Part shown: piece by piece, positions 1 through 64,000 of the stretch
Numbering within the stretch: position 1 is the stretch's first letter
How the letters are laid out: each line of letters starts with the position of its first letter
Assembly (NCBI RefSeq): GCF_002257665.1
Contig: NZ_MQWB01000001.1
Span: 880,515 to 944,514 of the forward strand
Length of the DNA stretch: 64,000 nt
Direction of reading: 5' to 3'
From: Rubricoccus marinus
GTDB lineage: Bacteria > Bacteroidota > Rhodothermia > Rhodothermales > Rubricoccaceae
The notes under the pieces: generated by a model
Told to the model about the DNA's origin: nothing
What the model saw: the letters and a program-made list of their open reading frames with translations, nothing else
Database searches by the model: none
Program-made: the position numbers and the translations under genes

Positions 1-563
1 TGGACGGCCACTTCGTGCCCAACATCTCGTTCGGCGCGCCCGTCATGCGCGGCCTCGGGCCTCTGGCCGGGGAGGCCGAGGTGCCGATGGACGTGCACCT
101 CATGATCGAGAACCCGGACCGGTACCTGGAGGACTTCGCCGAGGCGGGCGCGGCCGTCATCACGGTCCACCAGGAGGCGTGCCCGCACCTGCACCGCACG
201 GTCCAGGCGATCAAGGCGCTGGGCTGCAAGGCGGGCGTGGCGCTCAACCCGGCCACGCCGCTCGTGACGCTGGAAGACATCGCGGCAGACCTCGACCTCG
301 TGCTCATCATGTCGGTCAACCCGGGCTTTGGCGGCCAGTCGTTCATTCCGGCCGCGACCGACAAAGTGCGGCGCTGCCGACAGATGCTCTCCGGCCTCCG
401 CAGCCGCGCGCTGATCGAAGTCGACGGCGGCGTGACGCCCGCCAACGCGCCCGAGTTGATCCGCGCGGGCGCCGACGTGCTCGTCGCAGGCAGCGCGGTC
501 TTCCGCGGCGACGTCGCCGCGAACGTGGCGGCCTTCCGCCAGAGGCCGGCCACCCTCGCATGA
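1..563 (+). CDS. rpe: Ribulose-phosphate 3-epimerase, 5'-truncated by window edge
   Basis: Interconverts ribulose-5-phosphate and xylulose-5-phosphate in the cytosolic pentose phosphate pathway. The frame is already open at the left edge, so the N-terminus is missing. The first visible residues, DGHFVPN, belong to the family's conserved core, so the GTG at 15 is an internal Val and not a start. Other signatures visible in order are MDVHLMI (metal-ligand region), VNPGFGGQ (phosphate-binding loop), EVDGGV with the second catalytic Asp, and AGSAVF near the C-terminus. About 187 codons are visible, so roughly 30-40 residues are lost compared with the usual length. Its stop overlaps the next start (ATGA), so the two genes are probably co-translated. 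Transketolase, its pathway partner, lies far away at 53 kb. Confidence 0.95.
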   Translation, partial: DGHFVPNISFGAPVMRGLGPLAGEAEVPMDVHLMIENPDRYLEDFAEAGAAVITVHQEACPHLHRTVQAIKALGCKAGVALNPATPLVTLEDIAADLDLVLIMSVNPGFGGQSFIPAATDKVRRCRQMLSGLRSRALIEVDGGVTPANAPELIRAGADVLVAGSAVFRGDVAANVAAFRQRPATLA

Positions 564-916
564 GCACGGCCGCCTGGCTCCGCCTCGAAAACGCCGCCAT
601 CGCGATCCTCGCGGGCGTGCTCTTCGGGGCCTCTGGCGAGAGCCTGTGGTGGGCCGCGCTCTGGCTCACGCCGGACCTCGCGATGGTGGGCTACCTCGCG
701 GGCTCGAAGGTGGGGAGCCAGATCTACAACGCCGCGCACAGCTACGCCGCGCCGGTCGCCCTCGGCGCGGGCGGCCTGCTGCTGGGGGCGCCTCTGGCCG
801 CTTCGCTGGCACTTCTGTGGGCCAACCACATCGGCGTGGACCGCGCGCTGGGCTACGGCCTCAAGCACGCGACGGACTTCAAAGACACGCACCTCGGCCG
901 GATCGGGAGAGGGTGA
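560..916 (+). CDS. DUF4260-family small membrane protein
   Basis: A 118-residue protein of unknown function. Three hydrophobic stretches are visible, around residues 12-25, 30-50 and 68-92. The conserved-looking tail WANHIGVDRALGYGLKHATD followed by FKDTHLGRIG resembles what I remember of DUF4260 proteins. It starts at the ATG that overlaps the rpe stop by 4 nt, which indicates translational coupling. No catalytic motif is evident. The family name is from memory of the C-terminal pattern; the membrane location is inferred from hydrophobicity. Confidence 0.75.
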   Translation: MSTAAWLRLENAAIAILAGVLFGASGESLWWAALWLTPDLAMVGYLAGSKVGSQIYNAAHSYAAPVALGAGGLLLGAPLAASLALLWANHIGVDRALGYGLKHATDFKDTHLGRIGRG

Positions 917-968
917 CCGGAGACGAACGCGTTTCCCGTTACTTGAGGCGTCCCCTCTGCCTCTCCAC

Positions 969-1916
969 ATGACCGTCCGCACGCTCGCCCTCCTCGTCCT
1001 CGCGTCTCTCGCGGCCTGCTCGGCTCCGAGCGACGCCCCCACGGAGCAGCAGTCCTCGCGTCAGAGGCCCGTGGCCCCTCTCCCGCCAGAGGCCTCTGGC
1101 GACGTGGCGCGCGAAGCCGGCCTCACGCCGCTGCAGGGCGACGCGCTCCGCGACCTGGGCGTGCCCATCCTGCTTCCGCGGATGGGCGCCGAGTGGACCG
1201 CAGGGGAGATGGAGACCGAGACCGAGTATGGAACCAGCTACGAGATCCTCTGGCGTCGCGACGACGGGGCGTGCCTCTACCTCTTCGGCTCAAACGATGG
1301 GCTGGGAGGACCGGAGTACCCCATCGTCTCGGCCGAGGTGACCCTGAGCGCCCTGCCCAGATCGCCGCGCTACCGCGTGTACCGCGCCGCCGACGACCCC
1401 GGCGCGACGAGCGCCGAAAACTGGGGCCCGGGCACCGTCGTCTCGGACTACGTGGAAGCGGGCGACATGTCCGTCTGGCTCATCAGCAGCGCCCAGGACG
1501 GCTGCCGGCCTCTGGCGCTGGAAGAGGGCGCCTCGGTCCTCGCGAGCCTCCGCCCCCTGGACCCCGGCACGCTGGAAGAGGACAGCGCCTTCGGCTCGTT
1601 CGAGGAGGCTGACGACGTGCTCGTGGACTTCCTGACGGACGTTCCCGTGAGCGCCGCGCCAGAGGCCGACGTGGAGGCGTTCCTCTCTGGCTGGGAGGCC
1701 TCCGAGGTCTTCGTCGAAACGCTCGGCGATACGGCCTCTGGCACGACCGTTCTCGCCACGCTTCTGGGCTACGCCGACGACTCCGTGGAGGGTGAGCGGC
1801 TGCTGCTCACGTTCGTGCCCGTCTCCGGCGGCTGGGAGCTTCAGAGCGCCCGGCGGCAGGTGCGCTGCTACGCGGGCCGCGGCCACACCACGTGGAGCCC
1901 CGAGCCCTGCCTGTAG
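969..1916 (+). CDS. Hypothetical lipoprotein
   Basis: 315 residues. The N-terminus MTVRTLALLVLASLAAC is a lipoprotein signal with lipobox LAAC, so it is probably lipid-anchored after secretion. A short low-complexity linker (residues ~20-45) contains peptides produced by the dispersed CCTCTGGCG motif (RQRPVAPLPPEASG). The rest is acidic with no family I recognise. Four Cys residues in the mature part (for example DGACLY, DGCRPL and the C-terminal CYAGRG and EPCL) could form disulfides. It ends directly in a palindrome shared with the convergent rtcR gene. Confidence 0.8.
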   Translation: MTVRTLALLVLASLAACSAPSDAPTEQQSSRQRPVAPLPPEASGDVAREAGLTPLQGDALRDLGVPILLPRMGAEWTAGEMETETEYGTSYEILWRRDDGACLYLFGSNDGLGGPEYPIVSAEVTLSALPRSPRYRVYRAADDPGATSAENWGPGTVVSDYVEAGDMSVWLISSAQDGCRPLALEEGASVLASLRPLDPGTLEEDSAFGSFEEADDVLVDFLTDVPVSAAPEADVEAFLSGWEASEVFVETLGDTASGTTVLATLLGYADDSVEGERLLLTFVPVSGGWELQSARRQVRCYAGRGHTTWSPEPCL

Positions 1917-1936
1917 CCTCTGGCGCCAGAGGCCTA
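1914..1936. terminator. Bidirectional hairpin between convergent genes
   Basis: The perfect palindrome GCCTCTGGCGCCAGAGGC (1916-1933), extended by TA/TA to 1914-1936, overlaps the stop of the upstream plus-strand gene and the stop of rtcR on the other strand. It is a full-length copy of the dispersed motif and probably works as a two-way terminator. It lacks a T-run, so this is an inference from position and pairing. Confidence 0.55.
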
Positions 1937-3526
1937 CGCCTGCACGTCGGCCCACGCGAGGCCGAACTTGGCGAGGTACTTCCGCAGACGGTCGCTGTCG
2001 TTCGTGCTTGCGCGCCTCTGGCGCGACTGTGCGAACAGCGTGCGTCCGGCGTCGGAGAGCGTGCGGGACTGGCGGCAGACGCGGATCACGTCGGCGAGCT
2101 GGACGCGGTCGAAGCGGTCGAGCGCGGCGACGGCCTCGGCGTCCATGACCTCCGCCAGAAGCGCGTCGCCTTCCAGGCGGTCTGCGCCGCGCCAGTGGCG
2201 CCTGAGCCGCGCGATCTCGCCGTCCACTTCCGTATCGGTGATCCGTCCGCCAGAGGCCAGCGTGGCCATGCGGGTCACGGCGGCGTTGAGGTCGCGGAAG
2301 TTAGCCGTCCACGGCGCGTCCGGGCTCTCGGCGAAGCGGAGAAACCGGCCGCGGGCCTCGGTGGAGAAGCGCACCTGTCGACCGTGGGCGCGGGCGAAGT
2401 CGGCGAGCTCGAAGTCGAGGTTGGGCGCGAGGTCCTCGCGGCGGTCCGCGAGTCCGGGAAGCTCGAACGTCCACAGGTTGATCCGCGCGAGGAGATCGTC
2501 GCGGAAGGAGCCGTCGGCCACTCCGTCGTGCAGGTCCTTGTTGGTCCCCGCGATGAGTTGGAAGTCGCTCTTGCGCTCGCGGTCGGCGCCGACGGGCAGG
2601 AACGCCTTTTCCTCCAGCGCACGCAACAGCATCGCCTGTTCGTCCAGACCGAGTTCGCCGATCTCGTCCAGAAACAGGATCCCGCCATCGGCCTCGCGCA
2701 AGAGGCCGCCGCGCTCTTTGACGGCGCCGGTGAACGCGCCCTTGACGTGGCCGAAGAGCGCGCTCGCGGCCGTATCGCCCCGCAGCGTCGCGCAGTTGAC
2801 CTCCACGAAGTCGCCCGCGATCTGGGTGCGGGCGCGCTTGAGCTCGAAGATCTTCCGCGCGAGCCGGCTCTTGCCCGCGCCCGTCGGGCCGTTGAGCAGG
2901 ATGGGCGACTTGGAGCCGATCGCGACTCGCTCGATCTCGTCGATCAGCGCGTTGAACGCCTCGTTACGCGTCTCGATGCCGCTCTTGAGGTACGAGCGCG
3001 TGTCGGCCTGATGCTGCGCCTCTCGCGCCGCGATCCGGTCGTAGCGCGAGAGGTCGAGGTCGATCAGCCGGACCGTCCCCGCCGGGTCCCCGCGCTGATA
3101 GTCGGGAGAGGTTTGCACGATGCGCGCCGGGAAGTACCGCGCCTCCGTCAGCAGGAAAAAGCAGATCTGCGCGACGTGCGTGCCCGTCGTGAGGTGCACG
3201 AGGTAGTCCTCAGCCTCCACGTCGAAGGAGAAGCCTCTGGCGATGTCGTAGAGCGTGGCATAGACCTCCTCGAAGTCCCACGCGTCCTCCATTTCGAAGC
3301 TGTGGAGCCGCACCTCGGTCTCAGGCGAGACGAGCGCGATGTCTTCGACCACCTGCTCGGCCAGCGCCGTATACCGCGGCTGGTGAAGCAGCTCGTAGCG
3401 GTCGATGATGAGGTCCGGCTGCTGGCAGAGCGCGACGCTGGGACGCCATTTTTCCCAGCGCCGCGCGTCGCGCGAGGCCCGGTCCAGGGTGGCGCCGAGA
3501 AGGCCGAAAGCGACGGTGGGTTTCAT
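1934..3526 (-). CDS. rtcR: RtcR: CARF-domain sigma-54-dependent activator of the RNA repair operon
   Basis: 530 residues, close to the family's usual length. Residues 1-~180 match the RtcR sensory domain, which belongs to the CARF (nucleotide-ligand binding) superfamily; HLTTGTH (111-117) sits in the expected ligand-loop region. The AAA+ sigma-54 interaction domain follows, with Walker A GPTGAGKS (213-220), the sigma-54 contact motif GAFTGA (in GAFTGAVKERGG) and Walker B ILFLDEIGEL. The C-terminus carries a basic helix-turn-helix-like tail. It is divergent from rsr, which has a sigma-54-like promoter in its upstream region. In known systems RtcR switches on rtcBA, often with rsr and Y RNAs, when RNA is damaged. 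It probably acts on the whole rightward cluster, in response to an RNA end or nucleotide signal. Confidence 0.93.
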   Translation of the reverse strand: MKPTVAFGLLGATLDRASRDARRWEKWRPSVALCQQPDLIIDRYELLHQPRYTALAEQVVEDIALVSPETEVRLHSFEMEDAWDFEEVYATLYDIARGFSFDVEAEDYLVHLTTGTHVAQICFFLLTEARYFPARIVQTSPDYQRGDPAGTVRLIDLDLSRYDRIAAREAQHQADTRSYLKSGIETRNEAFNALIDEIERVAIGSKSPILLNGPTGAGKSRLARKIFELKRARTQIAGDFVEVNCATLRGDTAASALFGHVKGAFTGAVKERGGLLREADGGILFLDEIGELGLDEQAMLLRALEEKAFLPVGADRERKSDFQLIAGTNKDLHDGVADGSFRDDLLARINLWTFELPGLADRREDLAPNLDFELADFARAHGRQVRFSTEARGRFLRFAESPDAPWTANFRDLNAAVTRMATLASGGRITDTEVDGEIARLRRHWRGADRLEGDALLAEVMDAEAVAALDRFDRVQLADVIRVCRQSRTLSDAGRTLFAQSRQRRASTNDSDRLRKYLAKFGLAWADVQA

Positions 3527-3627
3527 GGCAGGGGAGGGGCCAGTGGGAAGCCGCCAGTGGCAGAGGATGGGCTACAGGCCTCTGGCGCCAGAGGCCGAAC
3601 GGCTATGAATCGGCGCCAGAGACACCC

Positions 3628-3815
3628 GTAGGGACACACCGCTGGTGTGTCCGGGCACGTCCGCGCATGGCGCCAGAGGCGAACGCGGACGGTGGGGCAC
3701 CCAATGGTCACGCGGCCCGACCGCCAGAGGCCATCGACGCGAGCCGGGAGGGACCGCGAGCGAGGTGCCCGCCCGAGGCCGCCTGGGAGAGGACACACCA
3801 GCGGTGTGTCCCTAC
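3628..3815. repeat. REPIN 1 (two inverted REPs)
   Basis: Left REP at 3628-3652 reads GTAGGGACACACC then GCTGGTGTGTCC. Its reverse complement is at 3791-3815. Each REP is itself an imperfect hairpin (GGACACACC with GGTGTGTCC). The spacer of about 138 nt is longer than in the other REPINs here and contains CCTCTGGCG-type motifs. It lies in the rtcR-rsr divergent gap. It belongs to the same family as the repeats around the RAYT gene at 8.9 kb. Confidence 0.9.
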
Positions 3816-3855
3816 GGCGGGACCGAAGGCGAACACAGCTTTCAGAGCGACGCGC

Positions 3856-3886
3856 TAGAATGATAAGGCCGGATAAATATAAATCG
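3856..3886. promoter_or_regulatory. AT-rich island upstream of the rsr promoter
   Basis: A stretch with AATGATAAGG and GGATAAATATAAATCG stands out in a very GC-rich region. It lies roughly 85-115 bp upstream of the candidate -24 element at 3972. That is where enhancer or bending-protein sites usually sit in sigma-54 promoters. No exact IHF or activator consensus was found, so the role is inferred from composition and spacing only. Confidence 0.35.
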
Positions 3887-3971
3887 CTTCTGGATTGCGC
3901 TGAAGATGTGGCCTCTGGCGAAACCACCGAAATCATCGCGCCAGAGGCGATTGGGCGCCAGAGGCCAGGGC

Positions 3972-3987
3972 TGGCACGGTGTTGTCA
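3972..3987 (+). promoter_or_regulatory. Candidate sigma-54 promoter of rsr and the array
   Basis: TGGCACGGTGTTGTCA matches the -24 half of the sigma-54 consensus (TGGCACG) perfectly. The -12 half is imperfect: TTGT where TTGC is expected, with a spacer one base short (or TC at the exact GC spacing). It lies about 47-62 bp upstream of the rsr ATG, a sensible distance. The divergent sigma-54 activator RtcR supports the call. Confidence 0.5.
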
Positions 3988-4033
3988 AGACCTCTGGCGT
4001 CCCCGTAGCCCACACCAACACACGGGGGACGCC

Positions 4034-5686
4034 ATGAACACCACGCTCTTCCGCACCCTCCGGGGCCGTTTCACTCCTGCCGCCGACGCCCTCAACGAGG
4101 CGCGCGCTCCGGCCTACGCCCTCAGCCCCAAGCAGGCGCTGGCGCAGATGGCCGCGACCGGCACGCTGAACGCCACCTTCTACGCCTCCGCCGAGACGCA
4201 GCTCGACACCATCCTGGCGCTCGCCGCCCAGGTGGAGCCCGAGTTCGTCGCGCAGACCGCGATTGTGGCGCGAGAGGAGGGCTACATGAAGGACGTGCCC
4301 GCGCTGCTCGCTGCCCACCTGGCGACCCGCGACGTGGCGATTCTGGAGCGGGTCTTCCCCCGCGTGATCGACAACGGCCGGATGCTCCGCAACTTCGTGC
4401 AGATCGTCCGCTCGGGAGCCGTAGGGCGGAAGTCGCTGGGTTCTGCTCCGCGTCGGATGGTCCGCGATTGGCTCGCTTCGCGCTCGGATGAGTCGCTGTT
4501 CCGTGCCTCGGTCGGCAACCAGCCGTCGCTGGCGGACATCGTCAAGATGGTCCACCCGCGGCCGGCGACCGAGACGCGGCGCGCGCTCTACGCCTACCTC
4601 ATCGGCCGCGAACACGACGCTTCGGCGCTGCCCGACCTCGTGCAGGCGTACGAGGCCTTCAAGGCCGATCCTCTGGCGCAGCCCGTCCCCGACGTGCCGT
4701 TCCAGATGATCGCGTCGCTGGGCTTCGAGACGCCAGAGGCTGAGCGGGCCGTCTGGGCCGAGATCACGCGGACCGCGCCGTGGCACGCCACGCGGATGAA
4801 CCTCAACGCCTTCGCGCGGCACGGCGCCTTCGACGTGCCCGGCGTGGCCGAGACGGTCGCCGCACGGCTCTCCGACCCGGAGGCGATCCGGCGGGCGCGG
4901 GTCTTCCCGTACCAGCTGTTCGTCGCCTGGGCGCAGACCGGCGGTGGCGTGGCACAGCACTCCGGCTTCGGCCAGTTCTTCCGCCGCATCTCTGGCACCC
5001 CGCCAGAGGCCTCTGGCGGGAAGGGGACGGTGCCCGCCATCGTGCGCGACGCGCTGCAGGACGCGATGGAAATCGCGATCGGCAACGTGCCCGAGATCCG
5101 CGGCAACGTCGTCGTCTGCCCCGATGTCTCGGGCTCCATGCAGAGCCCGGCCACGGGATACCGGCGCGGCTCCACCTCGGCCGTGCGGTGCGTGGACGTG
5201 GCGGCGCTCGTTGCGGCCTCGGTCGTGCGGAAGAACCCGCGCGCCCGCGTCCTGCCCTTCGAGCACCGCGTCGTAGACGTGGCGCTGAACGCGCGGGATT
5301 CGGTCGTTACCAACGCCCAGCGGCTCGCCGCCGTCGGCGGTGGCGGGACGGACTGCTCCGCGCCTCTGGCGCAGCTCGTCCGCGAAAAGGCCGACGTCGA
5401 CCTCGTGTTCTTTGTCTCCGACAACGAGTCCTGGGTGGACGCGGGCAACCCGCGCTCCGGCACGGCCACGATGAAAGCGTGGAACCAGATTAAGGCCCGC
5501 AACCCGGGCGCGAAGCTGGTCTGCCTCGACATCCAGCCGTACCGCACCGTCCAGGCGCAGCCGCGGGAGGACATCCTCCACGTCGGCGGCTTCTCGGACC
5601 GCGTCTTCGAAGTCGTGGCTGCCTTCGCCTCTGGCGAGAGCGGCGCCGACCACTGGGTCGGTCGGATCGCGCGCACGCCGATCTGA
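4034..5686 (+). CDS. rsr: Ro60-like TROVE/vWA RNA-binding protein (Rsr)
   Basis: 550 residues, typical of bacterial Ro60 orthologues. The ATG at 4034 is preceded by GGGGGA at a good ribosome-binding distance; the frame is open further upstream, but that part crosses repeats and the promoter. Residues ~1-340 are the helical HEAT-like TROVE ring, whose pore binds misfolded RNA 3' ends and whose outer surface binds Y RNA. The C-terminal third is a von Willebrand A domain with an intact MIDAS: DVSGSM, then GGTDCS, then SDNES. A PEASGG insertion made by the dispersed CCTCTGGCG motif lies in the linker before the vWA domain. Known Ro proteins tether structured RNAs to nucleases such as PNPase. The nine Y-like units directly downstream are its likely ligands. 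Confidence 0.95.
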   Translation: MNTTLFRTLRGRFTPAADALNEARAPAYALSPKQALAQMAATGTLNATFYASAETQLDTILALAAQVEPEFVAQTAIVAREEGYMKDVPALLAAHLATRDVAILERVFPRVIDNGRMLRNFVQIVRSGAVGRKSLGSAPRRMVRDWLASRSDESLFRASVGNQPSLADIVKMVHPRPATETRRALYAYLIGREHDASALPDLVQAYEAFKADPLAQPVPDVPFQMIASLGFETPEAERAVWAEITRTAPWHATRMNLNAFARHGAFDVPGVAETVAARLSDPEAIRRARVFPYQLFVAWAQTGGGVAQHSGFGQFFRRISGTPPEASGGKGTVPAIVRDALQDAMEIAIGNVPEIRGNVVVCPDVSGSMQSPATGYRRGSTSAVRCVDVAALVAASVVRKNPRARVLPFEHRVVDVALNARDSVVTNAQRLAAVGGGGTDCSAPLAQLVREKADVDLVFFVSDNESWVDAGNPRSGTATMKAWNQIKARNPGAKLVCLDIQPYRTVQAQPREDILHVGGFSDRVFEVVAAFASGESGADHWVGRIARTPI

Positions 5687-5687
5687 C

Positions 5688-5733
5688 CCGTCGGGCTCCC
5701 TCCTCGTGGTGGAGGAGGGAGCCGCCGCGACGG
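5688..5733 (+). terminator. Strong two-part hairpin after rsr
   Basis: Just after the rsr stop, 5694-5705 pairs perfectly with 5712-5723 (12 bp, loop GTGGTG). An outer stem CCGTCG (5688-5693) pairs with CGACGG (5728-5733) across a 4-nt bulge. There is no T-run. It could terminate the rsr mRNA, protect its 3' end, or mark a processing point between the mRNA and the RNA array. Confidence 0.55.
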
Positions 5734-5769
5734 CCCGAACGCCACCACGTTTGAATCCTGCTGATCGCG

Positions 5770-5862
5770 CCAGAGGCGGCGGAATGCCGCCGGGACTACA
5801 CGCCTGACACGCGTCGCCCCAATGGGTGATCGGTCCCGGCCCCTCTCGTCCACTGCCTCTGG
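5770..5862 (+). ncRNA. Y RNA-like unit 1 (two-hairpin head)
   Basis: Outer stem 5770-5777 (CCAGAGGC) pairs with 5855-5862 (GCCTCTGG). GGCGGAATG at 5778-5786 sits where other units have GGCGAATG. Inner stem GCCGGGAC (5789-5796) pairs perfectly with GTCCCGGC (5833-5840). The head has two small hairpins, ACGC/GCGT (5800-5803 with 5811-5814) and CGCCC/GGGTG (5815-5819 with 5824-5828). No T-arm sequence is present. The two-hairpin head recalls a minimal Y RNA whose arms only loosely imitate D and T arms. Confidence 0.7.
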
Positions 5863-5919
5863 CGGAATGGCCCGCGCCTCTGGCGCCAGAGGCCACCCCA
5901 TCACGGCATCCTGTGATGC

Positions 5920-5944
5920 GGACACACCCGCGGTGCGTCCCTAC
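5920..5944. repeat. Solitary diverged REP
   Basis: GGACACACCCGCGGTGCGTC followed by CCTAC matches the right-hand REP orientation with a few changes. No partner in the opposite orientation is present. It sits in the 126-nt gap between array units 1 and 2, the widest gap in the array. Confidence 0.75.
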
Positions 5945-5988
5945 GGGTGCCCTTCCTCAAACCCTCCCACTATGATTTGACCCCGACA

Positions 5989-6073
5989 CCTCTGGCGGAA
6001 TGCTGTGGAGGCTACATCGCTGTTAACGATGGCCCGCATGGGCTATGTCTCCGCGTCCCTCGTCCGCCAGAGG
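5989..6073 (+). ncRNA. Y RNA-like unit 2 (two-hairpin head)
   Basis: The outer stem CCTCTGGCGGA (5989-5999) pairs perfectly with TCCGCCAGAGG (6063-6073), so the dispersed motif has been built into the Ro stem. Inner stem GTGGAG (6005-6010) pairs with CTCCGC (6049-6054, one wobble). The conserved CTACAT follows the inner strand. The head carries hairpins ATCG/CGAT (6016-6019 with 6027-6030) and GCCC/GGGC (6032-6035 with 6040-6043). There is no canonical T loop. Confidence 0.7.
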
Positions 6074-6082
6074 CCACTCCCG

Positions 6083-6160
6083 GCCGTGAATGCCGGCGCG
6101 ACTACATCGGACCGTTGCAGCGGAAGCTGTGCGGTAGGTCGCGCCACGCCTCGTCACGGC
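6083..6160 (+). ncRNA. Y RNA-like unit 3 (single-arm head)
   Basis: Outer stem GCCGTGA (6083-6089) pairs with TCACGGC (6154-6160), a compensatory change from the GGCGA/TCGCC of other units. Inner stem GGCGCGAC (6095-6102) pairs perfectly with GTCGCGCC (6138-6145). The head is one arm: ACCG/CGGT (6111-6114 with 6132-6135) topped by a GGAA-capped hairpin. It is the shortest unit. The conserved AATGCC and CTACAT blocks are present. Confidence 0.75.
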
Positions 6161-6168
6161 TTCCTTCT

Positions 6169-6269
6169 CGCGGTGAATGCCGACGCTGACTACATGGTAA
6201 AGGCGCCTCTGGCGCCGACGGGTTCGAGTCCCGGCCCTTCGGGGACGTCGCGTCATTCTCGTCACCGCG
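6169..6269 (+). ncRNA. Y RNA-like unit 4 (T arm only)
   Basis: Outer stem CGCGGTGA (6169-6176) pairs with TCACCGCG (6262-6269). Inner stem GACGC-T-GAC (6182-6190, one bulged T) pairs with GTCGCGTC (6247-6254). The head holds a recognisable T arm: CGGG (6219-6222), loop TTCGAGT (6223-6229), CCCG (6230-6233). It is followed by a tiny CCC-TTCG-GGG hairpin (6235-6244) in place of an acceptor stem. The D arm is missing. A GGCGCCTCTGGCGCC palindrome precedes the T arm. This looks intermediate between the simple heads and the full tRNA heads. Confidence 0.75.
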
Positions 6270-6280
6270 TCTGTTTCCGC

Positions 6281-6411
6281 CAGCGGCGAATGCTGGACAG
6301 ACTATATGGCTAGAGCGCCCCGCGAGAGCGGGGAGGTCGCGGGTTCGAGCCCCGCCCGCCTTCGGGCGAGTAGCTCAGAACGACACGTCTGTCCCTTCCT
6401 CGTCGCCGCTG
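6281..6411 (+). ncRNA. Y RNA-like unit 5: permuted tRNA grafted at the D loop
   Basis: Outer stem CAGCGGCGA (6281-6289) pairs perfectly with TCGCCGCTG (6403-6411). Inner stem GGACAGAC (6295-6302) pairs with GTCTGTCC (6387-6394). The head reads as a tRNA opened in the D loop. D-loop GG (6308-6309) and D-stem 3' strand GAGC (6313-6316) come first. An anticodon-position hairpin CCCCGC/GCGGGG (6318-6323 with 6328-6333) follows, capped by GAGA. Then come the T arm GCGGG-TTCGAGC-CCCGC (6339-6355), an acceptor stem closed by TTCG (loop 6361-6364, one C-A mismatch), and TA plus D-stem 5' strand GCTC (6372-6375). It has no anticodon and no free acceptor end. Confidence 0.85.
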
Positions 6412-6432
6412 CTTGTTGTGAGTGCGTCGTCT

Positions 6433-6564
6433 GGCGAATGCCGACGGGACTACATGCCTACGGAGCCGAAGGTCGCGGGTTCGAATCCCGTCATCCCGAC
6501 TTACCGGGATGTAGCTCAGCTGGATAGAGCGTCGGTCTAAGGGTCCCGTTATCCCCTCGTCGCC
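6433..6564 (+). ncRNA. Y RNA-like unit 6: permuted tRNA grafted at the anticodon (Arg-like)
   Basis: Outer stem GGCGA (6433-6437) pairs with TCGCC (6560-6564). Inner stem GACGGGAC (6443-6450) pairs with GTCCCGTT (6543-6550). The head has T arm GCGGG-TTCGAAT-CCCGT (6475-6491), acceptor CATCCCG (6492-6498) pairing perfectly with CGGGATG (6505-6511) across loop ACTTAC, D stem GCTC/GAGC (6514-6517 with 6527-6530) and anticodon stem TCGG/CCGA (6532-6535 with 6466-6469). The loop remnant TCTAAGG recalls arginine tRNAs. This is the clearest permuted tRNA in the array: every arm is present, but the anticodon loop is replaced by the Ro stem. Confidence 0.9.
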
Positions 6565-6594
6565 TCTGGCGGCACACTCTACTGTTTCCACCTT

Positions 6595-6718
6595 CGCGGC
6601 GAATGCCGACGAGACTACATCTGACACAGGAGGCCGCGGGTTCAAATCCCGCCCGTCCCCGGACGGTAGCTCAGCCCGGCAGAGCACCTGCTTGTCTCGT
6701 CACCTCCTCGTCGCCGCG
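6595..6718 (+). ncRNA. Y RNA-like unit 7: permuted tRNA grafted at the anticodon
   Basis: Outer stem CGCGGCGA (6595-6602) pairs with TCGCCGCG (6711-6718). Inner stem GACGAGAC (6608-6615) pairs perfectly with GTCTCGTC (6694-6701). The head has T arm GCGGG-TTCAAAT-CCCGC (6636-6652), acceptor CCGTC/GACGG (6653-6657 with 6662-6666, loop CCCG), D stem GCTC/GAGC (6669-6672 with 6682-6685) and anticodon stem CCTG/CAGG (6687-6690 with 6627-6630). The source tRNA family is unclear; the anticodon-stem region CACCTGCTT resembles several families. Confidence 0.88.
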
Positions 6719-6736
6719 ATCCTTTGCACGCCTGCA

Positions 6737-6867
6737 GGCGAATGCCTGCGAGACTCCCTCGCCCGTGCCGGTTCGAGTCCGGCCGCCCCGACTTACCGGG
6801 GCGTGGCGGAACTGGTAGACGCAGCGGGGTTCGCCCCGCGGGGTCGGTCTCGCTCGTTCTCGTCGCC
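6737..6867 (+). ncRNA. Y RNA-like unit 8: permuted tRNA-Leu-like body grafted at the variable arm
   Basis: Outer stem GGCGA (6737-6741) pairs with TCGCC (6863-6867). Inner stem GCGAGAC (6748-6754) pairs with GTCTCGC (6847-6853). The head has T arm GCCGG-TTCGAGT-CCGGC (6767-6783), acceptor CGCCCCG/CGGGGCG (6784-6790 with 6797-6803, loop ACTTAC as in unit 6), and a D arm reading TGGCGGAACTGGTAGACGC, the hallmark of leucine tRNAs. Next is an anticodon-position hairpin GCGGGG/CCCCGC (6824-6829 with 6834-6839) capped by TTCG. The Ro stem replaces the long variable arm typical of class II tRNAs. There is no anticodon. Confidence 0.88.
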
Positions 6868-6921
6868 TCTGGCGGCGTGCGCCCTCGCCTCGCCAGAGGC
6901 CTGTTCTTTCCTCCGCCACAG

Positions 6922-7035
6922 GGCGAATGCCCGTGGGACTACACGGTCGCGGGTTCGAATCCCGCCGTGCCCGGTCCGCCGGGCGCGTAGCTCAGTCCGG
7001 TAGAGCATGAATCGTCCCGCACCTCTCTCGTCGCC
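6922..7035 (+). ncRNA. Y RNA-like unit 9: permuted tRNA without anticodon stem
   Basis: Outer stem GGCGA (6922-6926) pairs with TCGCC (7031-7035). Inner stem GTGGGAC (6933-6939) pairs with GTCCCGC (7014-7020, one wobble). The head has T arm GCGGG-TTCGAAT-CCCGC (6949-6965), acceptor CGTGCCCG/CGGGCGCG (6966-6973 with 6980-6987, loop GTCCGC) and D stem GCTC/GAGC (6990-6993 with 7003-7006). I see no anticodon stem; the Ro stem takes its place through ATGAATC and TACACG linkers. Confidence 0.86.
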
Positions 7036-7078
7036 TCTGACGGCGCGAAATCTCGCCTCGGGCGTCACGATGCAAATC

Positions 7079-7157
7079 GTAGGGGCACACCGCTGGTGTG
7101 TCCTCCCGCCAGAGCGCCAGCAGCCCGGCTGCGGACACACCAGCGGTGTGTCCCTAC
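7079..7157. repeat. REPIN 2
   Basis: REP at 7079-7103 (GTAGGGGCACACC then GCTGGTGTGTCC) and its inverted partner at 7133-7157, about 29 nt apart. It lies between array unit 9 and rtcB, so it is part of the rtcB leader if transcription runs through. The frame of rtcB stays open through it, but the start at 7200 excludes it. Confidence 0.92.
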
Positions 7158-7199
7158 GGGTGCCCGTTTCCTGTTTCGATTCCCAATCACACCCCTCCC

Positions 7200-8681
7200 A
7201 TGTCCACCATCATCCCAACCGGCGACGCCACCGCGATCCTGCCCGCGCGGGATACGTCGCTCACCCCCATCACCGTCATCGGCAACGAGGCCATCCGCGA
7301 GACCTTCGACGAAGGCTGCATCCGGCAGGCGCTCAACGCCCGCGAGGCCCCTGGCGTCTCGGGCGTCGTGCTCAACCCGGACGCGCACCTCGGCTACGGC
7401 GCGCCCGTTGGCTGCGCGATGTCGTCTCCGACGCACATCTACCCCGGCCCCGTCGGCGTCGACATCAAGTGCTCGATGAGCCTGCTCCAATTGGACCTCC
7501 CGGCCGACGCCGTGGACGACAAGCGGACGCGTCGCGCGCTCATCGAGGCGATTGAGGCACGCACCCCGACCGGTGCGGGTCGCAACCAGCGGTCCGTCCC
7601 CAAGGGCCGCGCAATCCCGCACGACGTGGCGTGGAAGGCCGTGACTGAAGGCGCCTCTGGCGACGTGCTGACCGCGATGGGCGTGCCCACGCACTGGGCC
7701 GAGCGCTGCGAAGACTCGTTCCACGTCGGACACGATGGGACGGCCGACGCGCTGCGCCAGCGGCTGACCGAACTCACCGAGACGGGCCAGTTCCGCAACG
7801 TGCCCAACAAGCTCTCGCAGCTCGGGACGTACGGCGGCGGTAACCACTTCGGCGAGTGCGAAGTCGTGGAAACGCAGGACGCCCCTACGGCTGAGCGATT
7901 CGGCCTGATCGATGGCGGCGTGGCCTACCTGACCCACTGCGGATCGCGCGGCTTCGGCTTCAACCTGGCCCAGATGGGCTTCGAGATGCTGGAGAAGCAC
8001 TTCGAGAAGTGGAATCTGGAGTACCCCGCCGGCGACAAGCAGTTGGCCTACGCGCCCCTCGGGACGCCAGAGGCCGACGCCTACCTCGACATGATGGCGC
8101 TCGGCGCCAACTTCGCGACGGTCAACCACATGCTCATCAACGCGCTCATCCTGGAGGCTTTCCAGGAGGTCATCCCCGGTACGTCGGGCGACCTCGTGTA
8201 CTTCATCTCGCACAACATCGCGCGAGAGGAAATCACGCCGACGGGCCGCCAGTGGGTGCACCGTAAGGGTGCCACGCGCGCTTTCCCGGCGGGCCACCCC
8301 GGCCTGGAAGGCACGCCCTTCGCCGACATCGGCCACCCGATCCTGCTCCCCGGCAATCCCCAGGCCGGGAGCGCGGTGATGGTGGCCGAGCCCGGCGCGG
8401 AGAAAAGTCAGTACTCCGTCAACCACGGCGCGGGGCGCCGGATGGGCCGCCGCCACGCCAAGCGGACGCTCGATCAGCGCACCGTGGACGCGTCGTTCAA
8501 CGATGCGGACATCCTCACGAACTGCCGTCAGTACCCGATCGACGAGGCGCCCGCGGCCTACAAGGACTTCGACGAGGTCCTGGCGTCGGTCGAGACGGCG
8601 GGCCTCGCGCGGTCGGTCGCCCGGCTGAAGGCGCGGTTCGTGATCAAAGACGCCGACAAGCAGTACGGCGGCGCGGCGTGA
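7200..8681 (+). CDS. rtcB: RtcB RNA ligase
   Basis: 493 residues, nearer the longer archaeal-type RtcB than the ~408-residue E. coli protein. It joins RNA 2',3'-cyclic phosphate or 3'-phosphate ends to 5'-OH ends using GTP and Mn2+. Metal and guanylylation motifs are intact: DAHLGYGAPVG (61-71), GVDIKCSM (Asp88, Cys91), GGGNHFGEC, HCGSRG, and NHGAGRRMGRRHAK with the nucleophilic His. The ATG at 7200 is chosen because the protein from here begins like other family members; the upstream in-frame stretch is REPIN sequence. The ribosome-binding site is weak. It lies downstream of rsr and the array and upstream of the RAYT gene and rtcA. The array RNAs and cleaved tRNAs are plausible substrates, but nothing in the sequence proves this. 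Confidence 0.96.
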   Translation: MSTIIPTGDATAILPARDTSLTPITVIGNEAIRETFDEGCIRQALNAREAPGVSGVVLNPDAHLGYGAPVGCAMSSPTHIYPGPVGVDIKCSMSLLQLDLPADAVDDKRTRRALIEAIEARTPTGAGRNQRSVPKGRAIPHDVAWKAVTEGASGDVLTAMGVPTHWAERCEDSFHVGHDGTADALRQRLTELTETGQFRNVPNKLSQLGTYGGGNHFGECEVVETQDAPTAERFGLIDGGVAYLTHCGSRGFGFNLAQMGFEMLEKHFEKWNLEYPAGDKQLAYAPLGTPEADAYLDMMALGANFATVNHMLINALILEAFQEVIPGTSGDLVYFISHNIAREEITPTGRQWVHRKGATRAFPAGHPGLEGTPFADIGHPILLPGNPQAGSAVMVAEPGAEKSQYSVNHGAGRRMGRRHAKRTLDQRTVDASFNDADILTNCRQYPIDEAPAAYKDFDEVLASVETAGLARSVARLKARFVIKDADKQYGGAA

Positions 8682-8742
8682 TGCCGGGCCTCTGGCGCCG
8701 CCGCGGGCGCCAGAGGCTTCCGGTGATGCGCAACCCTTATTC

Positions 8743-8815
8743 GTAGGGACACACCGCTGGTGTGTCCTTCATGACACCGCGATGGCTCGTGGACACACCA
8801 GCGGTGTGTCCCTAC
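8743..8815. repeat. REPIN 3
   Basis: REP at 8743-8767 and its exact inverse at 8791-8815, separated by 23 nt. It immediately precedes the RAYT gene. This is the classic compact REPIN layout: two head-to-head REPs able to form one long hairpin. Confidence 0.93.
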
Positions 8816-8886
8816 GCGGAGATGCGAATCGGTAGGCCGCCAGAGGCTCCGTGTTAGAACGCCACCCACCCGTTGTCTATCGGGCC

Positions 8887-9462
8887 ATGCCGTTCGACCC
8901 CGACCGACATCACCGCCGTTCGGTTCGCCTGCGTGACCTCTCGTACGCGGAGCCGGGCCTGTACTTCGTGACGATCTGTACGCACGGGCGCCAGAGGCTT
9001 TTCGGAGACGTCGGCGCGGGCGAGATGGTGCTGTCGGATCTCGGGCGTATCGCGCACGACGAATGGCTTAGGACGCCAGAGGTCCGGCCGTACGTGGTGC
9101 TGGATGCGTTCGTGGTGATGCCGGATCACGTGCACCTGTTGTTTGGGATTCTGCCGCATGAGGGAAATGCCGAGGCGCCGCCGCCGCCGCCCGCGGATGG
9201 GGCGGGACATACCAGCGGCGTGTCTCCACGTCGGTTTGGGAACGCTGTGCCTCATTCCGTGCCGTCCATCATGCGGATGTACAAATCCGTCGTGACGAAA
9301 CGCATTCGCGCTCTCGATCCGACGGTGCGCTTATGGCAGGCGCGATACCACGACCGCATCGTCCGCACCGATCGAGAGGCCGACGCCCTGCGCCGGTACA
9401 TCCATGAGAACCCCATGCGCTGGGCCGCTGGCGAGGACCGTGCCGACGGGCATCGCGCCTGA
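8887..9462 (+). CDS. REP-associated tyrosine transposase (RAYT, Y1_Tnp)
   Basis: 191 residues. RAYTs are single-copy, apparently domesticated relatives of IS200/IS605 transposases that act on REP DNA. The ATG at 8887 gives MPFDPDRHHRRSVRLRDLSY then YFVTICTHGR, the usual family beginning. The HUH metal site is in MPDHVHLLF. The C-terminal RYIHENPMRW is a RAYT hallmark, and a Tyr in the LWQARYHDRIVR region is the likely nucleophile. The linker between the HUH motif and the MYKSVVTKRI helix encodes GHTSGVS, which comes from an in-frame REP (9205-9229). REPINs flank the gene on both sides. It is unusual to find it between rtcB and rtcA; no link to RNA repair can be read directly from the protein. 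Confidence 0.92.
   Translation: MPFDPDRHHRRSVRLRDLSYAEPGLYFVTICTHGRQRLFGDVGAGEMVLSDLGRIAHDEWLRTPEVRPYVVLDAFVVMPDHVHLLFGILPHEGNAEAPPPPPADGAGHTSGVSPRRFGNAVPHSVPSIMRMYKSVVTKRIRALDPTVRLWQARYHDRIVRTDREADALRRYIHENPMRWAAGEDRADGHRA
9205..9229. repeat. REP inside the RAYT coding sequence
   Basis: GGACATACCAGCGGCGTGTC then TCCAC matches the right-hand REP with four or so changes and keeps the reading frame. It falls in the variable linker of the RAYT, so the protein is probably not broken. Confidence 0.8.
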
Positions 9463-9517
9463 CCGCCTCTGGCGCAGCGGGATGACATGGCCCATCATCC
9501 CGCGCGTCAACCCTCCC

Positions 9518-9542
9518 GTAGGGACACACCGCTGGTGTGTCC
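9518..9542. repeat. Solitary REP downstream of RAYT
   Basis: Perfect left-orientation REP (GTAGGGACACACC then GCTGGTGTGTCC) with no inverted partner before rtcA. Together with REPIN 3 it brackets the RAYT gene. Confidence 0.9.
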
Positions 9543-9688
9543 TGTCACGTCCGAACACCGAAGCCGCCGGCGTCTGTCACGCCCGAACGCCAGAGGCCTC
9601 TGGCGCCAACGCGCCCGACCGCGCTATCCTATCGCCCACACCGTCACCCGCACATCCGTGCCGACCACTCGCCTCTATCGACTTCTGA

Positions 9689-9750
9689 GAACGCCCGTTG
9701 CCCCGCAACGGTCGCACGACCTCGTGCGACTGAGTGCGAACGGGCTGTTC
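9689..9750 (+). other. Structured element upstream of rtcA (possible RNA)
   Basis: In the 416-nt gap between the RAYT gene and rtcA, GAAC-G-CCCG (9689-9697) can pair with CGGG-CT-GTTC (9741-9750). Inside are hairpins TTGC/GCAA (9698-9701 with 9705-9708, part of a longer alternative CCGTTG/CAACGG) and GTCGCACGA/TCGTGCGAC (9711-9719 with 9722-9730). The three-way shape resembles array units 1-2, but the GGCGAATG motif is absent. The rest of the gap holds one REP and one inverted motif pair; nothing else was recognised. Confidence 0.4.
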
Positions 9751-9878
9751 GACCTGACACGTCGCGTGACGAAGACCTGAGTGGGCCTTCGGTCGCGCGG
9801 CCTCCCGCGTGATCCGCCTGCCAGCGCCCCGGCGGCTCACGATGAGCTTCCGGGGCGCTGTTGTATTCCCCCGGCCCC

Positions 9879-10934
9879 ATGACCACGTCCGAAAGCCCGC
9901 CCCAGCACGTCATCGACGGCGCGCAGGGCGAAGGCGGAGGCCAGATCCTCCGCACCTCCATCGGCCTCTCGCTCGTCACCGGCGACGCGATCCAGATCGA
10001 CCACATCCGCGCCGGTCGCCAGCGGCCCGGCCTCTTGCGCCAGCACTTGACGGCCGTCCTCGCGGCGTGTGAGATCTCGGGCGCCGAGGCCTCTGGCGCG
10101 ACGCTCGGGTCGGACTCGCTCACGTTCCGTCCGGGCGCGGTCCAGCCCGGCACGTACCGGTTTGCCGTCGGCACGGCCGGGAGCGCGACGCTCGTGCTCC
10201 AGACGGTCCTGCCCGCGCTCCTCGTCGCCAGAGGCCCGTCGCAGGTCACGGTGGAGGGCGGCACGCACAACCCGTCTGCGCCGACGTTCGACTTCCTCTC
10301 GCGCTCCTTCCTGCCGCTCATCGAGCGGATGGGGCCGCGCGTGAGCGCGCGTCTGGAGCGCTACGGGTTCTACCCCGCGGGTGGAGGCCGCATCGTCGTG
10401 GACATCGAGCCCGCGGAGCGACTCGCGCCGCTGGACCTGACCGAGCGCGGCGACGTGCACGGCATAGAGGTCCGTGCCCTCGTGGCGAACCTGCCGGGCA
10501 AGATCGGCCAGCGCGAGCTCAAGACGGTCGCCAAGGCTCTCGGCGGCCCCGAGGACGCCTACACGATGCGCCAGATCAAGGACTCCGCCGGCCCGGGCAA
10601 CGTCCTCTTCGCCGAGGTCCAGACCGCTGCGCTCACGACCGTCGTGACCGAGTTCGGCATGAAGGGCCGTCCGGCGCAGCGCGTGGCCTCTGGCGTGGCG
10701 AAAGCCGTGCAGGCGTACCTCGCGAGCGATGCGCCCGTGGGACCGTACCTCGCGGATCAGGTGCTCGTGCCTCTGGCGCTCGCCGCGAGGGAGGGCGCCG
10801 GGAGCAGCGTCTTCCGCGCGACGGAGTGGACGCGCCACGCACAGACAAACGCCGAGGTCATCGAGCGCCACCTCGGCGTGACGATCCGCGCGCTGCCCGA
10901 GCCCTCGGGCGCGGTCCGCGTCCTCGTGGGCTGA
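9879..10934 (+). CDS. rtcA: RtcA RNA 3'-terminal phosphate cyclase
   Basis: 351 residues, normal for the family. It converts RNA 3'-phosphate to 2',3'-cyclic phosphate with ATP, making ends that RtcB can use. Motifs: GEGGGQILRTS at the N-terminus, RPGLLRQHLTAV, VEGGTHNPSAPTFDFL, GGGRIVVD, and TRHAQTN near the C-terminus containing the His that is adenylylated. The ATG at 9879 is preferred over a TTG at 9861 because EGGGQ is then at the usual distance from the start. It is separated from rtcB by the RAYT gene and REPs, whereas rtcB and rtcA are usually adjacent. Confidence 0.95.
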   Translation: MTTSESPPQHVIDGAQGEGGGQILRTSIGLSLVTGDAIQIDHIRAGRQRPGLLRQHLTAVLAACEISGAEASGATLGSDSLTFRPGAVQPGTYRFAVGTAGSATLVLQTVLPALLVARGPSQVTVEGGTHNPSAPTFDFLSRSFLPLIERMGPRVSARLERYGFYPAGGGRIVVDIEPAERLAPLDLTERGDVHGIEVRALVANLPGKIGQRELKTVAKALGGPEDAYTMRQIKDSAGPGNVLFAEVQTAALTTVVTEFGMKGRPAQRVASGVAKAVQAYLASDAPVGPYLADQVLVPLALAAREGAGSSVFRATEWTRHAQTNAEVIERHLGVTIRALPEPSGAVRVLVG

Positions 10935-10984
10935 AGGCATGGCCTCTGGCGGGACCCGATCTCGCCAGAGGCCCCAATATCCCC

Positions 10985-11058
10985 GTAGGGACACACCGCT
11001 GGTGTGTCCACCACGGCACCGCAATGGTCCGGTGGACACACCAGCGGTGTGTCCCTAC
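10985..11058. repeat. REPIN 4
   Basis: REP at 10985-11009 and its inverse at 11034-11058, 24 nt apart. It follows rtcA and is the last REP of this family seen in the window, so it marks the right edge of the repeat-rich RNA-repair locus. Confidence 0.92.
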
Positions 11059-11067
11059 AAGACGCCC

Positions 11068-11085
11068 GCCTCTGGCGCCAGAGGC
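11068..11085. terminator. Palindrome between rtcA and the convergent peptidase gene
   Basis: Full GCCTCTGGCGCCAGAGGC palindrome touching the stop of the minus-strand peptidase gene. It probably works as a hairpin terminator for that gene; there is no T-run. Confidence 0.5.
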
Positions 11086-12830
11086 TACTCGCCCAGTTCC
11101 GCGTAGCGCACGAGGCGGTACCCCGGCGACGGCGCCGCCTTCAGCGCCGCTGCCACACGTCCGTGCAGATTTTCGTCCCACGTCGTGTAGCGCTCCACAA
11201 ACGCCTCGGCGCGGTCGGGGTCGCCGGCCGACTGCACGGCGAGGACCTCGCGCAAGAGGCCCGCCACCACGTCGTGGTACCGGTCGTAGTCGATGGCGAT
11301 GCGGCCGCTGGCGGGGTCGAAGGCGAGGAGGTCGTTCTCCATGAAGTAGTTCCACTGCATGAGCTGCATCGTCTGGTACGCCTGCTCACGGCGCGGCTGG
11401 GCGGACTGGAGCACGCGCAGCACGCCAGAGGCGTAGACCGAGCGCAGGGCCTCTGGCGTGTAGTAGCCGCTTTCTCCGAGTTGGCGCGCGACGAAGAGCG
11501 AGACGAGGTCGGACTTCATCTCCTCCAGGAGGTCGGCGGAGCGCTGGAGCGCCGGGCCCAGGTTGCGGCCGTCATCGGTCTTGTCCACGCCGAGGTAGTG
11601 GCCGACCTCGTGCCAGAGCGTGCGCTGGAAGTTGCCGGGGAGGGTGAGGTCGTCGCAGTGCTCGGGCATCACGCCCGCGCAGAAGCGCGCTTTGGCGCCC
11701 GCGAACAGCTGAGGATCGGTGAGGACGTTGTAGCGCAGGAGGATCGTGCGGCCGTACTTGCGCGCGTGGTCGGCCTCGTTGGGCAGGATGGTGGCGGTGT
11801 TGGTCCCGCGCGCCTGCCCGAAGTCCGCGATCACGTTGTAGACGCTGACCGGGATCTGGGACCTCACGCCCTTGTGCCGGTCGTACGGCAGGCTGTTCTC
11901 CAGCGCTTGAATGTCGGTCAGCGCTGCGGCCAGCTCTTCGCTCCGCTCGGCATCGCGCGCCAGAAGCGAGAGGCCGTAGAACGCCTTCACGCCGAACAGC
12001 GCGTCGTCGTACGTCTCGTAGCTGCCGACCTGCACGTTGAGGTTGTTGAACTGGCCCGTCACCCACGCCGCGTCGCCGCCCTCGTAGTTGCCTGTCAGCA
12101 GGTCGTTGGCGCGAAGCCGGAGGTACGCCGCGAAGTCGCTGTCCTCGTCCGCGATGGCGCTCGCTGCTGCCAGAAGCCTCTGGCGCACGAGCATCAGGCG
12201 GTTGGAATACGCGACAGCGTACGGAACCGCATAGAGCGAGTTGGGCTCGTGGCCCTCGGAAAGCTCCGTGAGGTGGAAAAACGCCTCGGGATGGAAAAGC
12301 GCGAGGCCCGGCACGTCGCGGAACGCCTTCAGGTCCGCCGCGATGGCCTCTGGCGTGGCGCGGTGGACAGCGGTGCGCAGTCCGAGGATGTCGTCCCGAC
12401 GCTCGGGGTGCTCGGCGAGAAAGGCCTCCACTTCTTCCACGGTCACGCCCTCGGGGTACATCGCGCGCTCGGGCATCGGAGGCCTGGCGCCTCCAGCGAA
12501 CGCCACGCTCCGGTTGTCGCTCGTCGTGCCGACCGGCCCCTTAAAGAGGCGGTACAGGAGCGCCTCTGGCGAGTCCGGGACGAGCGCGGCGCGGACCGCG
12601 GCGGCGTCCGGGTGGACCTGCTCTTCGTAGAGGTCCTGAAGGATCTGTCCCGCTGCGAGGAGGTGCTCGACGGCCTTCTGCTTGCCTTCGCTCAGGCCCG
12701 AAAGGTCGGGCTCGAAACGGATCGTGAGGAGGTCGCCGGTAACGGCCTCCGTATCGGCGTCGGTCCAGGCCTGCGCGAAGGCGGGCGCGGCGAGAAAGAG
12801 GAGCGCGAAGAGAGGGGAGAGGCGGAGCAT
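11085..12830 (-). CDS. Secreted M49-like zinc peptidase
   Basis: About 581 residues with signal peptide MLRLSPLFALLFLAAPAFAQ. The start at 12830 is chosen because it begins the signal peptide; a longer frame adds nine residues. The zinc site is WHEVGHYLGVDKT (HExxH) followed by LLEEMKSDLVSLF. The pairing of HExxH with a downstream EExK[AS][DE] resembles the dipeptidyl-peptidase III (M49) group, some bacterial members of which have the pentapeptide form. It is predicted to act in the periplasm or outside the cell on peptides. It lies downstream of pgk on the same strand, separated by a palindrome, so it may be a separate unit. Confidence 0.75.
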   Translation of the reverse strand: MLRLSPLFALLFLAAPAFAQAWTDADTEAVTGDLLTIRFEPDLSGLSEGKQKAVEHLLAAGQILQDLYEEQVHPDAAAVRAALVPDSPEALLYRLFKGPVGTTSDNRSVAFAGGARPPMPERAMYPEGVTVEEVEAFLAEHPERRDDILGLRTAVHRATPEAIAADLKAFRDVPGLALFHPEAFFHLTELSEGHEPNSLYAVPYAVAYSNRLMLVRQRLLAAASAIADEDSDFAAYLRLRANDLLTGNYEGGDAAWVTGQFNNLNVQVGSYETYDDALFGVKAFYGLSLLARDAERSEELAAALTDIQALENSLPYDRHKGVRSQIPVSVYNVIADFGQARGTNTATILPNEADHARKYGRTILLRYNVLTDPQLFAGAKARFCAGVMPEHCDDLTLPGNFQRTLWHEVGHYLGVDKTDDGRNLGPALQRSADLLEEMKSDLVSLFVARQLGESGYYTPEALRSVYASGVLRVLQSAQPRREQAYQTMQLMQWNYFMENDLLAFDPASGRIAIDYDRYHDVVAGLLREVLAVQSAGDPDRAEAFVERYTTWDENLHGRVAAALKAAPSPGYRLVRYAELGE

Positions 12831-12867
12831 CGAGCGGATCGGGGGCAGAACGAACAAAGTAGAGCCG

Positions 12868-12885
12868 GCCTCTGGCGCCAGAGGC
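12868..12885. terminator. Palindrome between pgk and the M49-like gene
   Basis: Full GCCTCTGGCGCCAGAGGC, extended by CCG/CGG on each side (12865-12888). It follows pgk by about 30 nt on the minus strand and probably terminates the gap-pgk transcript. Confidence 0.5.
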
Positions 12886-12916
12886 CGGCTCGCTGTCTCC
12901 CAAACGCCAGAGGCGC

Positions 12917-14092
12917 CTACCCCAGTGCGGCGACGCCCGGAAGCGTCTGGCCTTCCAGCAGCTCCAGCATCGCGCCGCCGCCCGTGGAGACGTGGCTCAC
13001 GGCGTCGCCCAGGCCGGACTCGTTGATGGCCGCGACGGAATCGCCGCCGCCGACGATGGTCATGGCGCCAGAGGCCTCGGTCGCGTCCGCCAGCGCCTGC
13101 GCGACGGCGCGGGTGCCGCTGGCGAAGGCGTCCATCTCGAAGACGCCCATCGGCCCGTTCCAGATGACGGTACTCGCGTTGGAGATCACGTCTTTGTACT
13201 GCGCGGTGGTCGCGGGGCCGATGTCCAGGCCCATCCAGCCGTCCGGGATCGTCTCCACGGTCTGCGTCTCGGCGTCGGCGGAGAAGGAGTCCGCAACGAT
13301 GTGATCGCTGGGCAGCACGATGGTGTCGCGGAACTGGTCGTAGAGGCGGAACGCCTCGTCGGTCTTGTCCTCTTCGACAAGTGAGGAGCCGGTCTCGTGG
13401 CCCAGCGCGCGGAGAAACGTGTACGCCATCGCGCCGCCGATGAGCAGGCGGTCCACTTTGGGCGCGAGCGCCTGGATGACGCCGATCTTGTCCGAGACCT
13501 TCGCGCCGCCGAGGATGGCGACGAACGGCCGGTCGGGGTCTTCAAGCGCGCCGTGGAGGAACGTCAACTCGCGCTCCAGCAGTTTGCCCGCCGCGCTCGG
13601 CAAGAGCGCCGCCACGCCAGCGGTGGACGCGTGCGCGCGGTGGACCGAGCCGAAGGCGTCCGAGACGAAAACGTCGCCCAGCCGCGCCAAGCCTCTGGCG
13701 GTCTCGTCGTCGTTGGACGTCTCGCCGGGCAGAAAGCGCGTGTTCTCCAGCAGCACGACGCCTCTGGCGCCAGAGGCTGCGACATCGGCCACGCACGCCT
13801 CGGCGTCGTCTCCGATGGTGGTCTCACAGAACGTGACCGTCACGTCGAGAAGCGTGCCGAGGTGATCGGCAACGGGCCGCAGGCTGAACTCGGGGTCGGG
13901 CGCGCCCTTCGGGCGGCCGAGGTGGCTCATCAGGATGGGCGTACCGCCGCCGTCGAGGATCGCGCGGATCGTGGGCAGCGCGCCCTGGATGCGGGTGTCG
14001 TCCGTGATGGCCGCGTTCTCCATGGGGACGTTGAAGTCCACGCGCGTGAGCACGCGCTGGCCGGAAAGGTCGAGGTCGGAAAGAGTGTGCAT
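12917..14092 (-). CDS. pgk: Phosphoglycerate kinase
   Basis: 391 residues, full length. Transfers phosphate between 1,3-bisphosphoglycerate and ADP in glycolysis. Motifs: RVDFNVPM and TDDTRI near the N-terminus, SHLGRPKG, LLENTRFLPGE, ILGGAKVSDKIGVI, and the C-terminal nucleotide-binding region with IVGGGDSVAAINE and STGGGAMLELLEG. It is downstream of gap on the same strand with a gap of about 150 nt, a common operon order. A full copy of the CCTCTGGCG palindrome lies inside the coding sequence near 13761-13778. Confidence 0.97.
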   Translation of the reverse strand: MHTLSDLDLSGQRVLTRVDFNVPMENAAITDDTRIQGALPTIRAILDGGGTPILMSHLGRPKGAPDPEFSLRPVADHLGTLLDVTVTFCETTIGDDAEACVADVAASGARGVVLLENTRFLPGETSNDDETARGLARLGDVFVSDAFGSVHRAHASTAGVAALLPSAAGKLLERELTFLHGALEDPDRPFVAILGGAKVSDKIGVIQALAPKVDRLLIGGAMAYTFLRALGHETGSSLVEEDKTDEAFRLYDQFRDTIVLPSDHIVADSFSADAETQTVETIPDGWMGLDIGPATTAQYKDVISNASTVIWNGPMGVFEMDAFASGTRAVAQALADATEASGAMTIVGGGDSVAAINESGLGDAVSHVSTGGGAMLELLEGQTLPGVAALG

Positions 14093-14241
14093 GGGAACGG
14101 GGTGTGAGAGAGGGGTCTCGGCAACGTGGGCCTCTGGCGGCTGCTACCGTGACGCGCAAACAGAAAGATGGGGACGAAGGAGAAGGAAGCCTCTGGCGCG
14201 CTGTGCGCCGTGGCAGTCCCTAATCCCTCGTCCCCAGTCCC

Positions 14242-15390
<1,149 letters not shown>

Positions 15391-15404
15391 TTACGGCGCG
15401 GCAG

Positions 15405-16058
15405 CTACGGTGCCTCTGGCGTGACGAGCCCGTGCTCCCACATCCACGCCACCACCTGCGGCCGCGTCGGGATCTCCAGCTTCTCGTAGACCGCGTTGAC
15501 GTGCTTCTTGACCGTACTCATGCTGATAAAGAGCGCGTCGGCGATCTCCGGGTTGGTGCGGCCCCGCGCCATCAGCAGCGCCACCTCCTGCTCGCGCGCG
15601 CTCAGCGGCTCCAGGAGCGACGGCTCCGGCGTCTGGCGCCAGCGGCCCTTGAGCACGAGTTGCGCGATGCGCCCGCTCAGCCACCCCGTTTCGCCGCCCA
15701 CCACGCCGCGGATGGCGCGGAGGATCTCCGCCAGCGGCTCCTCTTTGGTGAGGTAGCCTGCAGCGCCGCGCTCCAGCACGCCGAAGATGTAGTCCTCGTC
15801 CTGGTACGCGCTCAGGATGAGCACGCCAACGCCCGAGCCCTGGAGCGCGTCGGCGACGTCCATGCCGGTCATGTGCGGCATCTCGAGATCCAGCACGAGC
15901 ACGTCGGGGCGCTCGCGGCGAGCCAGCTCCAGCGCCTCACGGCCGTCCGAGGCCGTCGCGACGACGTCGATGTCGGGCTGCTCGGTGAGGTACGCGACGA
16001 GGCCGGAGAGGAACGCCGGGTGGTCGTCGGCGAGGGCGACGCGGATGGGGGCGGACAT
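15405..16058 (-). CDS. NarL/FixJ-type response regulator
   Basis: 217 residues. The start at 16058 gives MSAPIRVALADDHPAF, the standard receiver beginning; 20 upstream in-frame residues come from the motif-rich gap. Receiver features: DD (about 11-12), phospho-acceptor Asp in VLVLDLEMPHMTG, and Lys in YLTKEEP. The C-terminal LuxR-type helix-turn-helix includes LSAREQEVALLMARGRTNPE followed by STVKKHVNAVYEKLEI. Two genes upstream on the same strand lies a HisKA_3 sensor kinase, its likely partner. Confidence 0.93.
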   Translation of the reverse strand: MSAPIRVALADDHPAFLSGLVAYLTEQPDIDVVATASDGREALELARRERPDVLVLDLEMPHMTGMDVADALQGSGVGVLILSAYQDEDYIFGVLERGAAGYLTKEEPLAEILRAIRGVVGGETGWLSGRIAQLVLKGRWRQTPEPSLLEPLSAREQEVALLMARGRTNPEIADALFISMSTVKKHVNAVYEKLEIPTRPQVVAWMWEHGLVTPEAP

Positions 16059-16194
16059 GGGGAGTCGCCAGAGGCCTCTGGCGGGTGGGGCACGCTCAGG
16101 GTAGCACGCGCGAGGCATGCAGAGGTGGGACCGCGGGCCCGTTCTCGCCAGAGGCGGCTCCGGCGAGAACGGCGGTAGAAACCCAGAACCCGCG

Positions 16195-16680
16195 TTAGCC
16201 CGCTGCCACGATGCCGACCACGCGGTACTCCCCGTCGACCTCCCCGATGTTCAAGCGGAGAAGGCTTTCGAGCTGCTCGCCGTCGACGTTGTCGACGAAG
16301 TTGAAGTCCAGCGCGTGAGAGCCCGCGCCTCCGGCCTCGTTCTCGCTGATGTCGGTGACGTCCTTCTCCATCAGGAGCGAAAACGCGTCGCCGCCCTTGA
16401 GAAGGGACGAGGCGTAGTACTCGTCGTAGAGCGCCTGGTCCTCCGCGTTGAGCGCGAACAGCTGCCCGAGGGCTGCCGCGTCGCCAGAGGAGCCGGCGGC
16501 TTGCATGTCGCGCAAGAAAGCGCCCAGGTCTGCCTCTGGCGCGGGCTCTGGAGAGGCCTCGGCAGCGGGAGGCGCAGTCTCGGCCGGCATCACTGGCGGG
16601 GCGGCGTCTTCGGGCGGCGTCTGAGGTGCGTCGGCGCACGCGACGAGCGCGCAGAGTGAGAAAAGGGCGAGGTAGCGCAT
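16195..16680 (-). CDS. Small lipoprotein between sensor and regulator genes
   Basis: 161 residues. MRYLALFSLCALVAC gives a lipobox (LVAC). A Pro/Ala/Glu-rich linker follows to about residue 50, then a compact domain ending in a pattern like NVDGEQLESLLRLNIGEVDG. No family recognised. The longer open frame upstream overlaps the kinase gene and is not used. Its position between kinase and regulator suggests shared expression and possibly a sensing or accessory role, which is only inferred. Confidence 0.75.
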   Translation of the reverse strand: MRYLALFSLCALVACADAPQTPPEDAAPPVMPAETAPPAAEASPEPAPEADLGAFLRDMQAAGSSGDAAALGQLFALNAEDQALYDEYYASSLLKGGDAFSLLMEKDVTDISENEAGGAGSHALDFNFVDNVDGEQLESLLRLNIGEVDGEYRVVGIVAAG

Positions 16681-16738
16681 GGGGTGTAAGGCCTGAGTGG
16701 GGAAGAGCACCGGCGGTTTGCCGGTGCCGTGATGGATG

Positions 16739-19700
16739 TTAGGTGTCAGCGTCCACATGCGTAGCCTCTGGCGCGAGCAGCGCCGGAACCCACGCTTCGA
16801 GAAGCGTGCCGTCTCCGGGAGCGGACCGGACGTGGAACGTGCCGCCGGCGGCCTCGGCACGCTCTTGCGCGCCGACGAGCCCGAAATGCTCCTGCCGCGC
16901 GAGGTCCACCATGCGCTCCGGCACCGCAAAACCGCGGCCGTCGTCCTGCACGGAGAGGCGGATACCGCCCATGTGCGCACCGAGCGTGACGCGGACGCTA
17001 GAGGCCTCGGCGTGGCGCCCCACGTTCTCGATGGCCTCTTGCGCGATGCGGAAAAGCGCGAGCCGCCCGGCGTCGGTTGGGCGCCAGCGGCCCGTGGTGT
17101 CGCGGACGGTGACGGTGAGGGCAGGGTGCCGCTCTTCGGCGTGCCGCATCACAGTGCGGAGAGCGGGGCCGAGCCCGAGGTGCTCGGCGAGGGTGGGGCG
17201 GAGTTCGACGAGCATCCGGCGCAGCGATCGGGCCACGTCTGAGACGCGCTCGCGGACCGGGGCCACGCCACTCGTCCCGACGGTTTCGCCCAGACGGTCG
17301 AGGTCGTGACCCACGCGGTAGAGGTTCTGCACCGGCCCGTCGTGGAGGTCGCGGGCGAGGCGGAGCCTCTCGCGCTCGCGGGCATCCGCCAGGCGGCGCC
17401 GCACCTCGGTGGCCTCGGCGTCCGCCCGCGCTTCCTCGGCGGAGCGCCGGCGCGAGAGCGTAAAGCCGGCGGCGAGAAACGTGCCCAGCGCGAGCGTGAC
17501 CGTGAGGAACCGGAACGCGAAGGTCTGCCAGAACGCGGGCACGATCTCCACGAACAGCACGGCCGGCTCTCCAAAGGGTGTGTCCGCCGCCGCGCCCACG
17601 ACCTCGAAGCGGTAGCGCCCTGGGGGGACGCCGGTAAAGGTCGCCCGCGGCGCCGAGCCGTCGGTGGCCTGCCACGCGTCATCCAGGCCGAGAAGGCGGT
17701 AGCGGTAGCGGTTCTTGCTCGGCGCGCGGAAGTCCAGCGCGGCGAAGCGGACGCCGAACGCGCGCTGGTCGTGCCGGAGCACGAGCGTGTCGCCCGCCAG
17801 AGGCGTTCCGGGGTCCAGGCGCCCGGCGCGCTCGAACCCGCTGATGGCGACCTCTGGCGCGCTGCGCTCGCGCACGGCCTCTGGCGAGACGAGGGTGAGC
17901 CCGCCCGGCCCGCCGAACGCGAGGCGCCCGTCCGAAAGCCGCAGGGCCGACATGAGGTTGAACGCGTCTCCTTGGAGCCCGTCGGCGGAGGTGAATGTGA
18001 CGATCTCGCGCGTGAGCGGGTGGAGCCGCGCCAGGCCCGCCGACGTGCCGGTCCAGAGCAGCCCGTACTCGTCTGCCAGGAGGCTTGCCACGGCATCGGT
18101 CGGGAGCCCCGCGGCCATCCCCACGCACTCGGACGCGCCAGAGGCCCGGTCGTAGCGGACAAGGCCGCTGCCGTGGGACGAAAGCCAGAGCGCGCCGGGG
18201 TCCAGGGGCGTCTCGGTAATGCTCCAAACGTTGAAGGCTCTCCGCCCGTTCTGGCACAGCGTGCGGATCTGCTCGACGCGGTCCGTCGCGGGGTTGTAGC
18301 GCGAGATGCCCGCGTCGGTGCCTGCCCAGATAGAGCCGTCGGCGGAGACGTAGGTGATGTTGGAGGGGCTCTCGGCGGGAAAGGCCTCGACTTTTTCGGC
18401 CGTGCCGTCGGCCTCACGCCTCCAGATGCCGAAGCTGGTGGTGATCCACACGCGGCCGTCCAGGTCTTCTGTTAGCCCTCGGACTCCCCCGTTGAGCGAC
18501 CCGTTGGGGAGCCTGCGCAAGCGCGTGCCGTCCAGCCGGTGAGGCCCCCCGCGCTTGGAGCCGATCAGGGTCTCGCCAGAGGCCGTGACGAGGACCTGCC
18601 AGAACGCGGCGCCGAAGCGCGTCGGGGAGTCCGGCTCCGGGAGGCGGGCGGGGACCCGCTCCACGCGGCCCGTCGCGAGGTCCAGCCGGTTGAGCCCGTT
18701 GTTGGTCGTGACCCACAGCGTGCCCTCGTGCTCGGCCATGCCGTTGACGCGGTCGTCGCTTAGGGTGGCGGCGTCGTCGGCGGCGTGGCGGTAGGTGACG
18801 AACGGACTGGAGGGCTCGCGCGTGACGTACAGCCCGTTCGCGGTCCCCACCCAGATGCTGCCCTGGCGGTCCCGCACGAGCGCGCGGATGTCGTGCCCTC
18901 CTAGGCCACCGCGCCGCGCCGGGTCCGGCTGAATCCACCCCCGCGTCCCGTCGGCCCTCACGATGGCGAGGCCGAACTCGGTGCCCAGCCAGAGCTCGTC
19001 GGTGCGGGAGCGGAGCCCGGAGCTGAACGGCTCCCCGGCAGGCGGGACCGTCCAGGTGTAGCCGGACGAGAGCCACGTGAGCGTGACGCCAAGTGAATCC
19101 GAAAGGAGCGGCTCCCCGTTGATGCTGGCGAGCTCGGACCGCTCGTTGACGGGCCGGCACCGGGTGCGTCCTGCGGCGATGCGGCAGACCGTTCTCCCAG
19201 CCTTCCCGCTCACGTTCACCCACGTCGCCCCGTGCTCCGAGGCGAGCGCATGGACGCGAAGGCGAGAGCGCCCCAGAAGTGGGATCGGCTCGCGGAAGGT
19301 GGAATCCCGCTCCGGGTCGTAGCGCCAGAGGCCGCGGGTGCTCGTCCCGATCCACACGTGGTCCCGGTCGTCGGCGACGAGAGCCGTGATGTTGGAGCGC
19401 TGCGGGAGCCCGGGAGGGGAGTGGAAGCGGCCCGTCCGCCGGTCCAGCCGCGCGGCCCCCTGCGCCGTCCCGACCCACACCTCGCCAGAGGCCGTGATCG
19501 CCAGCGCCCCTATTGGCGAGGAGGGGAGGGTGCCCGGCACGCCCGGGCGGTGGCGGAAAACGCGCGCGCTGTGCCCGTCGTAGCGGTTCAGCCCGTCCTC
19601 GGTCGCGATCCAGAGGTAGCCGGACGGCCCCAGCGCGAGGTCCGTGATGGCTTCCGAGGAGAGGCCGTCGCGGACGCCGAAGCGTTCGAACGTCTGGCCT

Positions 19701-19759
19701 CTGGCGGGAGAGGCGGTGCAGGCCGCGAGGAGGAGCGTGGCGAGAACGCGTCGGAGCAT
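16739..19759 (-). CDS. Two-component-regulator-propeller sensor histidine kinase (HisKA_3)
   Basis: About 1006 residues. The start at 19759 gives signal-like MLRRVLATLLLAAC; 61 upstream in-frame residues lack features. A periplasmic beta-propeller of Reg_prop repeats follows (pattern SGYLWIATEDGLNRYDG, GEVWVGTAQGAARLD, GSIWVGTANGLYV), then a Y_Y_Y-like domain (KNRYRYRLLGLDD), one transmembrane segment (AFRFLTVTLALGTFLAAGFT), a coiled region, the HisKA_3 phospho-His in RLARDLHDGPVQNLYR, and an ATPase domain with VQDDGRGF. It resembles Bacteroidota sensors that read extracellular polymers or peptides. The cognate regulator is probably the NarL-type gene at 15.4 kb. Confidence 0.92.
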   Translation of the reverse strand: MLRRVLATLLLAACTASPARGQTFERFGVRDGLSSEAITDLALGPSGYLWIATEDGLNRYDGHSARVFRHRPGVPGTLPSSPIGALAITASGEVWVGTAQGAARLDRRTGRFHSPPGLPQRSNITALVADDRDHVWIGTSTRGLWRYDPERDSTFREPIPLLGRSRLRVHALASEHGATWVNVSGKAGRTVCRIAAGRTRCRPVNERSELASINGEPLLSDSLGVTLTWLSSGYTWTVPPAGEPFSSGLRSRTDELWLGTEFGLAIVRADGTRGWIQPDPARRGGLGGHDIRALVRDRQGSIWVGTANGLYVTREPSSPFVTYRHAADDAATLSDDRVNGMAEHEGTLWVTTNNGLNRLDLATGRVERVPARLPEPDSPTRFGAAFWQVLVTASGETLIGSKRGGPHRLDGTRLRRLPNGSLNGGVRGLTEDLDGRVWITTSFGIWRREADGTAEKVEAFPAESPSNITYVSADGSIWAGTDAGISRYNPATDRVEQIRTLCQNGRRAFNVWSITETPLDPGALWLSSHGSGLVRYDRASGASECVGMAAGLPTDAVASLLADEYGLLWTGTSAGLARLHPLTREIVTFTSADGLQGDAFNLMSALRLSDGRLAFGGPGGLTLVSPEAVRERSAPEVAISGFERAGRLDPGTPLAGDTLVLRHDQRAFGVRFAALDFRAPSKNRYRYRLLGLDDAWQATDGSAPRATFTGVPPGRYRFEVVGAAADTPFGEPAVLFVEIVPAFWQTFAFRFLTVTLALGTFLAAGFTLSRRRSAEEARADAEATEVRRRLADARERERLRLARDLHDGPVQNLYRVGHDLDRLGETVGTSGVAPVRERVSDVARSLRRMLVELRPTLAEHLGLGPALRTVMRHAEERHPALTVTVRDTTGRWRPTDAGRLALFRIAQEAIENVGRHAEASSVRVTLGAHMGGIRLSVQDDGRGFAVPERMVDLARQEHFGLVGAQERAEAAGGTFHVRSAPGDGTLLEAWVPALLAPEATHVDADT

Positions 19760-20085
19760 GGGGCCAAACCTAGGGACGCCCCGAAGAGCGGCCGGGCTCC
19801 CACCACGAAGTCCCAGGCCGCCCCACGGAGCGAGGCTCACGGATGGAGTCGCCAGAGGCTCGGCGCCGGTTCGTGAGGCTGAAGAGTGTAGGGCGCGGCC
19901 GGAGGGGCGCCATGGGCCCTGGGGACACTTGTCGGGTGGCACTCGCCGCGCGAGAGGCGGGACGGCGGACCCGGGCCGGCCTCTGGCGCAGGAGGCGCGG
20001 CGCCAAACTGAGGATTCACCGTGGGGGCGGGCGCGAGCGTGCTAGCTTCGTCGGCTCTGCGAGATCCGAACCCCGCTTCCCTCCG

Positions 20086-20916
20086 ATGGCCCAGATCAAC
20101 CCGCCCAAACCGCTCATCACGCCCGAGGCGCGCGCCGAAGAGCGTCAGGACCGCTTCCAAACCGGCGTGCTGCGCTCCCGCTCCTTTTTTGAGGAGAACC
20201 GCACGCTCGTGATCGGCGCCGTCGTGGGCGTGGTCGCGCTCGTGCTCGCCATCATCGCGTTTGTCGCGTGGCGCGCGAACCAGGACGCGCAGGCCGAGCA
20301 AGCCCTCGGCTCCATCCTCTCCGCCTACGAGGCGGGCGACTTGGAGACGGCGCTCGCGGGCACGGACGACCGTCCCGGCCTCCTCGAAATCGCCGACGAC
20401 TACGGCTCAGCGACCGCCGCTCCGTTTTTCGCCGCCGACGCGCTGTTCCAGCTCGGCCGCTACGACGAGGCCGCGAAGTACTTCGGCATGGTGGACGATG
20501 ACGGCCTGATGGGCGCCAGCGCCATCGCGGGCCGCGCCGCCATCCTCGAGGTGCAGGGCGAGCACGCCGAAGCCGCGGACCTCTACGAGCGCGCCGCCGC
20601 CCGCTTCAAGAACGACGCCACCTCGCCGGGCTACCTCCTCGACGCCGGACGCGCCCACCAGGCCGCTGGCGACATGGACGCCGCGCAGCGGGCTTACCAG
20701 ACCGTTCTGGACGACTACGCCGACACGCCAGAGGCCACGACGGCTACGGTCGAGCTCGCGAGCGTCGAGGCCGCCGCCAACGCCGTCGGCACGCCTACGG
20801 GTGATGTGGAGCCCGGTCCCGCTCCGGACTCCACCGCGTCCGCCTCTGGCGTGGACGCCGCGGCGCAGCAGGAAGCGATGCAGCAGGCGCTCCAGCAGGC
20901 AATGCAGAACCAGTAG
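20086..20916 (+). CDS. YfgM-like tetratricopeptide membrane protein
   Basis: 276 residues. The ATG at 20086 gives MAQINPPKPLITPEAR. A single transmembrane helix (about 40-61, LVIGAVVGVVALVLAIIAFV) precedes helical TPR-like repeats (for example FQLGRYDEAAKYFGMV, EHAEAADLYERAAARF, AAGDMDAAQRAYQTVL). The C-terminus is Gln-rich (QQEAMQQALQQAMQNQ). Such proteins assist envelope protein biogenesis near the translocon. The upstream gap 19760-20085 holds no recognised gene or motif apart from two half-sites of the dispersed motif. Confidence 0.8.
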   Translation: MAQINPPKPLITPEARAEERQDRFQTGVLRSRSFFEENRTLVIGAVVGVVALVLAIIAFVAWRANQDAQAEQALGSILSAYEAGDLETALAGTDDRPGLLEIADDYGSATAAPFFAADALFQLGRYDEAAKYFGMVDDDGLMGASAIAGRAAILEVQGEHAEAADLYERAAARFKNDATSPGYLLDAGRAHQAAGDMDAAQRAYQTVLDDYADTPEATTATVELASVEAAANAVGTPTGDVEPGPAPDSTASASGVDAAAQQEAMQQALQQAMQNQ

Positions 20917-21038
20917 GTCTGCCCGCTCGGACAGGTCGAGAAGCCTCTGGCGGCAGCGCCAGAGGCTTCTTTCGTGCTGGGCGACCGCTCCGGGGCGATC
21001 TCGCTACCTTCGGGGCCCCTCCGCTTGCCCGCTCCGCT

Positions 21039-22418
21039 ATGCCTACGATTCTCGTCGCCGATGACGAGCCCGCCATCCGCCGCTCGCTCCGCGAGATCCT
21101 GGACTTCGAGGGCTACGGCATCGTCGAGGCCGAGGACGGGGAGGAGGCGCTGCAAAAGGCCAAGGCCGGCGGCGTCGACCTCATCCTGCTCGACATCAAG
21201 ATGCCCCGCCGCGATGGCATGGAGGTGCTCGAAGCGCTCCGCGAGGCCGAGGTGGGCACGCCGGTCGTGATGATCTCCGGGCACGGGACGGTGGAGACCG
21301 CCGTGGAAGCCACGCGCCTGGGCGCCGTGGACTTCCTCGAGAAGCCGCCAGACCTCAACCGCCTGCTCGTCTCGGTCCGCAACGCGCTCTCGCGCGGCGA
21401 GCTGGAGACCGAAACCAAGCGGCTCCGCCAGACCGTCCGCGACCGCGGGACGAACGAGCTGACGCCCATCGTGGGCGACAGCAAGGCCATCGAGCGCGTC
21501 AAGCAGACCATCGAGCGCGTGGCGCCGACCGAGGCGCGCGTGCTCATCACGGGCGAGCCTGGGACGGGCAAAGAACTCGTCGCGAGGTGGATCCACGCCG
21601 AGAGCCACCGCGCCGAAGGCCCGCTCGTGGAAGTCAACTGCGCGGCGATCCCGAGCGAGCTGATCGAGAGCGAGCTGTTCGGGCACGAAAAGGGCGCGTT
21701 CACGGGCGCGACAAAGCAGCGCATCGGCAAGTTTGAGCAGGCCGACGGCGGCACGCTGTTCCTGGACGAGATCGGCGACATGAGCCTGGACGCGCAGGCG
21801 AAGGTCCTCCGCGCGCTGCAGGAAAGCCGCATCACCCGCGTCGGCGGCGACCGCTCTATTACTGTGGACGTGCGCGTCGTCGCCGCCACGAACCGGAACC
21901 TCCGGCAGGCGGCCGAGAGCCGGGAGTTCCGCGAGGACCTCTTCCACCGCCTGGCTGTGATTGAGATCGAGGTGCCGCCGCTCCGCGAGCGCCGGACCGA
22001 CATCCCGGACATCGCGCGGTACGTGCTCGGCGAAGTCGCCCGCCGCAACGGCTTCGAGGGCAAAAGCTTCGCGCCAGAGGCCCTGGAGCGGATGAAGCAC
22101 CTCGACTGGCGCGGCAACGTGCGCGAGCTGCGCAACGTGGTAGAACGCCTGCTCATTCTCTCCGATGAGGACGAGATCGCCTCTGGCGACGTGGAGCGCT
22201 ACGTGATGCCGGGCGGCGGCGGGGGAGACCCCATCGCGGGGCTGGTGGACCGCTTCGACACGCTTTTCGAGTTCCGCGACCTGGCCGAAAAGGTGTTCAT
22301 CGAGCGCAAGCTGGAAGAGAACGACTGGAACGTCTCGGCCACCGCTGAGATCATCGGCATCCAGCGCTCGCACCTCTACAACAAGCTCAAAGACCTCGGC
22401 ATCGAGCGTCCCGACTGA
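21039..22418 (+). CDS. NtrC-family sigma-54 response regulator
   Basis: 459 residues. Receiver domain 1-~120 (phospho-Asp in [13 protein letters not shown], Lys in FLEKPPD), AAA+ domain with Walker A GEPGTGKE, sigma-54 motif [12 protein letters not shown] and Walker [12 protein letters not shown] Fis-type helix-turn-helix follows ([20 protein letters not shown]). It is a second sigma-54 activator in this window beside RtcR, which supports the use of sigma-54 in this organism. No kinase gene is adjacent. Its stop overlaps the start of lolD (TGATG), so the two are co-translated. Confidence 0.95.
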
Positions 22419-23224
22419 TGGAGCCCACGCACTTCGACGGCGACGCGCCAGAGGCCGCCTCTGGCGAGAGCACTGTGCCTCTCCACGACACGCCTCTAGA
22501 GGGTTCGCCAGAGGCCTCTGGCGTGGCTCAGCCGGCGCGCGAGCGTGGGGAGCCCATCCTCGTCGCCAGGGGACTGGGCAAGTCCTACCCCACGGCCGAC
22601 GGCGCGCTGGACGTGCTCTCGGGGCTGGACCTGGAGATCCACGCCGGCGAGATGGTGGCGGTCGTGGGCGAGAGCGGCACGGGCAAGAGCACGCTGCTGC
22701 ACCTGCTCGGCGCGCTGGACCGGCCCACCTCGGGGACGGTCCACTTCCGCGGCGAGGAGGTCTTCGGCAAGGACGACGACGCGCTGGCGGCGTTTCGCAA
22801 CCGCGCCCTCGGCTTCGTTTTCCAGTTCCACCACCTGCTGCCGGAGTTCTCGGCCGTCGAAAACGTGGAGATGCCTGCGCTTATCGCCGGTCAGTCCATG
22901 GACGCGGCGCGGCCCCGCGCCAGAGGCCTGCTGGAAAGCCTCGGGCTGGGCGAGCGGGTCGAGCACCGGCCGAGCCAACTCTCGGGCGGTGAGCAGCAAC
23001 GCGTGGCGGTCGCGCGCGCGCTCATGAACCGCCCCGGCCTGGTCCTCATGGACGAGCCCACAGGCAACCTCGACGTCACGACGGCCGGCCGCCTGCACGA
23101 CGAACTCCGGCGGCTCAGCCGCGAGGAGGACGGCGCGTTCGTGATCGTCACGCACAACCCGGCGCTGGCGGACCTCGCGGACCGCGTGCTGAGGCTGGAA
23201 GGCGGGCGGCTCAACCCGGCGTAG
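22418..23224 (+). CDS. lolD: LolD-type ABC transporter ATPase
   Basis: 268 residues. Walker [10 protein letters not shown]-loop [10 protein letters not shown], signature [15 protein letters not shown] and Walker [13 protein letters not shown] place it in the LolD/MacB-like group that extracts lipoproteins from the inner membrane. The first ~45 residues are a disordered, motif-derived extension ([18 protein letters not shown]) absent from typical LolD. Its permease partner is not in the neighbourhood. The start overlaps the regulator stop by 1-4 nt. Confidence 0.88.
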
Positions 23225-23234
23225 CCTCCACAGG

Positions 23235-23252
23235 GCCTCTGGCGCCAGAGGC
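23235..23252. terminator. Palindrome after lolD
   Basis: Full GCCTCTGGCGCCAGAGGC about 10 nt after the lolD stop, a likely hairpin terminator. A second full copy is at 23367-23384, before nadA. Confidence 0.5.
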
Positions 23253-23400
23253 TCGGGTGTGACGTGCAGGCCGGCTCGTGTGTGGGTCAGCCGCAGTAGG
23301 GGCAGTTACGTAGCCAACGAGCGAGCGGTACGGGGGGCGTGACACATCGCCGCGCTTCCTCAGGAGGCCTCTGGCGCCAGAGGCAGAGAGGGCTCACCTT

Positions 23401-23438
23401 CCAGTCCCCAGTCCCCAGTCCCCAGTCCCCAGTCCCCG
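23401..23438. repeat. Tandem CCCCAGT heptamer array
   Basis: About five head-to-tail copies of CCCCAGT between lolD and nadA. A decayed relative (CTAATCCCTCGTCCCCAGTC) is at about 14219-14238 before the gap stop. No function is evident; slippage is likely to vary the copy number. Confidence 0.85.
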
Positions 23439-23520
23439 CCAGAGGCGACACCTCCGCGCGGACTTCGCTAACCTGTAGCGCCGCTCCCGCGTACCCCGCT
23501 CCCACTCTCTCCCCCGAGAC

Positions 23521-24534
23521 ATGCCCGAGACCCTGGACCTCCCCGTCATCGACCCCGCTGAGATCGCCCGCGTGGGCTTCGTGGATCAGCTCGTGGACCC
23601 CAGCTTGGACCTCTTCGAGGAGATCGAGCGGCTGAAGCGCGAGAAGAACGCCGTCCTTTTGGCGCACTACTACCAGGAGGGCGACATCCAGGACATCGCG
23701 GACTACATCGGAGACTCGCTGGGGTTGGCGCGAGAGGCCGAAAAAACCGACGCGGACATCATCGTGTTTGCGGGCGTGCACTTCATGGCGGAGACGGCCA
23801 AGATCCTGAACCCGACGAAGACGGTTCTGCTGCCGGACCTCCACGCCGGGTGCTCTCTCGCGGACTCGTGTCCGCCCGACGCGTTCGCGGCGTTCCGCGC
23901 CGAGCACCCGGACCACATCGTCATCAGCTACATCAACTGCTCGGCGGCGATCAAGGCGCAGACGGACATCATCTGCACGTCTTCCAACGCCGAGCACATC
24001 GTGCGGCAGATCCCGGCGGACCAGCCCATCATCTTCGCGCCGGACCGCAACTTGGGCCGCTGGCTCATCAAGGAGACCGGGCGAGACATGGTGCTGTGGC
24101 AGGGCGCCTGCATCGTGCACGAGATCTTTTCGGAGCAGGAGTTGGTGCGGCTCAAGGTGCGGCACCCGAACGCGCCCGTGCTTGCGCACCCGGAGTGCGA
24201 AGAGGCCGTCCTGCGCCACGCCGACCACGTGGGCAGCACCTCGTCCATCCGCCGCTTTGCCGCCGAGTCCAACGCGGAGGCGTTTATCGTCGCGACGGAG
24301 TCTGGCATCCTGCACCAGATGCAGAAGGACAACCCGGGCAAAACGTTTATCGCGGCCCCGCCGGACAACGGCTGCGCCTGCAACGACTGCCCGCACATGA
24401 AGCTCAACACGCTGGAGAAGCTCTACCTCTGCATGAAGCACGAAGCGCCGGAACTGCACATGGACGAGCAGATCCGTCTCGCCGCGCTCAAGCCCATCGA
24501 GCGGATGCTGGAGATGAGCGAGGGCGTGAGCTAG
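23521..24534 (+). CDS. nadA: Quinolinate synthase
   Basis: 337 residues. Condenses iminoaspartate with dihydroxyacetone phosphate to quinolinate using a 4Fe-4S cluster, in de novo NAD synthesis. Signature [20 protein letters not shown], substrate loop [14 protein letters not shown], and three cluster cysteines in [17 protein letters not shown] and the [11 protein letters not shown] block. nadD, a later step of the same pathway, is at 27.8 kb. nadB and nadC are not seen here. Confidence 0.96.
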
Positions 24535-24655
24535 CCTCTGGCGCCAGAAGCGCAGAAGAAGCAGGACCGAGCGGCCTCTGGCGTCTGAACAGTTGCCAGG
24601 GGCCGCGTTCGTTTCGCTTTACCAGAGGCGGATGTCGACAGAACGTCGCCAGAGG

Positions 24656-26002
24656 CTACCAGCGCGTGCGGACGCCGATCAGCGGCTCGAACCGGCGCTC
24701 CACGAGGTATCGCTGCGGCCCGGCCTCGCTATCCGGTAGGCGGCGGTACCCGTAGCGGGAACGGACAAAAGCGTGCGCGCCGCCAAGGGCTTGGACGGGG
24801 AAGGAGATGTCCAGCAACAGCGTGTTCTCCTCGCCTAGTGCGCTGCCGAACAGGCCCAGGAGGCTGCGGAATCCTTGCTTCTCGACGCCGAACTCGAACC
24901 GTGTCGGTCCTGCTCGCGCAGCGAGGCGGAGGCTGAACGCGCTCAGCGCGCGGGGGCCGAAGTGGCGGCGCGTGTACAGCAGCCCCTCGATGCGCCCAAA
25001 GGCGACGGAGCGGAGATCGACTTCGAGGTCGACGCCACCGCGCATGCTGTCGATGGGCGTGCCAGCGAGTTCGAACGCGTCCAGGTTGGCGTCGTAGAAC
25101 GAGTTGGCAGCGACGATCCTCTGGCGCCCGCCGCTCACGGAATAGAGCGGCCCGATAATGCCCGGCGTGAAGCGCCCGCGCGAGAACACCAGCCCCACGC
25201 GGCCCTCGGCGCGCGCCACGCTGCCGAGGTCGGCGCCATCCGCCTCGATTCCGACGCCAATGCCTCCGCCCTTGCCGAGCACCTGAGCAAACGAGACGTA
25301 GGGGCCGACCGAGAGGCCGCCTTCGGAGAACACGTCGCCCCGGAGCGTCGCCTCGATGCCGGTCAGCGACGAGTCGCCGCTGGCGGGGAGCGAGAGGTCG
25401 TGCGCGGCGGCGAGGCCGAGGCGGAGGCCTCTGGCGGGCCCAATCGAGAGCCGGGTCGGCACCTCCACCTCGCCACCGACGACGCTCCCGCCGGTTATGT
25501 CGCCGATGAACCCTGCCACGCGCGCGCCGCTGACGCCAGAGGCGATCTCGGCGCCGATGCGGCGCTCGTCCCAGGCGGCCGTGGTTTTGTAGCGCCGGGC
25601 CAGCATCCCCGTCCCCAGCGTGACGCCCTGAAGCGGCCCAATCCGCGCGTACACGCCCCGCCGCTCCTCGCGCGGCTGGACGCGGATGTAGCGGATCGTG
25701 CGGAGCGCATCGTACAGGTCGTCGGCCTCGTTTTCGTACAGCCCCCCTGAGCCGGGATGGAGCGTCGTGCCGACGGAGGCGCTAAAAGACCCTCGCAGAA
25801 CGGTCGCCTCGGCGCGGACGCCAGTTCTCCACCCCGCGCGAAGAAACGCCGGGCCCCCGTACACCTCCGCAAGTGTGCGGTCGGGCGAGAACGGCGCGGA
25901 CCCGAGCTCGAGCGGGTCGTCGGCCGATCCGAACGACGGGGGCTGCCCCATCGCGCCAGAGGCGAGCAGCAGAAGGGCGAGCAGGGGGAAGAGTCGGAGC
26001 AC
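24656..26002 (-). CDS. Predicted outer-membrane beta-barrel protein
   Basis: 448 residues with signal peptide MLRLFPLLALLLLASGAMGQ. Long runs of alternating hydrophobic/polar strands rich in Gly and Arg (GLRLGLAAAHDLSLP, GGVDLEVDLRSVAFGRIEGL) and a terminal Trp (VRTRW) are typical of outer-membrane barrels of this group. It may resemble helix-hairpin-helix-associated barrel proteins of Bacteroidota, but no named family can be assigned. It is divergent from the Lon-domain gene. Confidence 0.7.
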   Translation of the reverse strand: MLRLFPLLALLLLASGAMGQPPSFGSADDPLELGSAPFSPDRTLAEVYGGPAFLRAGWRTGVRAEATVLRGSFSASVGTTLHPGSGGLYENEADDLYDALRTIRYIRVQPREERRGVYARIGPLQGVTLGTGMLARRYKTTAAWDERRIGAEIASGVSGARVAGFIGDITGGSVVGGEVEVPTRLSIGPARGLRLGLAAAHDLSLPASGDSSLTGIEATLRGDVFSEGGLSVGPYVSFAQVLGKGGGIGVGIEADGADLGSVARAEGRVGLVFSRGRFTPGIIGPLYSVSGGRQRIVAANSFYDANLDAFELAGTPIDSMRGGVDLEVDLRSVAFGRIEGLLYTRRHFGPRALSAFSLRLAARAGPTRFEFGVEKQGFRSLLGLFGSALGEENTLLLDISFPVQALGGAHAFVRSRYGYRRLPDSEAGPQRYLVERRFEPLIGVRTRW

Positions 26003-26076
26003 GGCGGTGGGGGATGGGCGAAGCTACGGGAAGCCCGGCAGAACCCCGCGGCAGGAGAGGTGTACGCACATCCAAA

Positions 26077-26706
26077 ATGGACGAACGCCTTCCACTCTTC
26101 CCGCTCGGCCTGGTGCTCCTTCCCGGAGAGCCGGTTCCCCTCCACATCTTCGAGCCCCGCTATCGCGAGATGGTGGCGTTGTGCCTCAAGGAGGACCGGC
26201 CGTTCGGGATCCTCTACGCGTCGGAGTCCGGGATGAGTCAGGTCGGGACGACGGCCTGGATCCGGCGGGTTGTGACGCGATATGAGGATGGCCGGTTGGA
26301 CATCGTCGTGGTGGGCGAGGCGCGGTTTCGGCTCGCGGCCATCCATCGCGACCAGTCCTTCCTCTCGGCGGACGTCATCCCGATAGAGGACGACGCGGCA
26401 TCGCCCGAGGACGCGGCGATCCGGCAGCGGGTCATCACGCAGCACATGAAGCTCGTAGAGATGGCGGGCGAGGAGGTGCGGCCGGGGCTCTACGACCCGC
26501 CGCCAGAGGTCTCGTTTATCGTGGGGCGCCACGCGGGGCTTGAACTCCCGGACAAGCAATCCTTTCTGGAAACCCAGAGCGAAGGCGGGCGGCTCTCGCT
26601 CCTGGCGGATCATTTCTCCGGCATCATCAAGCGCGTGCGCCGCGCCAAGCACTTGCACGACCTCTCGCGAGGGGACGGCCACGCCGACGGCGAGCCCGAA
26701 TTGTAG
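26077..26706 (+). CDS. LON substrate-binding-domain protein
   Basis: 209 residues, starting MDERLPLFPLGLVLLPGEP then LHIFEPRYREMV, the diagnostic beginning of the Lon N-terminal (PUA-like) domain as a stand-alone protein. No ATPase or protease domain follows. The C-terminal half is helical and charged. Stand-alone proteins of this type are common in bacteria, with no established function beyond presumed peptide or substrate binding. Confidence 0.9.
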   Translation: MDERLPLFPLGLVLLPGEPVPLHIFEPRYREMVALCLKEDRPFGILYASESGMSQVGTTAWIRRVVTRYEDGRLDIVVVGEARFRLAAIHRDQSFLSADVIPIEDDAASPEDAAIRQRVITQHMKLVEMAGEEVRPGLYDPPPEVSFIVGRHAGLELPDKQSFLETQSEGGRLSLLADHFSGIIKRVRRAKHLHDLSRGDGHADGEPEL

Positions 26707-26879
26707 CCTCTGGCGAGAAGGCCAAGACCTCGGCATCTGGCGCCAGAGGCCGCTTCCGCGCCGTCCTCACCGCCTTCTCACGGCCTACGGTGGCCGTGCG
26801 CGGTAGCCTGCCGCACGAAACCCGAGCCGCGGACCGTTCCGCGTCACACCATCGGCCCCGCCTTCCCCGAGCGTCTCGT

Positions 26880-27755
26880 ATGTCTTTTCGTTTCTGCGCG
26901 CCCCGGCGCCTCGCCCTCGCCCTTTTCGCCGCTGCGGCGGGCATCGCGCCAGCGGCCTCCGTGGTCACCGTCTCAGCGGTCGTCGCCGGCTGCGGCAACG
27001 GAGTCGTCACGCCGGGGTCGGCGCAAGAGGCCTATGACCGTGGCGTCGAGGCCTACGACCGCGGCAAGTACACGCGCGCCATCGAGCACCTGCGGACGGC
27101 GCTGGACTTCGGCCGCACCAGCCCTCTGGCGGCCGACGCGCAACTCACGCTCGCGCGGGCATACAAGGGGGACCGGCAGTACCTCCTGGCGGGCAACGAG
27201 TACACCCGCTTTATCGAGTTCTACCGTTCGGACGAGCGCGTGCCCCAGGCGGCGTACGAGCGGATCCAGACCTACGCCGCGCTGAGCCCTCCGTACGACC
27301 TCGACCAAACGGATACGGAGCGGGCGATCGACTACATCCGGCTCTACATCGCGCAGTACCCGGAGAGCCCGCAGGCGCCAGAGGCAGCGGCGCTGCTCAC
27401 CGACCTCCGCGAGAAGCTGGCGCAGAAGCGGTACAACAACGGCCGGCTCTACCAGCGCCGCGAGCTGTACGAAGCTGCCGTCGTGTACTACGAGAGCGTG
27501 CTTCAGAACTACCCCACGTCCGCCTACGCGGACGACGCGATGCTGGGCGCGCTGAGCGCTCAGGTCGAGTTCGCCCGCGCTAGCGTGATCTCGCGTCAAG
27601 CCGAGCGGTACGACGAGGCGCTCGCGAAGTACGACCGCTTTATCACGCTCTTCCCCTCCAGCCCGCTCGTGCGGGAGGCCGAGGACCTCTACTCCCAGGC
27701 CTACGACGCACGCCAGGCCGTCCCTGAGACCACGGCGGAGCGGGCCGGACAGTAG
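26880..27755 (+). CDS. bamD: BamD-like outer-membrane assembly lipoprotein
   Basis: 291 residues. An N-terminal hydrophobic leader ends with VVAGC, a plausible lipobox. TPR repeats follow: YDRGVEAYDRGKYTRAIEHL, ADAQLTLARAYKGDRQYLLA, FIEFYRSDERVPQAAYERIQ, and a YYESVLQNYPTSAYADDA repeat. Length and repeat pattern match BamD, which docks on BamA and helps insert outer-membrane barrels. It sits directly upstream of nadD, an arrangement also seen in other genomes of this branch. Confidence 0.88.
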   Translation: MSFRFCAPRRLALALFAAAAGIAPAASVVTVSAVVAGCGNGVVTPGSAQEAYDRGVEAYDRGKYTRAIEHLRTALDFGRTSPLAADAQLTLARAYKGDRQYLLAGNEYTRFIEFYRSDERVPQAAYERIQTYAALSPPYDLDQTDTERAIDYIRLYIAQYPESPQAPEAAALLTDLREKLAQKRYNNGRLYQRRELYEAAVVYYESVLQNYPTSAYADDAMLGALSAQVEFARASVISRQAERYDEALAKYDRFITLFPSSPLVREAEDLYSQAYDARQAVPETTAERAGQ

Positions 27756-27838
27756 ACCGGAAAACGGGGCAGACGTGGCCGCTGTCGCCAGAGGCCGCTG
27801 GCGCGCGCGATCTTCCGCTCTCGCCTACCCACCCGGAC

Positions 27839-28462
27839 ATGCGCCTCGGCTTTTTCGGCGGCTCGTTCAACCCGCCGCACATCGGCCATCTCGCCGTGGC
27901 CGAGGCCTGCCGCGAGGGTGCCGCGCTCGACCGTGTAACGTGGATCCCCACCGCGACCTCGCCTCACAAACAGGGCCGTACGGACGTGGCCTCTGGCGCT
28001 GAGCGGCTGGCGCTCGTTCGCGCTGCCATCGATGGGAACGAGGCGTTCAGCGCGAGCGGCGTCGAAGTGGAGCGGGAGGGCGTCTCCTACACCGTGGACA
28101 CGCTCCGCGCGCTCCGCCAGAGGCATCGAGACGACGAGCTGTTCTGGATCGTCGGCGGGGACTCGCTCGCGAGCTTTGCGACGTGGCGGGAGCCGCGCGA
28201 GATCCTGCGCCTGGCGACTCTTGTAGCCTACCCACGGCCGGGCGCGGACCTCGGCGCGGTGCCGGGTTGGGTGATGGCGCGCACGGTTCTCGTCGAAGCG
28301 CCTCGGTTGGAGATCTCCAGCACGGAGATCCGCCGCCGCCTCGGCGCTGGCACCAGCGTCCGCTACCTCGTCCCGGACGCGGTGCGCGAGGCCATCCGCC
28401 AGCGGCAACTGTATCGCGGCGAGGCCGCAGATGCTCGGACCCGCGAGGCCTCTGGCGGGTAG
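27839..28462 (+). CDS. nadD: Nicotinate-nucleotide adenylyltransferase
   Basis: 207 residues. Transfers AMP from ATP to nicotinate mononucleotide, giving deamido-NAD. N-terminal GGSFNPPHIGHLAVAE carries the (H/T)xGH nucleotidyltransferase motif. TSPHKQ, VGGDSLASF and the C-terminal ISSTEIRRRL motif are all present. It overlaps the next open frame by 32 nt if that gene starts at 28431. Confidence 0.96.
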   Translation: MRLGFFGGSFNPPHIGHLAVAEACREGAALDRVTWIPTATSPHKQGRTDVASGAERLALVRAAIDGNEAFSASGVEVEREGVSYTVDTLRALRQRHRDDELFWIVGGDSLASFATWREPREILRLATLVAYPRPGADLGAVPGWVMARTVLVEAPRLEISSTEIRRRLGAGTSVRYLVPDAVREAIRQRQLYRGEAADARTREASGG

Positions 28463-30053
28463 GACGCGCGCACTTTCCCCCCGCTTCGTGCCTCTTTCCC
28501 TCCGCGACCGCGCCGCCGGACTTCTGATCGCCCGTTTGGGCAACAACCTCCCGCCAGAGGTCTCCGCCCATGAGGCCGAGGACTCGGTCTCTGCCCTGTT
28601 GGACGAGATGCCCATCGGCGGGCTCATCCTCTTCAACGGGCGCATGCCCGAGGCGGGTGAGACGCTGCACCGCCTGCAGAAGCAAAGCGACAGAGGCTTG
28701 CTGGTCACGACGGACATGGAGCGCGGGTTGGGCCAGCAGGTGCGCGGCGAACACGGCGGCACGCTGTACCCGCACTCCGCGGCCTTCGCCATGATGGACG
28801 ATCCAGACGCCGCCGAGGCCGTCCGCATCTTTGCCGAACAGGCCGCGCGAGAGGCCATCTCGATGGGCATCCACGTCACGTGGGGGCCTGTGGCCGACGT
28901 GGACCGCGAGCCCAAGAACCCGATCATCGGCACGCGAGCCTTCGGGCGCGATCCCATCCGCGCGGGCAAGCTTGCCGCGGCCTTTATCGAAGGCGCCCAC
29001 GCGGGCGGACAGCTTACCTGCGCCAAGCACTTTCCCGGCCACGGCGGCACCACCGGCGACTCCCACGCCACGCTCCCCCAGGTCACCGACGACCGGGATG
29101 TGCTCGAGGGAATGGACCTCACGCCGTTCCGCGCCGCTCTCGCCGCTGGCGCGGACTCCGTCATGACGGCCCACGTCGCCTACCCCGCGCTCGACCCCAC
29201 GAACGCGCCCGCCACCGCCAGCGGCCCTATCCTGCGCGGCCTCTTGCGCCGCGAGATGGGCTTCGAGGGGGTCGTGGTCAGCGACAGCCTGCAGATGGCG
29301 GGCATCCGCCAGGGGGACGAGCCCGAAGGCGCCGTCGCCGCTCGCCTCTTGCGCGCGGGCGTGGATCTCTTCGTTGACCCCGTCGATCCGCACGCGGTTG
29401 TGGACGGCATCGTGCAGGCCATCGAAAGCGGCACGCTGGACGAGCGCTTCTTGGACGAAGCCCTCGCGCGCGTCGAGGTCATGCGCCAGAAGCTTGTCGG
29501 CATGCACGGCGAGGGCGTGTTCACGCGGCCGCCGCAGCCCGCCATGCGCGCGCCGGAAAACATCGCGCTCGCGGAGCGCGTCGCCAGAGGCGCCCTCCGA
29601 GGCGACGGCGCGCTGCCCGAACTCGGCGACGGCGCTGGGGCGCTCGTCGTCCTCGTCAAGCCAGCTCCACGCCCGTACGAGCCGCCGACGCTGCCGTTCG
29701 GCCAGACCGTCGAGAAGCTCCTGCCTCTGGCGAAGTACGTCGAGTTGGAGCCCCTGCACGAGGACGAGGACGAGCCGTTCGATCAGCTTCTGGCGTGGGC
29801 GCGAGAGGCCGAGCAGATCGTTGTCGCGACCGTGGTCCGCCCCGCCGCGTGGCACGCGTTCGGGCTCGCCGCACGTGAGCGCCGCTTTGTGCAAACGCTC
29901 CTCTCGATGGAAAAGCCGACCACGCTCGCCGTTCTCGGCGGCCCTCGCGGCTTGGCCGGATACGAGGGCTACACGACCGCCATCGTCACTGGCTCCGACG
30001 TGCCGGCCTCCCAGATCGCCCTCGCCGAAGCGCTCGCCGGCCACACCGCCTAA
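28431..30053 (+). CDS. Glycoside hydrolase family 3 (NagZ-like)
   Basis: 540 residues from the ATG at 28431. A GTG at 28488 is an alternative start that would remove a feature-poor 19-residue leader and the overlap with nadD. The GH3 catalytic barrel has GLLVTTDMERGLGQ, WGPVADVDREPKNPIIGTRA, KHFPGHGGTTGDSH (the NagZ-type His motif) and the nucleophile in GVVVSDSLQMAGI. A C-terminal Rossmann-like domain follows from about residue 380. It probably releases beta-linked N-acetylglucosamine, perhaps from wall fragments. No signal peptide is visible, so it is likely cytoplasmic, as in recycling. Confidence 0.9.
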   Translation: MLGPARPLAGRTRALSPRFVPLSLRDRAAGLLIARLGNNLPPEVSAHEAEDSVSALLDEMPIGGLILFNGRMPEAGETLHRLQKQSDRGLLVTTDMERGLGQQVRGEHGGTLYPHSAAFAMMDDPDAAEAVRIFAEQAAREAISMGIHVTWGPVADVDREPKNPIIGTRAFGRDPIRAGKLAAAFIEGAHAGGQLTCAKHFPGHGGTTGDSHATLPQVTDDRDVLEGMDLTPFRAALAAGADSVMTAHVAYPALDPTNAPATASGPILRGLLRREMGFEGVVVSDSLQMAGIRQGDEPEGAVAARLLRAGVDLFVDPVDPHAVVDGIVQAIESGTLDERFLDEALARVEVMRQKLVGMHGEGVFTRPPQPAMRAPENIALAERVARGALRGDGALPELGDGAGALVVLVKPAPRPYEPPTLPFGQTVEKLLPLAKYVELEPLHEDEDEPFDQLLAWAREAEQIVVATVVRPAAWHAFGLAARERRFVQTLLSMEKPTTLAVLGGPRGLAGYEGYTTAIVTGSDVPASQIALAEALAGHTA

Positions 30054-30113
30054 GCGCTCGCCTCTGGCGCCGGAACGCCCTCTGGCGCCAGAGGCCCTAC
30101 ACGCCCGTTCTCG

Positions 30114-30698
30114 ATGGCCCTCTCGTCTCTCGCCCCCGTTCTCGGCTCGCTCGCGCCGGACTTCCGTTTGCGTGCTGCGAACCCCGAGGCCTCTGGCGGC
30201 TCGCACGTGTCCCGTTCGGACATGAGCGGCGCCCGGGTGTTACTCGTCGTGTTCACCTGCAACCACTGCCCGTACGCCGTTGCGGTGGAAGACCGGCTGA
30301 TCGCCCTCGCGGAAGCGTACGCTCCCGAGGGGTTGCAGGCCGTCGTCATCTCGTCCAACGATGCCGAGGCGTACCCGGCCGACTCGTTCGAGAACATGGC
30401 CGTCCGCGCCGAGCAGAAGGGGTACCCATTCCCGTACCTGTACGACGAGACGCAAGAAGTCGCGCGCGCCTTTGGCGCGGTCTGCACGCCCGAGTTTTTC
30501 CTGTACGACGCCGACCTCCGCCTCGTCTACGCCGGGCGTCTGAACGACGGGCGGCCCACGCGTCCGGGCCGTCCGGGAACGGAGCCGACTACGCGCGATC
30601 TCGCGGACGCCATCGAGCAGACGCTCGCAGGTCAGGCGGTCTCGGCTGAGCAGATTCCTTCGATGGGTTGCGGCATCAAGTGGCGTGAGCAGGAGTAG
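30114..30698 (+). CDS. Thioredoxin-like (AhpC/TSA-fold) protein
   Basis: 194 residues, thioredoxin fold: VLLVVFTCNHCPYAVAVEDR with a CxxC active site (CNHC), VVISSNDAE, and PEFFLYDADLRLVYAGRLND after the cis-Pro region (TPEFF). This matches the group annotated as thioredoxin-family or redoxin proteins with the CNHCPY signature. No signal peptide, so probably cytosolic redox activity. A short motif-derived PEASGG segment lies near residue 25. Confidence 0.9.
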   Translation: MALSSLAPVLGSLAPDFRLRAANPEASGGSHVSRSDMSGARVLLVVFTCNHCPYAVAVEDRLIALAEAYAPEGLQAVVISSNDAEAYPADSFENMAVRAEQKGYPFPYLYDETQEVARAFGAVCTPEFFLYDADLRLVYAGRLNDGRPTRPGRPGTEPTTRDLADAIEQTLAGQAVSAEQIPSMGCGIKWREQE

Positions 30699-30716
30699 GG
30701 CCGGACTGCCGTCGGG

Positions 30717-30734
30717 GCCTCTGGCGCCAGAGGC
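30717..30734. terminator. Palindrome after the thioredoxin-like gene
   Basis: Full GCCTCTGGCGCCAGAGGC 19 nt after the stop, extended by GG/CC on each side. A likely hairpin terminator. Confidence 0.5.
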
Positions 30735-30779
30735 CCTGTAGGGCACGGCACCTCGGCACGCGCCGAGCGTAGGAGGGGG

Positions 30780-30992
30780 GTGAACGACGCGCCGCCGCCC
30801 TACGAAAAGCTCGTGCTCGGCTTTGGAACGGCCCTCGCCGCCCTTGCCTACGCGTACTGGACGGCGGTGGGCATGGACCGAGGTGAGGGCTGGACCTCCA
30901 CGCCAGCCGTTCGGGCCCTGTTCATCTTAGGCGCGAGCGCAGTCCTCGCCCTCGTGCTCCGCCTGGCGGTCCGCATCAACTCCAACCCCTGA
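30780..30992 (+). CDS. Small two-helix membrane protein
   Basis: 70 residues from a GTG start with a very strong ribosome-binding site (GGAGGGGG just upstream). Hydrophobic segments LVLGFGTALAALAYAYW and ALFILGASAVLALVLRLAV predict two membrane helices. No family recognised. It is 13 nt before another tiny membrane protein, and the pair precedes the aromatic amino acid hydroxylase gene. Confidence 0.75.
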   Translation: MNDAPPPYEKLVLGFGTALAALAYAYWTAVGMDRGEGWTSTPAVRALFILGASAVLALVLRLAVRINSNP

Positions 30993-31005
30993 CCCCGCGC
31001 TTGCC

Positions 31006-31188
31006 ATGAACTACCGTCCTTTCGCCATCGTTATTGCGGCTCTGGCTGCCGGAGGCCTCGCTGCGATCCTCACGCCTCGGTTTACCGCCGAAGGGGAGAC
31101 GAGCTGGCTGATCGCCGCCGCCGCGGCCGTTGTTGCAGGCGCCGTTTTTGCCCTCGTTACGCACCAGCGCGTGGACGATGACGGATAA
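31006..31188 (+). CDS. Small two-helix membrane protein
   Basis: 60 residues: MNYRPFAIVIAALAAGGLAA then a second hydrophobic stretch SWLIAAAAAVVAGAVFALV and an acidic tail VDDDG. No family recognised. Its size, topology and spacing from the previous gene suggest a co-expressed pair. Confidence 0.7.
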   Translation: MNYRPFAIVIAALAAGGLAAILTPRFTAEGETSWLIAAAAAVVAGAVFALVTHQRVDDDG

Positions 31189-31242
31189 CGCCGTCCCGTA
31201 TCTTGGCACCCCACTCTCCTCCTTCCTCACGCCTCCTCTGAC

Positions 31243-32076
31243 ATGACCAACCCGGACGCCACGACAGACGCCGACGCCCCGCTCTCGGCCTACGAAAAAG
31301 CCCCCACCGACGGCAGCGCGGTCGATCCACGGTGCGTGCCGCAGGAACTCGACGGCCCACCGCCGATCGGTGACGAGATCGTGCCGCCCGACTACGACGA
31401 GGAAAGCCAGGAGAACTGGCGGTTTCTGTTCCAGCGCCAGATGGCGTTGCTCCAGGGCCGCGCAGGGGAGGCGTACCTGGAAGGCGTCTCCACGCTCGGC
31501 ATGACGCCCGACCGGCTGCCGTACCTGAAGGACCTCTCGCGTAACATGGAGGAGGCCGCAGGGTGGAAAATTGCGCGCATCCCCGGTTTGCTCCACGAGC
31601 GTGATTTCTTCGGCCTGCTCAACGACCGGGTGTTCCCGTCCACGGACTACATCCGTCGCAAGGATGAACTGGACTACACCCCCGCGCCGGACTGCTTCCA
31701 CGACATGTTCGGCCACATGCCGATGCTGACGGAGCCCGCGTTCGCGGACTTCTACCACCTGTTCGGGCAGTCCGCACTCAACGCCGAGGGCGTAGACCGC
31801 CAGAGCCTGGAGCGCCTGCACTGGTTCACCGTCGAGTTCGGCCTGATTCAGCAGGAGGAGGGCATGCGCATCTTCGGGGCCGGGATCCTCTCGTCGAAGA
31901 ACGAGGTGCAGCACGCGCTGAGCGACAAGGTGGAAAAAGTGCCGTTCTCCGTCGAGCGCGTGATCAACCAGGAGTACGAGGTCTGGGACCTCCAGCCGCT
32001 TCTCTTCGTGCTGGACTCGTTCGAGCAGTTGGAGAACGAGTTCGGCGAGTGGGCGCGCTCGCGCGGGCTTCTTTAG
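31243..32076 (+). CDS. phhA: Aromatic amino acid (phenylalanine 4-) hydroxylase
   Basis: 277 residues, the size of monomeric bacterial enzymes. A pterin- and iron-dependent monooxygenase, probably Phe to Tyr. The iron ligands are the two His of CFHDMFGHMPML and a Glu in the WFTVEFGLIQQEEG segment. YTPAPD precedes the motif as in the family. No regulatory ACT domain is present. No pterin-recycling gene (phhB) is adjacent. Confidence 0.93.
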   Translation: MTNPDATTDADAPLSAYEKAPTDGSAVDPRCVPQELDGPPPIGDEIVPPDYDEESQENWRFLFQRQMALLQGRAGEAYLEGVSTLGMTPDRLPYLKDLSRNMEEAAGWKIARIPGLLHERDFFGLLNDRVFPSTDYIRRKDELDYTPAPDCFHDMFGHMPMLTEPAFADFYHLFGQSALNAEGVDRQSLERLHWFTVEFGLIQQEEGMRIFGAGILSSKNEVQHALSDKVEKVPFSVERVINQEYEVWDLQPLLFVLDSFEQLENEFGEWARSRGLL

Positions 32077-32181
32077 CCGGGGGCGTCGCCAAACCGTTAC
32101 TGGATCCGTCGCCGTTGCGTATCGTAGCTGCGACGGATCGCGGTTCGTCTTCTCCTTTGGCCCTAACCCTCCGTATACACA

Positions 32182-32463
32182 ATGCCCTCCCACGAACGCC
32201 TCGTCGCCTACGCGCACGGCCGCGTGCAGGGCGTCGGCTTCCGCGTCTACGTCAAGCGGATGGCGAGCATGATGGGCGTTCGGGGCGTGGTGTACAACCA
32301 GAAAGACGGGTCCGTACACGTGATCGCCGAAGCCACGCCGCACGTGCTGGACGAGTTCGAGGCCGTGCTCAGCGTCGGCTCGCCAGCGGCGCAGGTGGAG
32401 CGACTGGACGTGGAGCGCGAAAAGGCCACCGGCGAGTTTAGCCGGTTCACCGTCCACCGCTAG
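32182..32463 (+). CDS. acyP: Acylphosphatase
   Basis: 93 residues. Hydrolyses acyl phosphates. The signature GRVQGVGFRVYVKRMA contains the catalytic Arg, and GVVYNQKDGSVHVIAE contains the catalytic Asn. Ends in a full motif palindrome (32463-32480). Confidence 0.95.
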   Translation: MPSHERLVAYAHGRVQGVGFRVYVKRMASMMGVRGVVYNQKDGSVHVIAEATPHVLDEFEAVLSVGSPAAQVERLDVEREKATGEFSRFTVHR

Positions 32464-32480
32464 CCTCTGGCGCCAGAGGC
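32463..32480. terminator. Palindrome after acyP
   Basis: Full GCCTCTGGCGCCAGAGGC starting at the last base of the acyP stop, a likely hairpin terminator. Confidence 0.5.
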
Positions 32481-32581
32481 CCCGGCACGCCGCCAGAGGT
32501 TTGGGCTGAGGCCGCTGTTCGCGCGATGCAGACGAACCCCACGCCCCGCCTCGCGTAGGGCGGGGGTCCTTCCCCGCGCTT

Positions 32582-33859
32582 GTGGAGCCCCGTCCCGACC
32601 CCCATCCCGCCTCTGGCGATGTCCGCCCCGGAGACCTCATCTCCGGCGCCGCACGCGACAGCGTGCTCACCGACTTCTCGCCGCCGAGCGCACCCCCGGA
32701 CCGGGACCGCGTGTGGCTGCACATCGGGCTGTTCCTGGCCACGTTCGCCGCGATGGTGTTCGCGGCAGGGTACGGAATGCTCGAAGACGGTCTGTGGTAC
32801 CCACTCACGGGCCGAATCCCGTTTTACGAGGCGAACGGATGGACGGCACGCGTGACGGACGGTCTGCTCTACGCGGTCCCGTTCCTGTTCTTCCTGACGG
32901 TCCACGAGTTCGGGCACTACTTCGCGGCGCGGTGGAATAAGATCCGGGTCTCGTTGCCGTACTACATCCCGTTGCCGTTCGCGCTTGGCACGTTCGGCGC
33001 CGTGATCCGCATCAAGGAGCCCTTCCGCCGGACGCGGCAGTTGTTCGACGTGGGCGCCAGTGGGCCTCTGGCGGGATTCGTAGCGGCCCTCGTCGTGATC
33101 GGGATTGCCGTCTTTACGCTCCCACCGGTGGAGTACTTGATGAGCGCCGGGAGAGCCGGCCACGCGGCGACGATCCAGTTCTACCTCGAGAACGGCGTGT
33201 TTCCCGAGCGCACGTCCGCGCCGGGCATGGGGGTAATGCTCGTCCCCGGAGACACGCCGTTGTTCCACGCGGTCATGTCGCTCGCGGACTACCGGGTGCC
33301 GAGCTACGAACTGGCGCACTACCCGGTGCTGCTCGCCGGGTGGTTGGGTCTCTTCTTTACCGCGCTCAACCTGCTGCCCGTCGGTCAGTTGGACGGTGGG
33401 CACGTGATCTACGCGATGTTCGGTGAGGCCGTCCATCGCGTCGTCGCCCGCGTGACCACGTTGCTCCTGATGCTCTCGGGGTCGGTCGGGTGGCTGGTGC
33501 AGATGGTGCCGGAACTCCAGAGGTGGTACGGCACGCAGGGACTTATCAGCGGGTGGGCGGCGCTCGCGTTCGTGTTGCTGCTCTACCTCCGCCGCTACTT
33601 CGGGGACGTGCGGTACGCCCTTGTAGGAACGCCCGTGCTGGTGGCACTCGCGGCCGCGGTGACGTTCCTCACGCCGGGCCTCGCGGCGAACGTCGGATTC
33701 ATCGGCTGGCTGCTCTGGAGCGGGCTGATCCTGTTCGTGATCCGCATGGACCACCCGCCGGTGCTGGTGGTGGAGCGGCTCTCGCCGGGGCGCCGCGCGC
33801 TGGGCTGGGCATGCATCGCCATCTTCCTGCTCTGCTTCTCCATCCAGCCGCTCGGGTAG
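32582..33859 (+). CDS. M50-family membrane metalloprotease (site-2-protease-like)
   Basis: 425 residues from a GTG start. Multiple membrane helices are visible. Zinc site HEFGHYFAARWNKI in an early helix, and the second M50 motif LDGGHVIYAMF (Asp ligand) later. The N-terminal ~40 residues are polar and Pro-rich. Intramembrane proteases of this type cut membrane-tethered regulators. The lack of a PDZ domain sets it apart from RseP. No obvious substrate gene is adjacent. Confidence 0.9.
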   Translation: MEPRPDPHPASGDVRPGDLISGAARDSVLTDFSPPSAPPDRDRVWLHIGLFLATFAAMVFAAGYGMLEDGLWYPLTGRIPFYEANGWTARVTDGLLYAVPFLFFLTVHEFGHYFAARWNKIRVSLPYYIPLPFALGTFGAVIRIKEPFRRTRQLFDVGASGPLAGFVAALVVIGIAVFTLPPVEYLMSAGRAGHAATIQFYLENGVFPERTSAPGMGVMLVPGDTPLFHAVMSLADYRVPSYELAHYPVLLAGWLGLFFTALNLLPVGQLDGGHVIYAMFGEAVHRVVARVTTLLLMLSGSVGWLVQMVPELQRWYGTQGLISGWAALAFVLLLYLRRYFGDVRYALVGTPVLVALAAAVTFLTPGLAANVGFIGWLLWSGLILFVIRMDHPPVLVVERLSPGRRALGWACIAIFLLCFSIQPLG

Positions 33860-33893
33860 AGTCGCCTCTGGCCCCAAGGCCTCTGGCCCCAAG

Positions 33894-33911
33894 GCCTCTG
33901 GCGCCAGAGGC
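33894..33911. terminator. Palindrome cluster after the M50 gene
   Basis: Full GCCTCTGGCGCCAGAGGC preceded by two degenerate copies (CCTCTGGCCCCAAGG repeated from 33866). A likely hairpin terminator, and a small cluster of decayed motif copies. Confidence 0.5.
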
Positions 33912-34060
33912 CTCCCGCGCCCAGGTCACTTCGGCGCGCCCACGTGGCACCTGCGCCAGAGGCGCGCTAGGTTGGCCGCACACGCACCCCCGAGGCTCCC
34001 GACCGACCGCTACGCCCGTACCTTCGCCGCTCCCCCATCCCGACCTCGGGAACGAGCCTG

Positions 34061-34828
34061 ATGCTCCGCGTTTTTCGGTCTGCCTCTTTTGCTGCCCTCG
34101 TCCTCGCCGCCGCGGCCTGTGACGACGCGCCCGGCGCTCGCGACCCGTTCGGGTCTCCGCCCGTCGTCTCCGCGTTCTCGTTCACGCCAGAGGCCTTCGA
34201 GGACGTGAGCGGCAACGCGACCATCACCGTCGAGCCGACGATCTCAGTCTCCGTCGCCGGTGGAAGTGGGGACATCACGGTCCGCGCGTTCGTGCGGGAC
34301 CTGGACGGCGACGAACTGGTGGGCGAGGCCGACGCCTCTGGCGGCCCCGGCCGCTACGACCTCCGTCCCACGCTCACGCTCCCACGCGGCGCCGTCGGCG
34401 ATTACGAGATCACGGTCACGACCGAGGACGCCAGCGGCGTGCCAGGCGACCGGGCCTCTGGCGTGTTCGCGTTCTCGTCCGTCTCGCTCGGGGCGCCCAG
34501 CGTAGCGGCGACGCAGGCCTCGCCCGCGACGGTCCAGCGTCCGGCCTCGGGCACGCAGGTGGTCACGCTGACCGCAAACGCGTCCGACCCCGATGGCCCC
34601 GCCAACCTCGCGCGCGTCGAACTGCGCGATCCCGCCAGCGGTGATGTGCTCTTCCGCTTCGCCGACGATGGGCAAGGCGGCGACGCGACGGCCGCGGACG
34701 GGCAGTACACGCTCCGTCTCGCCATCCGTAGCGGCTCCCCGACCGGGGTGTACGCCTTCCAGGCCGTCGCGGTGGACCGCACCGGACGGGAAAGCGTCCC
34801 CGCCGACGTCTCCTTTACCGTTCAGTAG
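34061..34828 (+). CDS. Lipoprotein with Ig-like domains
   Basis: 255 residues. Signal MLRVFRSASFAALVLAAAAC with lipobox AAAC. Two beta-sandwich-like halves follow; TLTANASDPDGPANLARVEL and DDGQGGDATAADGQYTLRL resemble the Ig/choice-of-anchor style domains in secreted proteins of this phylum. Its stop is directly followed by the next ATG with no gap, so the two genes are translationally linked. Probably a surface lipoprotein working with its neighbour. Confidence 0.8.
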   Translation: MLRVFRSASFAALVLAAAACDDAPGARDPFGSPPVVSAFSFTPEAFEDVSGNATITVEPTISVSVAGGSGDITVRAFVRDLDGDELVGEADASGGPGRYDLRPTLTLPRGAVGDYEITVTTEDASGVPGDRASGVFAFSSVSLGAPSVAATQASPATVQRPASGTQVVTLTANASDPDGPANLARVELRDPASGDVLFRFADDGQGGDATAADGQYTLRLAIRSGSPTGVYAFQAVAVDRTGRESVPADVSFTVQ

Positions 34829-36493
34829 ATGCTCCGCCCGCTCTTTCGGCTCGCGCCTCTGGCGCTGCTTTTTCTCGCCGCTGGCGCCTCACCAGAGGCC
34901 TCGGCGCAACAGCCGATCACGACGGGCTACGGGACCGTGACGGGTCTGCCCACGGGCGCCCGCAACTCCGTCACGACGCTCGCCGAGGCCGACGGGCGGC
35001 TGTTCGCCGGCCCGCGCCTCGTCATCGTGGAGGCTGATGGCACGGTCCGCTTTGTGGGCAACAACGGCGCGCTGAACCCGGCGACCTCGGACCAGCCGCG
35101 CGCGTTCTCCATCGCCGCGCGTCCCGGTGGCCGCGTGCTCGTCGGCATCGGATTCACGGACGACGCCGATCCCGACACGCCGATCTCGACGGCTGCGGGC
35201 TTCGCGGTCTCGCAGGACGGCGGCCAGACCTTCGGCTACCGACCGGCCCCGCTCGACGCCTCGACCGACGTGACGGTCACCTACGGCGTCTCCACGCTCC
35301 GAGCCTCACCGATCTTCACGTCCGGCGACGCCGCCCCCTTCGATGTCGCCATCGACCCGGCCTCTGGCGACTTGTACTCCGCCAACGCCATCGCCGGGCT
35401 CCGCGTCTCGCGCGACGACGGCGCGACGTGGCAGCGCGTGGTCCTCCCGCCGGACACGCTCCGCACGATCACGCCAGAGGCCGCCTACGCCTTCCCGTAC
35501 ACGCCCGCAGGCGTCCAGCTTCCGGGCGCGACTGAGCCCGGCGACGTGTCGCTCTACGGCTTCAACTTTATCGCGTACTCGGTGCTCGTGGACGAGGAGG
35601 GGACCGTCTGGGCGGGCACGCTCGCAGGCCTCAACCGCGGCGAGGACAGCACCGTGGTGGCCTCTGGCGACCGCGCGTGGACGCGCTACGAGGCCGATGC
35701 GGCGCGGCCGAGCCCGGCGGGCAGCTTTATCGTCTCGCTGCAAGCGCGCGAGATCGACGGCGCCCGCGACGAGATCTGGATGGCGGCGTGGCCGAGCGGC
35801 CGCTCGCCCGACTTCGCGCCCAACGCGCCCGACGAGCGCTTCGGCGTCAGCATCTGGCGCGGCGACGACGAGAACGGCGAGGCCATCTTCGAGACGGTCC
35901 TCCTAGGCGAGCGCGTGTACGACCTCGCCTTCCGCGGCGAAGCGGCCTATGCAGCGGGCCAGAACGGCCTGTTCGTTTCCGATGACGCCGGCCGCGCGTG
36001 GCGTGCGCTCCGCTCTTTCCGCGACGCCTCGGGTGCCGTGCTCCCCATCCGCCCCGGCACGGGCGTGTTCAGCGTGAGCGTGACCGACGACGGCACGATC
36101 TGGGCCGGGACCGGCGACGGCCTCTTGCGGAGCGAAGACGGCGGCAGCACGTGGGCTCTCTTCCGCTCCAACGTGCCCACCAACCCCACGACCCTCGGCG
36201 AGGACACGCCAGAGGTGGAGGCCTACGCGTACCCCAACCCGTTCTCGCCGCGCTCAGACCGCCTCACGCGCATCCGCTTCGACCTCTTCAGCGCTGCCGA
36301 TGTCCGCGTTCGCATCTTCGATTTCGGGATGCGTCTCGTGGCCGACATCGACGCGGGAACGAGGCGTTCCGGCGCCAACGAAGTCGAGTGGACCGGGACC
36401 GCCGACGGCGCTCGCGTCGCCAACGGCACGTACATCTACGTCGTGGACGCCGGGGACACGCAGCTCTCCGGCAAGATCCTGGTGCTGGACTGA
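34829..36493 (+). CDS. Secreted beta-propeller protein with FlgD-like/T9SS-like C-terminal domain
   Basis: 554 residues with signal MLRPLFRLAPLALLFLAAGA ending near EASAQ. Propeller-like repeats include SQDGGQTFGYRP, SRDDGATWQRVVL, EGTVWAGTLAGLNRG, SDDAGRAWRALRS and EDGGSTWALFRSN. The last ~90 residues (YPNPFSP, TRIRFDLFSAADVRVRIFD, GTYIYVVDAGD, SGKILVLD) are the FlgD-Ig or type IX sorting kind of tail. Likely exported and surface-attached. It starts immediately after the lipoprotein stop and is followed by the PorV-like gene. Confidence 0.87.
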   Translation: MLRPLFRLAPLALLFLAAGASPEASAQQPITTGYGTVTGLPTGARNSVTTLAEADGRLFAGPRLVIVEADGTVRFVGNNGALNPATSDQPRAFSIAARPGGRVLVGIGFTDDADPDTPISTAAGFAVSQDGGQTFGYRPAPLDASTDVTVTYGVSTLRASPIFTSGDAAPFDVAIDPASGDLYSANAIAGLRVSRDDGATWQRVVLPPDTLRTITPEAAYAFPYTPAGVQLPGATEPGDVSLYGFNFIAYSVLVDEEGTVWAGTLAGLNRGEDSTVVASGDRAWTRYEADAARPSPAGSFIVSLQAREIDGARDEIWMAAWPSGRSPDFAPNAPDERFGVSIWRGDDENGEAIFETVLLGERVYDLAFRGEAAYAAGQNGLFVSDDAGRAWRALRSFRDASGAVLPIRPGTGVFSVSVTDDGTIWAGTGDGLLRSEDGGSTWALFRSNVPTNPTTLGEDTPEVEAYAYPNPFSPRSDRLTRIRFDLFSAADVRVRIFDFGMRLVADIDAGTRRSGANEVEWTGTADGARVANGTYIYVVDAGDTQLSGKILVLD

Positions 36494-36564
36494 TGATGAG
36501 ACTCCACGACACCCGTCCTGCCGCCTCTGGCGCCAGAGGCCTCCGCTCGGCACCGCGCCCTTCT

Positions 36565-37599
36565 ATGCTCAAGCCTCTCGCGCCGGTCGCGCTTCTCCTC
36601 GCGCTCGCGCTTTCGCTCTCGCCAGAGGCCGCCGCGCAGGGGCCGGGCGCGTTCGCGCGGTTCGGCATGGGCGCCCGCGCGGCGGTCATGGGGCCACAGG
36701 TGGCGGACGTGTTCGGCGGCGCGAGCCCGTACCACAACCCGGCATTGGCGCCGTTTCAGCCGGGCCAGGGCGTCGAGATCTCGGGCGCGCTGCTCAGCTT
36801 TGACCGCGAGTGGCAGGCGGTACAGGTGGGCGCACCTCTCCGGCCCCGTGCAGGCATCGCCGCTGGCGTCGTGCGCGGCGCCGTGACGGGCATCGACGGG
36901 CGCGACGAGAGCGGCTACGCGACGGGCGAGTTCTCCACGAGCGACCTGGGCTTTTTTGTCGCCTTCGGGACCCAGTTCTCCAAGGCAGTCTCGGCAGGCG
37001 TCGGCTTCCGCATCTACCGCAGCGACCTCGTCGAAAGCATCCGCCCGCCGACGGCGCTCGGCGTCAACGCCGGCCTCGCGCTGCGCCCGACGGACCGGCT
37101 TGCGGTCGGCCTGGCCGTCGAGGACCTGTTCGCGGCCTACAACTGGAACGCGTCGCCTGCAGGTGGCGGGACGGTAAAGGACCGTTTTCCTGTGCGCCTG
37201 CGCGGCGGCGCGGCGTACCTCCTCGGGCCGGCCTCTGGCGCAGGCCGGACGGTGATCGCCGCCGAGGTGGAGACGCAGGTGCAGTCCACCGAGGCACGCA
37301 CCCCAGGCGGCATCGGCACGACAGGCGGCTTCCCGATTGAGCAAACCGACGAGGCGGACCTGCGAGTCGCAGACGTGATGGCACGCGTCGGCGTGGAGCA
37401 CCGCGTCGTGGAGCCCCTGGCGCTGCGCATCGGCGTGGACCGGCTGTTCCTGGGCGACTCCGGCGAGATCCGCCCGAGCGCGGGCTTCTCCGTCAGCCCC
37501 ACACTGGGCGAACTCGACCTCCGCATCGACTACGCGGCCACGCTGGAGCCTTTCGGGACCGGCGTCGCGCAGACGGCGACGCTGCGGCTCAACCTCTAG
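36565..37599 (+). CDS. PorV/UPF0164-like outer-membrane barrel
   Basis: 344 residues from the ATG at 36565, which begins the signal MLKPLAPVALLLALALSLS. An in-frame ATG at 36493 overlapping the upstream stop would add 24 motif-derived residues. The mature start FARFGMGARAAVMGPQVADV then FGGASPYHNPA is the PorV/UPF0164 beginning. Alternating strands and the C-terminal LRLNL fit a barrel. PorV-type proteins shuttle type IX substrates, and the upstream gene carries a sorting-like tail. Confidence 0.83.
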   Translation: MLKPLAPVALLLALALSLSPEAAAQGPGAFARFGMGARAAVMGPQVADVFGGASPYHNPALAPFQPGQGVEISGALLSFDREWQAVQVGAPLRPRAGIAAGVVRGAVTGIDGRDESGYATGEFSTSDLGFFVAFGTQFSKAVSAGVGFRIYRSDLVESIRPPTALGVNAGLALRPTDRLAVGLAVEDLFAAYNWNASPAGGGTVKDRFPVRLRGGAAYLLGPASGAGRTVIAAEVETQVQSTEARTPGGIGTTGGFPIEQTDEADLRVADVMARVGVEHRVVEPLALRIGVDRLFLGDSGEIRPSAGFSVSPTLGELDLRIDYAATLEPFGTGVAQTATLRLNL

Positions 37600-37721
37600 G
37601 AGGGAGTGGGGATACGGAATGGAGGGGTATGGCGCCAGAGGCTACTGGCGCCGGGCACACGCGATGGGATGGCGCCAGAGGCCTCTGGCGCGTGATCATG
37701 GGTTGACACTACGGTTTGGAT

Positions 37722-38840
37722 ATGCGCGCATTCGTCTTTCTGCTTCTCCTGTTAGCCTGTGGCGCGTCCGCGCAATCCGGTCTGTCTCTTGGATTGGGGC
37801 CTGCGTCGGGTCTGAACGGCCCGGCCAAGTACACGGAGCTTCGGGGCCGGATCGCGTTGACGCCGCTCCTCTCCATCGAGCCGACAGTGGGAGGAACCGT
37901 GCAAGAGGGCATTCCTCTCGATTGCTCGCGCGACGTCTGTTCAGATCGCGCGTCCTATGATTCCGGGTACGCCGAAAGCCTCGCACTCGGTGCCGCACTA
38001 ACGTTTCGCGCGCCAGAGGCGGCATTGCCCGGGCCTCTGGCTTCGGCGCATGTAGGCCTTCTGGGGCAGTGGGAAATCTCCAATTATGAGCAAGATGCGC
38101 TGCGCTACGGCGCTGAATTTGGAGCGGACGCGTACGTCGCGGGAGGGTTTACGGTGGGGGCGCTGCTCCAAGCATCTGCGCGGGTCGGTGGACCGAGTCG
38201 CTTCGCGTGTTTTGGCGACAGGGCGTCTACGCTGTGCCGGGTCAGCCTCGCGCCGATGCTCCGCATGGGCTACACGCCAGCGGCCAAAGACCGCCGGGCC
38301 TCTAGCGATACGCGCCGCGCGCGGTTCAGCGTGGCCTCTGGCGTCGCGAGCGGGTATAAGGCCGGCGCCACGCAGAGCGAGATGCGGCTGAGCCTACCTG
38401 TCGGCAAGGCGCTCTATTTCGAGCCTGCCGTCGCGTACACCGCCGTGCGCGGCTACGACGCGTTCCCGAACTGCGCCCCGGGCCAGACCTGCGCCCCGGT
38501 CCGCAAGAACGGCGACGACGCGGTTTCGCTCGGCGTCGGCGTCTCCGCCCACAGCGGACGGGTCCGCGTCTCCACGGTCTCTCTGGCAGACATGTACGTC
38601 GGGACTTCGGTGTACGTCAACAACCCCTGGAACAGCGAATCTGCTGACTCACGCCTCACGCTTCTCGCAGGTGCGGCCGTGCCGCTCGCCAGAGGCCTCG
38701 CGCTAGGCGCGGAGGTCCAGGCGGCGTCCTACGCCTGGACCTCATCCAGCGAGACAGCGTTTCCGACGTACGACGGTTGGGTTGTCGAGCGCGGCCGCTT
38801 CTCCCTCGCACCCATGCTGCGGCTCACCGTCGGAGGCTGA
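37722..38840 (+). CDS. Predicted outer-membrane barrel, paralogue A
   Basis: 372 residues with signal MRAFVFLLLLLACGASAQ. Strand-rich and Gly-rich. It shares a distinctive block with the gene at 40.8 kb: ALTFRAPEAALPGPLASAHV here against ALTLRAPEAALPGPLADAHV there, plus parallel signatures LGLGPASG/LGAGPATG and a C-terminal MLRLTVGG/MVRLAVGG. So it is half of a paralogous pair. No named family; likely an outer-membrane protein. Confidence 0.75.
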   Translation: MRAFVFLLLLLACGASAQSGLSLGLGPASGLNGPAKYTELRGRIALTPLLSIEPTVGGTVQEGIPLDCSRDVCSDRASYDSGYAESLALGAALTFRAPEAALPGPLASAHVGLLGQWEISNYEQDALRYGAEFGADAYVAGGFTVGALLQASARVGGPSRFACFGDRASTLCRVSLAPMLRMGYTPAAKDRRASSDTRRARFSVASGVASGYKAGATQSEMRLSLPVGKALYFEPAVAYTAVRGYDAFPNCAPGQTCAPVRKNGDDAVSLGVGVSAHSGRVRVSTVSLADMYVGTSVYVNNPWNSESADSRLTLLAGAAVPLARGLALGAEVQAASYAWTSSSETAFPTYDGWVVERGRFSLAPMLRLTVGG

Positions 38841-38848
38841 CAGCCGCC

Positions 38849-38866
38849 GCCTCTGGTGCCAGAGGC
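38849..38866. terminator. Near-perfect palindrome between convergent genes
   Basis: GCCTCTGGTGCCAGAGGC (one central change from the consensus) between the barrel gene stop and the stop of the minus-strand metalloprotease. A probable shared hairpin terminator. Confidence 0.5.
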
Positions 38867-38867
38867 C

Positions 38868-40634
38868 TCACTCGACGGGCCGGATGGTCCGGAGCACGGT
38901 CGCGCCCTTCGGGGCCGCTGGCGTTCCCTCGGTGTGCGCAGGCGCCATTGCCTCGAACTCCAAGTGCTCCACGATCGCGAGCGAGCCGTCCGCCAGTGGT
39001 CGCGCGGCGAGGAGGGTCTGGAGCGCGGCGCGGTCCGGGTCGCGCCCGTCTCGCGTGCTGGCGAAGCCGGAGCCGGTGACGCGCTCGGCGGTCTCGTCGG
39101 CGTAGCCGAAGCGGTAGAGGACCGTTCCGCCAGGCTCGACGCTCATCCTGCCGGCGTCGTACACCTGCACGCCGAGGGCCGAGCGGTCGGCGACGTACAG
39201 CGCCTCTGGCGCGAACGCCGCGACCTCCAGCGCGGCGCTGTCCTCGTTGAACGCGCCCAGAGCTAGCACGCCGAGGTCCACGATGTGGAGGCCGCTCGGA
39301 GTGGCGAGGGCCGCGCCGCCCGGGACGTGGTGGAGGCGGTGCTCCTCGCCCGGCGTGAGGCGGAGATCAGGCCCCCACGTCGCCTCGCCTCTGGCGAGCC
39401 GCACCAGACGGTACGCGCCGGCGTGCGGCTCCTCCAGCGACGCAAACTGCACGAGCGCGACGAACACGCTGTCACCGAAAGCCAACGCGGTTTCGACGCC
39501 GCCCAACATCTTTGGGTTGTAACCCGCGAGAAGCCGCCACTTCGGGGGCGTGTCCGTGTCGTCAGCGCGTTGCGCGGATACCTGGGCGACGGTGGTGTCG
39601 AAGATGTTGGGGAGGAACTGGAGGGAGACGAGCCACGGCTGCCCCTCGGGGTCCAGCGCGTAGGCGCCAGAGGCCACGGGGAGGCCGCTGCTCATCATCT
39701 GCTGCGCGAAGGACGCGGACTCGCCGAGGTCACGGCCTCCGTACCACGCTGTTTCAGGCGCGTCGCGAAGAACGGCGAGCGTCCGCACCTCGACGGGCGC
39801 GCCTGTTCGAGCTTCGTCTGCACCGAGCGTCCGGAGTTGGGGCCGGAACAGCGTCGCCGCGAGCGACGCCAGAGGCTCGGGCGGCGCGTCGGCGTAGAGC
39901 AGGCGGTGGCGCTCGAAAAACGCCGACGCGTACGGCATGAGCGAGGCCGGGTCCGCCGTCGGGTTCTGCACCACGATCTCGCGGCAATTTGAGAGCAGGG
40001 CCTCTCGCGAAGGCATCGCGTAGCGGAGCGGCTGAGGAACGCCCGCATTCAGCGTCGCGGTCACCCGCAGGTACCTCTGGCGCAGGTCCGCGAAGCGCGC
40101 GTCGTCTCGCGCGAGTCGGTCCAGGATGCCCGCGGCGACGCGGTCCGCCAGAAGCTCCTGGCAGTTGACGTTGCCATCGTCCGTGCGCGGGTTGACGGTG
40201 TAGCGGTAGGCGAGGGCGTGCCCAAGCTCGTGCGCGGCGAGGACGACCTGATTGAACGCCGCCATCTGCGCGGCCTCTGGCGCGCCAGCGAAGTGCTCTT
40301 GCGGATCCCACGCGCCCCTCGTCAGCAACGCGCTCCAGGTGCTCCAATACGCCAGCGCCTGCGCCTCGGTCGGGATATCGCTGATCGCGACGACATGCTC
40401 CGGCGGCACGTACAGGTTGAACGGCTGGTCGAAGCGCTGGGTGCGCCAACGAAGGTCGTCCGGGAGATCCAGGCCCGCGTCGCGAATCACATCTGCGAGC
40501 ACCGCTCCGGCTTCCGCGATGTCGGCGGTCTGCATCGCGCGCCAGAGGCGGCGGCTGTCCGGCGTTGAGGCTTCTGGCGAAGGCTGGGCAGCGGCGCCAG
40601 AGGCGAGCAGGAGAAGCGCGAGGGCGAAGCGCAT
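38868..40634 (-). CDS. Secreted HExxH metalloprotease-like protein
   Basis: 588 residues with signal MRFALALLLLASGAAAQ. The zinc motif is VLAAHELGHALAYRYTVN, followed at about 20 residues by CQELLADRVAAGIL, which could give the third ligand (gluzincin style). The C-terminal half looks strand-rich (ATWGPDLRLTPGEEH, FGDSVFVALVQFASL) and may be a small propeller. No named family. It sits between two paralogous barrel genes on the opposite strand. Confidence 0.7.
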   Translation of the reverse strand: MRFALALLLLASGAAAQPSPEASTPDSRRLWRAMQTADIAEAGAVLADVIRDAGLDLPDDLRWRTQRFDQPFNLYVPPEHVVAISDIPTEAQALAYWSTWSALLTRGAWDPQEHFAGAPEAAQMAAFNQVVLAAHELGHALAYRYTVNPRTDDGNVNCQELLADRVAAGILDRLARDDARFADLRQRYLRVTATLNAGVPQPLRYAMPSREALLSNCREIVVQNPTADPASLMPYASAFFERHRLLYADAPPEPLASLAATLFRPQLRTLGADEARTGAPVEVRTLAVLRDAPETAWYGGRDLGESASFAQQMMSSGLPVASGAYALDPEGQPWLVSLQFLPNIFDTTVAQVSAQRADDTDTPPKWRLLAGYNPKMLGGVETALAFGDSVFVALVQFASLEEPHAGAYRLVRLARGEATWGPDLRLTPGEEHRLHHVPGGAALATPSGLHIVDLGVLALGAFNEDSAALEVAAFAPEALYVADRSALGVQVYDAGRMSVEPGGTVLYRFGYADETAERVTGSGFASTRDGRDPDRAALQTLLAARPLADGSLAIVEHLEFEAMAPAHTEGTPAAPKGATVLRTIRPVE

Positions 40635-40790
40635 GGGAGCGGGTGCAGGCTGAGCCGAGTCTAGGCCTCTGGCGCGGCCCCGCGCTCCCGAGAATGGGGG
40701 AGGGGGCGAACGCTCCGAAATAGAAGGCGGCGTGCAGCGCTGCGCGCGCGGCCTCCGTAGTCGCAGGTGACCTCACGCACCTTCGTCTCC

Positions 40791-41903
40791 ATGCGCGTCC
40801 TTTTCGCCTGCCTCGCGTTCGCCCTCGCCTCTGGCGCGAGCGCCCAGACCTCGGACGTCCTCGCGGGCACGTCGTTGGGCGCCGGCCCGGCGACCGGCTT
40901 CGAGAGCGCGGCGACCTATGCCGAACTCCGCGAGCGCATCGCGATCTCGCCCGTGCTCGCGATTGAGCCGCTGTTCGGCGTGAGCGTGGAGAGCGGCTAC
41001 ATGGAGGTCGATCCGTGCCTGTTTCCGCCGTGCTCGGAAAGCCGTCGCGGTGAGACCGTCCGGCTCGGCCCCGGCGCGGCGCTCACGCTCCGGGCGCCAG
41101 AGGCCGCGCTGCCCGGGCCTCTGGCGGACGCCCATGTCGGCGTGCTCGGGCAGTATTCGACGGCGGCCTACGAGCGCGACGAACTCCGCTACGGGATGGA
41201 AGCCGGCGTGGCCTTCCGCGTCGCCCGAGGCCTCACGCTGGGGGCCGATGTGCAGGCGGCGCGCTACGCCGGCCGCGACGTTCGCGGTGTGGAGTTCGAC
41301 GGGCAGGTGCAGCGTGGGCCTCTGGCGGTGCGGCGCACAAGCGTGGTGCCGATGCTGCGCGTCGCCTACAACCCAAGCGCCCCACGCGGCGCTTCGGGGC
41401 CGGCGCCAGAGTTCCGCACGGCCTACAGCCTCGCCTCTGGCGTGGCGACAGGCTTCCGCGGCGGTGCGGTCCAGACCGAGCTTCGCGCGAGCATTCCCAT
41501 CGGGCCGGGGGCACTCGCGTTTGAACCCGCCCTCGCGTGGACGGCCGCGTCCGATGAGGTCCTGTTTCCACACTGCCAGCCCAACTCGCCCTGCCCGCCG
41601 TACCGCAACGAAGGCGCCGATGCGCTCTCGCTTGGCGCGGGCCTGACCGGACACAGTGGGCGCCTCCGCGTGGCCGGCGTGCCTCTGGCGGACGCGCACC
41701 TGGGCGCGAGCGTCTACCTCGTCAACCCGACGGCGGCGGACGCGGGCGAGCTTCGCTTCGCGATCCTCTCGGGCGTATCGGTCCCGGTCGCCAGAGGCGT
41801 GGCGCTGGGCGTGGAGGTGCAGGCGGCGGCGTACTCGGAGGCGCAGCAGGACCGCGAACTCGTCTCGCTCGTGCCAATGGTGCGTTTGGCGGTGGGCGGG
41901 TAG
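40791..41903 (+). CDS. Predicted outer-membrane barrel, paralogue B
   Basis: 370 residues. The ATG at 40791 begins the signal MRVLFACLAFALASGASAQ, preferred over the upstream in-frame TTG/ATG region. Shares the GPATG start, RAPEAALPGPLADAHVGVLG block and MVRLAVGG end with the gene at 37.7 kb, which indicates duplication. Two Cys pairs (DPCLFPPC, HCQPNSPC) are loop candidates for disulfides; paralogue A has an equivalent NCAPGQTC loop. Confidence 0.75.
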   Translation: MRVLFACLAFALASGASAQTSDVLAGTSLGAGPATGFESAATYAELRERIAISPVLAIEPLFGVSVESGYMEVDPCLFPPCSESRRGETVRLGPGAALTLRAPEAALPGPLADAHVGVLGQYSTAAYERDELRYGMEAGVAFRVARGLTLGADVQAARYAGRDVRGVEFDGQVQRGPLAVRRTSVVPMLRVAYNPSAPRGASGPAPEFRTAYSLASGVATGFRGGAVQTELRASIPIGPGALAFEPALAWTAASDEVLFPHCQPNSPCPPYRNEGADALSLGAGLTGHSGRLRVAGVPLADAHLGASVYLVNPTAADAGELRFAILSGVSVPVARGVALGVEVQAAAYSEAQQDRELVSLVPMVRLAVGG

Positions 41904-41920
41904 GCCTCTGGCGCCAGAGG
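41904..41920. terminator. Palindrome between convergent genes
   Basis: GCCTCTGGCGCCAGAGG between the barrel gene stop and the stop of the CPBP protease gene (41929). A probable shared hairpin terminator. Confidence 0.5.
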
Positions 41921-41928
41921 GGGTCCGT

Positions 41929-42720
41929 CTAAAAGCCTTTCAGGGCTTCCATCAGCGCATTCAGCCCCACGCCAGAGGCGCCGGTCCGCGCACGGAGCGT
42001 GGCGAAAAGGTCCAGCGCGACCATCTGCGCGGCGTGGATGGGGACCGCGATCCAGAACGAGCGGCAGCGCCAGACGAGCGCGCCCAGCGCGAGCCCGCCC
42101 AGAACCGACAGGTACGCCTCGGCCGCCGGCTTCTCGGCGTGGAGAATCGCGAACGGAACCGTCTGGATCACGATCGCCAGAGGCGCCCCCACCGCCCGCG
42201 CCGTGCCGAAAAGCGTGAACCCGCGCCAGAGGTACTCCCAGCCCATCCAGTAGAACAGGAACAGCAGCTCGTACGCGATGAACGCGCCCCAATCGGACTG
42301 CGCGCCGGGATAATGCGGGTACTGGCGCTGGAACTCCGCGCCGTCGGAGAGCACCCACGTGCCGACGATCACGAGCGGGAGGTAGAGCGCCGCGATCACG
42401 CTCGCGAGCTTCCAGTCTCCCAGGCCCAGCCCAGCCTCTCGCGGCGTGAGCCGGAAGCCCACGAGCAGGATCAGGACCGGAATCACGAACCCGGTGATGC
42501 CCTGGAGACCGAACCACCACGCCCAGCCGCCGAGCTCCGGGTCCTCGAATCCCAGGAAGTTGTCCAGACCGCGGTACACGCTGCGCCCGCCGATCTGAAG
42601 CTGGAGCAGCACGAGCAGCGTCGCCGCGATCATCACCGTCGCGGCGATCCATTGGTCGCGGGTAAGGGACGCGAGCGTGGCTCTCAGGCCTTGCCACTCG
42701 GCTCGGAGGCGGTCTATCAT
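41929..42720 (-). CDS. CPBP-family intramembrane glutamic protease
   Basis: 263 residues, about seven or eight membrane helices. Motif 1 is GWEYLWRGFTLFG (ExxxR form with a single Glu), motif 2 PFAILHAEKP (FxxxH), and motif 3 FWIAVPIHAAQM. This matches the CPBP/Abi/CAAX-protease-like family of membrane peptidases, which act on prenylated or bacteriocin-like substrates in some organisms; the substrate here is unknown. Confidence 0.85.
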   Translation of the reverse strand: MIDRLRAEWQGLRATLASLTRDQWIAATVMIAATLLVLLQLQIGGRSVYRGLDNFLGFEDPELGGWAWWFGLQGITGFVIPVLILLVGFRLTPREAGLGLGDWKLASVIAALYLPLVIVGTWVLSDGAEFQRQYPHYPGAQSDWGAFIAYELLFLFYWMGWEYLWRGFTLFGTARAVGAPLAIVIQTVPFAILHAEKPAAEAYLSVLGGLALGALVWRCRSFWIAVPIHAAQMVALDLFATLRARTGASGVGLNALMEALKGF

Positions 42721-42824
42721 GCGCGGGTGATGGCGGCGGGGCGGCCCGTGGCACGGCCGTTGTTAGGGGCCCGAATCTACCGCCAGAGGCCTCTGGCGAG
42801 GGGCCGCACGCCCCGCCTCTCCCT

Positions 42825-44654
42825 ATGCGCAGATCTCCGCTTTTCTATGTATCTCTGGCGCTCGCCCTCGTGGCGACGGCGCCTCTGGCGGGGTGCCGCA
42901 TCGAGCGCGGGGACGCTGTGGCGGCGGGGGCGGCGCCAGAGGCCACGGCCGGGGTGAGCGCTGCGGCGCGCGACCGGAGTCGGCTGGACAGCCTGCTCGC
43001 GCCGTACGGGCCGTTGGGGGCGTCGCGGCGGACGGTACCCATGACGGAGGCCGAGGCGTGGGCCGATTCCGTCCTCGCGGGGCTCACGCTGGACGAGAAG
43101 CTGGGCCAGATGCTCATCGTGGACCTCAACCCGCGGTTCTTGACCGGCGCCAGAAGCCTGGAGCAGGTCGCGCGCGAGTGGAAGGTGGGCGGCTTCCACG
43201 TGCCGCGCCGGATGGTGCCGCGCGAGATCCTGCGCACCACGAACCGGCTGCAAGAGGCCTCTGGCGTCCCGCTGTTCTTTACCGCCGACTACGAGTGGGG
43301 CCCCGGGCAACCCGGCACGCCGCTGACCGAACTCCCAGCCGCGATGGCGTTCGGCGCCGCGAACGACCCGCTGCTGGTAGAGGCCGCGGGCGCCGTGAGC
43401 GCCATCGAGGCGCGTGCGCTGGGCGTCAACGTGCTGTTCGCGCCCGTGGCGGATGTCAACAACAACCCGCGCAACCCGATCATCAACACGCGCTCGTTCG
43501 GCGACGATCCGCGAGCGGTGGGACGCATGGCGGCGGCGTACGTGCGCGGCGCGCAGAGCCACGGCGTGCTCGCTACGCTTAAACACTTCCCCGGCCACGG
43601 CAACACGGGCACGGACACCCACCTCGCCTTCGACGCGGTCCCGGGCGATTGGGGCAGCCTCGCTCTTACCGAACTCGGCCCGTACCGCGAGGCCCTTGCG
43701 GAAAAGCCGGGCTTCGTCATGAGCGCGCACCTCTGGATGCGCGCGCTGGACGCCGAGGCCACGCCCGCCACGTTTAGCCGCGCCGCGCTCCACAGCCTCT
43801 TGCGCGACAGCCTCGGCTACGAGGGGATCGTCACGACTGACGCCATCCACATGGGAGCGCTCACCTCGCGCTACACCTTCGAGGAGCGCATCCTGCGCCC
43901 CATCCACGCCGGCGCCGACGTGATCCTCAATACCTACGATCCGAAGCGCGCACTCGCCGTCCTCCGCGAGGCCGTCGCCAGAGGCGAACTGGACGAGGCG
44001 CGCATCGACGCCTCCGTGCGCCGGCTGCTCACCCAGAAGGCGCGGCTCGGGCTGCACCGCCAGAGGCAGGAGCCGCCGGGGCGCCTGAGCACGCTTCTGG
44101 CGCGAAGCAGAGGCGAGCGCGTGGCGGAGGCTGTGGCGCGAACGTCGGTCACGCTCGTCGAGCCCGGCCCGCTGCCTCTGGCGCCGGGTGCGCGCGTGGC
44201 CGTCGTCCAGCTCGCCAACTTCGACGCGCGCCGCGCCACCTCCCGGTTGGAAGAAGACCTCCGCCTCGCGGGCGTCGACGTGCTGCCTCTGGCGCCCGAG
44301 GCGCGGTCTGTCGACGAAGTGCGGCGCGCGGACGCGCTCGTGATCGGCGTGCACCTCCAGGTGGTGCCGGGGCAGCAGCCCTCGCTCACGCCCGAGCAAT
44401 TCCTGGCCATCGACGCGATCCTCTCCAGCGGCACGCCCGCGGTCGTCGTCCTCTTTGGCAACCCGTACGCCGCGCTGGAGCTCAACGTCTCCACCGGTCT
44501 CATCGTCGCGTACGACGGCATCCCGACCACTGCCAGCGCCGTCGCCGACGTGCTCTTGGGCCGCGCGCCCTCGCCGGGGCGCCTGCCCGTCGCGCTCCCT
44601 GGGCGCTACGCCAGAGGCCGCTCGCTCGTGGCGCCGGTGGCGCGTGTGCGGTGA
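42825..44654 (+). CDS. Glycoside hydrolase family 3 lipoprotein (NagZ-like)
   Basis: 609 residues. Signal with lipobox LAGC, so anchored in an envelope membrane. The GH3 domain has KLGQMLIVDLNPRF, FTADYEWGPGQPG, LKHFPGHGNTGTDTH (NagZ-type His motif) and EGIVTTDAIHMGAL with the nucleophile Asp. A C-terminal domain of the kind seen in longer GH3 proteins follows (VVVLFGNPYAALEL). It is the second NagZ-like gene in the window and, unlike the one at 28.4 kb, is exported, so the pair could act on opposite sides of the inner membrane. Confidence 0.92.
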   Translation: MRRSPLFYVSLALALVATAPLAGCRIERGDAVAAGAAPEATAGVSAAARDRSRLDSLLAPYGPLGASRRTVPMTEAEAWADSVLAGLTLDEKLGQMLIVDLNPRFLTGARSLEQVAREWKVGGFHVPRRMVPREILRTTNRLQEASGVPLFFTADYEWGPGQPGTPLTELPAAMAFGAANDPLLVEAAGAVSAIEARALGVNVLFAPVADVNNNPRNPIINTRSFGDDPRAVGRMAAAYVRGAQSHGVLATLKHFPGHGNTGTDTHLAFDAVPGDWGSLALTELGPYREALAEKPGFVMSAHLWMRALDAEATPATFSRAALHSLLRDSLGYEGIVTTDAIHMGALTSRYTFEERILRPIHAGADVILNTYDPKRALAVLREAVARGELDEARIDASVRRLLTQKARLGLHRQRQEPPGRLSTLLARSRGERVAEAVARTSVTLVEPGPLPLAPGARVAVVQLANFDARRATSRLEEDLRLAGVDVLPLAPEARSVDEVRRADALVIGVHLQVVPGQQPSLTPEQFLAIDAILSSGTPAVVVLFGNPYAALELNVSTGLIVAYDGIPTTASAVADVLLGRAPSPGRLPVALPGRYARGRSLVAPVARVR

Positions 44655-44783
44655 GGGGAGCATAGGAGCGCGGCCCCTGGTCCGCCCTGGCGCCAGAGGC
44701 AAGTGCGAGGTATCACTGCTCGAAGCCGACCGCCAGAGGCCTGCGCGTCTGCCTCTTACGCATCACGCAGTACGCATCACGTC

Positions 44784-45878
44784 CTACGCGTCCAGCCCGA
44801 CTGCTTCCGAAATAGCCCCGAGGCCGTCGCGGTCTAACAAACGCACGAGGCCTTTGTGGATGCGCTGCACGAGTCCTGGCCCCTCGTACACCAGCCCCGT
44901 GTAGACCTCCACCAGACTCGCGCCCAGCCGTATGCGCCGGTACGCCGCCTCTGGCGAGGCGATGCCACCGACGCCGATGATCGGCACCTCGCCGGAGGTC
45001 GTTCGGTACAGGTGGCGCACGAGCGCGTCGGCTCGCGCCGCCAGAGGCGCGCCCGAAAGCCCGCCGTTGCCGATCCGCGTGAGGTCGGCCGCTGGCGTTC
45101 GGAGCCCGTCGCGGTCGCCGGCGGTGTTCGTCGTCACGAAGCCGGCCACGCCGTGCTCCCTACACAGCGCCACGATCTCGTCCACGGCCCCGGCATCGAC
45201 GCCAGAGGCGGCAGGTGGGGAAAGCTTGACGAGGACCGGGACGGCGTTGCGCTGCCTCTGACGCTCGCCCATGACGGCGCCGAGAAGCGCGTCCAGCGCG
45301 GTGCAGTCCTCGAAGGTCTTGCCTTCGGCGGTGTTCGGGCACGAGACGTTGAGCACCAACAGGTCCGCGTGCGGCAGCACGTGCTCCACGGACCGCCGGA
45401 AGTCCTCTACGCCTGCGTCGCCCAGGATGTCCGGGCTGTGCGTTTTCGCGACGTTGACGGCCAGGACGAAGCCCTCTGGCGTGAGCGCGTCCGCTAGGCG
45501 GTCCGCTATGACGGCCGCGCCGTCGTTGTTGAGGCCCATCCGATTTACGAGCGCCTCATCGTGTGGCAGGCGGAACGCGCGCGGCTTCGGGTTTCCGCCA
45601 GAGGCCAGCGCGGTGACAGACCCGATCTCGGCGAAACCAAAGCCCATCGCGGGCCACAGGCGGAGGCCTCTGGCGTTCTTGTCAAACCCGGCCGCGAGGC
45701 CGACCGGCGCGTCGAAGCGGAGGCCCCAGAGCGTTTGGGCAAGCCGTGGGTCTCGCCATCCGTACATCGCGCGGACGGCGCCGGGCGCGAGTGAACCGAG
45801 GCGGACGGCGCCCATGCCGAGACCGTGGGCGCGTTCGGCGTCGGCGCGGAAGAGGAGGGGGCGGACGAGGCGGTACAC
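44784..45878 (-). CDS. pyrD: Dihydroorotate dehydrogenase (quinone), class 2
   Basis: About 364 residues from a GTG at 45878, which gives MYRLVRPLLFRADAERAHGL, the class 2 N-terminal membrane-docking start. A longer ATG frame to 45965 adds 29 residues from the motif-rich gap. FMN-barrel features: VGLAAGFDKNARGL, GSVTALASGGNPKPR, NRMGLNNDGA, VLNVSCPNT, LVKLSPP, TNTAGDRDG, GGLSGAPLAARADALVRHLY and IGVGGIASPEAA. The catalytic Ser is in NVSCPN, as in quinone-linked enzymes. It performs the fourth step of pyrimidine synthesis at the inner membrane. Confidence 0.94.
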   Translation of the reverse strand: MYRLVRPLLFRADAERAHGLGMGAVRLGSLAPGAVRAMYGWRDPRLAQTLWGLRFDAPVGLAAGFDKNARGLRLWPAMGFGFAEIGSVTALASGGNPKPRAFRLPHDEALVNRMGLNNDGAAVIADRLADALTPEGFVLAVNVAKTHSPDILGDAGVEDFRRSVEHVLPHADLLVLNVSCPNTAEGKTFEDCTALDALLGAVMGERQRQRNAVPVLVKLSPPAASGVDAGAVDEIVALCREHGVAGFVTTNTAGDRDGLRTPAADLTRIGNGGLSGAPLAARADALVRHLYRTTSGEVPIIGVGGIASPEAAYRRIRLGASLVEVYTGLVYEGPGLVQRIHKGLVRLLDRDGLGAISEAVGLDA

Positions 45879-45988
45879 GGGCGCAAGCGAAACGGCCCGG
45901 CAGGATACCGCCAGAGGCGGACCCACCGGGCCGTTGATCTTTCCAAACGCGGCCTCTGGCGCCACAGGCCTGCGCCAGAGGCGGACGC

Positions 45989-48900
45989 CTACCAGCCGGG
46001 CGTGAAGTTGACGCCGAAGACGAGGTCCTTGTCCGAGCGCGAGAAGGGGACGGCGAGGTACGGCTCCAAGACAATCGCGCCCAGCACGCTCACGCGAAGC
46101 GACGCGCCGGCCGAGAAGATCGGCTTCTGCTCGCTGAACGGGGTGCCGAGGGTCTGCGTCCCGCCGCCGAAGATGTCCTCGCGCTCCAGGATCGTGCCCC
46201 AGGCCATGCCCGCGTCCGCGAAGAACGTGAGCTCGGTCGGGAGGTACGGGAAGTTGAGGAGGCCAAGCTGCGGGACGCCGAGAAGCGGCACCCGGAGCTC
46301 CGCCGTCGCGAGGCCCATCTTGCTGCCGAACAGGCGGTCCTCGAAGTCGGCGTAGGCGGACTCGTCGCTCCCGACGCTGACGCCAGTGAACGAGTTGTAG
46401 GAGTAGCCGCGCACAAACGAGCCGTAGCCCAGGAAGATCGGGCGCAAGCGGCCCGAGCTCGCGTCACCGCCGTAGCGGCCGTAGTGGAAGCCTCGGAGGG
46501 CGAGCGTGACGGGCACGCGCTGCGGCAGGAAGTCCGGGCGCAGCATCCGGTACGTCCGGGCGTCCGCCGTCGCCGTGGCGAGGTTCAGCGTGCCGAACGT
46601 GCCATCGACGCCAAAGCGGTAGCGCGAGCCGCGGATGGGGGAGACAAAGCCGAAGTAGGAGTTGTCCCCGACGAACGCCGTTCCGGCTTCGAAGAGGTGC
46701 AGCGCGTCGAAATCCAGCACCTCGCCGTCGTCGCCTCTGACGGGCTTGCGTCCGGTATATGAGCACTGGTCCGCGATGGAGAAATCGCACTCCAGCCGGT
46801 TGCCAGAATCGTCGGTGCGAAGCGAGCGGAGTTCGAGGAACTCCAGGTCGTAGCCGATGCGGGTGTAGCCGCCCTGCGCTTCGAAGCGCTGGGACTGGTT
46901 GAGCGGGTACTCGCTGAGCCCCTGCACCTGCGTCTGGTACGTCCGGTAGTAGTAGTTCGTCCGGTACTCGCCGTTTTCGTCGCCGCAGAACGGGCCGTTG
47001 CTGCCAGGGCTACAGCCCCCGAACACCTGGAGGTACGGTACCTGGCCCACAAGCGCGCCGTACGTCAGCCGCTTGGAGCGGTTGAGGTAGAGCGCCTGCC
47101 CGCCGATGTCCTGCACGCTCCCGTTCGCGCTGACCGCGACGCCGAGCACGTTGTCGGAGAGCTGGTCCGAGAAGAGGAACTGGATGCCGCCCGCGATGCC
47201 GAAGCCGGAGCCGTAGGAACCCCCGCTGTAGCCTGCGCCGACCTGCGGCTGGCTCACGTAGTCCAGCGACAGCTTGGGCCGGTAGCCACGGGTCGGGAAC
47301 GTCATGGTCTCCGGAAGGCCGGCCTGAGCGTCCGCGAGGTAGCCTTGGACGGTGCTGCGCCCGAGCGCGTTGGCCGGGGGCAGGATCGCCGCGCCAGAGG
47401 CCGCCACGGGCGTGATCGGTGTGCCTTGCGCGTCTTCCTCCGCGAGGCGGTAGACCGAGTAGCGCTGCGCCTCGAAGACCGAGTACGCCAGCGCGCCGGT
47501 GCCTCTGGCGACCGAGATCGCAGGCGAGAGGTCCGCGATGCCCGCCACGCCCGTCGCGAGGTCGGTTACCTGGAAGAGGTCGCCGCTCTCGAGGACCAGG
47601 CGGTAGATGTCGTTAAAGCCTCCGCGGTCGGAGATGAAGTACAGGCTTTCACCGTCGCGGCTCCAGGCCGGGTTGATGTGCTTGTTGCCAGCGAAGAGCG
47701 TGAGGCTCTCGATCTCGCCAGAGGCCGTGTCGAGGATCGCGAGGCGGACCGGCGCGAACGTCAGGCGCTCGAAGTCCGTGCCCGGCCCGCGGTCGGTGAC
47801 GAACGCGATGCGGCGGCCGTCCGGGTGCCATGACGGCTGGAGGTCGGTATAGCGGTCGTTGGTGAGCTGGCGTACGTCGCCAGAGGCGAGATCCACGACG
47901 TAGAGGTCGGTGATGCCGCCCTTGACGCCTGCGAAGGCGATCTTCGAGCCGTCGGGGCTCCACGTTGGGTCCTTGATCGCGCCAATGCCAGCGACCTTGA
48001 TGCGGCGCACGACGTCGCGGGCCTGCACGTTCAGGATCGCGATCTCGTTGTCGCCGCCAGCGAAGACAACGTATGCGAAGCGGTCGCCGGTCGGGCTCCA
48101 CGTGCCGGCGCTCTCGATAAAGCGGATGGCGTCGAAGTGCGCGTTCGTGCCCACCTCTTCAAGCTTGGAGATCACCTCGCCGGTCTCGGCGTCGGCGAGG
48201 AAGAGGTCGATGCCGAACAGGTCGCGCTCGGAGAGGAACGCGATGCTCTTGCCATCGGGCGAGAGCTGCGGCGCGATGGAGATGTTGCCCGAGTCACGCT
48301 CGCGCGCCAGAAGCCGCTCGGCAGTGATGCGCGGATACTCCTCCGGGTAGGCGATGCCCGGCGGACGCGGGACGCGCTCGTCGCGCTCTTTGCGGGCGTT
48401 TTCGGCCACGCGCTCGCGGTAGCGCTCGATCTCTTCCTGCACCTGCGGCGTGAGCTCGGGGCGGGGGACGGAGCGGCCGTCGGCAGGCGGTACGAGCTGC
48501 TCGCGGAGGGCCGCTACCCAGCGCTCAGAGAGGTCGTCGGGAGAGAGTCCGGAGATGGTGACAAGCGCGGAGTCCAGGGGCATCTCCAAGGCCGACTTAA
48601 ACATCCGCACGCCGGCCTCGTCGCCATAAGTGCCGGCCACGAACGCCCAGAAGGGCTGCCCGTACTGGTACTCGTTGAAGCGGGGGTTCTCCTGGAGATC
48701 CGTGATCGTCGGGAAGTCGTCGCGCAGGACGGCGTCGCGCATCCACATCGCGGTAAGCGCGTCCTCGCGGCCCACGGAGTAATACTCCGCCATGCCCTCA
48801 ATGACGAAGAGGGGGAGCCGGACGAACTGCTGGAACGTGTCGTTGCGCAGCGCGATGTCGTACTGGAACTGGTGGACGAGCTCGTGGCCGAGCACGTGGT

Positions 48901-49294
48901 CGGTTTCAGCGTAGGAGCCAGCCATCGGCAGCACGACCCTCTGGCGCAGGCCCTCGGTCACACCCTGCGTGCCCTCGCCGATGTTGGCGATGTTGGTCTG
49001 CCGGAAGTCCGCATCGTCGGCGTAGAGGATGATCGACTTCCGCTCATCGAACTCGTGGTCGAGGATGGAGGAGAGCCGGTCGTACCAGCGCTCGGCCATG
49101 CGGCCGACATCCATCGCGGCCTTCTCTTCTTCCGCGTAGTAGTAGATGTCGAAGTGCTCGGTCTCGAGAACGGTGAAGTCGAAATCGTCGTAGCGGACTT
49201 TGTTGCGACCGAAGTACTGCGCCTCGGCGGGCACGGGCGCCAGGAGCGCGAGGACGATCACCGCGCCGAGCGCGAGGAGGGGAAAACGTGTCAT
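45989..49294 (-). CDS. Large peptidase / TolB-propeller / outer-membrane barrel protein
   Basis: About 1101 residues. The start at 49294 begins the signal MTRFPLLALGAVIVLALLAP; 71 upstream in-frame residues are low complexity. An N-terminal peptidase-MA-like domain has HVLGHELVHQFQYDIALRND (HExxH) and PLFVIEGMAEYYS (third ligand Glu). TolB/WD40-type blades follow (APQLSPDGKSIAFLSERDLF, DPTWSPDGSKIAFAGVKGG, PSWHPDGRRIAFVTDRG, AWSRDGESLYFISDRGG). The C-terminal ~450 residues look like an Omp85-style barrel ending FTPGW. All three parts are in one chain, an uncommon but known architecture in this part of the bacterial tree. Confidence 0.85.
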   Translation of the reverse strand: MTRFPLLALGAVIVLALLAPVPAEAQYFGRNKVRYDDFDFTVLETEHFDIYYYAEEEKAAMDVGRMAERWYDRLSSILDHEFDERKSIILYADDADFRQTNIANIGEGTQGVTEGLRQRVVLPMAGSYAETDHVLGHELVHQFQYDIALRNDTFQQFVRLPLFVIEGMAEYYSVGREDALTAMWMRDAVLRDDFPTITDLQENPRFNEYQYGQPFWAFVAGTYGDEAGVRMFKSALEMPLDSALVTISGLSPDDLSERWVAALREQLVPPADGRSVPRPELTPQVQEEIERYRERVAENARKERDERVPRPPGIAYPEEYPRITAERLLARERDSGNISIAPQLSPDGKSIAFLSERDLFGIDLFLADAETGEVISKLEEVGTNAHFDAIRFIESAGTWSPTGDRFAYVVFAGGDNEIAILNVQARDVVRRIKVAGIGAIKDPTWSPDGSKIAFAGVKGGITDLYVVDLASGDVRQLTNDRYTDLQPSWHPDGRRIAFVTDRGPGTDFERLTFAPVRLAILDTASGEIESLTLFAGNKHINPAWSRDGESLYFISDRGGFNDIYRLVLESGDLFQVTDLATGVAGIADLSPAISVARGTGALAYSVFEAQRYSVYRLAEEDAQGTPITPVAASGAAILPPANALGRSTVQGYLADAQAGLPETMTFPTRGYRPKLSLDYVSQPQVGAGYSGGSYGSGFGIAGGIQFLFSDQLSDNVLGVAVSANGSVQDIGGQALYLNRSKRLTYGALVGQVPYLQVFGGCSPGSNGPFCGDENGEYRTNYYYRTYQTQVQGLSEYPLNQSQRFEAQGGYTRIGYDLEFLELRSLRTDDSGNRLECDFSIADQCSYTGRKPVRGDDGEVLDFDALHLFEAGTAFVGDNSYFGFVSPIRGSRYRFGVDGTFGTLNLATATADARTYRMLRPDFLPQRVPVTLALRGFHYGRYGGDASSGRLRPIFLGYGSFVRGYSYNSFTGVSVGSDESAYADFEDRLFGSKMGLATAELRVPLLGVPQLGLLNFPYLPTELTFFADAGMAWGTILEREDIFGGGTQTLGTPFSEQKPIFSAGASLRVSVLGAIVLEPYLAVPFSRSDKDLVFGVNFTPGW

Positions 49295-49510
49295 GGGGAA
49301 GCGTAGGGGTCGCGCATCAAGCCGTGCGAGCCGGCGGCGGGGGTACACCGGGGGCTCCGATGTGCCCCGCGGACCGTGTACCCCGGACGGTGGGGCTTGT
49401 TCTGGCGGGATTTGTTGCTGCACCAACGGGGGAGGCCCGGCGCCGATGCCTGGGGCGCCCATTTGTGCCCCAGCCTCTGGCGCGGGCGGCCAAGCGGCGC
49501 GGGGCACGCG

Positions 49511-49528
49511 GCCTCTGGCGCCAGAGGC
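49511..49528. repeat. Full motif palindrome in the mrdA upstream region
   Basis: GCCTCTGGCGCCAGAGGC in the 428-nt divergent gap between the large barrel gene and mrdA. The rest of that gap is GC-rich, contains further half-sites, and has no gene or promoter I can recognise. Confidence 0.6.
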
Positions 49529-49722
49529 CAGGGCTTCGGAAGTCCTTGAGATGGCAGCCGCCCTGCCCCTGGCCTCCGTTGCGGCATCGGGCGCCCGAGT
49601 GGGCCCGCTTCTGGAGCGCTGGCCGGGCGAGCGTCGCGAGAAACGACGAACTTCCCCGCCAGAGGCCCGAGCGCGAACGAACGCGCGGCCTCTGGCGTTG
49701 GGATCTCACCACCCGGTCCGCT

Positions 49723-51612
49723 ATGTCTGTCGTTGCTGCTACCTCCCACGAAGACGCCCGCCTGCGCGCGCGCGTGTTCACCATCGCCGTCCTCGTCCTC
49801 GTGTCGTTTCTCGGCGCGCGGCTGGTGCAGATGCAGCTCGTGGACCGTGCGGAGTACCTGACCGAAGCCGAGGGCAACGCGATCGAGGAAAAGATCGTCC
49901 GGCCCGCCAGAGGCTACGTGTTCGACCGCAACGGCATTCTCCTCGTCGACAACGAGGCAACGCTGGCGGTGACGGTCTCGGCGCGGTACTTCGATGTGAG
50001 CAAGCTGCCGCTCGTCTCCGAGCTCTCAGGGGTGCCTCTGGCGCAACTGAAGAGGAAGTACGAGGAGATCTTTGCCCGAAGCGGCTACCAGACGGCCGTT
50101 CTTCTCGACAACGTGCCGTTTGCAGCGCTGGCGCGGCTGCGCGAGAACCAGTACCGCTTGCCTGGCATCGGCTTCCGCGAGGACCAGCAGCGGCGCTACC
50201 ACTCGGAGGCGCGGCTGAGCCACGTGCTCGGCTACGTGAAGGAGATCGACGCCGAAGGCTTGGACGACATGCGCGAGCAGGGCTACCGGCTTGGCGACAA
50301 GGTGGGCATCTCCGGGATCGAAGCGGAATACGAGCCGGTCTTGCGCGGTCGCGTCGGGCGGGAGTACAAGCTCGTCAACGTGCACGGGATGGAAGTGCAG
50401 GCCTACGAGGGCGGCTCCGAGGATGTCCAGCCCGAGAGCGGCGTCGGCCTCAAGCTCACCGTCGACGCGAGGGTCCAGGCCTTGGCCGAGAGCCTGTTCG
50501 TGGACAAACGCGGCGGGGCTGTCATGATCGACGTTAAGACGGGCGGCATCATTTCGATGGTGAGCGCGCCGGACTACGACCCGACGGCGCTGGCGGGGCG
50601 GATGACGCAGGCGGACGTGGACTACCTCTACCGGAACCCCGAGAAGCCGCTCTTCAACCGGGCTACGCAAGCGGGGATGCTCCCGCCAGGGTCCACGTGG
50701 AAGCCGTTCATGTCGGCCGTGGCGCTGCAGGAGGGAATGATCAGCGAGGACACCGAGCTGTATTGCGGCGGTGGGTACATGCTGGGCCGGTTCTTCCGCT
50801 GCCACGGCGGCTCTCACGGCAACATCTCGGTCCGCCGCGCGATCCAGGTCTCGTGCAACACGTTCTTCTTCCGGCTCATGAACGACACGTTCGAGACGCC
50901 GGACGGCCCCAAGCGGATGAACTTGGAGATGTGGGGCGACTGGGCCAACCGCTTCGGCTTTGGTACGCTCGCGCCGCTGGACCTCCCCAACCAGGACCCC
51001 GGCCTCATCCCGGATTCCTCGTACTTCAACGACCGGTGGGGCAGAGGCGGCTGGGGACCCGGCTTTACGGTCAACCTCGGCATCGGCCAGGGCAACATGG
51101 GCGCGACGCCGCTCCAACTCGCGCGGTACACCGCCGCGGTGGCCAACGGAGGCACGCTCGTCACGCCGCACCTCGTCTTGGAGCAGATCGATCCCGAGAC
51201 CGGGCAGAGCCGCACGCCGCAACACCCCCGCGCCCGCACCATCCCGATGGAGCCACGCAACCTCGAGGTCGTCCGCGAGGGCATGCGCCTCGTCGCGACC
51301 GCCGGCACGGCGCGGCGCAGCCAGATCCTGGCCTCTCGCGACGGACGTTTCCCCGAGATCCCCATCGCCGGCAAGACCGGTACGGCAGAGAACCCTCGCG
51401 GCAAGGACCACGCGGTGTTCATCGCCTTCGCCCCGTACGACGACCCACAGGTGGCCGTCGGCGTGATCGTGGAGAACGCGGGCTACGGCTCCCAGACCGC
51501 CGGCCCTATCTCCAGCCTGATGATCGAGCAGTACTTCCGCGGCGAGGTCGCGCCCGAGCGCATCGGCATGATCCGCTCCGTGCAGTCCTTCAAGTCCGTC
51601 GGCCGCATCTAG
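49723..51612 (+). CDS. mrdA: Penicillin-binding protein 2 (elongasome transpeptidase)
   Basis: 629 residues. The ATG at 49723 gives MSVVAATSHEDARLRARVFT. One N-terminal membrane helix (IAVLVLVSFLGARLVQM), a PBP dimerisation domain beginning ARGYVFDRNGILLVDN, and a transpeptidase domain with SxxK in PPGSTWKPFMS, SxN in VSCNTFFF and KTG in AGKTGTAENP. It cross-links peptidoglycan during cell elongation and works with RodA, encoded next. Typical mreBCD genes are not in view upstream. Confidence 0.95.
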   Translation: MSVVAATSHEDARLRARVFTIAVLVLVSFLGARLVQMQLVDRAEYLTEAEGNAIEEKIVRPARGYVFDRNGILLVDNEATLAVTVSARYFDVSKLPLVSELSGVPLAQLKRKYEEIFARSGYQTAVLLDNVPFAALARLRENQYRLPGIGFREDQQRRYHSEARLSHVLGYVKEIDAEGLDDMREQGYRLGDKVGISGIEAEYEPVLRGRVGREYKLVNVHGMEVQAYEGGSEDVQPESGVGLKLTVDARVQALAESLFVDKRGGAVMIDVKTGGIISMVSAPDYDPTALAGRMTQADVDYLYRNPEKPLFNRATQAGMLPPGSTWKPFMSAVALQEGMISEDTELYCGGGYMLGRFFRCHGGSHGNISVRRAIQVSCNTFFFRLMNDTFETPDGPKRMNLEMWGDWANRFGFGTLAPLDLPNQDPGLIPDSSYFNDRWGRGGWGPGFTVNLGIGQGNMGATPLQLARYTAAVANGGTLVTPHLVLEQIDPETGQSRTPQHPRARTIPMEPRNLEVVREGMRLVATAGTARRSQILASRDGRFPEIPIAGKTGTAENPRGKDHAVFIAFAPYDDPQVAVGVIVENAGYGSQTAGPISSLMIEQYFRGEVAPERIGMIRSVQSFKSVGRI

Positions 51613-51685
51613 CCTCTGGCGGCGGTCTCTCGCCAGAGGCCGCTGGCCGTTCCTCTTTCGCCTCCACTAGGAGGCCCCCGCCGTT

Positions 51686-51703
51686 GCCTCTGGCGCCAGA
51701 GGC
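51686..51703. repeat. Full motif palindrome between mrdA and rodA
   Basis: GCCTCTGGCGCCAGAGGC 17 nt before the rodA ATG. Because rodA is expected to be co-transcribed with mrdA, this copy is unlikely to be a full terminator. It shows that the palindrome is not always at transcript ends. Confidence 0.65.
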
Positions 51704-51719
51704 CCGCACTCTCCGATTT

Positions 51720-53000
51720 ATGCGTCCCTGGTACAAGCGTCTCGACTGGCCGACCATCCTCGCGTGGGCGGCCCTCGTGGGCGTCGGGTTGACCGCCATC
51801 TACAGCTCCACGCACGGCCCGGCGCGCGAGTTCTTGCTGGACTCCGTGAAGGACAACGCGAACAAGCAGGCCATGTGGGCCGGGATCTCGTTCGGGGTCA
51901 TGGTCACGATTTTCCTGATGCCGGCGCGGTTCCTGATCCGCATGGCGCCAGTGGCCTACGTGTTCTGCCTCGGGCTGCTCGTCGCCGCGCTGGTCTTCGG
52001 GCGCGAGATCAACGGCGCGAAAAGCTGGCTGCAGTTCGGCGGTGCCTCGCTGCAGGTGGCGGAGCTCGCGAAGGTGGGGACCGTTCTCGCCGTCGCGGCC
52101 TTCCTCTCGCGGACCAACGTGCGGAGCGTGCAGGCGGGTCTGAACTCCGGGTACATCGCCGCGATCGGCGGGCTGGCGGTGATCATCCTCGTGCCGACCG
52201 CGCTCGTCATCCTCCAGAACGACACCGGGACCGGGCTCGTCTTCCTCGCGATGGGCTTCTTCGTGGTCTTCTGGAGTGGCCTCGTCTCGCTCCCTCTCGT
52301 GGGCCTGGCCGCGGCCTCTGGCGTCGCGGTGTACCTCGCGATCGTGAACCCGTGGTACCTCGCCATCTTCGCGCTGTTGGCGAGCGCGGGGTACATGCTG
52401 TGGACGCGCTCGAAGCTGCTGACGGGTCTCGCCTTTGCCGCGACGGCCGGGATCGGGAGCATCGCCAACTTTGTGCTGTACAGCTACCTCCAGCCGCACC
52501 AGGTCAGCCGTCTGGTGGCGTTTACGGACCCGCAGAAGTACGCCTCCACGGCGGGCTACCACGTGATCCAGTCCAAGGCCGCCATCGGCTCCGGCGGGCT
52601 GTTCGGAAAGGGCATCACCCAGGGCACGCAGACGCAACTGGCGTACATCCCAGAGCAGTCCACGGACTTCGTGTTCACCATCATCGGTGAAGAGCTGGGC
52701 TTTGTCGGGACGGCCTTTATCCTGATCGTGTTCTCGTTCCTGATCCTCCGGCTCGTGAGCCTGGGGCAGGAGGCGGCCAGCGCGGCGCCGCGCTTGTTCA
52801 TCGCGGGCGTGACGGGCATCTTCCTCACGCACATCCTGATCAACGTGGGGATGACCATCGGGCTGATGCCGGTGATCGGCATCCCGCTCCCGTTCGTGAG
52901 CTACGGCGGCTCGGCGCTGCTCGCCAACACGACGATGCTCGCCATCGCGCTCACGCTCCACGCGAGGCACGACGAGTTCGCGGTCTACCGGACGGGCTAG
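51720..53000 (+). CDS. rodA: RodA peptidoglycan glycosyltransferase (SEDS)
   Basis: 426 residues with about ten membrane helices. SEDS signatures: [20 protein letters not shown] then [10 protein letters not shown], the Asp-containing loop [33 protein letters not shown] followed by [14 protein letters not shown], and the C-terminal [17 protein letters not shown]. Polymerises glycan strands from lipid II with PBP2. It ends in a full motif palindrome. Confidence 0.95.
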
Positions 53001-53017
53001 CCTCTGGCGCCAGAGGC
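53000..53017. terminator. Palindrome after rodA
   Basis: GCCTCTGGCGCCAGAGGC beginning at the last base of the rodA stop. A likely hairpin terminator of the mrdA-rodA unit. Confidence 0.5.
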
Positions 53018-53127
53018 CTGTGGGGCGTGCGGTTGAACTTGGCGCGTCCGAGGCGAAATCCGCCGGCGGTTCGGATCCGCCTCTGGCGCGGCCCGTAGCT
53101 TTCGGGAGCACCCCCCATCCGCCCTGC

Positions 53128-55206
53128 ATGTCCGACGCTCCCGCCCCCGAATCCGCCGCCCCCGACAGCACCGCCGAAGGGCGGACCGCCGAGGAGCGCC
53201 AGAGGCTCGAAACCGCTGCGGCGACCGCCATCCGCGGCCTGACCATCGACGCCATCGAGAAGGCGAACAGCGGGCACCCGGGCCTGCCCATGGGCATGGC
53301 CGACGCGGCCGTCGTGCTGTGGACGCGCTTTCTCAAGCACAACCCCAAAGCGCCGGATTGGGTGGACCGCGACCGCTTCGTGCTCTCGGCCGGGCACGGC
53401 TCAATGCTGATCTACAGCCTCCTGCACCTCTCGGGCTACGACCTGACGCTGGACGAGATCAAGGACTTCCGCCAGATCGGGAGCCGGACGGCGGGCCACC
53501 CGGAGCGGCACCTGCTGCCGGGCATCGAGACGACGACCGGGCCGCTGGGCCAGGGCATCTCGACGGCCGTGGGTCTCGCGATGGCGGAGAAGCACCTCGC
53601 GGCGCAGTTCAACACGGGTGAGCACGTGGTCGTGGACCACATGACGTACGTGATCGCGAGTGACGGCGACCTCCAAGAGGGCGTGAGCAACGAGGCGTCC
53701 AGCCTCGCGGGACACCTCGGCCTGGGCAAGCTCGTGGTCCTCTACGACGACAACCACGTCAGCATCGACGGGCAGACGGACCTCTCGTTTTCCGAGGACG
53801 TGGCGATGCGCTACGACGCGCTGGGCTGGCACGTCGTCCGCGACATCGACGGGCACGACAACGAGGCCGTGGCGCGAGCCATCGAGACCGCCAGAGGCAC
53901 GCTGGACCGGCCGAGCCTGCTCCAGATCAAGACGACCATCGGCTTCGGCTCGCCCAACCTCGCGGGCAAAGCCGACATCCACTCGGACGCGCTGGGCGAG
54001 GCCGAGCTCAACGCCACGAAGGAGCACCTCGGCATCCCGTTGGAGCCGCTGTTCCACGTCGCGCCAGAGGCGACGACGCTGTTCCACGAGCAGGCCTTCC
54101 GCGGCAGCGAGGCGCACTGCGACTGGGTGGGCGCCATGGACGCCTTCCGCGAGGCCTCTGGCGACGAGGCCGCCGAACTGGAGCGCCGCCTCGCAGGCAC
54201 GCTCCCCGAGGGCTGGGCCGACGCGCTGCCGACGTTCGAGGCCGACGCCAAGGGCATCGCGACGCGCGCCGCCAGCGGCAAGGTGCTGGACGCCATCGCG
54301 CCCGTTCTGCCCGAACTCGTGGGCGGCAGCGCGGACCTCACGCCGTCCAACAAGACGCAGGCGAAGGGGATGGAGGCCTTCCAGTTCGCGACGCCAGAGG
54401 GCCGCTACGTCCACTTCGGCATCCGTGAGCACGGCATGGGCGCGGCGCTCAACGGCATGGCGCTCCACGGCGGCATCCGCCCCTACGGAGGCACGTTCCT
54501 CATCTTCTCGGACTACATGAAGCCCGCGGTCCGCCTCGGCGCGCTCATGGAGACCAACCCCGTGTTCGTCTACACGCACGACTCGGTCGCGCTCGGCGAG
54601 GACGGCCCGACGCACCAGCCCATCGAGCAGCTCGCCGGCCTCCGCGCGATCCCCAACCTCCTCGTGATCCGCCCGGCCGACGCCAACGAGACCGCCGCGG
54701 CCTGGAAGGTGGCCCTCGAAGAGACCGACCGCCCGACCGCCCTCGCGCTGACCCGCCAGGCGCTCCCCACGATGGACCTCGACGCCGAGACCGTCCACGC
54801 CGGCGTCGCCAGAGGCGCGTACGTCGTGGCCGAGGCCTCTGGCGAGGCGCCCGACGTGATCCTCATCGCCAGCGGCTCTGAGGTGCCTCTGGCGCTGGCC
54901 GCGCGCGAGCAACTCGCGTCGGACGGGGTCCAGGCGCGCGTGATCTCCATGCCGTGCGACCGGCTTTTCCTGGAGCAGGACGAGGCCTACCGCGAGAGCA
55001 TCCTGCCGCGCTCGGTCCGCGCCCGCGTGGCCGTCGAAGCCGCGAGCCCCACCGGGTGGGGCCGCTTTGTGGGCCTGGACGGCGCCGTTGTCGCCATTGA
55101 CCGTTTCGGCGAGAGCGGCCCCGGGGCCGAGGCGTACGCCCACCTCGGCTTTACGCCAGAGGCCGTCGTCACCGCCGCCCGTTCCGTGATCGATTCCCTT
55201 TCCTGA
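53128..55206 (+). CDS. tkt: Transketolase
   Basis: 692 residues. Thiamine-diphosphate enzyme of the pentose phosphate pathway. The ATG at 53128 gives a ~25-residue disordered extension ([14 protein letters not shown]) before the conserved start [20 protein letters not shown]. Other motifs: [58 protein letters not shown] (ThDP-binding GDG region), [20 protein letters not shown] and [20 protein letters not shown]. Its stop overlaps the next ATG by 1 nt (TGATG). Confidence 0.97.
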
Positions 55207-55616
55207 TGCTCCGCTCCTTCTCTCTTCTCGCCGCTCTCGTCCTTGTTGGTTGCGCCTCTGGCGAGACCGACGCTCCGCCGGCGCCCGAGGACGGCCCGAA
55301 CTCTCCCGTCGCGCCCGCAGACACCCCGCCGCCAACGGCCGACCACGGCTCCTCGTTGGTGGCGGGGACCACGACCTACGCCTGCGCGGACGGCGGCACG
55401 TTCACCATCGCGCCGATCCCCGGTGGGGCGGTAGAGGTGACGGTAGACGGCAACACGCAAACGCTCCAGCCGACGGTGGGCAAGCAGGGCGTCTACGCGA
55501 GCGGCCCCCTCGAAGTCTGGATCGCCGCCGAGGGTGCGTTCGTGATGCAAGACAGCGAGATCCTGTTCACGGACTGCGCCGTTTCTGCGGAGGACGCTGC
55601 ACCCTCGACGTCCTGA
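55206..55616 (+). CDS. Small lipoprotein, MliC-like
   Basis: 136 residues. Signal [16 protein letters not shown] with lipobox LVGC, a Pro-rich linker, then a compact domain with two Cys: TYACADGGTFTIAP and ILFTDC, with GVYASGPLEVWIAAEG between. The pattern recalls MliC-type lysozyme inhibitors (Y-C start, W-containing middle, final C), but the match is loose. Translationally coupled to tkt, probably by proximity only. Confidence 0.7.
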   Translation: MLRSFSLLAALVLVGCASGETDAPPAPEDGPNSPVAPADTPPPTADHGSSLVAGTTTYACADGGTFTIAPIPGGAVEVTVDGNTQTLQPTVGKQGVYASGPLEVWIAAEGAFVMQDSEILFTDCAVSAEDAAPSTS

Positions 55617-55665
55617 GCGCAGGGGCGTTCGGCAGCAGAGGGGACGTTCAGCGCTAGGGGCGGAA

Positions 55666-55683
55666 GCCTCTGGCGCCAGAGGC
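55666..55683. terminator. Palindrome after the small lipoprotein gene
   Basis: GCCTCTGGCGCCAGAGGC about 50 nt after the stop, a possible hairpin terminator. The rest of 55617-55888 has no gene; it contains another palindrome, GCTCCCGGGAGC (55776-55787), of unknown role. Confidence 0.45.
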
Positions 55684-55888
55684 GCGTGGGCTGTCCTGAG
55701 TGCTCTCGCAGCGGGTGAAGGCTGCTCATGGCCCGCTGCAAGAGGCGTGCGTCCCCGAGCCCGAAACGCGGAAACGCTCCCGGGAGCGCTTTGTGATTAA
55801 GCGTTCGTGCAGGAAGCGCTTCGGCCGGCCGAGGACGACAACCGACGGGGCGGCAACACGTTTGGAGGGCAACACACCCCTTCAAACC

Positions 55889-56092
55889 ATGAAGCTGTCC
55901 TTCCCAAACGTCTTCTCCGCGCTCGGCGCCGTTGCAGGTGTCTCGCGTGCCATTTACTGGGGCGACTGCCCCCACTGCGCGCGGCCGACGCCGTGGCGCA
56001 CGAACCCTCTCCGTGGTGAGTACCACTGCACCGCCTGCGGGCGCGACGCGCTCACGTCAGAGGCCTCTGGCGGAACGCGCGGAGCAGAGTAG
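55889..56092 (+). CDS. Small zinc-ribbon protein
   Basis: 67 residues: MKLSFPNVFSALGAVAGVSR, then two CxxC pairs, CPHC and CTAC, about 20 residues apart (GDCPHCARPTPWRTN, YHCTACGRD), forming a likely zinc ribbon. The last residues (SEASGGT) come from the dispersed motif. No clear ribosome-binding site. The function is unknown; nucleic-acid or protein binding are typical of such ribbons. Confidence 0.6.
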   Translation: MKLSFPNVFSALGAVAGVSRAIYWGDCPHCARPTPWRTNPLRGEYHCTACGRDALTSEASGGTRGAE

Positions 56093-56123
56093 GGTACGCC
56101 CTCTCTCTTCTGCTGACGGCGCC

Positions 56124-57827
56124 ATGTCCATCCGAACCGTGCTCGCTCTCGCCGTCATGCTGGTTTGTGCCGCCGCGGCGGCAGCGCAGCCGGCGCCGTT
56201 CGCGTTTGGCGGCCCGCAGGCCGATGTCGGCGTTGCCGTAGATGCCCTCGCGGATGGGACGTTCGCCATCGGCGGGACCACGTTCGGGGGCTACGATCCA
56301 GACCCGAGCGGCGCGGACGCCACAGTCCCGGGGGGCGGCGCGCAAGATGGCTTCGCGGCGGTCTACGGGCCTGCCGGTGCTTTCCGGTTCGCCGTGCCCA
56401 TCGGCCCCCTGGGTCCGAGCGCGGCCGACGCCGTGTTTGACGTGGCGCTCGGCTCGGACGGATCGCTGGTCGTCGTTGGGCAGGTCGGGGAGACCGTCGA
56501 CCTGGACCCCGGTCCGGGCGTGGCAACCGTCGAGGCACCGGGGCTTGCGGTGCACGTCTTCCTCGCGGCCTACTCGGCCTCTGGCGAGTTCCGGTGGGGC
56601 TTCGCACTCCCGGGGCTCGACTTCAGCCTCGGCGCGTATGTCGACGTGGACGAGGACGGCACGGTGTACCTCGCGGCCTCCGCCAGTAGCCCCACCGATC
56701 TCGATCCCGGCCCGGGCGAGACCATCGTGGACGGCTTCCGCAGTGCGACGCTCGCCTCGTACGCCGCCTCTGGCGACTTCCGGTGGGGGTTTGCGTTGGA
56801 GGGCGCGCAGTACCGCGCCAGAGGCCTGAGCATGGCGGGCGAGCGCGTGGCGCTGACGGGCAACCTCATCTCTGGGGCTGTGGACGTGGACCCCGGTCCG
56901 GCAGAGCGACTCCTCGAAGACCCCGACAACCGCCCGAGTGCGTGGCTGACCGCGACGTACACGACGGACGGCGAACTCGCGAGCGCGTTCGTGGTGGGCG
57001 GCTCCAACTTCGGAGGCGTGCAGAGCGTGGCGCTGGGCGAGGCGGGCGGCGTCGCGCTCGTGGGTAGCATCGACCGCGCGGCGGACTTCGACCCCGGTCC
57101 GGGAACGCGGACCATCGAGGACACAGGTGGGACCAACGGGACGGGCGTCGTGGCGAGCTACGAGGCGGACGGCACGCTCCGGTTCGCGTACGGCCTGGGA
57201 TCAGCCTTGCCGCGCGGCGTCTCGGTAGAGGGCGACCGCCTCTCGTGGACAGGCTTTTTCGGCGAGGCCTTTGATGCCGACCCCGGACCCGCAACGCGGA
57301 TCGTCACGCCAGAGGCGGGCTTGGACATCGTGACCGTCGGGCTCACGCCTGCGGGCGGTTTCCGGTGGGCCTCGCCGATTACCGGCTCGGGAACGGGCGA
57401 CAACGGCCTGGCCGTGGCACTCGCCAGCGGCCGCACGTACATCACCGGGCGCTTTTCCGACACCGTGGACGCCGATCCTGGGCCTGCAACGGTCGAACTC
57501 GCCTCTGGCGGCCGCTTCGATTACGACGTGCTCGCCGTGGCGTACGGCGACCGCGGTGACCTGGCGGCGTTGCCGACCGCGGCGGAGACGACACTCCGCG
57601 GCCTCACGCTGAGCGTCGCGCCCAACCCGTCGGCCTCTGGCGCGGCGGTGGTCCGGGTAGAACACGCCAGAGGCCCGGTTCGACTGAGCGTCTACGACGC
57701 GCTGGGCCGGCTCGTCGCGGCGCCCCAGGCGGGGCGCGCGCTTCCGCCTCTGGCGCCGGGCGTGTACGTGATTCGTGCCGAGACAGCCGCGGGCATGGCG
57801 TCGGCACGGTTTATCGTCGCGAGGTGA
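56124..57827 (+). CDS. Secreted repeat protein with T9SS sorting domain
   Basis: 567 residues with signal MSIRTVLALAVMLVCAAAAAAQ. At least six blades contain an acidic D-x-DPGP element (DLDPGPGVATVEA, DLDPGPGETIVD, DVDPGPAERLLE, DFDPGPGTRTIE, DADPGPATRIVT, DADPGPATVELA), spaced about 55-80 residues apart. These probably form a propeller with calcium-binding-like loops. The C-terminus (LTLSVAPNPSASGAAVVRVE, VRLSVYDALGRLVAAP, LAPGVYVIRAE) is a clear type IX secretion sorting domain. Predicted surface or secreted protein; partner unknown. Confidence 0.88.
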   Translation: MSIRTVLALAVMLVCAAAAAAQPAPFAFGGPQADVGVAVDALADGTFAIGGTTFGGYDPDPSGADATVPGGGAQDGFAAVYGPAGAFRFAVPIGPLGPSAADAVFDVALGSDGSLVVVGQVGETVDLDPGPGVATVEAPGLAVHVFLAAYSASGEFRWGFALPGLDFSLGAYVDVDEDGTVYLAASASSPTDLDPGPGETIVDGFRSATLASYAASGDFRWGFALEGAQYRARGLSMAGERVALTGNLISGAVDVDPGPAERLLEDPDNRPSAWLTATYTTDGELASAFVVGGSNFGGVQSVALGEAGGVALVGSIDRAADFDPGPGTRTIEDTGGTNGTGVVASYEADGTLRFAYGLGSALPRGVSVEGDRLSWTGFFGEAFDADPGPATRIVTPEAGLDIVTVGLTPAGGFRWASPITGSGTGDNGLAVALASGRTYITGRFSDTVDADPGPATVELASGGRFDYDVLAVAYGDRGDLAALPTAAETTLRGLTLSVAPNPSASGAAVVRVEHARGPVRLSVYDALGRLVAAPQAGRALPPLAPGVYVIRAETAAGMASARFIVAR

Positions 57828-57858
57828 GGAGTCCTCTGGCGCCACGGTAGCTTTGGGC

Positions 57859-58584
57859 GTGCGCACCCCTGATCCCCTTCCGACCCGACTCGCAGCCCGC
57901 GCCGCGGGGGCGCTGATCGAGCGCGACCTCGCCTCGGCGTTTCGCCGTGTGGTGTGGGTGGGGGAGCGGCCCGCGCTCCCGCCGGGCAAGCCCGTCGTGC
58001 TCTACGCCAACCACCACGCGTACTTCGACAGCTTTCTCCTCTGGCGCCTGATCGCGCGCACGCTGGAGCGGCCGTTCATCGTCTGGATGGAGAAGTGGGA
58101 CGCCGTCCCGCTCTTCGGCCCGCTCGGCGCGCTCCCGTTTCCTCCCGAGGACGCCACGCGCCGGATGCGAACCATCCGCGAGACCGCGCGGCGGATGGAG
58201 GCCGGCCCCGCCATCCTGCTGCTGTACCCGGAGGGCGAGATGCGCCCGCCGGATTCCGGCCTCGGCCCCTGGCGCGCAGACCTCGTGCGCCTCGCGCGGT
58301 TGCTCCCGGCCGACGCCCTCTGGTGGCCCCTGGCGGTGCGCGTGACCGACTGGGGGCAGGCGAGCCCGACGGCGCTGCTCGCCGCAGGCCAACCGCACGA
58401 GATCCCGGACGGGTCTGAGCGCCAGAGGCTACAGGCCGTGTTGGACCGTCTGCACGAGGCGCGCCCCAGCGACCTCGCCTCTGGCGCGGCATACGTCTTG
58501 CAAGAGGGCAAGCAAGGCCCCGACGAACGCTGGGACCTCTCCCGGCTCGGCCCCCTGTTCCGCAGGCTCACGCCCGGCGCCTGA
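57859..58584 (+). CDS. 1-acyl-glycerol-3-phosphate acyltransferase-like (PlsC family)
   Basis: 241 residues from a GTG at 57859, chosen because the upstream in-frame stretch overlaps the previous gene's end. Acyltransferase motif I NHHAYFD (HX4D) and motif III LLYPEGEMRPP are intact. No strong membrane helix is visible, so it may be peripheral. Acts in phospholipid or other acyl-lipid synthesis; downstream is a glycosyltransferase of the carotenoid/lipid-glycosylating type, and the two may serve a shared lipid product. Confidence 0.85.
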   Translation: MRTPDPLPTRLAARAAGALIERDLASAFRRVVWVGERPALPPGKPVVLYANHHAYFDSFLLWRLIARTLERPFIVWMEKWDAVPLFGPLGALPFPPEDATRRMRTIRETARRMEAGPAILLLYPEGEMRPPDSGLGPWRADLVRLARLLPADALWWPLAVRVTDWGQASPTALLAAGQPHEIPDGSERQRLQAVLDRLHEARPSDLASGAAYVLQEGKQGPDERWDLSRLGPLFRRLTPGA

Positions 58585-58682
58585 GCCCCCTGCGTTGCAT
58601 AAGGAAACCGGGAAGCGCTCCGTTGAGCGGGCGCTGTCTTCCCCGGCGCCTCTAGTTTTCCTCCGAACGCCCGTCGCCGTCC

Positions 58683-59351
58683 ATGTTTGTGTTTCTCCTG
58701 CTCGCCCTCGCGTTCGCCACACCAGAGGCCACGCCTCCCGCCTCTGGCGCGTTCGCCGCCGAGACGAGCACGCCCGTGCGCGACTCGCTGACGCACTACT
58801 ACGTGCAGCGCGACATCGCGAACGTCCGCCGCCTCAGCCGCTCTGCCCGCTCGCGCGAGGAGCGGTTGCTGGTCAACTACCGGCTGTTCCCCATGACGAT
58901 GGATATGGGGGTGATCCAGACGATCCCCTCCGAAGAGGGCGTGCGCTCGGCGCGCGAGATGGCCCTGATCGCCGCGCTCTGGGCGTACAAGGCCGGCAAC
59001 AGCTCCAAGATCCACCTGCCGACGTACGGACGCCGCTCGGAGCGCATCCTGAACCAGGCGCGAGACATCAACCCCAGCGAGCCGTACGTGCTGCTCGTCG
59101 AGGGCCAGTCCTACCTCTACAAGCCGGGCATCTTTGGGGGCGACGCCGGCAAGGCGAAGCAAAAATTCCAGGCGCTCAAGCGCGTTCTCGGCCGCTCCGG
59201 CGTGCCCGGCCTACACCCGTTCGAGGCCGACGTGTGGATCTGGATGGCCGAGCGCAAGCTCGACGAGCAGCGCGCGAGCGCCCTGCAGCGGCAGCTCCTG
59301 GCCCGCCGCCCGCCACCGATGTTCCGTCAGTTCCTGCTGGACCCTCCGTGA
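58683..59351 (+). CDS. Hypothetical exported helical protein
   Basis: 222 residues with signal-like MFVFLLLALAFATPEATPPA. The mature part is helical with a TPR-like segment (RSERILNQARDINPSEPYVL, GQSYLYKPGIFGGDAGKAKQ). It resembles small Bacteroidota proteins that count substrates through TPR-like helices, but no named family is recognised. It lies between an acyltransferase and a glycosyltransferase on the same strand. Confidence 0.7.
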   Translation: MFVFLLLALAFATPEATPPASGAFAAETSTPVRDSLTHYYVQRDIANVRRLSRSARSREERLLVNYRLFPMTMDMGVIQTIPSEEGVRSAREMALIAALWAYKAGNSSKIHLPTYGRRSERILNQARDINPSEPYVLLVEGQSYLYKPGIFGGDAGKAKQKFQALKRVLGRSGVPGLHPFEADVWIWMAERKLDEQRASALQRQLLARRPPPMFRQFLLDPP

Positions 59352-59441
59352 CCGTCCGCCTCTGGCGCACCGTCCGTCCCGCCAGAGGCCTCGAATCCCC
59401 GCCCGCATCAGGCGAGTAGGCCGGGCCCCCACCACACGCCC

Positions 59442-60569
59442 GTGCTCGTCCAGATCGCCCTCGTCGTCCACGCCGCCGTGCTCGCGCTGGCGCTGACGAA
59501 CATCGCGTGGCTCCGCTCCCGCCGCGACCGCCGACAGGCGGTGACTGACGGGCCGATGGCGGAGCCCGTGCGTGTAAGCGTGATGGTGCCGGCGCGGAAC
59601 GAGGAGGCCAACCTCGCGCGGTTGCTCCCGAGCCTGCTAGAGCAGACGTACCCCGATCTCGAAATTATCGTCGTGGACGACGCGAGCGAGGACGGCACGT
59701 GGGACGTGATCCATGCCCACGCCGACCCCCGGCTCGTGCCGGTCCAGGGCAGTGGCCCGCCGCCGGGCTGGGTTGGCAAAGTCCACGCGCTCTACCAGGC
59801 CCAGAAGCACGCCTCTGGCGACGTCTTTCTGTTTTTGGACGCCGACGCGCGCCTGCGCTCGCCAGAGGCCGTCCAGCGTCTCGTCGAGCGCTTCGCCGCC
59901 AACGCCTCGGAATCCTCCGCCGACGCCAGTGGCCTGAGCGGCTCCGGCATCGGCATGACCGGCCTGCCGCATTACACCGATCGCTTTCCAGGCGCGCTGA
60001 TGACGAGCCTCGTGCCGTTCGCCGTTCTCGCCGCGCTGCCGGTCCCGCTCGTCCCGCGCACGAAATCGCCGGGCTTGAGCGCGCTCAACGGGCAGTTCTG
60101 GATGATGGGCGCCGAGACCTACCGAGCACTCCGTCCGCACGAACGCCTGAAATCGGCTGTCCTGGAGGACGTGATGATCGGTCGCCTGACTAAACGCGAG
60201 GGGCTCCGGCTCCACTTCGAGGACGTTCAGCCGGAGATCGAAGTGCAGATGTACGGCTCGCTGAGCGAGGCGTGGCGGGGCTTCCGCAAGAACGCGTTCC
60301 TGCTCGCGGGCGGCGGCTCGTGGGTTGGGTTCATCGCCTTTTTCGTGCTCTACAGCCTCGTGTGGGTCGTCTCGCCTCTGGCGTCGCTGTCCCTGTTCGC
60401 CAGCACGTGGCTGATCAAGGCGGTCATCGACCGCGCGATGGGTATGCCTCTGGCGGTCTCCGCGCTGGGGCCGCTCCCGCTCTGGATGGGCGCCGCGCTC
60501 CAACTCGACTCCGCGCTCGCCCACGCCAGAGGCGTGGTGGACTGGAAGGGCCGGAACGTAGGGGGCTAG
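59442..60569 (+). CDS. Family 2 glycosyltransferase, membrane type
   Basis: 375 residues from a GTG. An N-terminal membrane anchor (IALVVHAAVLALALTNIAW) is followed by the GT-A fold: VSVMVPARNEEANLARLLPS, VVDDASEDGTWDVI, DxD in LFLDADARLRSPE, and ED in SAVLEDVMIGRLTKREG. Two or three C-terminal membrane helices follow. It resembles CrtQ-like enzymes that glycosylate carotenoids or other lipids. The preceding acyltransferase supports a lipid-decoration role, but this is an inference. Confidence 0.87.
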   Translation: MLVQIALVVHAAVLALALTNIAWLRSRRDRRQAVTDGPMAEPVRVSVMVPARNEEANLARLLPSLLEQTYPDLEIIVVDDASEDGTWDVIHAHADPRLVPVQGSGPPPGWVGKVHALYQAQKHASGDVFLFLDADARLRSPEAVQRLVERFAANASESSADASGLSGSGIGMTGLPHYTDRFPGALMTSLVPFAVLAALPVPLVPRTKSPGLSALNGQFWMMGAETYRALRPHERLKSAVLEDVMIGRLTKREGLRLHFEDVQPEIEVQMYGSLSEAWRGFRKNAFLLAGGGSWVGFIAFFVLYSLVWVVSPLASLSLFASTWLIKAVIDRAMGMPLAVSALGPLPLWMGAALQLDSALAHARGVVDWKGRNVGG

Positions 60570-60698
60570 GCCGGGACAAACGGGGCAAGGGGCAATGCGC
60601 GGCGTACACGCGCTCACTAGCACCTGCCCTACAAAAAAGCCTCTGGCGGAGCCGCGGAGGATGTCGCGCCAGAGGCGTTGAGGTCGAAGCGGGAGGCG

Positions 60699-62018
60699 CT
60701 AGCCCTCCGGGTGCGCCTCGTCGTACGTGTCGCGCTCGATCGCGATGCCGGCGTTCTGGAGCTTCTTTTCGAGCTTCTCGTAGCCGCGGTCGAGGTGGTA
60801 GACGCGGAGAACGTTGGTCTCGCCAGAGGCCACCATGCCTGCGAGCACCAGCGAGACGCTGGCGCGGAGGTCGGTGCTCATCACGATCGCGCCGGAAAGC
60901 GGCGTCGCGTCTTTGCCCTCGATGGTGACCGTGTCGCCGTCGGCGCGGAGCTTGGCGCCCAGGCGACGGAGCTCGGGGACGTGCTTGAAGCGGTCGGTGT
61001 AGACCGTGTCGCGGACGGTGCTGGCGCCAGAGGCCTGGGTCATCATGACCGTCCACTGCGCCTGCAGGTCGGTCGGGAAGCCGGGGTACGGCGCCGTCTC
61101 GATGCTGACCGGCTGGATGGTCTCGACGCCTTCGACCTCGATCATGCCGTCGCCGTAGGTGACGGGCACGCCGGTCTCGGCGAAGCGCTCGCGGAAGTCG
61201 GCGCCGAGGTGGTCGGCGTTGGTGCCGTTGATCACGAACGTCTCGCCGGGAGGCGTCGCGATGGCCGCGGCGATCATGTACGTCCCGAGCTCGATGCGGT
61301 CGGGGCAGTTGGAGAACTCGACGGGGTTCAGCTTGTCGACGCCCTGAACGGTGATCGTCTTCGTGCCGAGGCCGTCGATCTTGGCGCCCATCGCCTGGAG
61401 CATCTGGCCGAACACGACCACGTCGGGCTCAGCCGCGGCGTTCTCGAAGCGGCTCTCGCCAGAGGCCGTGACCGCGGCGAGGAGCACGTTGATCGTCGCG
61501 CCCACGCTGGAGGGCTCGAAGGCGAACGTGCCGCCCTTGAGGCGGCCGCCCGGCGCCTCGGCGATCACGTAGCCGCCTTCCTCGCGGATCTCGGCGCCCA
61601 GCGCTTCGATGCCCTTGATGTGGAGGTCGACCGGGCGCGGGCCCCATGCGCAACCGCCGGGGAGGGAGACCTTGGCCTTGCCGCAGCGTCCGAGCAGCGC
61701 GCCGAGCATGTAGAACGACGCCCGCATCTTCTTGACGAGCTCGTACGGCGCCTCCGGGTGGTGGATGTTCGACGCGTCGATCCGCATCGAGTCCGGCGTG
61801 TTCGGGTCATCGTCCGGGGTGAACGCGACCGTCGCTCCCGTCACGCGCAGCACGTTGGAGAACGTGTACACGTCCTGCAAAACGGGCATGTTGTGGATCT
61901 TCGACTCGCCATCGGCGAGCAGCGCCGCGGCCATGAGCGGGAGGGCGGTGTTTTTCGAGCCGCCGACCGTGATCTGGCCGGTGAGGGGGCGTCCGCCCTG
62001 GATGACGAGCTTGTCCAT
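60699..62018 (-). CDS. murA: UDP-N-acetylglucosamine 1-carboxyvinyltransferase
   Basis: 439 residues. The start at 62018 gives MDKLVIQGGRPLTGQITVGG followed by SKNTALPLMAAALLADG, the standard beginning. The catalytic Cys is in PGGCAWGPRPVDLH, so it should be of the fosfomycin-sensitive Cys type. Other motifs: ERFAETGVPV and the C-terminal VLRVYHLDRGYEKLEKKL. First committed step of peptidoglycan precursor synthesis, transferring enolpyruvate to UDP-GlcNAc in the cytosol. Confidence 0.97.
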   Translation of the reverse strand: MDKLVIQGGRPLTGQITVGGSKNTALPLMAAALLADGESKIHNMPVLQDVYTFSNVLRVTGATVAFTPDDDPNTPDSMRIDASNIHHPEAPYELVKKMRASFYMLGALLGRCGKAKVSLPGGCAWGPRPVDLHIKGIEALGAEIREEGGYVIAEAPGGRLKGGTFAFEPSSVGATINVLLAAVTASGESRFENAAAEPDVVVFGQMLQAMGAKIDGLGTKTITVQGVDKLNPVEFSNCPDRIELGTYMIAAAIATPPGETFVINGTNADHLGADFRERFAETGVPVTYGDGMIEVEGVETIQPVSIETAPYPGFPTDLQAQWTVMMTQASGASTVRDTVYTDRFKHVPELRRLGAKLRADGDTVTIEGKDATPLSGAIVMSTDLRASVSLVLAGMVASGETNVLRVYHLDRGYEKLEKKLQNAGIAIERDTYDEAHPEG

Positions 62019-62166
62019 GTGGTGTGGGTTGGGCCGCTGGCGTCGCGCCAGAGGCGGGCTAGGAGAAAGAGGGGCCGAAAGTACGCGGGGCCCCCGCCGA
62101 TGGTCCATCGGGAGGGATGAAGAGGGATCGGGAACGCGCGGCCCTGGTCGCCAGAGGCCTCTGGCG

Positions 62167-63468
62167 CTACCGCGCGGCGTCGTACGGGCTGGACACGCGC
62201 CAGATGATGTTGCCCACGTCGTCGGCCACGAGCAGCGCGCCGTCCTTGGCGATCTCCACGCCGACGGGCCGGCCTCTGGCGTCGTCGCCGACGCGGAAGC
62301 CGGTCAGCACGTCGGTGGGCTGGCCCGAGGGCATCCCATTGGCAAAGGGCACGAAGATGACCTTGTAGCCGCTGGCGGGCTTCCGATTCCACGAGCCGTG
62401 CTGGCCGACGAACATACCCTCGCCGAGCCCGAGCGCGTCCGCACCCCATGCGAGGCCGAGCGACGCCGTGTGCGGGCCGAGCGCGTAGTCGGGCTTGAGC
62501 GCCGTCGGCTGCGGCGGCGCGCCGGGAGCGCGCGTGTCCACCACGTCGCCATAGTAGAGCCACGGCCAGCCGTAGAAGTCGCCGTCGCGGACGCGCGTCA
62601 TGTAGTCCGGCGGCACGTCGCTGCCCAACTCGTCGCGCTCGTTGACGGCCGTCCAGAGGGCGCCGGTCGTCGGCTCCCACGCGAGGCCGACGGGGTTGCG
62701 GAGGCCGCTGGCGTACACGCGGCCCTCGCCAGAGGCCACGTCGTACTCCCAAACGGCCGCGCGGCCGTTTTCCGCTGCCAAGCCCATCTCGCCGACGTTG
62801 CTCGCGGAGCCGACGCCGATGTACAGCTTGCTCCCGTCGGGGGAGGCGAGCAGGCTTTTGGTCCAGTGCCGCGCGCCGAGCATGTTGGGAAGCTCCAAGA
62901 CCGTCTCGCCGGGCGTGCCGACAAGCGTGGTCGCGCCCGGCGTGTACGGGAAGCGCACGAGTGCGTTGTAAAACGCGACGTAGAGGTCCTCGCCGACGAG
63001 TTGCATCCCGAAGGGCGACGAAAGGCCGGTCAGGAACGGCGTCCGAACGTCGGCCACGCCGTCGCCGTCCGTATCGCGCAAGAGGGTGATGCGGTTGGCG
63101 CTGGGCGCGAGGGCGCCCGCGTTCTCCATCAGGCTTTTCTGGACGATCGCCTTGATGCCGCCCGGCGGGTCGGGGTTGGGCGGCTTGTTGGTCTCGGCCA
63201 CGAGCACGTCGCCGTTGGGCAGCACGTGCATCCACCGGGGGTGGTCCAAGCCGCTCGCGAACGCCTGCACCTCGGCGCCGGCGATGGCCTCTGGCGTTTT
63301 GCCGCCGGGCCAGCCCACGGCGGTGGCGAAGTTGATGGTCGGGATGAGGCCGCCGCTGGGCTCTGGGATCGTCGGGGTGGGGCCGGTGCCCTCCGCCACG
63401 GTGAGGTCGGCGGAGCCGCCGCACGCCGCGAGGGCGAGCAGGGCGGAAAACAGGAGGAGTCGCTTCAT
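62167..63468 (-). CDS. Sorbosone dehydrogenase-like lipoprotein (PQQ-type propeller)
   Basis: 433 residues. Signal with lipobox LAAC (MKRLLLFSALLALAAC). The six-bladed propeller has GLDHPRWMHVLPNGDVLVAE, LLRDTDGDGVADVRT, SSPFGMQLVGEDLYVAFYNA, GSKLYIGVGSASNVGE, ASGLRNPVGLAWEPTTGALW then TAVNERDELG, and FVGQHGSWNRKPASGYKVIF. This is the L-sorbosone/glucose dehydrogenase-like family that binds PQQ or only resembles such enzymes. Predicted periplasmic or surface sugar oxidation; no electron-acceptor gene is adjacent. Confidence 0.9.
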   Translation of the reverse strand: MKRLLLFSALLALAACGGSADLTVAEGTGPTPTIPEPSGGLIPTINFATAVGWPGGKTPEAIAGAEVQAFASGLDHPRWMHVLPNGDVLVAETNKPPNPDPPGGIKAIVQKSLMENAGALAPSANRITLLRDTDGDGVADVRTPFLTGLSSPFGMQLVGEDLYVAFYNALVRFPYTPGATTLVGTPGETVLELPNMLGARHWTKSLLASPDGSKLYIGVGSASNVGEMGLAAENGRAAVWEYDVASGEGRVYASGLRNPVGLAWEPTTGALWTAVNERDELGSDVPPDYMTRVRDGDFYGWPWLYYGDVVDTRAPGAPPQPTALKPDYALGPHTASLGLAWGADALGLGEGMFVGQHGSWNRKPASGYKVIFVPFANGMPSGQPTDVLTGFRVGDDARGRPVGVEIAKDGALLVADDVGNIIWRVSSPYDAAR

Positions 63469-63478
63469 CGAGATGGGA

Positions 63479-63496
63479 GCCTCTGGCGCCAGAGGC
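63479..63496. repeat. Full motif palindrome upstream of the sorbosone dehydrogenase-like gene
   Basis: GCCTCTGGCGCCAGAGGC about 10 nt before the start of the minus-strand gene, in its leader or promoter. This position does not suit a terminator for that gene. Confidence 0.6.
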
Positions 63497-63612
63497 GAGA
63501 TGGGAGGCTGTGAACCCTAGGGTGGTGCGTGGGTTCACCGGGCGCGTGTGAGGAATGAACAGGGCGCTCTCGGATGGAAGCCTGTGCCTTCAATGTCAGA
63601 GGCGAGCCCTCA

Positions 63613-63652
63613 ACCCCTCCCCTCGGGGAGGTGCCCGAAGGGCGGAGGGGGT
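63613..63652. repeat. Inverted repeat next to the DUF559 gene
   Basis: ACCCCTCC (63613-63620) pairs with GGAGGGG-G-T (63644-63652), and inside CCCCTC/GGGGAG and GCCCGAAGGGC form further hairpins. This GC-rich nested repeat is of a kind I remember near DUF559 genes in many genomes. Its role is unknown. The rest of 63497-63743 has no other feature I can see. Confidence 0.6.
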
Positions 63653-63743
63653 CGCGCCACGTTGTGCCACTGATCTTCCAGAGCGGCCTCTGGCGTTTCA
63701 CCCCTGACGCCCTATCCTTTTGTGACGACCGACATCATCCCCG

Positions 63744-64000
63744 ATGCCTCGCCCCCGGTACGACCCCAGCGCCACACCCTTCGCGCGCCGGTTGCGACGC
63801 GATGCCACGTTCCCTGAGCGGCTGCTGTGGTCTCGGCTGCGACGGCGTCAGCTTGGCGTCCGCGTTCTTCGCCAGAGGCCTGTCGGCCGTTACGTCGTGG
63901 ACTTCCTCGCGCCTGACGTCGGACTGGTGGTGGAAGTCGACGGACGCAGTCACGACCGGCGGATGGCGCACGATGCTGCCAGAGAGCGGTACCTGGTAGG
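63744..64000 (+). CDS. DUF559 (Vsr/endonuclease-fold) protein, 3'-truncated by window edge
   Basis: The ATG at 63744 begins MPRPRYDPSATPFARRLRRD; 85 codons are visible and the frame runs off the window. Family features: TFPERLLWSRLRRRQLGVRV, RPVGRYVVDFLAPDVGLVVE then VDGRSHD, where the DF and ExDGxxHD residues match the very-short-patch-repair-like nuclease site. Stand-alone DUF559 proteins of about 110-130 residues are common; the function is unproven. The last visible residues (HDAARERYLV) fit the usual helix after the active site. Confidence 0.88.
   Translation, partial: MPRPRYDPSATPFARRLRRDATFPERLLWSRLRRRQLGVRVLRQRPVGRYVVDFLAPDVGLVVEVDGRSHDRRMAHDAARERYLV

What the first reader, a model, noticed from the sequence alone, without database searches (positions are those of the whole stretch)
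5770..7035. Array of nine Y RNA-like units between rsr and rtcB
Nine consecutive units share a two-part stem. The outer stem strand is GGCGA or a covarying variant, then AATGCC, then an inner strand ending GAC plus (usually) TACAT. On the 3' side come GTC, a pyrimidine-rich bulge, CTCGTC and the outer complement. GGCGAATG fits the Ro-binding consensus of bacterial Y RNAs as I remember it (GNCGAA-N-G). Known bacterial Ro loci usually have one or a few Y RNAs, so a nine-unit array with changing heads appears unusual. A dedicated RNA family that Ro60 uses for many different tasks is the most interesting inference in this window.
Basis: partly seen in the sequence, partly recalled or inferred. Interest (0 to 1): 0.95.

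Follow-up and report, generated by a model that had tools for sequence, protein, structure and literature searches.

The report
Array of nine tRNA-mimicking Y RNAs
Between a bacterial Ro60 gene and an RNA-ligase gene lie nine small-RNA units that share a Ro60-binding stem but carry different rearranged pieces of transfer RNA, including a D-loop-opened form found in at least six bacterial phyla and missed by the standard RNA database.

Summary
Nine units lie between rsr (4034-5686) and rtcB (7200-8681), in an RNA-repair locus that also has rtcR and rtcA. They are bacterial Y RNAs. Two pass Rfam's YrlA cut-off and three more match below it. Defined by sequence motifs alone, 272 units in 81 loci pair all four outer-stem bases in 82% of cognate cases, against 20% when partners are swapped.

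Multi-unit arrays are normal (median 3 in 69 complete loci). Nine is the largest contiguous one seen, not a different kind.

U6, U7 and U9 are the known YrlA form (tRNA opened at the anticodon). U5 is a full tRNA mimic opened in the D-loop, with a tetraloop in place of the anticodon loop. A covariance model of it finds 26 members (77-113 bits; next hit 62) in six phyla, with strong covariation; Rfam misses it. U1 and U2 carry 7-nt anticodon-like loops, enriched 22 versus 1.2 in shuffles.

Most likely each stem docks on Rsr and each head presents a different tRNA surface as tether or decoy. Expression, binding and function are untested. Key prior papers were not readable, so priority is uncertain.

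The parts
1934..3526 (-). rtcR: RtcR regulatory domain plus sigma-54 activator, divergent from rsr
   Evidence: Pfam RtcR PF06956 E 2e-79, Sigma54_activat E 8e-49
4034..5686 (+). rsr: bacterial Ro60 (TROVE ring plus vWA with DVSGS / GGTDC / DNE)
   Evidence: Pfam vWA_Ro60 and TROVE; PDB 2NVO Rsr E 1.5e-20; motif positions
5776..5857 (+). U1: Y stem; head with anticodon-arm-like hairpin ACGC-CTGACAC-GCGT plus a second hairpin
   Evidence: R1 31.4 bits
5992..6071 (+). U2: Y stem; head with CATCG-CTGTTAA-CGATG (loop identical to the genome's own tRNA-Asn anticodon loop) plus a second hairpin
   Evidence: z -3.6; ortholog in L170 at 75%; R1 35.8 bits
6082..6161 (+). U3: Y stem; simple hairpin head, not assigned to a tRNA part
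   Evidence: z -3.3; relatives in L064 and L172; R1 38.8 bits
6169..6269 (+). U4: Y stem; truncated D-loop-split head: GGTAAAGGC, hairpin, T-arm, short acceptor-like stem, no 5' D-arm half
   Evidence: ortholog in L170 at 80%; R1 47.4 bits
6281..6411 (+). U5: Y stem; complete tRNA mimic opened in the D-loop: GG-CTAGAGC, hairpin with GAGA tetraloop at the anticodon position, AGGTC, T-arm, acceptor stem closed by a loop, TAGCTCA
   Evidence: (110 bits); Rfam YrlA only 32.6 bits
6431..6567 (+). U6: YrlA-type, tRNA opened at the anticodon: T-arm, acceptor (CGGGATG/CATCCCG, as in own tRNA-Pro CGG), D-arm
   Evidence: Rfam YrlA 54.6 bits; ortholog in L170 at 83%
6594..6719 (+). U7: YrlA-type
   Evidence: Rfam YrlA 73.0 bits, cut-off 69
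6734..6870 (+). U8: T-arm, acceptor, class-II (Leu-like) D-arm, then an extra hairpin on the 3' side
   Evidence: Rfam YrlA 45.2 bits; R1 only 16.6 bits
6919..7038 (+). U9: YrlA-type
   Evidence: Rfam YrlA 73.2 bits, cut-off 69
7200..8681 (+). rtcB RNA ligase
   Evidence: Pfam RtcB E 5e-101
9861..10934 (+). rtcA RNA 3'-phosphate cyclase
   Evidence: Pfam RTC E 5e-75

Best explanation
This is an array of nine bacterial Y RNAs in an rtcR / rsr-Y-rtcB-rtcA RNA-repair locus. Each unit has the same two-part stem, which by homology docks on the Ro60 ring (Rsr). Most carry a head that imitates a tRNA surface: the anticodon arm alone (U1, U2), the tRNA body opened at the anticodon (U6, U7, U9, and U8 with an added hairpin), or the whole tRNA opened in the D-loop with its anticodon loop replaced by a tetraloop (U5; U4 is a shortened form). 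U3 is unassigned. Proposed working: broken tRNAs activate RtcR, the transcript is made and cut into separate Y RNAs, and the Rsr-Y particles present several tRNA surfaces at once. They thereby tether tRNA-handling proteins (PNPase and tRNA-binding enzymes) to Rsr, or act as decoys that occupy tRNA nucleases while RtcA and RtcB mend the broken tRNAs. Shown here by computation: the units, the stem, the head architectures, their conservation and the locus. Inferred: transcription, processing, Rsr binding. Proposed only: the tether or decoy role. My separate estimates: Y RNA identity 0.93; D-loop-split class real 0.93; anticodon-arm heads real 0.8; tether/decoy role 0.4.
For: Rfam YrlA over cut-off for two units and under it for three. 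Locus genes. Outer-stem pairing 82% cognate versus 20% swapped, on units defined without using pairing. D-loop-split class: 11-sequence alignment with 22 of 29 pairs showing double changes; model R1 gives 26 hits of 77-112.6 bits, then nothing until 62, 15 of them not in training; on the 26, 96% of cells pair versus 75% shuffled and 34-55% slid, 25 of 29 pairs with changes on both sides, including two compensatory changes in the split D-stem. The 3' D-half occurs either before the T-arm or after the 5' half, never both (0 of 17 versus 106 of 166, Fisher 1.3e-7). R1 positions 27-107 also hit the genome's own tRNA genes. Tetraloops at the anticodon position: 18 of 26 loops are 4 nt, none anticodon-like. 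Anticodon-like 7-nt loops in 22 of 91 T-arm-less heads versus 1.2 in shuffles, several identical to real anticodon loops. U2, U4, U5, U6 and U7 resemble their orthologs in another genus more than any neighbour in the window. Literature: YrlA is modified by tRNA enzymes and its complex binds PNPase (PMC8394870); the operon is induced by broken tRNAs, and a decoy role for YrlA has been proposed (PMC7790460).
Against: No expression or binding data. U6, U9 and U1 fold only slightly better than shuffles on their own (z -1.1 to -1.7), and the predicted lowest-energy folds of U5 and U8 do not reproduce the tRNA shape; that shape rests on comparative evidence. The D-stem of the split class is nearly invariant, so its direct covariation rests on two sequences. 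The heads do not match one isotype clearly. Some 3' outer strands overlap a genome-wide repeat word, which could mimic conservation. No sigma-54 promoter with correct spacing was found in the window.
Confidence: 0.62

Rival explanations
1. Plain YrlA/YrlB array: the units are ordinary Y RNAs whose only role is to tether or gate the Rsr-PNPase degradation machine; the head variety is drift among copies and has no meaning of its own.
For: Five units match Rfam YrlA. YrlA binding to PNPase is described (PMC8394870). Multi-unit loci are common, so spare copies could drift.
Against: The D-loop-split form is a discrete, covarying class in six phyla, and several units are closer to their ortholog in another genus than to their neighbours, so the types are old and kept apart. 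Anticodon-like loops are strongly enriched.
Confidence: 0.25
2. Remnants of a degraded tRNA gene cluster or tRNA-gene insertions, not functional RNAs.
For: T-arm, acceptor and D-arm pieces with high tRNA similarity; one Rfam tRNA hit spans two units; some related loci lie next to real tRNA arrays (L077).
Against: No tRNA gene is found there by ARAGORN. Piece order is permuted in a fixed way, joined by loops and framed by a covarying stem in loci of many phyla.
Confidence: 0.02
3. A structured part of the rsr-rtcB mRNA (attenuator or mRNA stabiliser) that works in cis rather than as separate RNAs.
For: Units are packed with 7-48 nt spacers apart from one gap of 134 nt and lie in one direction between two operon genes.
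Against: In some loci the units lie upstream of rsr (L077, L128) or far from it. Salmonella YrlA and YrlB, the nearest studied cases, are described as noncoding RNAs (PMC9879122).
Confidence: 0.08

Closest known systems
YrlA, Rfam RF02553 (Salmonella YrlA, PDB 6CU1 as cited in PMC8394870)
   Same: U6, U7, U9 (and U8 in part): same stem, T-arm / acceptor / D-arm order, same place between rsr and rtcB. U7 and U9 exceed the cut-off.
   Different: U5/U4 open the tRNA in the D-loop and keep an anticodon-position hairpin; U8 has a class-II-like D-arm and an added hairpin; nine units rather than one or a few.
YrlB, Rfam RF02565 (Salmonella)
   Same: Short unit with the same stem and one hairpin at the same position (CATC-TTTCCC-GATG in the Salmonella fragment), comparable with U1-U3.
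   Different: U1 and U2 have 7-nt loops of anticodon type and a second hairpin; Rfam YrlB does not hit them.
Deinococcus Y RNA with Rsr and PNPase (RYPER)
   Same: Rsr ortholog (2NVO) and tether logic.
   Different: That Y RNA locus was not compared here; function is known only from the literature (PMC7790460, PMC8394870).
Salmonella rsr-yrlBA-rtcBA RNA-repair operon
   Same: Same gene set and RtcR regulator.
   Different: Nine units here; the Salmonella fragment examined has YrlB, YrlA and a third, unnamed D-loop-split-like unit.

Membership tests
Bacterial Y RNA (Yrl) | Encoded next to an rsr / Ro60 gene | tested here: met
   rsr at 4034-5686
Bacterial Y RNA (Yrl) | Long basal stem from 5' and 3' ends with the Ro-binding motif, kept by covariation | tested here: met
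   82% versus 20%. The exact published consensus could not be read.
Bacterial Y RNA (Yrl) | RNA is expressed and bound by Rsr | not testable with these tools
   No expression or binding data
YrlA (RF02553) | Match to the Rfam model at its cut-off | tested here: met
   U7 73.0 and U9 73.2 bits, cut-off 69. U6 54.6, U8 45.2 and U5 32.6 do not reach it.
YrlA (RF02553) | tRNA-like domain in the order T-arm, acceptor, D-arm | tested here: met
   U6, U7, U9 and U8
YrlA (RF02553), unit U5 | tRNA-like domain in the order T-arm, acceptor, D-arm | tested here: not met
   3' D-half lies before the T-arm; separate class in R1 search. U5 is therefore not filed as YrlA.
YrlB (RF02565) | Match to the Rfam model | tested here: not met
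   No YrlB hit in 5600-7200 up to E 1, though the model hits Salmonella YrlB
RNA-repair operon | rtcR, rtcB, rtcA together with rsr and Y RNAs | tested here: met
RNA-repair operon | Sigma-54 promoter upstream of rsr | tested here: inconclusive
   GG-N10-GC type site in 39 of 64 rtcR-linked loci (shuffled 1.6%), but the window's best candidate TGGCACGGTGTTGT is one base short in spacing
tRNA gene | Recognised as a tRNA by ARAGORN | tested here: not met
   No tRNA in the array

The most novel reading that the evidence does not exclude
Bacterial Ro60 loci encode sets of tRNA mimics that together sample the tRNA surface: an unrecognised D-loop-opened, anticodon-less tRNA mimic (in about 30% of the rsr loci examined, six phyla) and Y RNAs whose heads imitate anticodon arms. 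They serve as decoys and tethers during attack on tRNAs, with RtcB and RtcA repairing what is cut.
Probability: 0.3. Interest if true: 0.88.

Novelty: new variant of a known kind. Interest (0 to 1): 0.72.

Why it matters
What Ro60 and Y RNAs do in bacteria, and why they sit in an operon that mends broken tRNAs, is an open question. A widespread second way of rearranging tRNA inside Y RNAs, plus heads shaped like anticodon arms, gives concrete candidates for what the particles imitate, and makes the proposed decoy and tether roles testable unit by unit. It also shows that Rfam sees only a small part of these RNAs (one Y unit over the cut-off in ten loci).

Tried and rejected
Isotype mimicry: the heads were compared with the genome's 44 tRNAs. 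U6's 3' half fits Pro(CGG) and U8's D-arm fits Leu, but totals do not separate isotypes, so no claim is made. Recent tandem duplication was rejected because several units are closer to orthologs in another genus than to neighbours. Sigma-54 promoter in the window: spacing is wrong, so not claimed. The first strict D-split filter gave chance hits and was replaced by the motif and covariance-model tests. Sequence alignment of the anticodon-arm heads misplaced the loops, so no model was built for them. Mycobacterial literature gave nothing useful. The Salmonella fragment has no near match in E. coli genomes. Laying the whole genome in the Python box was not available. Chen 2014, Wang 2018 and the Sim and Wolin reviews are not held.

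Full report
The locus. Pfam identifies rtcR (1934-3526, minus), rsr (4034-5686), rtcB (7200-8681) and rtcA (9861-10934). Rsr matches the Deinococcus Rsr structure 2NVO and keeps the vWA motifs. This is the gene set of the Salmonella rsr-yrlBA-rtcBA RNA-repair operon, which RtcR activates when it binds tRNA fragments ending in 2',3'-cyclic phosphate (PMC7790460). The genome is in the same order as a Rhodothermales assembly: relative G017 has a contig of the same length, and the same rsr region, as JANQRZ010000018.1, so I infer Rhodothermales.

The observation. Nine units lie between rsr and rtcB on the + strand. A finder that asks for GAATG-type and YTNGTC-type motifs with an outer and an inner helix recovers all nine. 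Shuffled sequence gives about 0.04-0.06 units per locus. To avoid circularity, units were also defined by sequence motifs alone: of 272 such units in 81 loci, 82% pair all four outer bases, against 20% with swapped partners and 19% with partners from the same locus. Rfam's YrlA model gives 73.2 and 73.0 bits for U9 and U7 (cut-off 69) and 54.6, 45.2 and 32.6 bits for U6, U8 and U5.

How unusual is nine? Of 69 loci with a complete stretch from rsr to rtcB or rtcA, 3 have one unit, 13 two, 21 three, 19 four, 9 five, 2 six, 1 seven and 1 (the window) nine. The finder misses some units, so counts are lower bounds; the covariance model finds seven in L069, and one search lists eight in L170. Pyrinomonadaceae L077 and viral contig L179 have about eight and nine, scattered among tRNA genes. 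So nine is the largest compact array seen, at the tail of a continuous range.

The heads: known form. U6, U7 and U9 show T-arm, acceptor stem closed by a loop, and D-arm. This is the published YrlA plan, a tRNA opened at the anticodon (PMC8394870). U8 has the same order with a Leu-like D-arm and a further hairpin.

The heads: D-loop-opened form. U5 reads GG-CTAGAGC, a hairpin with a GAGA tetraloop, AGGTC, T-arm, acceptor stem closed by TTCG, then TAGCTCA. The D-stem (GAGC with GCTC) forms across the whole head. Eleven such units from different loci align well and fold to one consensus with 22 of 29 pairs showing changes on both sides. A covariance model (R1) searched against 87 loci gives 26 hits between 77 and 112.6 bits and then a gap to 62 bits. 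Fifteen of the 26 were not used in the model. Their records are Pseudomonadota, Acidobacteriota, Planctomycetota, Verrucomicrobiota and Armatimonadota (titles), plus the Rhodothermales window and its family member G006. Plasmids of Rhizobium and Methylosinus add two more (96 and 75 bits). On the 26, 96% of cells pair, against 75% in shuffles and 34-55% with slid partners; the split D-stem shows two compensatory changes (L069 GCGC/GCGC, L104 GAGT/ACTC). The alignment of the 26 was fitted to the model, which favours the structure, but the original A1 alignment was not. Independently, the 3' D-half is found before the T-arm or after the 5' half, never both (0 of 17 versus 106 of 166). R1 positions 27-107 also pick up the genome's real tRNA genes, as expected if the head runs in tRNA order from the D-loop on. 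At the anticodon position 18 of 26 loops are 4 nt, 14 of the 26 are GNRA or UNCG, and none is anticodon-like. At its cut-off Rfam reports only one Y unit in ten of these loci.

The heads: anticodon-arm form. U1 (ACGC-CTGACAC-GCGT) and U2 (CATCG-CTGTTAA-CGATG) have 7-nt loops with the C32-U33 and A37 pattern of anticodon loops, followed by a second hairpin; both hairpins are in the predicted lowest-energy folds. Among 91 T-arm-less heads, 22 have such a loop, against 1.2 in dinucleotide shuffles (maximum 5 in 300 shuffles). A few of the 22 are chance or T-arm-like. Loops recur in distant phyla, for example CTGTCAC in L123, L129, L134, L143 and L184, and CTGATAA in L072 and L136. Four of eleven distinct loops equal an anticodon loop of the window's own tRNAs (CTGTTAA Asn, CTGTCAC Asp, CTCTCAC Glu, CTCCAAA Trp; compare). 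U4 is a shortened D-loop-split head; U3 is unassigned.

Age of the units. U2, U4, U5, U6 and U7 resemble a unit of G006 (same family, other genus) at 74-83%, more than any unit in the window. The types are therefore old and kept apart, which speaks against drift among recent copies.

Mechanism. Shown: gene set, stem, head plans and conservation. Inferred by homology: transcription under RtcR, processing into separate RNAs, docking on Rsr. In relatives, a sigma-54-type site lies upstream of rsr in 39 of 64 rtcR-linked loci, but the window's own site has wrong spacing. Proposed: Rsr particles carrying several tRNA surfaces tether tRNA-binding proteins or distract tRNA nucleases while RtcB and RtcA mend tRNAs. 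Hughes et al. [quoted passage not shown] YrlA lacks an anticodon, whereas U1/U2-type heads have an anticodon-like loop, so they are better candidates. The tetraloops of the U5 class would be expected to resist anticodon nucleases. None of this is tested.

Limits. Single-sequence folding does not reproduce the tRNA shape for U5 and U8. The key papers (Chen 2014, Wang 2018, Sim and Wolin reviews) could not be read, so I cannot exclude that the D-loop-opened or anticodon-arm forms were noted before. The sample is biased to Rsr proteins close to the window's.

Noticed in passing
whole window and genome: The 9-mer GCCTCTGGC / GCCAGAGGC occurs 14,385 times in the 4.43-Mb genome (read-backwards control 195) but only 136 times in the same-genus genome G001: a species-specific highly iterated word, comparable to cyanobacterial HIP1. 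It overlaps parts of U2, U4, U6, U8 and U9.
   Followed up: partly
L181:922-1037 (record OR851267.1): A Salmonella rsr-rtcB fragment filed as a phage holds YrlB, YrlA and a third Y-like unit just before rtcB (R1 54 bits, E 8e-12), not in Rfam and not named in the operon literature read.
   Followed up: partly
8851-9462: Probable REP-associated transposase (by eye, from its sequence) between rtcB and rtcA, with REP-like GGACACACC..GGTGTGTCC copies around it.
   Followed up: no
L077:852-5186: About 25 tRNA genes upstream of rsr in a Pyrinomonadaceae contig, with about eight Y units scattered in and around them.
   Followed up: no
L179: Viral contig encoding Rsr with about nine Y-like units and tRNA-like matches.
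   Followed up: no
L088:7886-7998, L081:4828-4942: Some YrlA-type heads keep an internal CCA after the acceptor 3' strand, as if derived from joined or tandem tRNA genes.
   Followed up: no
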